Shown here piece after piece: positions 1 through 32,000 of a DNA stretch of 32,000 bases (the stretch's first letter is position 1; each line of letters begins with the position of its first letter). Source of the stretch: Sedimenticola sp. (GTDB taxonomy: Bacteria; Pseudomonadota; Gammaproteobacteria; Chromatiales; Chromatiaceae); NCBI GenBank assembly GCA_026989135.1, contig JALSJZ010000020.1, positions 1 to 32,000 on the forward strand, given 5' to 3'. Made by a program: the position numbers and the translations under genes. A model generated the notes under the pieces. The model saw nothing but the letters and a program-made list of their open reading frames with translations. It searched no databases and was not told where the DNA came from.

Positions 1-1078
1 CATCAGCCTCGAACTCCTGTCTGCGCATCAGCCAGCTGGAGAGCGGCTGGAGGAACTGGGTGAAGACGGGGGTGACCATCAAAAAGAGGAGCAGGGCAGC
101 GGCATCAGAGGCCTGTTGCATGCCCAGGGCGCTATAAAACCAATCTTGCTGGGATAGCCATCCGAGCAGTGCCAGCCCAATCAGTGAGGTGAGCGACATG
201 GTCAGCATCCGTTTCAGGACATGCTTGCGTTTGAAATGCCCCAGTTCGTGCGCCAGCACCGCCTCCATCTCATCTGCGGAGAGGCTCTCCAGCAGGGTGT
301 CAAAAAAGACAATGCGCTTGCTTTTGCCCAGGCCGGTAAAATAGGCATTGCCATGGCTTGAGCGCTGAGAGCCATCCATCACAAAAATACCACTGCTGGA
401 GAAGCCGCAGCGGGTGAGCAGCTGCTGGATGCGCTCTTGCAGCTCGACATCGGCAAGCGGCTCAAATTTGTTGAATAGTGGTGCAATAAAGGTGGGATAG
501 GCCCAGGTTATAAGCAGCGTAAAGGTGATCCAGACGGCCCATGCGGCAAGCCACCAGAGCGCACCCATGCTGCCCATGATCCACAACAGTATCCAGATCA
601 GCGGGAGGCCGATAAGAAGCATCAGGCCGGTCTGGGTGAGCAGGTCGGCAATAAAACGCCGGGGCGTGGTGCGATTGAAGCCAAAGCGTGTTTCAAGGCT
701 AAATGTCCGCCAGGCACTAACCGGGATATCCAATAGCCCCATAATAAAAAATGCGGAGAGGATGAAGGCGGTGCCTGCTGATAGGGTGCTCAGTCCGCTG
801 CTGCCCCAGGTTTGATGCAGCCAGTTTAATCCGCCCCCCAGTGTCCAGAACAGCAGCAGCAGAGCGCCTGATAGCAGCTCAAAGCCTGCTGCTTTAACCC
901 GTGCCACTGTGTAGCGGGCGGCCTTTTGGTGCTCATCCAGCGAGATGGCATCAGCAAAGGCTGCTGGTACCTGATCCTGATGTGCAGAGACATGCTGCCT
1001 GTGTCGCCAGAGCAGCCAGGCCTGAATCAGGAGTCCAAGACCCAGTGCCAATAGAAAAAGTTGGGTAAAAAGATGCAT
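1..1078 (-). CDS. M48 (Ste24/CAAX-protease-like) membrane metallopeptidase, C-terminus outside window
   Basis: Reading leftward from the ATG at 1076-1078, the frame stays open to the window edge (about 359 codons), so the C-terminal end is missing. The zinc-protease motif HELGH lies at residues 277-281 (bases 236-250). The third-ligand motif EFEAD (ExxxD) is at residues 355-359, right at the edge. Several hydrophobic stretches are visible, the first at residues 5-22, others around 62-80, 100-118, 145-190 and 285-310. This matches the Ste24-like branch of M48, which are multi-spanning inner-membrane zinc endopeptidases with the active site near the membrane. The prenyl-protein substrate known in eukaryotes is not expected in bacteria, so the substrate is unknown and a quality-control role is only inferred. 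It is divergently arranged with orn across 119 bp. Confidence 0.88.
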   Translation of the reverse strand, partial: MHLFTQLFLLALGLGLLIQAWLLWRHRQHVSAHQDQVPAAFADAISLDEHQKAARYTVARVKAAGFELLSGALLLLFWTLGGGLNWLHQTWGSSGLSTLSAGTAFILSAFFIMGLLDIPVSAWRTFSLETRFGFNRTTPRRFIADLLTQTGLMLLIGLPLIWILLWIMGSMGALWWLAAWAVWITFTLLITWAYPTFIAPLFNKFEPLADVELQERIQQLLTRCGFSSSGIFVMDGSQRSSHGNAYFTGLGKSKRIVFFDTLLESLSADEMEAVLAHELGHFKRKHVLKRMLTMSLTSLIGLALLGWLSQQDWFYSALGMQQASDAAALLLFLMVTPVFTQFLQPLSSWLMRRQEFEAD

Positions 1079-1197
1079 GGGCGAAGGATACAGGTTAGGT
1101 CTAAAACAGTACACAGCTTCGCTTTCGATAAGAAAATATGGAGAGCGGTTTGACTCTGCTAAACTGCGGAGCAACTTTGTTTAGTAAGGGGCAGTAG

Positions 1198-1749
1198 ATG
1201 GCACAGGATTCAAACAACCTGGTCTGGATCGATCTGGAGATGACGGGTCTGGATACCGAAAATGATCTGATTATTGAGATTGCAACCATCGTCACCGATG
1301 CCAATCTGAATATCCTGGCCGAGGGGCCAATGATTGCCATTCACCAATCAGATAGCGTATTGGCGGGCATGGATGAGTGGAACCAGCGACAGCATGGCCA
1401 TTCGGGGCTGATCGAGCGGGTACGTGCCAGCCAGTATGATGAAGCAGCGGCAGAGGCTGAGACGCTGGCCTTTCTGGAGAAGTATCTGCCAGCGGGTAAA
1501 TCTCCAATGTGTGGCAACAGCATCTGCCAGGATCGACGCTTTATGGCGCGCTGCATGCCCAAGCTGGAGGCGTGGTTTCACTACCGCAATCTGGATGTCA
1601 GCACCCTCAAGGAGCTGGCCAATCGCTGGTCACCGGATATGGCGAAGGGGTTCAAAAAAGAGTCCAAACATCTGGCGCTGGATGATATCAAAGACTCCAT
1701 CGATGAGCTTGTCTACTATCGTGAACACTTTTTGCGGTTACCAGATTAG
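1198..1749 (+). CDS. orn: Oligoribonuclease (3'-5' exoribonuclease, DEDDh family)
   Basis: The 183-residue protein is full length for Orn. The catalytic acids are D12 and E14 (in the [10 protein letters not shown] block), D112, H158 and D163, the same numbering as E. coli Orn. The enzyme degrades 2-5 nt RNAs, the end products of RNA decay, and the dinucleotide pGpG made during c-di-GMP breakdown. It acts as a cytoplasmic dimer. The start is supported by AAGGGG at 1186-1191, six bases before ATG. A possible -35 TTGACT lies at 1150-1155, but no convincing -10 follows at the right distance. The gene converges on queG, and the two stop codons overlap (TAG 1747-1749 against TAA on the other strand at 1746-1748). 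A diguanylate cyclase gene nearby is thematically related through c-di-GMP turnover, but no operon link is implied. Confidence 0.97.
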
Positions 1750-2810
1750 TTTGAATGCTGCTTTAGCCCCCAGGCGACATGCTCGCGTACCAATGCTGAT
1801 TCGTGATCTGCCCTGGATTGCAGGGCGGCAACCACCTCATCGGAGGCTGGTGCATTGCCCAGTGCCACGGCAATATTTCGCAGCCAGCAGTGGTGGCCGA
1901 TACGGCGGATGGCTGAGCCTGCCATACGGTTTAGAAACTCCTCCTCTGTCCAGACGAACAGGTCTGCCAGCTGGGCGCTATCAAGCCCCTGTCGGGGCAT
2001 AAAGTCAGGTTCGCAGCTTTTTGCCGCATGTTGGTTCCAGGGGCAGACCAGCTGGCAATCATCACAACCAAAGATGCGGTTCCCAATCAGTGGGCGCAGC
2101 TCAACAGGTATTGAATCCCGCAGGGTGTTGGTTAGATACGAGATGCAGCGCCGGGCATCCAGTTTATAGGGTGCAATGATGGCTTGAGTGGGGCAGAGGT
2201 CGATGCAGCGGCGACAACTGCCGCAGTGATCATCTGCCGCATCATCAACAGGTAGCGGCAGGTTGGTAAACAGCTCTCCGAAGAAGAAGAACGACCCGGC
2301 ATCACGGTTGACCACGATACAGTGCTTGCCAATCCAGCCGTGCCCTGCCTGGGCGGCAATGGGCTTCTCCATCACCGGTGCGGTATCGACAAAGGCTCTT
2401 GAGTCAAAATCTCCAATTTCGTCCCGGATTCTATCCGCCAGTTTGGCCAGCCGTGAGCGGATGAGCTTGTGGTAATCACGCCCCAGCGCATAGCGTGAGA
2501 TATAGGCGCTGTTTGGGTTGGTCAGTGTCTGCAGTGGGTCGCTATCAATATCTGCCAGATAATTCATACGAACCGAGATAATGCGTTGTGTGCCGGGGAT
2601 CAGCTCCTGTGGGCGGCTTCGCAGCTGGCCATGCTCGGCCATGTAGGCCATCTTGCCGTGCAGCCCCTGATTCAGCCATGTCATTAAACGTGGTTCGGCT
2701 GAACCGAGGTGGGTGTTGGTAATGCGGGCCTCCTGAAAACCGAACTCTATTGCCCACTGTTTAATCTTTTGGGCGAGGATGCTGTAGTCTTGAGGGGGGC
2801 GGCAAGTCAT
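1746..2810 (-). CDS. queG: Epoxyqueuosine reductase (cobalamin and 4Fe-4S dependent)
   Basis: The 354-residue protein has the QueG layout. The N-terminal cobalamin-binding reductase domain contains [10 protein letters not shown] with Asp142, the likely catalytic acid. It is followed by a bacterial-ferredoxin-like double cluster, with Cys196, 199, 202 and 206 in [12 protein letters not shown] and Cys249, 252 and 256 in [11 protein letters not shown]. The C-terminus is HEAT-like ([13 protein letters not shown]). It carries out the last step of queuosine synthesis, reducing epoxyqueuosine to queuosine in the wobble position of GUN-anticodon tRNAs. The ATG at 2808-2810 has no clear Shine-Dalgarno sequence. 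The upstream minus-strand GGDEF gene ends 59 bases before it, so the two could be co-transcribed. Confidence 0.96.
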
Positions 2811-2869
2811 TGAAGGCGGGAATATAGCATTTTCAATAATCGTCGTGCTCTTTCCTCCAGTATCTGGAA

Positions 2870-3904
2870 TTAAAAAAGTTCAATACCGCCATCTTCCACC
2901 GCTGCTGGCGCATCGGCCTGCTTGCTTATGGTCTCGTAAGAGATCACCTGGTTTCGACCGTGATCCTTGGCGTAGTAGAGTGCTTGGTCTGCCCGGTCGA
3001 TAAGTGTGCTGGGAAGCATGCCGTCCTGCAGGCAGACATAGCCTGTAGAGGCTGTTAACCGGCCAATCTGAGGGAAAACATGCTGCTCAACAGTGTGTCT
3101 GAATCGCTCTAGAGCGCAGGCTGCCCCCTCCTTGTCGCAACAGTTGAGTATGACCACGAACTCCTCTCCGCCATAACGGAACAGCAGGTCAGTGCAGCGA
3201 AAGCTCTTCTCCATCAGCCTGGAAAAGACGAGCAGAACCTCATCGCCAATCAGATGCCCATGCTCGTCATTGACCTTCTTGAAGTGGTCAACGTCGAGAA
3301 TGGCCAGCCAGGATGAACCCTTGCCTCTCCCCTCCTGCAGGGCTTGTTTGCGGTAGTACGAGATGATCTGGGTCAGCTTATGATCAAAGGTCTGGCGGTT
3401 GAGCAGCCCGGTCAGCTGATCCCTCTCTTTTTCATCCAGAGTCAGCAGCAGATTGCCGTAGATGCTGAGCAGGTTATGGATGATGACCCAGTTATCGGGG
3501 TCGATCAGCTCTGCCTCTAGCAGCAGCACCCTCATCTGGCCGTTTGCTCCAGGAATTGGCAACATGATCTGCTGATGCTGTTTTGTGCCTTCTTGGCCAG
3601 AGGCGGCATTCTGGATGCAGTGATTCAGGTCTGCAAAATCGGTGAAAGGTTTGGGACTCGCCATGTCATTCATGAGTTCACGGACAATGAGTTTGTCCGT
3701 GGGAACGCCGGAATAATCCTTGCAGCCATCAGCACAGTGAACCTCAAAGACCCTCGCAACAAGCATGCCTGGAACAATCGTCTGGAGCTGCCCAAGGAAG
3801 AGGGCTGTCAGCGACATATGATCCCGCTGGGCGGTCATCTCAATTGCCAGCTCCAGGCCTGACAGTGTGTGATGGTTTGGTTGAGAAGAGTCGGGCTTGT
3901 CCAT
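2870..3904 (-). CDS. GGDEF-domain diguanylate cyclase, soluble
   Basis: The 344-residue protein has an N-terminal domain (about 15-155) of no recognised family, possibly GAF-like, followed by a GGDEF domain. DQLTGLLNR at 162-170 opens the catalytic domain and the active-site signature GGEEF is at 245-249. An RxxD product-inhibition site (RCTD, 236-239) sits exactly five residues upstream of GGEEF, so an active cyclase with feedback inhibition by c-di-GMP is expected. It condenses two GTP into cyclic di-GMP. No transmembrane segment or signal peptide is seen, so it should be cytosolic. On the minus strand a -10-like TATAGT sits about 10 bases before the start codon, which would give a very short leader. 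The input signal cannot be told from the sequence. Confidence 0.93.
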   Translation of the reverse strand: MDKPDSSQPNHHTLSGLELAIEMTAQRDHMSLTALFLGQLQTIVPGMLVARVFEVHCADGCKDYSGVPTDKLIVRELMNDMASPKPFTDFADLNHCIQNAASGQEGTKQHQQIMLPIPGANGQMRVLLLEAELIDPDNWVIIHNLLSIYGNLLLTLDEKERDQLTGLLNRQTFDHKLTQIISYYRKQALQEGRGKGSSWLAILDVDHFKKVNDEHGHLIGDEVLLVFSRLMEKSFRCTDLLFRYGGEEFVVILNCCDKEGAACALERFRHTVEQHVFPQIGRLTASTGYVCLQDGMLPSTLIDRADQALYYAKDHGRNQVISYETISKQADAPAAVEDGGIELF

Positions 3905-4084
3905 ACTTGATACTATAGCGACACTGTTGGAATGAACATTAGTTTATGTTTCCATAAATCACAACCAACCCTGGTTCCTGAGCTTGACTTGGCATTGGAC
4001 ATGGGCGCTTGCAATCAAGTAGAATTCGGCAGCTTCGCGACGGACTTTTGTCTTGTTGCATCCAGATTAATCTTGCAAGCGGGG

Positions 4085-4112
4085 CGGGTTCACTGAATCC
4101 ATCCCGTTTTTT
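4085..4112 (+). promoter_or_regulatory. Hairpin plus T-run in the carA leader (possible attenuator)
   Basis: CGGG (4085-4088) can pair with CCCG (4103-4106). Inside it TTC (4089-4091) pairs with GAA (4095-4097) around loop ACT. Six Ts follow at 4107-4112. The stem is short and interrupted, so terminator activity is uncertain. It lies just ahead of the preferred carA start, where premature termination would control carAB. It also leaves the ATG at 4113 with no room for a ribosome-binding site. Confidence 0.3.
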
Positions 4113-4133
4113 ATGCCTGCTCCGGAGTGTTTC

Positions 4134-5273
4134 TTGAGAAAACCTGCGCTTTTGGTCCTTGAGGATGGCGCCCTTTTTCGGGGGGAGTCCATCGGTGTTG
4201 ACGGTCAGACAGTGGGAGAGGTGGTATTCAATACCGCTATCACCGGCTATCAGGAGATTCTGACCGATCCCTCCTACTGTCGTCAGATTGTCACCCTGAC
4301 CTATCCCCATATCGGAAATACCGGCACCAATGATGAGGATGAGGAGTCTCCACGCATTGATGCGGCCGGGTTGGTCATTCGTGATCTGCCGCTGCTTGCC
4401 AGCAACTGGCGCAACCAGCTGCCACTGGATGAGTATCTGCAGCAGCGAGGGGTCGTCGCCATTGCCGGTATAGATACCCGCCGCCTGACCCGTATCCTGC
4501 GTGAGAAAGGGGCGCAGAGTGGCTGCATCCTGGCAGGTGACAACATCGACGAATCAGCAGCTTTAGCTGCTGCCAAGGCCTTCTCTGGCCTTAAAGGGCT
4601 GGATCTGGCTAAAGAGGTAACGGTCGATGCGTCCTACCCCTGGAGCCAGGGTTCCTGGTCTCTGGAAGAGGGGCTGCCGGCCGATGCCCAGGCGCTTGCG
4701 CACCATGTCGTGGCCTATGACTTTGGCGTAAAACGCAATATCCTGCGCATGCTGGTTGACCGGGGGTGCCGCCTGACGGTTGTCCCGGCTCAGACACCGG
4801 CGGCTGAGGTGCTGGCGCTGAAGCCGGATGGCGTTTTTCTCTCCAATGGCCCGGGTGATCCAGAGCCTTGTGACTATGCCATTGCTGCAATCAAAGAGAT
4901 CGTTGAGAGCGGTGTGCCGACCTTTGGTATCTGCCTTGGCCACCAGCTGCTGGGGCTGGCCAGCGGTGCAAAGACGATCAAGATGAAGTTTGGCCACCAT
5001 GGTGCAAACCACCCGGTGCAGGATCTTGCCACGCAGGCCGTCATGATCAGCAGCCAGAATCATGGTTTTGCAGTTGATGAGAAGAGCCTGCCTGCTACCC
5101 TCAAAGCCACACACCGCTCCCTGTTTGATGGCTCGCTACAGGGGATACATCGCACCGATCGCCCCGCTTTTGGTTTTCAAGGGCACCCAGAGGCAAGCCC
5201 AGGCCCACATGATGTGGCGCCTGTCTTCGACCATTTCATAGAATTGATAGCGCAGCATTGCACAGCGGATTAA
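4134..5273 (+). CDS. carA: Carbamoyl-phosphate synthase small (glutaminase) subunit
   Basis: It hydrolyses glutamine and passes ammonia to CarB, for arginine and pyrimidine synthesis. The class I glutamine amidotransferase domain has its nucleophile in GICLGHQLL (Cys267 counted from 4134; E. coli uses Cys269) and the His and Glu partners in GHPEASPG near the C-terminus. The N-terminal domain carries [20 protein letters not shown]. The frame is also open from an ATG at 4113. I prefer TTG at 4134 because GGAG at 4124-4127 is spaced six bases from it, because the protein then begins [12 protein letters not shown] like E. coli CarA, and because the ATG lies directly behind a T-run with no Shine-Dalgarno. 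From TTG the protein is 379 residues. carB starts 16 bases downstream. Confidence 0.95.
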
Positions 5274-5289
5274 CCAGACACTATTCCAC

Positions 5290-8200
5290 ATGCCAAAACG
5301 TACAGACATCCAAAGTATCCTGATTATTGGTGCAGGCCCTATCGTTATCGGTCAGGCCTGTGAGTTCGATTACTCCGGCGCTCAGGCCTGCAAGGCGCTG
5401 AGAGAGGAGGGGTACCGGGTCATCCTGGTCAACTCCAATCCCGCTACCATCATGACCGACCCGGAGATGGCAGATGCGACCTACATAGAACCCATTACCT
5501 GGCGGACGGTGGCGCGCATCATTGAGAAAGAGCGCCCGGATGCACTGCTGCCTACCATGGGCGGGCAGACCGCCCTCAACTGTGCGCTGGATCTGGAACG
5601 TCACGGTGTACTTGAGAAGTTTGATGTAGAGATGATCGGTGCCTCCCGTGAGGCGATCGACAAAGCCGAAGATCGTGACCTGTTCCGTCAGGCAATGACC
5701 AGGATTGGCCTGGCAATGCCACGCTCAGCCATCGCCCACAGTATTGAAGAGGCGCGACAGGTTCAGGCGGGCATTGGGTTTCCAACCATTATTCGTCCCT
5801 CTTTTACCATGGGTGGCAGCGGTGGCGGCATCGCCTACAACAAGGATGAGTTTGATGAGATCTGCGCCCGTGGGCTGGATCTCTCGCCTACCACCGAGCT
5901 GCTGATCGAGGAGTCGGTGCTGGGGTGGAAAGAGTATGAGATGGAGGTGGTGCGTGATCACAAGGATAACTGCATCATCATCTGCTCCATCGAGAACTTT
6001 GATGCAATGGGGGTGCACACGGGTGACTCCATCACGGTTGCCCCGGCTCAGACGCTGACCGACAAAGAGTATCAGATCATGCGTAACGCCTCGTTACAGG
6101 TGTTGCGAGAGATTGGTGTAGACACGGGTGGCTCCAACGTGCAGTTTGGGATCAACCCCAAGGATGGCCGCATGGTCATCATCGAGATGAACCCACGGGT
6201 CTCCCGCTCCTCTGCGCTGGCATCCAAGGCTACCGGCTTCCCGATTGCCAAGGTGGCAGCCAAGCTGGCCGTGGGCTTCACGCTGGATGAGCTGAGCAAC
6301 GAGATCACTGGCGGTGCCACACCGGCCTCTTTTGAGCCGACAATAGATTATGTCGTCACCAAGATCCCCCGTTTTGCCTTTGAAAAATTCCCTACAGCGG
6401 ATGCCCGCCTGACCACCCAGATGAAATCGGTGGGTGAAGTGATGGCCATTGGTCGTACCTTTCAGGAGTCGATGCAGAAGGCGCTACGTGGATTGGAAAC
6501 CGGCAAACATGGGTTTTGTGAAGTGGTGGATCTGGATTCAGAGAGTGCCCAGGAGATCATCCGGGATGAGCTGTGCCAGCCGGGGCCGGAGCGGCTCTGG
6601 TACATCGCCGATGCCTTTCGTGCGGGTATGTCACTGGAGAAGATCTTTGGTTACAGCCATGTGGATCCCTGGTTTCTGGTGCAGATCGAAGAGCTGGTAA
6701 CGATTGAGGCAGAGGTGAAGGCGCAGGGGTTCACTGCGCTGAACCGGGAACGGCTCCTCTACCTGAAGCGCAAAGGCTTCTCAGATAAACGACTGTCGGT
6801 GTTAACCGGGGTAGAAGAGGACGAGCTGAGAAAGCAGCGCCACGCCCAGGGGGTTCGCCCGGTATTCAAACGTGTCGACTCCTGTGCGGCCGAGTTTGCA
6901 GCAACCACAGCCTATATGTACTCCACCTATGAAGAGGAGTGTGAGGCGGCACCTACGGATCGCAAAAAGATCATGGTGCTGGGTGGCGGCCCCAACCGTA
7001 TCGGCCAGGGGATCGAGTTTGACTACTGCTGTGTACACGCCGCCTTTGCCATGCGCGAAGATGGCTATGAGACCATCATGGTCAACTGCAACCCAGAGAC
7101 CGTCTCGACCGATTACGATACCGCTGACCGCCTCTTTTTTGAGCCGCTGACGCTGGAGGATGTGCTGGAGATCATCCACATTGAACAGCCGGTTGGCGTC
7201 ATCGTGCAGTATGGCGGGCAGACCCCGCTCAAGCTGGCGGAGGATCTGGAGGCGGCCGGTGCGCCCATTATTGGAACCAGCCCGGACTCCATCGACCTGG
7301 CAGAAGATCGCGAGCGTTTTCAGCATATGATCCAGAAACTGGGTCTGCTGCAACCCCCCAACCGCACCGCGCGGGAGCCGGAAGAGGCGGTGCTGCTGGC
7401 GCGGGAGATCGGCTACCCACTGGTGGTCAGACCCTCATACGTGCTGGGTGGCCGTGCGATGGAGATCGTCTTTGATGAGGCAGATCTGCGCCGTTATATG
7501 CGCGAGGCGGTTCGTGTCTCCAATGACTCCCCGGTGCTGCTGGATCGCTTTCTGGATGATGCCATTGAGGTCGATGTCGATGCCATCTGTGATGGCAAAG
7601 ATGTGCTGATTGGCGGCATCATGGAGCATATTGAACAGGCCGGAGTCCATTCGGGTGATTCAGCCTGCTCTCTGCCACCTTATACGCTATCGGATGAGTT
7701 GCAGGATCGTATGCGGGAACAGATCCGCCAGATGGCGCTGGAGCTGAAGGTGGTGGGGCTGATGAATACCCAGTTCGCGATCAAGGGTGATGACATCTAT
7801 ATCCTGGAGGTCAATCCCCGCGCCTCGCGCACTGTACCCTTTGTATCAAAGGCGACAGGTGTGCCGCTGGCCAAGGTGGCGGCACGCTGCATGGCAGGTC
7901 GCACCCTGGCAGAGCAGGGCGTCACCAAAGAGGTTGTTCCTGAATACTATTTTGTTAAAGAGGCGGTTTTTCCGTTTGTAAAGTTCCCTGGTGTCGACAG
8001 CGTACTAAGCCCGGAGATGAAGTCCACGGGTGAGGTGATGGGCGTTGGACGAACCTTTGGTGAGGCCTATGCCAAGTCACTGGAGGGGGCAGGTGACACG
8101 CTGCCACAGTCAGGCAGGGCGCTGCTAAGCGTGCGGGATGCCGATAAAGAGCGTATTGTGAAGGTTGCCAGGTCGTTGAAAGAACAGGGTTTTGATCTTA

Positions 8201-8496
8201 TTGGCACCGCTGGGACAACCCAGGTGGTGCGGGCTGCAGGCATTGATTGCGAGCTGGTCAATAAAGTAGGCGAAGGGCGGCCGCACGTTGTAGATATGAT
8301 CAAAAACGATCAATTTGACTTGATTATCAATACCACCGAGGGCAAAAAGGCGCTGGAAGACTCCGCCTCCATCAGGGGTGCCGCTTTGCAGCGCAAGGTG
8401 AGCTACACCACAACCATCGCAGGCGCAGAGGCCAGTTGCCTGGCGCTGAAAGAGCTTGAATCTGCGGGTGTCAATCGTCTGCAGGATTTCTACTAA
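5290..8496 (+). CDS. carB: Carbamoyl-phosphate synthase large subunit
   Basis: At 1068 residues it is full length (E. coli about 1073). The two homologous ATP-grasp halves are visible. The first half has [20 protein letters not shown] at the N-terminus, [12 protein letters not shown] near residue 175 and [18 protein letters not shown] near 300. The second half repeats these as [20 protein letters not shown] near 560 and [18 protein letters not shown] near 840. The C-terminal MGS-like allosteric domain begins around residue 935 ([20 protein letters not shown]). The enzyme makes carbamoyl phosphate from bicarbonate, two ATP and ammonia channelled from CarA. It follows carA by 16 bases and is clearly co-transcribed. 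No frameshift or missing motif was seen. Confidence 0.98.
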
Positions 8497-8513
8497 CCCC
8501 GCACCGTCTTGAG

Positions 8514-8531
8514 GTTCTGCGCTATCAGAAC
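8514..8531 (+). other. Perfect hairpin between carB and greA
   Basis: GTTCTG (8514-8519) and CAGAAC (8526-8531) form a six-base perfect stem with loop CGCTAT, 25 bases before the greA ATG. No T-run follows, so it is not an intrinsic terminator. It could be an mRNA processing or stability element. The E. coli greA leader is known to produce attenuated short transcripts, but nothing here proves the same. Confidence 0.3.
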
Positions 8532-8556
8532 AGGACACTATTGAGGATATAACACA

Positions 8557-9033
8557 ATGAGTAAGGTACCACTCACTGTACGTGGCGCAGAGGCGCTGCG
8601 TAATGAGCTCACAAAGCTGAAGTCAGTTGCCCGCCCCAAGGTGATTCAAGCAATTGCCGAGGCGCGTGCCCACGGTGATCTGAAAGAGAACGCCGAGTAC
8701 CACGCGGCCAGAGAGGAGCAGGGATTTATAGAGGGGCGCATCAAGGATATTGAGGGCAAACTCTCGCATGCGCAGATCATAGATGTCACCCTGCTGAATG
8801 CTGGCGGCAAGGTGGTATTTGGTGCAACGGTTTATGTCTCGGATGAGAATACAGGTGAAGAGTTTACCTATCAGATCGTCGGAGAGGATGAGGCGGATAT
8901 CAAGGCAGGCCGCATCTCTGTCACCTCACCGATTGCGCGTTCGCTCATTGGGAAATCAGAGGGTGATATCGCCTCATTTCAGGCCCCCGGTGGCGTCAGG
9001 GAGCTTGAGGTGCTGGAGATACGCTACGTGTGA
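8557..9033 (+). CDS. greA: Transcription elongation factor GreA
   Basis: The 158-residue protein is the usual GreA length. The N-terminal coiled coil carries the tip residues D41 and E44 in [16 protein letters not shown], which enter the RNA polymerase secondary channel and position the Mg ion for cleavage of backtracked RNA. The C-terminal FKBP-like domain contains [14 protein letters not shown]. The ribosome-binding site GAGG is at 8543-8546. The stop codon TGA overlaps the GTG start of rlmE (GTGA), indicating translational coupling. The lone hairpin upstream is described separately. Confidence 0.97.
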
Positions 9034-9653
9034 GCAGGCGCAGTAAAAGCAGCCGCCAGTGGCTGGACCGCCATTTTAAGGATGAGTATGTCAAAAAGGC
9101 TCAGCAAGAGGGGTATCGCTCCCGCGCGGCCTACAAGCTGCTAGAGATTCAGGAGCGTGACAGGCTCTTTAAGCCGGGGCAGACCGTGGTTGATCTTGGC
9201 GCTGCCCCAGGCGGTTGGAGCCAGATTGCCAAGCGGTTTGTCGGTACTAAAGGTCGCGTGATTGCACTGGATATTCTTGAGATGGAACCCCTGCCGGGTA
9301 TTGAGTTCATACAGGGAGACTTCCGCGAAGATGAACCGCTGCAGGCATTGACCCAAACGCTGGAGGGTTGCCTGGTTGATCTTGTGATCTCCGATATGGC
9401 ACCCAACGTCAGTGGTATGGCCGTGGTGGATCAGCCACGCGCCATCTACCTGTGTGAATTGGCGCTGGATTTTGCAAAACAGGTGCTCCGGCCTGGTGGC
9501 GCCCTGGTGGTGAAGATTTTTCAGGGAGAGGGCTATGACGACTATTTCAGAGAGCTGCGCAGCAGCTTTAAAAAGGTGGTCACCCGAAAACCAGATGCCT
9601 CCAGATCCAAAAGCCGCGAGGTCTATCTGGTCGCACAGAACCTTAATATATAG
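9030..9653 (+). CDS. rlmE: 23S rRNA (uridine-2'-O-)methyltransferase RlmE (FtsJ/RrmJ)
   Basis: The 207-residue Rossmann methyltransferase has the SAM-binding motif [13 protein letters not shown] at about 53-65. The catalytic tetrad reads K36, D122 (SDMAPNVSG), K162 (VVKIFQGEG) and E197 (SREVYL), each two residues earlier than in E. coli RlmE. It methylates the 2'-OH of U2552 in the ribosomal A-loop of 23S rRNA, late in 50S assembly. The start is GTG at 9030, overlapping the greA stop, and family alignment supports it. In many relatives yhbY lies beside this gene; it is absent here. ftsH follows after 85 bases. Confidence 0.97.
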
Positions 9654-9738
9654 TAGTGTTAACTAACATTTAGCAAAAAATCGGGCGGATTGCCGAGGTC
9701 ATGGTGCCTCTGTAATCAGGAAAAATGAGGGTATCCTT

Positions 9739-11667
9739 TTGAATGATATGGTAAAAAATCTGGTTCTATGGGTGGTTATCGCAATCGTCCTGATGTCGGT
9801 CTTCAATAATTTCACACCAGAGAAGGCCGTGGCACTGCCTATGCCCTACTCTGAGTTTATTGAAGAGGTAAATCGCGGAACCATCAGCGAAGTGGTCATC
9901 AATGGCCGCCAGATTGAAGGGGTTGACACCAGTGGGGCGGCGTTTACAACCTACACTCCTGAAGATGAAGGGCTTATTGGCGATCTGCTTAACAGCGGTG
10001 TAAAGATCATTGCCAAGCCGCCAGAGCCGCCTTCACTCCTGATGTCTATCCTGATCAACTGGTTCCCTCTCTTTATCCTGATCGGGCTGTGGATCTTCTT
10101 CATGCGCCAGATGCAGGGTGGCGCAGGTGGCCGGGGGGCGATGTCCTTTGGCAAAAGCCGTGCCCGTTTGCTGAGTGAAGATCAGATCAAGGTGACATTC
10201 AGTGATGTTGCAGGTGTTGAGGAGGCCAAAGACGAGGTCTCCGAGATGGTTGATTTTCTCAAGGATCCTTCAAAATTCCAGAAACTGGGCGGCAAGATTC
10301 CGCGTGGTGTACTGATGGTAGGCTCGCCAGGCACGGGTAAAACCCTGCTAGCCAAGGCCATTGCAGGTGAAGCCAAGGTGCCGTTCTTTACCATCTCAGG
10401 CTCAGATTTTGTCGAGATGTTTGTCGGTGTGGGTGCTTCGCGTGTGCGTGATATGTTTCAAGAGGCCAAGAAACATGCCCCCTGCATCATCTTTATCGAT
10501 GAGATTGACGCGGTTGGCAGACACCGTGGTGCCGGCCTGGGTGGTGGGCACGATGAGCGTGAGCAGACCCTGAACCAACTGCTGGTTGAGATGGATGGCT
10601 TTGAGGGCAACGAGGGCGTGATCGTCATTGCCGCCACCAACCGCCCGGATGTGCTGGATCCAGCACTGTTGCGTCCAGGTCGTTTTGATCGCCAGGTGGT
10701 GGTTCCACTGCCAGATATTCGTGGTCGCGAGCAGATTCTAAAGGTTCACATGCGTAAGGTGCCGATGGCTGAAGACGCCAAGGCTTCGCTGATCGCCCGA
10801 GGCACCCCAGGGTTCTCCGGGGCGGATCTTGCCAACCTGGTCAATGAGGCTGCGCTGTTTGCTGCACGAGCCGATAAGCGCGAAGTGGATATGGAAGATC
10901 TGGAGAAGGCCAAGGACAAAATCATGATGGGCGCGGAACGCCGCTCCATGGTGATGAGTGACGATGAAAAGAAGCTGACCGCCTATCACGAAGCAGGGCA
11001 TGCCATTATCGGGCGTCTGGTGCCACGGCATGATCCCGTCTACAAGGTGAGCATTATCCCTCGCGGGCGTGCCTTGGGTGTCACCCTGTTCCTGCCAGAA
11101 GAGGATCGCTACAGCATGAGCAGAGAGCAGCTGGAGAGCCAGATCTCGAGCCTGTTTGGCGGGCGAATTGCCGAAGAGCTGATCTTTGGCCCGGAGAGTG
11201 TCACCACGGGGGCATCCAACGATATCAAGCGTGCCACAGAGATTGCGCGCAATATGGTGACCAAATGGGGACTCTCTGAAAAACTTGGGCCGCTCATGTA
11301 TAGCGAAGATGAGGAGGAGGTATTTCTCGGCCGTTCAGTGACCCAGCATAAAAATATATCCGATGACACGGCGCACATCATTGACAGTGAGATACGGGTC
11401 TTTATCGACCGTAACTACCAGCGTGCGCATACCATGCTGACGGAGCGTGTTGATATACTCCATGCGATGGCGGATGCACTGATCAAATATGAGACCATAG
11501 ATGCGGATCAGATTGATGACATTATGAATGGAAGGCCTCCGCGTCCACCGGCTGACTGGGATGAGTCAGAGCCAAAATCCGGCGGTACCGGGGAGGCGAC
11601 TGTTGAGGATGAGCCAAAAGGTGAGCAAAGCGAAGATACGATAGGCGGCCCTGCGAGCCAGCACTAA
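9739..11667 (+). CDS. ftsH: ATP-dependent zinc metalloprotease FtsH
   Basis: The 642-residue inner-membrane AAA protease has TM1 at about 5-22, a periplasmic domain, and TM2 at about 101-122. The AAA module has Walker A GSPGTGKT (195-202), Walker B IIFIDEID (250-257) and the second region of homology [20 protein letters not shown]. The zinc site HEAGH is at 417-421, with a downstream Asp in [12 protein letters not shown] as third ligand. It degrades misfolded membrane proteins and regulatory substrates such as LpxC and sigma32 in E. coli. TTG at 9739 is preferred because GAGGG is correctly spaced and pseudomonad FtsH likewise starts MNDM. The ATG at 9748 is too far from the ribosome-binding site. 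The C-terminal tail is acidic. Confidence 0.98.
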
Positions 11668-11678
11668 AGGCTTGAGCT

Positions 11679-12533
11679 GTGTTTGTGGTTGACTGCGCAG
11701 GCAGGCTGCTCGATCTCTCCCTGCCCAGAGTAATGGGCATTCTTAATATCACCCCCGACTCCTTTTCGGACGGGGGTGATTTTTTATCTGTCGATTCAGC
11801 GATAGGGCAGGCTCATCGAATGGTGGAGGAGGGTGCTGCCATCATTGATGTGGGGGGGGAATCAACCCGCCCAGGTGCCCCGCCAGTCTCAGAGGCAGAA
11901 GAGCTGGATCGTGTGATACCGGTTATTGAAGGCATTGCATCTGATCTTCCCGTACCCGTCTCGATTGATACCAGCAAACCAAATGTAATGCGGGCGGCGG
12001 TTGCCGCAGGTGCTGGGCTGATTAATGATGTCATGGCATTGCAGGCTCCGGGGGCGATGGAAGCTGCGGCAGATCTGAATGTACCAGTCTGTCTGATGCA
12101 CATGCAGGGAGAGCCACGCACAATGCAGCAGAACCCCTGCTATGCGGATGTCGTATCAGAGGTGAAAGCATTTTTGGTACAGCGGGTTGATTGCTGTATC
12201 TCAGCGGGGATTCCCCGCAGCCATTTGCTGGCCGATCCCGGTTTTGGGTTTGGCAAGACACTGGATCATAATCTGGCACTGCTGCGGGATCTGCAACAGA
12301 TAACGGAGCTGGGTCTGCCGCTGCTGGTTGGTCTCTCACGAAAATCGATGATAGGTGCGTTACTGGACGAGCCTGTCGATAATCGCATGTATGGTGGGCT
12401 GGCAGCCGCCGTGCTGGCGGTTGAGCGTGGCGCGCGCATTATCAGAACCCACGATGTCAAGCCAACAGTTGATGCTTTGGCTGTTTCGACCGCAGTAATA
12501 AATAACAAGATGAGGTGCTTGCGAAATCCCTGA
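11679..12533 (+). CDS. folP: Dihydropteroate synthase
   Basis: The 284-residue TIM-barrel enzyme joins p-aminobenzoate to 6-hydroxymethyl-dihydropterin pyrophosphate in folate synthesis and is the sulfonamide target. Visible signatures are GILNITPDSFSDGG (about 20-33), DVGGESTRPGA (about 58-68), SIDTSKPNV, LMHMQGEPRTMQ, DPGFGFGKT, GLSRKSMIG and a C-terminal RTHDV, all in the expected order. The start is GTG at 11679. AAAGG at 11666-11670 overlaps the ftsH stop and is eight bases upstream, so folP follows ftsH directly. The ftsH-folP-glmM order is standard in gammaproteobacteria. Downstream, glmM is separated by an unusually long structured gap. Confidence 0.97.
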   Translation: MFVVDCAGRLLDLSLPRVMGILNITPDSFSDGGDFLSVDSAIGQAHRMVEEGAAIIDVGGESTRPGAPPVSEAEELDRVIPVIEGIASDLPVPVSIDTSKPNVMRAAVAAGAGLINDVMALQAPGAMEAAADLNVPVCLMHMQGEPRTMQQNPCYADVVSEVKAFLVQRVDCCISAGIPRSHLLADPGFGFGKTLDHNLALLRDLQQITELGLPLLVGLSRKSMIGALLDEPVDNRMYGGLAAAVLAVERGARIIRTHDVKPTVDALAVSTAVINNKMRCLRNP

Positions 12534-12713
12534 GACTGCTCCTGGCACCAAAAGTAGGCGCTTTAGGCGAGGCGAAAATTGGTGAAAAAGCGGAGTTTAC
12601 ACGCGGTAAATGAGCATTTTGAGCCGATTTTTAACGCTGCCAGGGGCTGTCCCAGGGGGGTTGCAAGTGCCTCAGATGGGGCAGGTTTCCTGCCAATAGT
12701 TGAGGAGGATGGA
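12534..12713. repeat. Structured intergenic repeat region between folP and glmM
   Basis: This 180-base gap holds a 26-base segment (12545-12570, core AAGTAGGCGCTTTAGGCGA) repeated in inverse orientation at 30532-30557. It is followed by a long imperfect inverted repeat, roughly 12577-12637, whose arms contain AAAATTGG with CCGATTTT and GTTTAC with GTAAAT. A frame is open across the region into glmM, but the glmM start is better placed at 12714, so I regard this as non-coding repeat DNA. It resembles the dispersed palindromic intergenic units common in gammaproteobacteria. That assignment is from memory and unverified. Confidence 0.6.
12545..12570 (+). repeat. 26-bp dispersed repeat, copy A
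   Basis: The core AAGTAGGCGCTTTAGGCGA and the seven bases before it match the reverse complement of 30532-30557 at 25 of 26 positions. The single difference is A here against G there at the seventh base. It starts 12 bases after the folP stop. Confidence 0.85.
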
Positions 12714-14051
12714 GTGGAACGAAAATATTTTGGAACCGATGGTATTCGCGGACAGGTTGGAAAGGGGCACATCACCCCCGATTTTGTGCTGAAGCTGGGT
12801 TGGGCCGCTGGCCGCGTGCTGGGCAAAGGCAACAATAGCAGCGTTTTGATCGGCAAGGATACCCGCATATCTGGCTACATGTTTGAGTCAGCTTTAGAAG
12901 CCGGGTTGGTGGCGGCCGGAGTCAATACCCGCCTGCTTGGCCCGATGCCAACCCCTGGCATTGCCTACCTCACCCGCACCCTGCATGCGCAAGCCGGCAT
13001 CGTGATCAGCGCCTCCCACAACCCACATCAGGATAATGGCATCAAGTTTTTCTCTGCCCAGGGGCGGAAGTTACCGGATGAAGTGGAGCTGGCCATTGAA
13101 CATGAGCTATCCAGTAAAATGGTTACGGTTGGCTCTGAAAACCTGGGTAAAGCAGACAGGGTGAGTGATGCTGCTGGTCGTTATATTGAATTTTGTAAAA
13201 GCACCATCCCATCCACAATGGATTTCAGCGGCTTAAAGATCGTGGTTGACTGTGCCAATGGCGCAACCTACCACATTGCCCCCTATGTCTTTGACGAACT
13301 GGGTGCCGAGGTGATTAGCATTGGCACAGAACCCAACGGGGTAAACATCAATGCGGGCGTAGGGTCGACCAGCCCCGAGCTGCTGGTAGAGACGGTACTC
13401 AAGACCGGCGCGGATCTTGGTGTTGGCCTTGATGGCGATGGCGATCGGCTCATTATGGTCGATGAGCGGGGCAATATCCTTGATGGCGATGATCTGCTCT
13501 ATATTATCGCCCAGTCGCGGCAAAAAAATGGCGGGCTGAATGGCTCAGTGGTCGGCACTGTGATGTCGAACCTTGGGCTTGAACTGGCACTGAAAGAGTG
13601 CGGAATAGGGTTTGAGCGCGTCAGCGTAGGTGATCGCCATATCCTGGAGCGGCTGCAAGAGAAAGATTGGGCCATCGGTGGCGAGCCATCGGGGCATATC
13701 ATCTGCCTGGATCGCACCACCACCGGTGACGGCATCATATCAGCACTGCAGATACTGGCCGAGGTGCATAAAAGCGGAAGGCTGCTGCGTGAGCTTGGAG
13801 CCGATGTTGAGAAGTGCCCACAGGTGCTGGTCAATGTCCGGGTGGAGGAGAGCGGCAATATTATGGCGCTGCCAGCACTGAAAGAGGCCGTAATAGCCGT
13901 TGAGGTTGAGCTGAGTGGGCAAGGTCGTGTGCTGCTGCGTCCATCCGGTACCGAGCCGCTGATTCGCGTTATGGTGGAAGGGCGCAATGCGCAGCAGGTT
14001 TCCCGTTTGGCCGACCAGCTGGCCGACCGGGTGAAAGAATTGGTTGGATAA
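12714..14051 (+). CDS. glmM: Phosphoglucosamine mutase
   Basis: It interconverts glucosamine-6-phosphate and glucosamine-1-phosphate on the route to UDP-GlcNAc for peptidoglycan and LPS. From GTG at 12714 the protein is 445 residues, the family norm, and begins [20 protein letters not shown] at 12702-12708 supports this start. The same frame is open from 12579, but that would add 45 residues of repeat-derived sequence with no family match. Signatures are the phosphoserine loop ISASHNP (Ser101), metal loop DGDGDR (about 240), sugar-binding GEPSGHI and phosphate-binding [15 protein letters not shown] hairpin with a T-run follows the stop codon. Confidence 0.96.
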
Positions 14052-14072
14052 GGTGAATTCCACATTGATTTT

Positions 14073-14107
14073 GAGCGCATTGGCCGGTAAGCTAGCGCGC
14101 TCTTTTT
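14073..14107 (+). terminator. Probable intrinsic terminator after glmM
   Basis: GAGCGC (14073-14078) pairs with GCGCTC (14097-14102) around an 18-base loop, followed by TTTTT at 14103-14107. It lies 21 bases past the glmM stop and ends 19 bases before the tpiA ATG, so tpiA may depend on partial read-through or on an internal promoter. The large loop lowers confidence. Confidence 0.5.
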
Positions 14108-14126
14108 CCATTGAGAGAGAAAGTAT

Positions 14127-14879
14127 ATGCGCCAACCATTAGTCGCTGGAAACTGGAAAATGAACAGCTCTTTGGCAGGCGCCAGGGGGCTGCTGGCAGG
14201 GATCAAAGCAGGGATAGCAGAGGTGGATCGTGCAGAAGTGGCGGTTTGTCCGCCCTATATCCTCATTCCAGAGGTGCAGGCGCAACTAACTGGCTCGCCC
14301 ATTGCCTGGGGTGGGCAGAACCTCTCAACGGAGACAGGCGGGGCCTTTACCGGCGAGATATCCGCAGCCATGCTGCTGGATTTTGGCTGTAAATACGTCC
14401 TGGTTGGCCACTCAGAGCGGCGTACACTCTACGGCGAGGACAACGCGCTGGTGGCAAAGAAGTTTGCCACGGCAAGGGAGGCCGGGCTTATCCCGATCCT
14501 CTGTATAGGCGAGACGCTTGAAGAGCGGCAGCAGGGGGTCACGGAGAAGACTGTCGGCGACCAGCTGGCTGCGGTGATTGACCGGGAAGGCGTGGCGGCC
14601 TTGGGCGACGCGGTTGTAGCCTACGAACCGGTCTGGGCCATTGGGACAGGGATGACGGCGTCGCCAGAACAGGCGCAAGCGGTACACGCCTTCATTCGTG
14701 CCCAGGTGGCGCAACGTGATGCCGGGGTTGCTGAGGGTCTGCGCATCCTCTACGGTGGCAGCATGAAACCGGGGAATGCAGCAGAGTTGATGGCGCAGAG
14801 CGATATTGATGGTGGCCTGATTGGTGGAGCAGCCCTGAAGGCAGATGACTTCCTGGCAATCTGCAAGGCCGCAAATTAG
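14127..14879 (+). CDS. tpiA: Triosephosphate isomerase
   Basis: The 250-residue TIM barrel has all its catalytic residues: K11 in GNWKMN, H95 in VGHSERR and E167 in AYEPVWAIGTG. The phosphate-binding loop ILYGGSMKPGN is near residue 210. It interconverts dihydroxyacetone phosphate and glyceraldehyde-3-phosphate in glycolysis and gluconeogenesis. It acts as a cytoplasmic dimer. The ATG is preceded by purine-rich GAGAGAGAAAG as ribosome-binding site. secG begins 28 bases downstream, and tpiA-secG is a common gammaproteobacterial pair. A likely terminator lies just upstream. Confidence 0.98.
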   Translation: MRQPLVAGNWKMNSSLAGARGLLAGIKAGIAEVDRAEVAVCPPYILIPEVQAQLTGSPIAWGGQNLSTETGGAFTGEISAAMLLDFGCKYVLVGHSERRTLYGEDNALVAKKFATAREAGLIPILCIGETLEERQQGVTEKTVGDQLAAVIDREGVAALGDAVVAYEPVWAIGTGMTASPEQAQAVHAFIRAQVAQRDAGVAEGLRILYGGSMKPGNAAELMAQSDIDGGLIGGAALKADDFLAICKAAN

Positions 14880-14907
14880 TTTTTATTGAAATTTACTGGG
14901 ATTACGC

Positions 14908-15282
14908 ATGCAAACAATTTTGGTTGCTATCCATCTTTTACTGGCTATCGGTTTGATTGGGCTGGTTTTAATACAGCATGGCAAGGGTGCCGACGCAGGT
15001 GCTGCCTTTGGAAGTGGCGCATCATCGACGGTATTTGGCTCGCAGGGGTCAGGGTCATTCCTCACTCGCAGTACCGCTGTTTTGGCAACGCTCTTTTTTG
15101 CCACCAGCCTGGCGCTCGCCTACTTTGCAATGCAGGGCACGGAGCAGCCAAGCCTGATGGGGGGCGATGCTGTTCCCGTCATACAGGAGGTGCCAGTGCC
15201 GGTCAGCGAGGTGCCTGCTATCCCTGAAATTCCAGTTGAACGCGCGGGCGGAAGCGAGCTCCCGGTTGTCCCAGAGAAATAG
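14908..15282 (+). CDS. secG: Preprotein translocase subunit SecG
   Basis: The 124-residue small inner-membrane subunit associates with SecYE and assists SecA-driven export. It has two transmembrane segments, about 4-20 and 52-72, joined by the conserved glycine/serine loop [19 protein letters not shown] and [14 protein letters not shown]. The C-terminal tail (about 85-124) is rich in Pro, Val and Glu with a loose repeat of the PVxEVP kind ([20 protein letters not shown]). Such variable tails occur in SecG proteins but this one is quite regular. The gene ends 51 bases before tRNA-Leu. Confidence 0.95.
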
Positions 15283-15333
15283 CGGTTGCCTGCGGATTGG
15301 CTTTAGTGCTTTATAGTCGCAGCAAATAGAATT

Positions 15334-15418
15334 GCCGATGTGGTGAAATTGGTAGACACGCCGTCTTGAGGGGGCGGTGGCGCAAGCCGTGCCGGTTCAA
15401 GTCCGGCCATCGGCACCA
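15334..15418 (+). tRNA. tRNA-Leu, anticodon GAG
   Basis: The acceptor stem GCCGATG (15334-15340) pairs with CATCGGC (15408-15414), followed by discriminator A and an encoded CCA (15416-15418). The D-arm carries GTGAAATTGGTAGACAC, typical of leucine tRNA. The anticodon stem CCGTC/GGCGG encloses TTGAGGG, giving anticodon GAG at 15368-15370, which reads CUC and CUU. A short variable arm with stem GGCGCAAGCC and a T-arm with GGTTCAAGTCC complete a class II tRNA. A -10-like TATAGT at 15312-15317 could be its own promoter, but the best -35 is badly spaced. No integrase or duplicated 3' end was seen. Confidence 0.96.
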
Positions 15419-15429
15419 ATGATTAAAAT

Positions 15430-15463
15430 CGGTATCGCTGATTGCAGTGATACCGGTTTTTTT
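15430..15463 (+). terminator. Strong intrinsic terminator after tRNA-Leu
   Basis: CGGTATCGCTG (15430-15440) pairs with CAGTGATACCG (15445-15455) with one G-T wobble and a four-base loop ATTG. GTTTTTTT follows to 15463. It separates the tpiA-secG-tRNA unit from the nuo operon. Confidence 0.9.
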
Positions 15464-15519
15464 ACACGCAAAAAAAGATAACCCGTTGATTGTAAAGGTG
15501 TTTGTCTTAAACCTTTTGC

Positions 15520-15549
15520 TTGACATGAATTGTCATCATGCACTAGACT
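15520..15549 (+). promoter_or_regulatory. Sigma70-type promoter for the nuo operon, with an inverted repeat over the -35
   Basis: A perfect -35 TTGACA (15520-15525) is followed after 18 bases by TAGACT (15544-15549), a four-of-six -10. It lies between a strong terminator and nuoA, with a leader of about 63 bases. TGACA (15521-15525) and TGTCA (15531-15535) form an inverted repeat with a five-base spacer overlapping the -35, a plausible repressor site. No specific regulator is recognised. Confidence 0.65.
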
Positions 15550-15568
15550 GCGTGCCTTGTTGAATTAG

Positions 15569-15599
15569 ATCGGGAATCTAAAGATTCAAATAACCCGAT
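15569..15599 (+). promoter_or_regulatory. Hairpin in the nuoA leader beside the ribosome-binding site
   Basis: ATCGGG (15569-15574) pairs with CCCGAT (15594-15599). Inside it AATC (15575-15578) pairs with GATT (15583-15586) around TAAA. The ribosome-binding site GGGAGGG follows within a few bases (about 15602-15608), so the fold could influence translation start. No known riboswitch class is recognised. Confidence 0.35.
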
Positions 15600-15618
15600 T
15601 GGGGAGGGCTAAAAAGCA

Positions 15619-15975
15619 ATGCTCGAAAATTATCTGCCCGTACTGGTTTTCATGATTCTGGGTGCCGTGATCGGCATAGTCATGGTGGGTCTTGGGTTTG
15701 TCCTTGGCACAAGAAAACCAGACGATGAAAAAGAATCTCCCTACGAGTGCGGCTTTGAGGCCTTTGAAGATGCGCGCATAAAGTTTGATGTGCGTTACTA
15801 TCTGGTCGCTATCCTCTTTATTATTTTTGATCTGGAAATTGCCTTTTTCTTTCCCTGGGCCGTCGTGCTCGATGAGATCGGCATGGTTGGCTATCTTGTA
15901 ATGATGTTGTTCCTGGCGGTTCTGACCGTTGGCTTTATTTACGAGTGGAAGAAGGGTGCTCTGGAATGGGAATAG
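15619..15975 (+). CDS. nuoA: NADH-quinone oxidoreductase subunit A
   Basis: The 118-residue membrane subunit has three transmembrane segments, about 5-30, 62-82 and 87-110. The conserved loop between the first and second reads [23 protein letters not shown] split over 40-65, with the conserved Cys of the quinone-site loop. It packs against NuoH near the quinone chamber of complex I. The start has GGGAGGG upstream. It is the first gene of the nuo operon, and its last ten bases overlap nuoB. Confidence 0.97.
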
Positions 15976-16448
15976 AAGGCATTTTTGAAGAGGGCGTTAT
16001 CACAACAAACGCCGACAAGCTCATAAACTGGGCGCGCACCGGCTCACTCTGGCCGATGACATTCGGTCTGGCATGTTGCGCGGTTGAGATGATGCATGCA
16101 GCCGCATCGCGCTACGACATGGATCGCTTTGGTATCATCTTTCGCCCCAGCCCCCGTCAATCTGATGTCATGATTGTCGCCGGAACGCTGGTCAATAAAA
16201 TGGCTCCGGCGCTGCGTAAAGTCTACGACCAGATGGCAGAGCCACGCTGGGTCATCTCAATGGGATCCTGCGCAAATGGTGGCGGCTACTACCACTACTC
16301 CTACGCAGTGGTGCGTGGCTGTGATCGGGTTGTCCCTGTCGATATCTATGTTCCAGGCTGCCCTCCAACGGCTGAAGCACTGCTCTACGGCATCTTGCAG
16401 CTGCAAAACAAGATCCGCCGCACCTCGACCATAGCGCGTCAGGCCTGA
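15966..16448 (+). CDS. nuoB: NADH-quinone oxidoreductase subunit B (cluster N2)
   Basis: From ATG at 15966 the protein is 160 residues and begins [14 protein letters not shown] like close NuoB homologues. An in-frame ATG at 15945 would add seven residues inside nuoA and lacks support, whereas AAGAAGGG at 15949-15955 suits 15966. The tandem cysteines C37-C38 (ACCAVEMM), C102 (GSCANGGG) and C132 (PGCPPT) bind N2, the last 4Fe-4S cluster before quinone. It overlaps nuoA by ten bases and ends two bases before nuoC, so translation is coupled. Confidence 0.97.
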
Positions 16449-16450
16449 TC

Positions 16451-17155
16451 ATGAGTGCCACTACCATCAAGACAACACCTGAGCAGCGGCTAGCCAAACT
16501 GGCTGATGCGCTCGATACCACATTCAATAAAAAAGGCTGTACAGTTGAGCAGGCTTTTGGCGAAATTACGCTTACGGTTCCACGCGAGCGGTTGCTTGAG
16601 ATTTCTTTTGAACTGTATGGCAGTGCTTCGGCCTTCAGTTTTGAGCAGTTGATAGATCTTTGTGGTGTTGATTACTCAACCTACGGCCAAGTCGAGTGGG
16701 AGACCAGCAGCGCCTCTCTAACCGGTTTTGGGCGCGGCGTAGATCGCAGTTCTGAAATTAACACAGAGACAGCTGATAGGTTTGCAGTTGTCTATCATCT
16801 GCTCTCAATAGAGGATAACGTGCGGGTGCGTGTCAAGACCTATCTTGACAGTGAGCATCCTATGGTCGAATCCGTCATACCGGTATGGCCTGTTGCCGAC
16901 TGGTTTGAGAGAGAGGCTTTTGATCTGTATGGAATCCTGTTTGAAGGGCACCCTGATCTGCGCCGTATCCTCACAGACTACGGCTTTGTAGGCCATCCAT
17001 TCCGCAAGGACTTTCCGCTTTCAGGGCATGTGGAGATGCGTTATGACCCAGAGAAGAGACGCGTCATCTATGAACCTGTATCGATCGAACCCCGCACACT
17101 GGTGCCACGAGTGATTCGAAGCGATAACCGCTACATGAACGAAGAATCAAACTAG
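16451..17155 (+). CDS. nuoC: NADH-quinone oxidoreductase subunit C (30 kDa)
   Basis: The 234-residue hydrophilic subunit carries the 30-kDa signature in its second half: [20 protein letters not shown], then [17 protein letters not shown] and the C-terminal VEMRYD. It supports NuoD and NuoB in the peripheral arm and holds no cofactor. It is a stand-alone gene, unlike the fused nuoCD of E. coli and Pseudomonas. That separates this complex from the enteric type. Residues 75-110 (a Ser/Thr-rich stretch around [17 protein letters not shown]) look like a lineage insertion. nuoD starts 12 bases later. Confidence 0.96.
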
Positions 17156-17167
17156 CGAACGCAGCCA

Positions 17168-18424
17168 ATGCCTGAGATTCGTAACTACACACTAAACTTT
17201 GGTCCGCAGCATCCGTCTGCACACGGCGTACTGCGCCTGGTGCTGGAGATGGATGGCGAAGTCATCGAACGCTCCGATCCGCATGTCGGCTTGCTGCATC
17301 GCGGCACCGAAAAGCTGGCAGAGACCAAGCCCTATAACCAGAACATCCCCTACATGGATCGCCTGGATTATGTCTCCATGATGCAGAATGAGCATGCCTA
17401 TGTTCTGGCTGTGGAGAAGCTGTTAGGGATCGAAGCCCCGGAGCGTGCGCAATATATCCGCACCATGTTCGATGAGATCACCCGCATCCTTAACCACATG
17501 ATGTGGCTGGGTACGCATGCACTTGATATCGGCGCAATGACAGTATTTCTCTACTGTTTTCGTGAGCGTGAAGATCTGATGGACTGTTATGAGGCGGTCT
17601 CAGGTGCACGCATGCATGCGGCCTATTACCGTGTTGGAGGGGTCTATCGCGATCTGCCTGATGAGATGCCTCGCTTCGCTGCAAGTGATCTGAAGCGTGA
17701 CAAAAGTGAGCTTGACCGGTTGAATGGAAACCGCCAGGGTTCGCTGCTGGATTTCATTGAAGATTTCACAGATCGTTTCCCGGGGTGTGTTGATGAGTAT
17801 GAGATCCTGCTCACAGAAAACCGGATCTGGAAGCAGCGTACCGTAGGCATAGGTGTTGTGACCGCAGATCGAGCCAAAGCGCTGGGTTTTACCGGGCCCA
17901 TGTTGCGTGGATCTGGCGTCGAGTGGGATCTGCGCAAAAAACAGCCTTATGCTGCGTATGACAAGATTGATTTTGATATCCCGGTGGGTCTGAATGGCGA
18001 CTGCTATGATCGCTACCTGGTGCGTATTGAAGAGATGCGTCAATCCAACCACATCATCAGGCAGTGCGTTGACTGGCTACGCAAAAACCCAGGCCCTGTG
18101 ATGGTTGAAAACCACAAGATTGCTCCTCCAAAAAGAGCAGCCATGAAGAGCGACATGGAAGGTTTGATACACCACTTTAAACTTTTCAGTGAAGGCTACT
18201 GCACTCCGCCGGGAGAGGTTTATGCCGCTGTTGAAGCCTCTAAGGGTGAGTTTGGTGTCTATATCATCTCCGATGGTGCCAACAAGCCCTATCGACTCAA
18301 ACTGAGAGCCCCCGGGTTTGCACATCTTATGGCGATGGATGAGATGGCCAAAGGACACATGTTGGCTGACGTGGTTGCCTTGATCGGCACCATGGACGTT
18401 GTATTCGGTGAAATTGACCGCTAA
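17168..18424 (+). CDS. nuoD: NADH-quinone oxidoreductase subunit D (49 kDa)
   Basis: The 418-residue subunit is homologous to the NiFe hydrogenase large subunit. With NuoB it forms the quinone headgroup site. [20 protein letters not shown] at the N-terminus contains the quinone-site His of the HPSAHG loop. [16 protein letters not shown] and the C-terminal end GEIDR are also typical. The length fits an unfused NuoD. The gene lies between nuoC and nuoE with 12 and 9 base gaps, and no defect was seen. Confidence 0.98.
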
Positions 18425-18433
18425 GACAAACAT

Positions 18434-18940
18434 ATGAGCGCGCTTGAGACAAAAAACAGAAACGAGCTGTTTACGCCTGAAATACGGGCGGAAATAGACC
18501 ACGAGATCGCCAAATATCCTGAGGCTGAATCACAGTCGGCTGCGATGGCTGCACTGCGCATCGTTCAGGATGCCAATGGCGGATGGCTAACTCAGGAGAG
18601 AATGGATGAAGTGGCGGCCTATCTGGATCTGCCGCCCATCGCAATCTATGAGGTTGCGACCTTCTACTCCATGTATGAGCACAAGCCCGTTGGCAGAAAC
18701 AAACTCTGTGTCTGTACCAACATCTCATGCATGATCAATAACTCTGATCAGATCGTTGAACACCTGAATAACCGGCTGGGCATCAAGTTTGGAGAGGTCA
18801 CAGAAGATGGCCGCTTCTCCCTTAAAGAGGTGGAGTGTTTAGGGGCTTGTGGTGGCGCGCCAATGATGCAGGTTGGGCGTAAATATTACGAGAACCTCAC
18901 GCCCGAAAGGCTTGATTCAATCCTGGACGAGCTGGAGTAA
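18434..18940 (+). CDS. nuoE: NADH-quinone oxidoreductase subunit E (2Fe-2S, N1a)
   Basis: The 168-residue thioredoxin-fold subunit binds the N1a cluster through C94 and C99 (CTNISC) and C135 and C139 (CLGACGGAP). An extra cysteine at 92 is not expected to be a ligand. With NuoF and NuoG it forms the NADH-oxidising module. The ATG has no clear Shine-Dalgarno sequence and is nine bases after nuoD, so it probably relies on coupling. nuoF starts five bases after its stop. Confidence 0.97.
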
Positions 18941-18945
18941 CGCAG

Positions 18946-20223
18946 ATGGCCAACGAAGTCATATTTAAAAACCGCGATCTGGATCGTCTCTGGGATATTG
19001 AACAGTACCGTAGCCGTGGTGGCTATGAGATCCTGACCAGGATTCTGACCGAGAAGACACCGCCCGCAGAGATTATTGACGGGATGAAGACATCCGGACT
19101 GCGTGGCCGCGGCGGAGCCGGTTTTCCTACGGGTCTTAAGTGGAGTTTCATAAATCGCAGTGCGCCGGGTGATAAATACCTGGTATGTAACTCTGACGAA
19201 GGAGAGCCAGGCACATTTAAGGATCGCGATATCCTGCGTTATAACCCGCATGCGCTGGTAGAGGGGATGTTGATCGCCAGCTATGTGATTGATGCGCATC
19301 GTGCATACAACTATATTCGAGGTGAGTTCTGGGAGCCCTATGAGCGTTTTCAGAATGCCATTGACCAGGCGCGTGCCGCCGGGTTTGTTGGGAACAATAT
19401 CCTGGGGTCAGGCTTTGACTGTGAACTCAACGTACATCTGGGTGGTGGTGCCTATGTATGCGGCGAAGAGACAGCCTTGCTTGAGTCAATCGAAGGTAAA
19501 AAAGGGCAGCCGCGTTACAAACCCCCCTTTCCTGCACATGTGGGTCTCTACGGCCGCCCCACGGTCATAAACAATACCGAAACACTGGCCAGCGTGCCTA
19601 CGATATTGCGCGAAGGTGCCGAGCAGTTTCGTGACATTGGCGTGGAGAACAGTGGCGGCAGCAAACTCTTCTCAATCTCTGGGCACGTTAAAAATCCAGG
19701 TGTTTTTGAACTGCCTATGGGCACCCCCTTCAGTGAGCTTTTTGAGCTGGCAGGCGGCATGCGGGACGGAAGCAAGATCAAAGCGGTAATACCAGGTGGC
19801 TCCTCCTCGCCGGTTATTCCGGGCGAGATCATGATGGATCTGACCATGGACTATGACGCGATTGCCAAGGCGGGTTCCATGCTGGGTTCTGGTGCCGTCA
19901 TTGTGATGGATGAATCAACCTGTATGGTTAAGGTGCTGGATCGCATGGGGTACTTCTATTATGAAGAGTCCTGCGGCCAATGCACGCCCTGCCGCGAAGG
20001 GACGGGTTGGCTCTACCGTATTGTTCATCGCATCGAAAATGGGCAAGGTCGACCAGAGGATATTGATCTGTTGATGGATGTGCAGAACCGTATTCGCGGC
20101 AAAACAATCTGTGCCTTGGGAGATGCCGCTGCGATGCCTGTTGCAGGCATGTTGCGCTACTATCAAGACGAATTTCAGTATCACATCGATCACAAAAAAT
20201 GCAAGGTAGGCGCTGGTGCCTGA
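18946..20223 (+). CDS. nuoF: NADH-quinone oxidoreductase subunit F (NADH/FMN binding, N3)
   Basis: The 425-residue subunit is where NADH is oxidised and electrons enter FMN. NADH and FMN are held by [16 protein letters not shown] (51-66) and [15 protein letters not shown] (81-95), with [14 protein letters not shown] (167-179). The 4Fe-4S cluster N3 is bound by C343, C346, C349 ([13 protein letters not shown]) and C389. Length and motif order are normal. It is followed by nuoG after 31 bases. Confidence 0.98.
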
Positions 20224-20254
20224 ACCGGCTTTGTGAGCGATTAGAGACGACACG

Positions 20255-22570
20255 ATGAGTGAAGAAAAAACCATAACGATTGAGGTTGACGGCCAGCCCC
20301 TGGAGACAAAAGCAGGTGCGTTGCTCATCGATGTAACCGATGCGGCAGGTATTGACATTCCTCGCTTCTGTTATCACAAAAAGCTATCCATTGCGGCCAG
20401 CTGTCGTATGTGTCTGGTGGAAGTTGCCAAAGTGCCCAAGCCGATTCCAGCCTGTGCAACACAGGTAATGGACGGGATGGTGGTTCAGACGCGCTCCCCC
20501 ATGGTGCTTGCGGCTCAGAAAGCCACAATGGAATTTCTGCTGATCAACCATCCGCTGGATTGCCCTGTCTGCGATCAAGGCGGTGAATGTGAGCTGCAAG
20601 ATGTGGCGATGGGCTATGGCAGCGACGTTACCCGTTTTATTGAGACAAAAAGAGTTGTCCCTGAAAACGACATTGGCCCACTGATTGCCACCGACATGAC
20701 ACGCTGCATTCACTGCACGCGTTGTGTTCGCTTTGGTGATGAGGTTGCAGGTATGCGTGAAATGGGTGCAACAGGTCGTGGCGAACATATGACCATCGGC
20801 ACCTATGTTGCACACAATCTCAACTCTGAACTCTCAGGCAATGTGATTGACCTCTGCCCGGTTGGCGCATTGACCTCAAAGCCCTTTCAATATCGCGCCC
20901 GTGCCTGGGAACTGACTCGTCATACAGGTGTTGCGCCGCACGATTCCGTTGGTTCAAATATTCAGATTCATACGCGCCGCGGTGAGGTTATGCGTGTTCA
21001 TCCTCACTCAAATGATGCAATCAATGAGATTTGGCTTTCAGATCGTGACAGGTTCAGCTATGAAGGGGTAAAGAGTGAAGAACGTCTCACTCAGCCGCTG
21101 ATTAAAAAGGATGGCGAATGGACGGAGGCAAGCTGGGAAGAGGCATTGGAAGCGGCTGCATCTGGATTGAAAAAGATTGCTTCGACCGACGCGGATCAGA
21201 TTGGAACCCTGGTTTCACCGACCGCAACGTTGGAAGAGATTGCACTGGCGAGAAAAATCACGGAAGGGCTGGGGAGTTCAAATATTGACTACCGCCTGCG
21301 ACAGGAAGATTTTCGAGGCAATAGCAGTGCTGTGCCTTGGTTGGGACAATCCATTGGGTCGCTTGAGAATATCGATTCTGCGCTACTGATTGGCTCAAAT
21401 ATAAGAAAAGATCAGCCGCTGCTGGCGCACCGTCTGCGGAAGGCCGCGCTGAAGGGTGCAAAGATACAGCTTATAAACCCACTCCACCTGGATCTTCACT
21501 TTGATGCTGCTCAGATGGTTAGTGATCCGGCGGGAATGGTTCATAATCTGGCAGCCATTGCGGAAGCAGCAGGTGGTTCCCACCATCTGACAGAGCAGAT
21601 CGAAGTCACTGATGAGCATAAAGCCATAGCAGAAGAGCTTAAGCGCTCAGAGTCTGCAGTCATATTGCTGGGAAACCTTGCCCAGTCGCACCCTGATTAC
21701 ACCATTCTCTGCGGTTTAGCCGCGCTCATCGCAAAGGCTACAGAGGCATCCGTTGGGGTCATTCCGATGGCTGCAAACAGTGTTGGTGCGGCTGTTATTG
21801 GTGCTATTCCAGACCATGGGCTTAATGCACACAGCATGCTGGAAAACCCGCGCAAAGGCTATCTGCTGCTTGGCGTTGAACCGGGGCGGGATACCAATAA
21901 TCCTGCACTTGCACGTTCTGCGATAAGCAGTGCCGAGTTGGTTGTGGCAGTAACCGCATACCGGAGCCTCTGCCTGGAAGAGGCCGCCAGTATCATGCTG
22001 CCAATGTCTGGCTTTGGTGAGACCTCGGGTTCATTTGTGAATGCAGAAGGTCGATGGCAGCATTTTTCAGGAGCAGCAGCACCTTTGGGTGAGTCACGCC
22101 CGGGCTGGAAGATACTTCGCGTACTTGGAAATCTGTTGGATCTCGATGGTTTTGATTACAGCAGCTCAGAAGAGATTCGGGATGAGCTTCGAGATGCCCA
22201 TGGCGCAGAGCCAAAGGTTACGAGCCTAGGTGCAGCAAAGGGCAAGATACGCTCTGCCGTAACAGGCCTTGCGCGTATCGGCGAGACGCCTATCTATGCA
22301 GCAGATGCGCTGGTTCGTCGCGCAACTTCACTGCAAAAAACAGCAGAGGCACGGGAGGCGACAGCTGCCCGTGTCAATCCATCAGTAGCCGCCGACGCCG
22401 GGCTCTCTGATGGAGACAAAGTCGCTGTCGTACAGGGTGAAGGTCGAGCCGAAATGGTTTTGAGGATAGACCCTCATATACCCGACGGCTGTGTTTGGGT
22501 TCCAGCCGCTGTGCCGGGCAGTGAATCTTTAGGTGATCAATTCGGGGAACTATCCCTGGAGAAGGTGTAA
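20255..22570 (+). CDS. nuoG: NADH-quinone oxidoreductase subunit G
   Basis: The 771-residue subunit carries a chain of iron-sulfur clusters. N1b is at C39, C50, C53 and C67. N5, with its His ligand, is at H99, C103, C106 and C112. N4 is at C151, C154, C157 and C201. The stretch 216-240, where E. coli NuoG has the N7 cysteines, reads [17 protein letters not shown] without Cys, so N7 is absent, as in mitochondrial and many proteobacterial enzymes. The remainder is a degenerate molybdopterin-oxidoreductase-like domain without cofactor. The last 70 residues, beginning [20 protein letters not shown], form the family's C-terminal beta domain. Confidence 0.97.
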
Positions 22571-22574
22571 TTCG

Positions 22575-23582
22575 ATGGATCTTTTCTTGGATATTCTCTG
22601 GATAATTGTAAAGATCGTAGCCATTGTGCTGCCGCTCATGCTCTGCGTTGCCTATTACACGCTGGCAGAGCGAAAAGTGATCAGCTACATGCAGGTGCGC
22701 ATCGGGCCAAACCGGGTTGGGCCCAGAGGGTCGCTCCAGCCTATTGCAGATGCAATGAAGCTGATGTGCAAGGAGATCATTCTTCCAAAATCTGCCAATA
22801 AAACCCTGTTTTTGATTGCGCCAATGCTCTCGATTGGGCCGGCGCTGGCTGCATGGGCCGTCTTCCCATTCGATGAAGGCGTGGTTTTGGCAGATATCAA
22901 TGCCGGACTCCTCTATCTGCTGGCATTGACCTCGATTGGTGTCTACGGCGTGATCATTGCGGGTTGGGCATCCAACTCCAAATATGCCTTTCTGAGTGCC
23001 GTGAGACTGGGTGCACAGGTTGTGGCCTATGAGATCGCAATGGGCTTTTCACTGGTCGTGGTACTGATTGCTTCTGGGAGTCTGAATCTGGGTGAAATCG
23101 TGATGGCACAGCAGGGCGGCTGGGGATTCCTTAACTGGTTTTGGTTGCCGCTTTTTCCAATCTTCATCATCTATTTTGTCTCTGGTGTTGCGGAGACGAA
23201 TCGCGCGCCATTTGATGTGGCGGAAGGTGAGTCGGAGATTGTGGCCGGCTTCCATGTTGAATACTCCGGCATGACCTTTGCGGTTTTCTTCCTGGCTGAA
23301 TATGCCAACATGATTCTGATATCGGCACTCACCGCAATCATGTTTCTTGGGGGCTGGCTATCGCCTTTTCACGGCATCCCCGTATTAGGCGCCCTCTTTG
23401 ATTGGATCCCAGGGTTTATCTGGCTGTTGCTGAAAACCCTGGTTGTGGCCTTCCTGTTTCTCTGGTTCCGTGCGACTTTTCCACGTTACCGGTATGACCA
23501 GATCATGCGTCTGGGCTGGAAGATATTTATCCCTATCACCATTGTCTGGATCGTGGTGGCGGGTTTTGCGGTCGTTGTTTAG
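22575..23582 (+). CDS. nuoH: NADH-quinone oxidoreductase subunit H
   Basis: The 335-residue membrane subunit links the peripheral and membrane arms and forms much of the quinone tunnel. It has about eight transmembrane segments. The conserved [20 protein letters not shown] (about 35-54) and the charged cytoplasmic loop [21 protein letters not shown] (around 210) are diagnostic. The ATG at 22575 has GGAGAAGG upstream, inside the end of nuoG. The frame is open 14 codons further upstream, but that region overlaps nuoG and has no homologous N-terminus. Confidence 0.97.
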
Positions 23583-23599
23583 ATAGGGCGAAATAACCG

Positions 23600-24088
23600 A
23601 TGAAGGTTTTTATTGACTACATCCGGAGCCTGTTTCTTCTTGAGCTCTTAAAGGGCCTGCAGCTGACAGGGCGCTACCTGTGTGCCAAGAAGTTTACTAT
23701 TCAGTATCCTGAAGAGAGGGCTCCACTGTCACCGCGTTTTCGCGGATTGCATGCACAGCGACGCTATGAAAGCGGTGAGGAGCGCTGCATAGCCTGCAAG
23801 CTGTGCGAAGCAACCTGCCCCGCATTGGCGATCACTATCGAGGCCGCACCTCGTGAGGATGGCTCGCGTCGTACCACACGCTATGAGATTGATCTCTTCA
23901 AATGTATTTTTTGCGGGTATTGTGAAGAGTCATGCCCGGTGGATGCGATCGTTGAATCGCGTACTTACGAATACTGTTTTGAGAACAGGGGCGAGAATAT
24001 TATGACCAAGGAGCAACTGCTCGCTCATGGTGATAAGCATGAAGTACAACTCGCCAAAGACCTTGAGGCTCAGGCTCCCTATCGTTGA
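23600..24088 (+). CDS. nuoI: NADH-quinone oxidoreductase subunit I (N6a/N6b ferredoxin)
   Basis: The 162-residue subunit has two 4Fe-4S motifs: [12 protein letters not shown] (C63, C66, C69, C73) and [12 protein letters not shown] (C102, C105, C108, C112). In the usual crossed arrangement, C112 completes the first cluster and C73 the second. It passes electrons from NuoG to NuoB. The N-terminal amphipathic helix lies on the membrane. nuoJ follows after 51 bases, the longest gap inside the operon, with nothing notable in it. Confidence 0.97.
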
Positions 24089-24139
24089 TAGGCAATCTGA
24101 AATAGCTATGACAAGTAAGAAAACCGTCTGGAATAACCA

Positions 24140-24757
24140 ATGACGCCCGAAAAGATACTTTTTTATGTATTCGCCACGATCCTGGTGTTATCAGCCACTA
24201 TGGTGATCACCCGTCGCGACCCTGTGCATTCAGCGCTGTTTTTAGTGCTTGCGTTTTTTACCAGCGCAATTTTATGGATGCTGCTAGAGGCGGAGTTCCT
24301 GGCGATCGTGCTTGTGCTGGTATACGTTGGTGCGGTTATGGTGCTCTTCCTGTTTGTGGTCATGATGCTGGATACGAACAAAGCTGCCATGCGCGCTGGT
24401 TTTGTCAAGATGATGCCAGTTGGCTTAATTGTGGCAGGAGTAATGGCCTTCGAGATGTTCCTCATCGTTGGGCCGCAGTACTTCGGGCTTGACAAGTTTG
24501 CCATGCCTGCACCGCACCCAGCCGACTACAGCAATACGGAAGAGTTGGGGCGAGTGCTCTACACGGTCTACATGTATCCGGTGGAGATTGCAGCTGTGAT
24601 TCTACTGGTGGGTATCATCGCTGCTATCGGATTAACGATGCGCAAACGCCCAGACAACAAATCACTCGATCCATCAGAACAGGTGAAGGTCACCAAAGGC
24701 CCGGATCGTATCCGGGTGGTAAAGATGGCGTCTGAAATAAAACAGGAGGCGAAATGA
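24140..24757 (+). CDS. nuoJ: NADH-quinone oxidoreductase subunit J
   Basis: The 205-residue membrane subunit has about five transmembrane helices. The conserved third helix [20 protein letters not shown] carries the pi-bulge that couples quinone chemistry to pumping. A charged C-terminal tail (about 170-205, [17 protein letters not shown]) extends beyond the last helix into the cytoplasm. The stop overlaps the nuoK start by four bases (ATGA), indicating coupled translation. Confidence 0.96.
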
Positions 24758-25059
24758 TCGCACTCTCCGACTATCTCATGCTGGGCGCGATCCTCTTCTC
24801 GCTGAGTATCGCAGGGATTTTCTTAAATCGTAAAAACATCATCATCATTCTTATGTGTGTGGAGTTGATGCTTTTGGCTGTCAATATGAACTTTATAGCC
24901 TTCTCAAGGTTCCTGGATGACAGCGCGGGTCAGGTGTTTGTCTTTTTTATCCTGACGGTTGCGGCGGCGGAGGCGGCCATTGGTTTGGCTATCCTGATAG
25001 TGGTGTTCCGTAACAGGCGCACAATAAATGTAGCGGATCTTGATACCCTCAAAGGGTAG
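24754..25059 (+). CDS. nuoK: NADH-quinone oxidoreductase subunit K
   Basis: The 101-residue subunit has three transmembrane helices and is homologous to MrpC. The two conserved membrane glutamates are E37 ([11 protein letters not shown]) and E73 ([13 protein letters not shown]), both essential for proton transfer in E. coli. It overlaps nuoJ by four bases. The gap to nuoL is 36 bases. Confidence 0.97.
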
Positions 25060-25095
25060 CAACGTACTCCTGACTTGATATAGAAGAAGCAAACT

Positions 25096-27075
25096 ATGGA
25101 AAAGATTTATCTTGCCATTGCCTTTACACCGCTAATCGGTGCGATCATCGCCGGTTTTTGGGGCGCTCAGATAGGCCGCGCTGGTGCGCATTGGGTGACA
25201 AGCGTGGGCGTTGGTATCTCCGCGTTTCTTTCTATTATTGTCTTACTGGGCTTTATAACGGGGCATCGGGAAGCATTTAACGGCTCTGTCTATATATGGA
25301 TGATCAGCGACGGAATTACGTTTGAGGTCGGCTTTCTGGTTGATACGCTTACGGCAATGATGATGGCCGTTGTCACCTTCGTCTCATTCTGCGTGCATAT
25401 CTACACCATCGGCTACATGGCTCATGATGAGGAGAACTGGCCCACCGGGAGTAAAGCGGGCACCAATAGCTATCAACGCTTTTTCAGCTATATCTCACTG
25501 TTTACCTTTTCAATGCTGTTATTGGTCATGTCCAATAACTTTCTGCAGCTGTTTTTCGGTTGGGAAGCGGTTGGACTTGTCTCCTATCTCCTGATCGGTT
25601 TCTGGTCTAACCGGGAGACAGCGATCTTCGCCAATATGAAGGCCTTCCTGGTCAATCGTGTGGGTGACTTTGGGTTTTTACTTGGCATTGCAGCGGTTGC
25701 GATGTACTTCAATACGGTTGATTACGCAGAGGTCTTTGCCAAAGCGCCAGAGCTTGCCAATACCCAGATACAGATCTGGGGCGACACCTCATGGTCGTTA
25801 ATGACGGTGATCTGCATCCTGCTCTTTGTGGGTGCCATGGGCAAATCGGCGCAAGTGCCATTGCATGTATGGCTGCCCGATTCAATGGAAGGCCCAACAC
25901 CTATATCGGCATTGATCCACGCTGCAACAATGGTAACGGCGGGCATCTTCATGGTCGCGCGTATGTCACCGCTCTATGAGTTGTCAGAGACTGCACTGAG
26001 CTTCATCCTGATAATAGGCGCGACGACTGCGTTCTTTACCGGGTTGATAGGTCTGGTACAGAATGATATCAAGCGTGTCGTTGCCTATTCAACACTGTCA
26101 CAGCTTGGGTACATGACCGTAGCGCTGGGCGCATCCGCCTACGCGGCAGGCATCTTTCATCTGATGACGCATGCCTTTTTCAAAGCGCTGCTCTTCCTGG
26201 CGGCAGGCTCGGTCATCATTGCCATGCATCACGAGCAGGATATGCGCAAGATGGGTGGGCTGAAGAAATATATGCCGATCACCTATTGGACCTCGCTTAT
26301 TGGCTCCCTTGCCCTGATCGGGTTGCCTGGGTTTTCCGGGTTTTTCTCAAAAGACTCTATCATTGAGGCTGTGCATCATTCACAGATCCCTGGTGCGGGC
26401 TATGCCTACTTGATGGTGATTCTTGGTGTCTTTATTACCGCCCTCTACAGTTTTCGTATGTTCTTCATGGTCTTCCATGGAGAGGAGAGAATGGATGAAC
26501 ACACAAAGCAGCACCTGCATGAATCGCCAAGGGTAGTTACTGTGCCCCTGATCATGCTTGCCATACCGTCGGTCTTGATTGGTGGAATGACGGTTAGCGG
26601 GGTTGTCTTTGGTGATTGGTTTAAAGATGTAATCTATGTTGCACCTGCGCATGATGTCCTTAAAGAGATTGGGTTCCACAGCACGATAGGCTTTTTCTTC
26701 CATGGTCTGTTTGCACTGCCAACATTATTAGCGGCGGCAGGTGTGGGTGTGGCTTATATGATCTATATGAAAAACCCAGAGATTGCAGACAAAATCAAAT
26801 CTGCTGCATCGCCGCTGTACACCTTGCTTGATAAGAAATATTTCGTTGATGAGCTTTACCAGGCGGTTTTTGCAGGGGGAAGCCGCTGGCTGGGAAAGGT
26901 TTTCTGGAAAGTAGGTGATCAGGCATTGATTGATGGTTTGATTGTGAATGGATCAGCGCGTTCCGTCGGCTTTTTGGCTGGGGTAATTCGTCAAATCCAG
27001 ACGGGTTATCTCTATCACTATGCTTTTGCAATGATTCTTGGCCTGCTCTTGCTGCTGGCTCTGTTTGTCAATTAA
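25096..27075 (+). CDS. nuoL: NADH-quinone oxidoreductase subunit L (antiporter-like)
   Basis: The 659-residue distal antiporter-like proton-pumping subunit has about 16 transmembrane helices. Key residues are E157 in FFGWEAVGLVSYLLIGFW, the lysine in MGKSAQVPLHVWLPDSMEGP (around 245) and the conserved HAATMVTAGIF, NDIKRVVAYSTLSQLG and HAFFKALLFLAAGS blocks. The C-terminal long lateral helix that clamps the other pump subunits is in the region 540-620. Length is slightly above the usual 610-650. The operon continues with nuoM after 34 AT-rich bases. Confidence 0.98.
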   Translation: MEKIYLAIAFTPLIGAIIAGFWGAQIGRAGAHWVTSVGVGISAFLSIIVLLGFITGHREAFNGSVYIWMISDGITFEVGFLVDTLTAMMMAVVTFVSFCVHIYTIGYMAHDEENWPTGSKAGTNSYQRFFSYISLFTFSMLLLVMSNNFLQLFFGWEAVGLVSYLLIGFWSNRETAIFANMKAFLVNRVGDFGFLLGIAAVAMYFNTVDYAEVFAKAPELANTQIQIWGDTSWSLMTVICILLFVGAMGKSAQVPLHVWLPDSMEGPTPISALIHAATMVTAGIFMVARMSPLYELSETALSFILIIGATTAFFTGLIGLVQNDIKRVVAYSTLSQLGYMTVALGASAYAAGIFHLMTHAFFKALLFLAAGSVIIAMHHEQDMRKMGGLKKYMPITYWTSLIGSLALIGLPGFSGFFSKDSIIEAVHHSQIPGAGYAYLMVILGVFITALYSFRMFFMVFHGEERMDEHTKQHLHESPRVVTVPLIMLAIPSVLIGGMTVSGVVFGDWFKDVIYVAPAHDVLKEIGFHSTIGFFFHGLFALPTLLAAAGVGVAYMIYMKNPEIADKIKSAASPLYTLLDKKYFVDELYQAVFAGGSRWLGKVFWKVGDQALIDGLIVNGSARSVGFLAGVIRQIQTGYLYHYAFAMILGLLLLLALFVN

Positions 27076-27077
27076 GA

Positions 27078-27089
27078 ATATATATATAT
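27078..27089 (+). repeat. Short AT dinucleotide run between nuoL and nuoM
   Basis: Six AT units lie in the 34-base nuoL-nuoM gap, upstream of the GGTAGG ribosome-binding region. It is self-complementary and easily melted. It is too short to be more than a local curiosity. Confidence 0.5.
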
Positions 27090-27109
27090 TTTAAGGTAGG
27101 ACGCTTCGC

Positions 27110-28624
27110 ATGACTGCTGACTGGCCAATTCTGAGCTTGACCATATGGCTGCCGATAATCGGCGGTGCACTGCTGCTCGCAATCGGAGACAGATATTCCA
27201 ATGCTTCACGCTGGATGGCGCTGGCAACCGCTATTCTGACCTTTGTAATAAGCATCAGTCTCTATTGCGGGTTCGATTCAAGCACTGCGCAGATGCAGTT
27301 CGTTGAACGTGCGCCCTGGATACCTGTTTTCAATGTGGAATACTATCTGGGCGTGGATGGCATCTCGATGCCACTCATCATACTGACGACCTTCATCACC
27401 ATCTTTGTCGTGATTGCAGGATGGGAGGTCATCCAATATAAACCAGCCATGTACATGGCTGCCTTTTTGATTATGGAAGGCGTGATGGTCGGCGTTTTTG
27501 CCGCGCTTGATGCAATGCTTTTCTATGTCTTCTGGGAAGCGATGCTGATTCCAATGTTTCTTATCATTGGTATCTGGGGTGGCCCCAATCGGGTCTATGC
27601 AACGATCAAGTTCTTCCTCTATACCTTTTTTGGCTCTGTCTTTATGCTGATTGCGCTGATCTACATGTACTTCCAATCAGGAAGCATGGAGATTCTGGCC
27701 TTCCATGAGCTTAAGTTGGGGCTTACAGAGCAGATCTTTATTTTTATTGCCTTCTTGCTGGCATTTGCCGTCAAGGTGCCCATGTGGCCCGTACACACCT
27801 GGCTTCCCGATGCACATGTTGAAGCACCGACTGGCGGCTCAGTCATTCTTGCTGCCATCATGCTCAAGATTGGCGGCTATGGCTTTCTGCGCTTCAGCAT
27901 GCCCATTGCACCCGATGCCAGCCAGGAGCTTGACTGGCTGATCATCGGCATGTCACTGATAGCTGTTGTTTATATCGGTTTTGTGGCACTTGTGCAGCAG
28001 GATATGAAGAAGCTGATTGCCTATTCATCCATTGCACACATGGGCTTTGTAACGCTTGGATTTTTTATCGTCTTCCAGATTGCAGCTAATCCGGACGCTT
28101 CAGGCGGAGCCATTCTGGGCATTGAAGGTGGTATGGTACAGATGATCTCCCACGGGTTCATCTCTGCCGCAATGTTTCTCTGTGTAGGTGTTTTATATGA
28201 CCGCATGCATAGCCGGAAAATTTCAGACTATGGTGGCGTAATCCACACAATGCCGGTATTTGGTGGCTTCATGGTATTCTTTGCAATGGCCAATGCCGGT
28301 CTGCCAGGCACCTCTGGTTTTGTTGGCGAGTTTATGGTCATCCTTGCCAGTTTCAGGGCGAATTTCTGGTTTGCATTTCTTGCTGCAACAACCCTGATCG
28401 TAGGCGCTGCCTACACATTATGGATGGTGAAACGCGTTATATTTGGCAATGTGGTCAACGATAGAGTGCACTCTTTGCAAGATATCAATAGGCGCGAGTT
28501 TATTGTTCTAGGTTCTTTGGCTGTTGCGGTATTGGTGTTAGGGCTTTGGCCGGCGCCGTTGATTGAGGTTATGGATGCCTCGGTTGTGAGTTTGCTTGAA
28601 CATATCAAAGTCTCAAAGCTTTGA
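27110..28624 (+). CDS. nuoM: NADH-quinone oxidoreductase subunit M (antiporter-like)
   Basis: The 504-residue antiporter-like proton pump has about 14 transmembrane helices. E143 in FYVFWEAMLIPMFLIIGIWG is the conserved membrane glutamate (E144 in E. coli). The central lysine lies in VKVPMWPVHTWLPDAHVEAP, followed by LAAIMLKIGGYGFLRF and MKKLIAYSSIAHMGFVTLG. Length matches the family. It is followed by nuoN after 36 bases. Confidence 0.98.
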   Translation: MTADWPILSLTIWLPIIGGALLLAIGDRYSNASRWMALATAILTFVISISLYCGFDSSTAQMQFVERAPWIPVFNVEYYLGVDGISMPLIILTTFITIFVVIAGWEVIQYKPAMYMAAFLIMEGVMVGVFAALDAMLFYVFWEAMLIPMFLIIGIWGGPNRVYATIKFFLYTFFGSVFMLIALIYMYFQSGSMEILAFHELKLGLTEQIFIFIAFLLAFAVKVPMWPVHTWLPDAHVEAPTGGSVILAAIMLKIGGYGFLRFSMPIAPDASQELDWLIIGMSLIAVVYIGFVALVQQDMKKLIAYSSIAHMGFVTLGFFIVFQIAANPDASGGAILGIEGGMVQMISHGFISAAMFLCVGVLYDRMHSRKISDYGGVIHTMPVFGGFMVFFAMANAGLPGTSGFVGEFMVILASFRANFWFAFLAATTLIVGAAYTLWMVKRVIFGNVVNDRVHSLQDINRREFIVLGSLAVAVLVLGLWPAPLIEVMDASVVSLLEHIKVSKL

Positions 28625-28660
28625 TCCAGTTAGACAACATACTGATTTCGGAATTTATCA

Positions 28661-30100
28661 ATGCAATTTGAAGCGTCCAATCTGATACCGGTTGCTCCAG
28701 AGCTCTATGTTCTCGGTTTAGCCTGCCTCGTTCTCGTGATTGATCTTTTCCTAGACGATGAACAACGCATCTTCACCTATGCGCTTACCCAGGTCGGCCT
28801 GATCTTTGCCATATTTATTACCCTGAGTGTTGGGCAGACAGAAGCGCAGATTGTATTTGATGGGAGCTATATCCGGGACGGGATGAGTGATGTGCTTAAG
28901 GTCTCCATCTACATTGTCACAATAGGTGCCTTCCTTTATTCCAAAGAGTATCTCGTTGAGCACGGCCTGTTTAAAGGCGAATACTATGTCTTGGGGCTGT
29001 TTGCCGTTTTGGGTATGATGGTAATGGTCTCGGCACAGAGCTTTCTTACTGCCTACCTTGGCCTTGAGCTATTATCCTTATCACTTTATGCGCTTGTTGC
29101 TTTTGATCGGGATTCAAAAGCCGGCTCAGAAGCTGCTATGAAATATTTCGTTCTGGGCGCCATTGCATCCGGCATGCTGCTTTACGGGATTTCAATGATT
29201 TATGGCGCAACGGGCGCACTGAATTTCACAACGGTTACCACAGCGCTGACTGAAGCCGGAATGGAAGATATAGTCCTTGTTTTTGGCCTGGTGTTTGTTG
29301 TTATCGGCTTGGCATTTAAGCTGGGCGCTGTTCCTTTTCACATGTGGATACCCGATGTGTATCACGGTGCTCCAACGCCTGTGGCTCAGTTTTTGAGCAG
29401 TGCGCCAAAAATTGCGGCTTTTGCATTGGCTATGAGGCTGCTGGTAGATGGCATGATGCCTCTCCACTCGGACTGGCAGCAGATGCTGATAATCCTGGCG
29501 ATCCTCTCAATGGTGCTGGGCAATGTCATTGCAATTGCCCAGACCAATATCAAGCGAATGCTCGCCTACTCAACCATTGCTCACGTTGGTTTTATAATGA
29601 TGGGTATTCTGGCTGGAACCCCAGAGGGGTATTCTGCTTCAATGTTTTACACCATTATCTATGCAGTCACCTCACTGGGTGCATTTGGAATTATCATCTT
29701 GCTCAGCAGAAAAGGATTTGAGGCTGAAAATTTGGATGATTACAAAGGACTCCACGAGCGTAGCCCATGGTTTGCAGCAATGATGATGTTGTTTATGTTC
29801 TCCATGGCCGGGGTTCCTCCTACCGTCGGTTTTTGGGCAAAGCTCTTTGTTTTGGATGCGGTGGTGGGTGTTGAGCTGACATGGCTTGCGCTGGTGGGCG
29901 TCTTCTTCTCCATCATCGGTGCTTTCTACTATATCCGTATCATAAAGCTTATGTATTTTGATAAAGCGGATAACACATTGCCCGTGGTAGGCAACCTCGA
30001 TGCTCGTATCGTGCTCTCAGTGAATGGGGTTTTGATGCTTGCTCTTGGGCTGTTCCCGGCAGTTCTTCTGACAATTTGTGTCAGAGCAATAGGGGGCTAA
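28661..30100 (+). CDS. nuoN: NADH-quinone oxidoreductase subunit N (antiporter-like)
   Basis: The 479-residue antiporter-like pump subunit is the last gene of the operon. Signatures are YLGLELLSLSLYALVAF (conserved Glu around 134), KLGAVPFHMWIPDVYHGAPT (conserved Lys near 217) and IKRMLAYSTIAHVGFIMMG. The C-terminus LFPAVLLTICVRAIGG is a normal family ending, so the protein looks intact. A small perfect hairpin, CTGACA with TGTCAG (30068-30084), lies inside the coding end without a T-run. An inverted-repeat-bounded element begins only eight bases after the stop and may have displaced the native operon terminator. Confidence 0.97.
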   Translation: MQFEASNLIPVAPELYVLGLACLVLVIDLFLDDEQRIFTYALTQVGLIFAIFITLSVGQTEAQIVFDGSYIRDGMSDVLKVSIYIVTIGAFLYSKEYLVEHGLFKGEYYVLGLFAVLGMMVMVSAQSFLTAYLGLELLSLSLYALVAFDRDSKAGSEAAMKYFVLGAIASGMLLYGISMIYGATGALNFTTVTTALTEAGMEDIVLVFGLVFVVIGLAFKLGAVPFHMWIPDVYHGAPTPVAQFLSSAPKIAAFALAMRLLVDGMMPLHSDWQQMLIILAILSMVLGNVIAIAQTNIKRMLAYSTIAHVGFIMMGILAGTPEGYSASMFYTIIYAVTSLGAFGIIILLSRKGFEAENLDDYKGLHERSPWFAAMMMLFMFSMAGVPPTVGFWAKLFVLDAVVGVELTWLALVGVFFSIIGAFYYIRIIKLMYFDKADNTLPVVGNLDARIVLSVNGVLMLALGLFPAVLLTICVRAIGG

Positions 30101-30108
30101 AATATTCT

Positions 30109-30130
30109 GGGTCTATGCCATATTGAGTGG
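30109..30130 (+). repeat. Left terminal inverted repeat
   Basis: It reads GGGTCTATGCCATAT, then T, then GAGTGG. It matches the reverse complement of 30603-30624 except at the sixteenth base. It begins eight bases after the nuoN stop. Confidence 0.85.
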
Positions 30131-30200
30131 GGAATACAGCCGTTTTTCATAGACACGGAGACCACTGATAACACAGGGCTATCGTTTGTAACATTTAATA

Positions 30201-30238
30201 CCTAAATCCAGCAAGCACGATCACTTGCGGGATTTAGG
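30201..30238. repeat. Long inverted repeat (hairpin) downstream of nuoN, at the end of the GxxExxY relic
   Basis: CCTAAATCC (30201-30209) pairs with GGATTTAGG (30230-30238). After one mismatched pair, GCAAG (30211-30215) pairs with CTTGC (30224-30228) around an eight-base loop CACGATCA. TTTC follows on the plus strand, so it might serve as a weak terminator for nuo. The minus-strand GxxExxY frame ends inside it, which suggests the hairpin replaced the gene's 3' end. Confidence 0.7.
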
Positions 30239-30492
30239 TTTCAACTGATTTAAGTTCTAGAATTAGACATTCATCCACCAGAAAATCAAGCCTGTAGCCA
30301 CATTCAAGCTTAATATTCTTGTACTGTATCGGAATTGGCGCTTGAACAATTAAAAGGTATATCCTTCATGCTTAGTTCATAAGCCAAACATTTCTCATAG
30401 GTGTTTTCTAACAATACAGCACCCAACGCATGATGCACCTCAATAGCACAGCCTATCACAGGTTCTGACAGCTCCTTACTACACTCTTTCAT
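30234..30492 (-). pseudogene. GxxExxY-family (PD-(D/E)XK nuclease-like) gene, frameshifted and truncated
   Basis: From ATG at 30490-30492 the first frame gives LSEPVIGCAIEVHHALG and LLENTYEKCLAYELSMKDIPF, the recognisable N-terminus of GxxExxY proteins. At about 30348 one extra base (or two missing) shifts the frame. The homologous reading then continues as VQAPIPIQYKNIKLECGYR and LDFLVDECLILELKSVE to a stop at 30234-30236. The second part retains the nuclease-like Asp and the ExK of ELK. The naming motif is also altered, since the first Gly is Val (V26-L-L-E-N-T-Y). About 35-40 C-terminal residues usual in the family are missing, cut at the hairpin. The gene is therefore dead. Its cellular role is not established in the family. 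Two degenerate 9-base units (ACCGCGGAG and CCAACAGAG) abut the start codon. Confidence 0.8.
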
Positions 30493-30531
30493 GCTCTGTT
30501 GGCCTCCGCGGTCTCGGCAATTGCTCCTGCA

Positions 30532-30557
30532 TCGCCTAAAGCGCCTACTTCTGGTGC
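30532..30557 (-). repeat. 26-bp dispersed repeat, copy B
   Basis: On the minus strand it reads GCACCAG, then the shared core AAGTAGGCGCTTTAGGCGA without its first base overlap. It matches 12545-12570 at 25 of 26 positions. It lies about 40 bases upstream of the GxxExxY start codon. It abuts a palindrome, GGTGCT-CT-AGCACC at 30553-30566. Confidence 0.85.
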
Positions 30558-30602
30558 TCTAGCACCTATATCCATATAGGCGTCTGTGTCTATTCATTAT
30601 AA

Positions 30603-30624
30603 CCACTCGATATGGCATAGACCC
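30603..30624 (-). repeat. Right terminal inverted repeat
   Basis: On the minus strand it reads GGGTCTATGCCATAT, then C, then GAGTGG, pairing with the left repeat at 21 of 22 bases. It ends 24 bases before the stop codon of the lipoprotein gene. Confidence 0.85.
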
Positions 30625-30648
30625 GATTAATCTAGGTTCCAGGGTCGG

Positions 30649-31014
30649 CTATTTATGCAGCCGTTCGTAACGCAGTTTCTGATTATCGGTATTGAGCGTG
30701 AGAGTGGCGCTATAGCGGCCGCTCAGTTTTGTTGAATAACTGTACTCACTGTCGTTTTTTGTCCATTGGTTCAGGTCAATCTGATCCTTGAAGGAGGCAA
30801 AGCCCTCTTTTGAAAACTCGATAACAACCGCCTCCAGGTAATCATCCATGGCTCTGGCGTTATAGCTTTTCAAGATGGTGAACTCACTGGGGCAGTCAAT
30901 GTTCAAAGCCTGGTTGATGAGTGTTCTGACCTCCGCCTTGTCTGGGGAAAAGCCGCAGGCAGTGAGAAAAATGACAATGACCAATAAGAGATGTTTTCGC
31001 ATGTTATACCGCAT
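30649..31014 (-). CDS. Small predicted lipoprotein, function unknown
   Basis: The protein is about 121 residues from ATG at 31012-31014, with MRYNMRK as a positive n-region, LLLVIVIFL as hydrophobic core and the lipobox LTAC (Cys at about 20). This predicts cleavage by signal peptidase II and membrane anchoring. The mature part has no recognised domain. It ends with beta-like Ser/Thr-rich sequence (SYSTKLSGRYSATLTLN) that could be a small beta-rich fold. The start one base after the stop of the upstream gene suggests coupling. ATG at 31000-31002 is an equally plausible start, while the longer frame to 31059 overlaps the neighbour and puts 19 non-signal residues ahead of the signal peptide. 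I do not recognise the family. Confidence 0.75.
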   Translation of the reverse strand: MRYNMRKHLLLVIVIFLTACGFSPDKAEVRTLINQALNIDCPSEFTILKSYNARAMDDYLEAVVIEFSKEGFASFKDQIDLNQWTKNDSEYSYSTKLSGRYSATLTLNTDNQKLRYERLHK

Positions 31015-31015
31015 T

Positions 31016-31804
31016 TTATGTTGATTTAATGGAGTGGGTGATTTGGCTAAGTGGTTCAATTTTGCTGTTGTTGCCGCCAGCCTCTTTGACGGCCTTTTTA
31101 AACAGTGGGCGCAGGGCGCTTTTCAGGTGAGGCTGGGCTGTTTTACCGGGTATCTTCTTCAGGCAGCAAAAGATGGCTAGGGCATAGGTCATCTGATCCT
31201 CAGAGAGTGAGCCTGTTGCCTGTACTGATTTGCCACAGCCGGAGCAGCCGCGCTGGATGATGACGGCGCTGTTGGTCAGAAACAGGCCAAACCCCATGAA
31301 TATAGCCAGCAGGTCTACAAGATGGCCATGCAGCTCTTCGCCGCCAGGGCCTGGCGTGCGGGCTGTGTGGATCAAGTGGCTGGCGAGCTGGCGGGCAATA
31401 ACAGCTGTTAGAACGCCGGGGTCGCGAGTGAGATCGGGGCTGTAGGTAATATGGAATGCCTGAGCTTCGTCCTCAAGCGTGATTGTGCTGGTGAGTCCGC
31501 GGGGGACACTGTTAAAGGTGATATTTGTGGGGTAGAGGGGTTCGTAGTCTGCGGTCAGTTCAATAAGTGCCAGTGGCCAGTTCTGCATACCGGCATAGTG
31601 AACCAACTGTTGGAAGATGCTGCTGGCCATTGATTCACGGCTATTAACCTGACTGGGGAAATGCGCCTCAGTGGGCGTGACCAGAAGCGTCTCTTCATGG
31701 AAAAAATCGCTGCCAAAGTTGTTGAGTGCCCAGTCGTAGCTGTCAAACAGCCATTGGGTTGTATCCTCATCAAGTACGGTTTTGTTGCTGAACAGGTTAA
31801 ACAT
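31016..31804 (-). CDS. Conserved hypothetical protein, possibly a degenerate zinc-metallopeptidase-like family member
   Basis: The 262-residue protein begins MFNLFSNKTVLDEDTTQWLF and has no signal peptide. Its middle, DPGVLTAVIARQLASHLIH (about 128-146) followed by ELHGHLVDLLAIFMGFGLFL (about 156-175), has the layout of uncharacterised proteins that carry an HExxH zinc helix followed by a helix with an acidic third ligand. Here the helix reads RQLAS where HExxH would be expected, so zinc-dependent catalysis seems lost. A CSGC motif at about 186-189 and a C-terminal ALAIFCCLKKI stretch follow. The family resemblance is from memory and moderate. The start lies 31 bases from a MITE, and no Shine-Dalgarno is visible. 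The frame is open upstream into the MITE but without a usual start codon. Confidence 0.7.
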   Translation of the reverse strand: MFNLFSNKTVLDEDTTQWLFDSYDWALNNFGSDFFHEETLLVTPTEAHFPSQVNSRESMASSIFQQLVHYAGMQNWPLALIELTADYEPLYPTNITFNSVPRGLTSTITLEDEAQAFHITYSPDLTRDPGVLTAVIARQLASHLIHTARTPGPGGEELHGHLVDLLAIFMGFGLFLTNSAVIIQRGCSGCGKSVQATGSLSEDQMTYALAIFCCLKKIPGKTAQPHLKSALRPLFKKAVKEAGGNNSKIEPLSQITHSIKST

Positions 31805-31835
31805 ATCAACGGCTGCTGGGTAGGGCGCTTCTGCC

Positions 31836-31998
31836 AGGAGCCTGTCCGAGAATAGAAACCACAGTGAGGAAAAGCTGGATTTGGCCAGATTCTTCCATTA
31901 TTTTCGTTAAATATGTCCAATATTCGCCTCAAATAATGAAAAAATCTAACTCAAACCAGCATCCCCTCACCATGATTTCTATTCTCAGACAGGCTCCT
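31836..31998. mobile_element. MITE-like element with 34-bp terminal inverted repeats
   Basis: The arms 31836-31869 and 31965-31998 match as inverted repeats at 30 of 34 positions and share AGGAGCCTGTC and GAGAATAGAAA. The 95-base interior is AT-rich and has no credible gene, so it cannot encode a transposase. The right end is flanked by CTAG and the left by the one-off CCAG. If these are the target duplication, the true termini begin GAGCC, which would suit an IS5-family target of the YTAR kind. Family assignment is tentative. It sits immediately upstream of the hypothetical gene at 31804 and may have removed or supplied its promoter. Confidence 0.7.
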
Positions 31999-32000
31999 AG

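Follow-up and report, generated by a model that had tools for sequence, protein, structure and literature searches.

A GxxExxY gene relic in a very probable ISL3-family cassette downstream of nuoN, and the inverted arrays around GxxExxY genes in bacteria

The closest described systems to the one considered here are the REPtrons and TIRtrons. TIRtrons are RAYT-like genes set in long terminal inverted repeats (TIRs) that also form repeat families, and they are known from several phyla, including Acidobacteria and Planctomycetes (PMC3733652, in part). For the CGTC repeats, that source leaves open how REP-like repeats arise and spread without a RAYT. Another parallel is offered by the intervening sequences of 23S rRNA that carry the S23 protein (Coxiella type), where a small ORF also sits in a selfish-looking insert (PMC4990558, in part); the protein is a different one, however, and the GxxExxY modules examined here lie between protein genes. 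The widespread small-nuclease family GxxExxY (TIGR04256, PF13366) is mentioned in PMC8934634 (in part), and no role for it was found in the literature searched. Nor did searches of open-licence PMC literature find a text that links GxxExxY, or the array strings described below, to repeats; most subscription journals and bioRxiv lie outside that scope, and absence from print is therefore not established.

The unit downstream of nuoN and its GxxExxY relic

The window, that is, the whole stretch of 32,000 nucleotides that was analysed, contains nuoN with its stop at 30100, and 8 bp farther on begins a unit bounded by inverted arms of 22 nt each, at 30109-30130 on the plus strand and 30603-30624 on the minus strand, which are complementary at 21 of 22 positions. 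The preliminary description had reported these ends, a second inverted ATAGACAC just inside them and a decayed GxxExxY gene between them. The ends are borne out and belong to a multicopy family confined to the genus, and the gene is confirmed by a 60-aa ORF (30310-30492, minus strand) that scores above the cut-off for both PF13366 (41.9 bits; cut-off 22) and TIGR04256 (40.4 bits; cut-off 35). The inner ATAGACAC pair (30149-30156 and 30586-30593) is likewise present, but it is not a second cassette terminus: it forms the outer edge of a decayed inverted array that flanked the GxxExxY gene. An Rfam search of 29900-30900 gave no match up to an E value of 1, and a plasmid DNA search with the unit as query found none. 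In its own genome (G000) the unit has 108 DNA matches. Many of these represent further units that share its ends, and others are copies of a second short palindrome, situated at 30201-30238.

The course of decay can be followed by comparison with the best-preserved copy in a sister species, G002. This comparison, together with the profile match, places residues 1-43 of the relic at 30352-30480 on the minus strand, with the start codon region at 30490-30492. After residue 43 the frame changes, residues 43-80 being found at 30240-30353 and the last residues, 115-121, at 30182-30202, both on the minus strand. Some 34 codons between residues 80 and 115 were lost at the foreign palindrome that now replaces them (30201-30238), an internally deleted copy of a second MITE with ends CCTAAATCCTGCAAG. 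Ten full copies of this MITE family, 163 bp long, lie elsewhere in G000 (L395-L404), each with a 5-bp TNNNA duplication. On the 3' side of the relic a decayed inner array, ATAGACACGGAGACCACTGATAACACAGGG (30149-30178, plus strand), is of the kind seen at other GxxExxY genes. The array on the 5' side (30493-30593, minus strand) is split by an insert that recurs in copies on contigs C186, C11 and C87, and is uninterrupted in the G002 copy L090.

It had been proposed that complete GxxExxY genes be sought within the same ends, and such genes are indeed found in G002, where five of ten closed end pairs enclose long GxxExxY frames (97-124 codons from stop to stop) between CACRGAG arrays. The nearly intact copy, L090, has a 114-aa frame starting with GTG, which matches PF13366 at 136.6 bits, and its ends are surrounded by a perfect 8-bp duplication, CAATAAAT; the array abuts the gene, with GACACAGAGACCACAGGGGCCACAGAG before the gene and the opposite array past the stop. 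The search for an empty site after nuoN had a mixed outcome. The unit is missing from this place in G002, but the site is not clean: some 200 bp of unrelated sequence separate nuoN there from the downstream gene shared with the window genome.

Two long GxxExxY genes exist elsewhere in G000, and neither has the 22-bp ends. One (L041, on contig C148) lies between inverted arrays of CATGAAG units; its flanks are conserved without the gene in G001, where they are about 130 bp apart and the intervening 1,062 bases of the G000 query have no counterpart. The other (L042, on contig 151) has arrays of CACAGAT units, and was ruled out as an intact gene since its GxxExxY frame is split by a copy of a third MITE-like element. 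This element, with inverted ends GGAGGCTGTCCGAGAATAG, is found at 31837-31997 of the window and at L042:1797-1957 (both about 160 bp), as well as at L145:560-782.

Inverted arrays and the GxxExxY protein

The arrays that flank GxxExxY genes are inverted and built of units of about 9 bp (CACRGAG). Eighty loci were drawn from a species collection including Planctomycetota, Bacteroidota, Chloroflexota, Pseudomonadota, Verrucomicrobiota and Acidobacteriota, and five were dropped for short flanks. A flank score of at least 18 was reached at 52 of the remaining 75 GxxExxY loci, versus 10 of 387 neighbouring ORFs. Cross pairs also score high (at least 18 in 739 of 5,550), because the array unit itself is common to the phyla. 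An earlier sample consisted of L041 and 30 loci taken from different phyla; one of the 31 was dropped, and the mean flank score of the 30 usable loci was 21.2, versus 14.0 in 120 cross pairs. Array pairs of 400-630 bp nearly all enclose a GxxExxY frame, L182 excepted, and the other array pairs, of 56-235 bp, have no gene inside, in a sample of these and additional array-bearing loci that was mostly chosen by the gene. An array, a GxxExxY gene and an opposite array are the usual packaging of GxxExxY genes in bacteria; this is held with high confidence, jointly with the assignment of the window unit to the ISL3 family discussed below.

The type of array goes with the type of protein. Typing required at least 3 units, and after removal of loci with short flanks, short matches or identical genes, 123 distinct loci were left. 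Proteins of the GYRID type have AG arrays at 94 of these loci and AT arrays at none, and proteins of the FLEKVYENA-or-like type have AT arrays at 8 (6 GEY and 2 GDY) and AG arrays at none; one truncated gene has an AG array and 20 loci are without array by the threshold. (One locus labelled GEY, L250, reads GYRID in its frame; it has no array, so that the AG/AT counts are unaffected.) In a tree of 121 proteins, 18 of them labelled 'none' for array, all 8 AT rows fall within an 11-row clade on a 99/98 branch that holds no AG row. Family f72 and Thioalkalivibrio each contain both array types, and the GEY-type gene L042 of G000 carries CACAGAT arrays, showing that the array follows the protein and not the host. 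The AG/AT split is a single deep branch, and it therefore represents one evolutionary contrast only.

The protein itself was modelled with AlphaFold2 on 40 aligned relatives (pLDDT 96.3). The model is a confident one and PD-(D/E)XK-like; among solved folds, the Cas4-like SSO0001 and those of the lambda-exonuclease type come nearest, with a best E value of 1.2e-3; a PDB sequence search with the GxxExxY profile returned no relative. The candidate catalytic motif D...ExK consists of D67 and E77, invariant in the 40 sequences, and of K79, conserved in at least 90% of them. By its predicted catalytic residues and predicted fold, GxxExxY is a member of the PD-(D/E)XK nuclease superfamily. The gene of L180, a Stieleria locus, matches PF13366 at 145 bits.

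GxxExxY was found in none of 50,697 phages and on 8 of 72,556 plasmids; being rare on the latter and absent from the phages searched, it gives no sign of a conjugative vehicle. Viral contigs contributed six distant loci, four of which (L259, L260, L261 and L263) have no array; of the other two, L258 was apparently counted as AG and L262 apparently dropped as a duplicate. Among the plasmid loci, no good AG array was found at L455, L457, L458, L459 and L461. A single inverted CACGGAT unit is present at L457, on a Treponema plasmid, and CGCGGAT units lie downstream at L459, both weakly AT-like. At L455, on a Fusobacteria plasmid, the gene is flanked by direct repeats (AGATTTAATCCGTGTACCTAT) of about 21 bp, not by inverted arrays. 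The plasmid genes L393, L455, L456 and L460 have neighbours on either side that run in one direction, such as fabD and fabG in the case of Sphingomonas parapaucimobilis.

Gene-less palindromes and a possible REPIN-like model

Arrays are also found away from the gene. Of 32 genomes that bear the gene, 28 contain the strict pattern ACCACRRAG-CRCRRAG-CRCRRAG, with up to 89 copies, and its reversed control gave 1 match in total. In one Acidobacteria genome, 20 close pairs were fetched, and all 20 proved to be palindromes of 66-95 bp without a gene, hairpin-shaped, with differing loops and mostly bounded by TTC and GA. The array-gene-array modules and these gene-less palindromes, taken together, resemble REPIN/RAYT, but with a PD-(D/E)XK nuclease. 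As in REPIN/RAYT and TIRtron systems, short inverted pairs are dispersed of the same repeat that flanks a chromosomal gene. There are two further likenesses: in one genus, Thioalkalivibrio, the copy number goes with the gene, a link that is weaker in family f72 and has exceptions in G244 and G534, and GxxExxY is rare on plasmids and phages, as RAYTs are. Unlike in REPIN/RAYT, the associated gene encodes a PF13366 PD-(D/E)XK protein and not a Y1 HUH tyrosine transposase, the repeats are arrays of units of about 9 bp with no GTAG tag in the consensus, and one genome (G524) has a RAYT-REP pair of its own in addition to the array system.

One possible model, advanced tentatively, assumes that a second class of REPIN-like elements, independent of HUH enzymes and distributed across phyla, has GxxExxY proteins as its enzymes, and that an ISL3 transposase has hijacked one such module and multiplied it, giving rise to the window unit. 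The PD-(D/E)XK protein would recognise its inverted arrays, between which its gene would be kept packaged. A single chromosomal nuclease gene would maintain, spread or rewrite the gene-less palindromes, in a movement step that we infer, and the array type (CRCRRAG or CRCRGAT) would co-evolve with the protein clade. If the arrays are the substrate of GxxExxY, a large class of so far unnamed palindromic repeats gains an enzyme, and it becomes directly testable how REP-like repeats without a RAYT arise and spread.

A link between arrays and gene is seen as co-occurrence. Among 398 Pseudomonadota genomes, which are related to one another, 41 have both gene and array, 24 the gene only, 20 the array only and 313 neither. 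The corresponding counts are 38, 7, 17 and 12 in one rich family and 3, 17, 3 and 301 outside it; within family f72 gene and array are weakly associated (p 0.016). In Thioalkalivibrio, both flanks of one intergenic site are present in 15 of 30 genomes. Seven sites are filled with array-GxxExxY-array or a variant of it (G512, G528, G526, G546, G532, G523 and G524), and these genomes have 41, 40, 150, 7, 19, 48 and 150 array matches, respectively; the other eight sites hold only 20-97 bp, and their genomes have 1, 3 and six times 0 matches. Over all 30 genomes, 9 gene-bearing versus 21 without the gene, the Mann-Whitney p is 0.001. Two Thioalkalivibrio genomes, G519 and G520, carry the gene at another place, with CACGGAT arrays that are invisible to the strict pattern. 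At the filled sites the two arms are alike in type; some strains have CACAGAG, and others have either CACGAAG or a GGAAG type derived from it. Array matches are also found in two genomes where no TIGR04256 gene was detected (84 in G244 and 51 in G534); their enzyme may have been lost, may have diverged or may be a different one.

The arrays and palindromes could instead be host features (terminators, RNA hairpins or nucleoid sites), in which GxxExxY genes are located by chance. This explanation, which we consider unlikely, draws on the hairpin shape of the palindromes and on their behaviour at orthologous sites, where different strains have palindromes of different motif and empty sites are not seen. 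Indeed, for ten syntenic gene-less clusters of G524 and G526, the relatives G531 and G518 provided no clean empty site. In the gene-less G531 the ten sites are occupied by 157-1,045 bp of other sequence, which at several of them includes a worn, diverged palindrome of another motif, with ACAGGAAG-like units. The lack of clean empty sites counts against a simple insertion of palindromes; they may be rewritten in place instead of being inserted, or they may be old. A chance location in host features is hard to reconcile with arrays that hug the gene in a fixed orientation (550 AG units near the gene in the expected orientation versus 123 in the other), with an array type that changes with the protein clade, and with the near disappearance of arrays from Thioalkalivibrio genomes whose orthologous site is without the gene.

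A somewhat less probable alternative assigns the arrays to a RAYT/TIRYT (HUH tyrosine) transposase as its repeats, the GxxExxY genes being mere passengers between them. The range of phyla given above for TIRtrons is in keeping with it, as are the genomes with many arrays and no detected GxxExxY. It was confronted with G524, a Thioalkalivibrio genome with 150 arrays, of which 1.04 Mb (about 38% of the genome), containing 88 two-unit arrays in 35 clusters, was scanned by motif. The sole Y1_Tnp gene found there has its own, classical-looking REP and no array within 500 bp, which speaks against the HUH explanation and also demonstrates that a RAYT-REP pair, if present, is detected by the method. 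The 1.45 Mb of fetched sequence, a sample biased to the surroundings of GxxExxY, contains 339 arrays, and scanning it by motif revealed no convincing RAYT beside an array. That the GxxExxY clade predicts the array type also argues against passengers, and the tentative model with GxxExxY as the enzyme remains the preferred one.

The ISL3 family and the probable movement of the window unit

With up to 3 mismatches allowed, the 22-bp end is present 37 times in the window genome and 53 times in the sister species G002. It is found in five of the six genomes of the genus (the remaining three having 2, 8 and 1) and in none of 86 other relatives outside the genus; a reversed control gave 0 matches in the five end-bearing genomes and 1 in one other genome. 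From 60 stretches fetched from the genus genomes, together with the window, 28 closed pairs of ends were obtained. One of them is a complete ISL3-family insertion sequence of 1,291 bp on contig 7 of G002 (L079:1563-2853), both ends of which are identical to the window left end at 22 of 22 positions, and whose transposase of 422 aa matches NF033550 at 319 bits and PF01610 at 236 bits. The remaining 27 pairs span 99-558 bp. Perfect 8-bp target duplications surround 14 of the 28 pairs, and target duplications of 8 bp are typical of the ISL3 family.

The identity of the ends with those of a complete ISL3 element, together with the duplications at half of the closed pairs, leads to the conclusion, in which we have strong confidence jointly with that on the array-gene-array cargo, that the window unit is a non-autonomous ISL3-family cassette (a MITE or mobile insertion cassette) carrying a GxxExxY module. 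To describe the unit as a small mobile cassette was thus correct. Its ends are common to an element that encodes an ISL3 transposase, and in the 510-bp unit L090 the ends of an insertion sequence surround a passenger gene and no transposase, as in a mobile insertion cassette or tIS. The non-autonomous derivatives of ISL3 elements (MITE, mobile insertion cassette, tIS) likewise share the ends of the complete element, have 8-bp duplications and a passenger, and lack an internal transposase; the window unit differs from them in that its passenger is a GxxExxY module and its duplication has been lost, the flanking 8 bases agreeing at 2 of 8 positions. A search of G000 itself gave no match to the ISL3 transposase. 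Judging from the ends, the transposase that survives in G002 within the same 22-bp ends would be the mover of the unit, generating the 8-bp duplications, and the unit would have eroded in the window genome after its insertion. An ordinary ISL3 transposase would then be able to multiply a nuclease module as a passenger.

A stronger reading would have the ends define a new class of nuclease-carrying element, with GxxExxY itself as its transposase; five of the ten G002 pairs enclose long GxxExxY frames and three of these five have 8-bp duplications, but this idea is largely refuted, and very improbable, because the identical ends enclose a complete ISL3 transposase, perfect duplications surround many units without a GxxExxY frame, many units of the TIR family bear no trace of GxxExxY, so that the ends do not mark a GxxExxY element, and both long GxxExxY genes of G000 lack them.

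Two further units with these ends were observed. L146:560-703, on contig 95 of G000, is a TIR-bounded unit of 144 bp with a perfect 8-bp duplication; its interior, a pair of CATGAAG arrays, matches the GxxExxY locus L041, so that these 22-bp ends have captured another module, distinct from the first. In G004, the TIR pair at L096:1264-1775 has a perfect duplication and contains no GxxExxY frame, its interior showing GGGGGAAGG inverted tracts.
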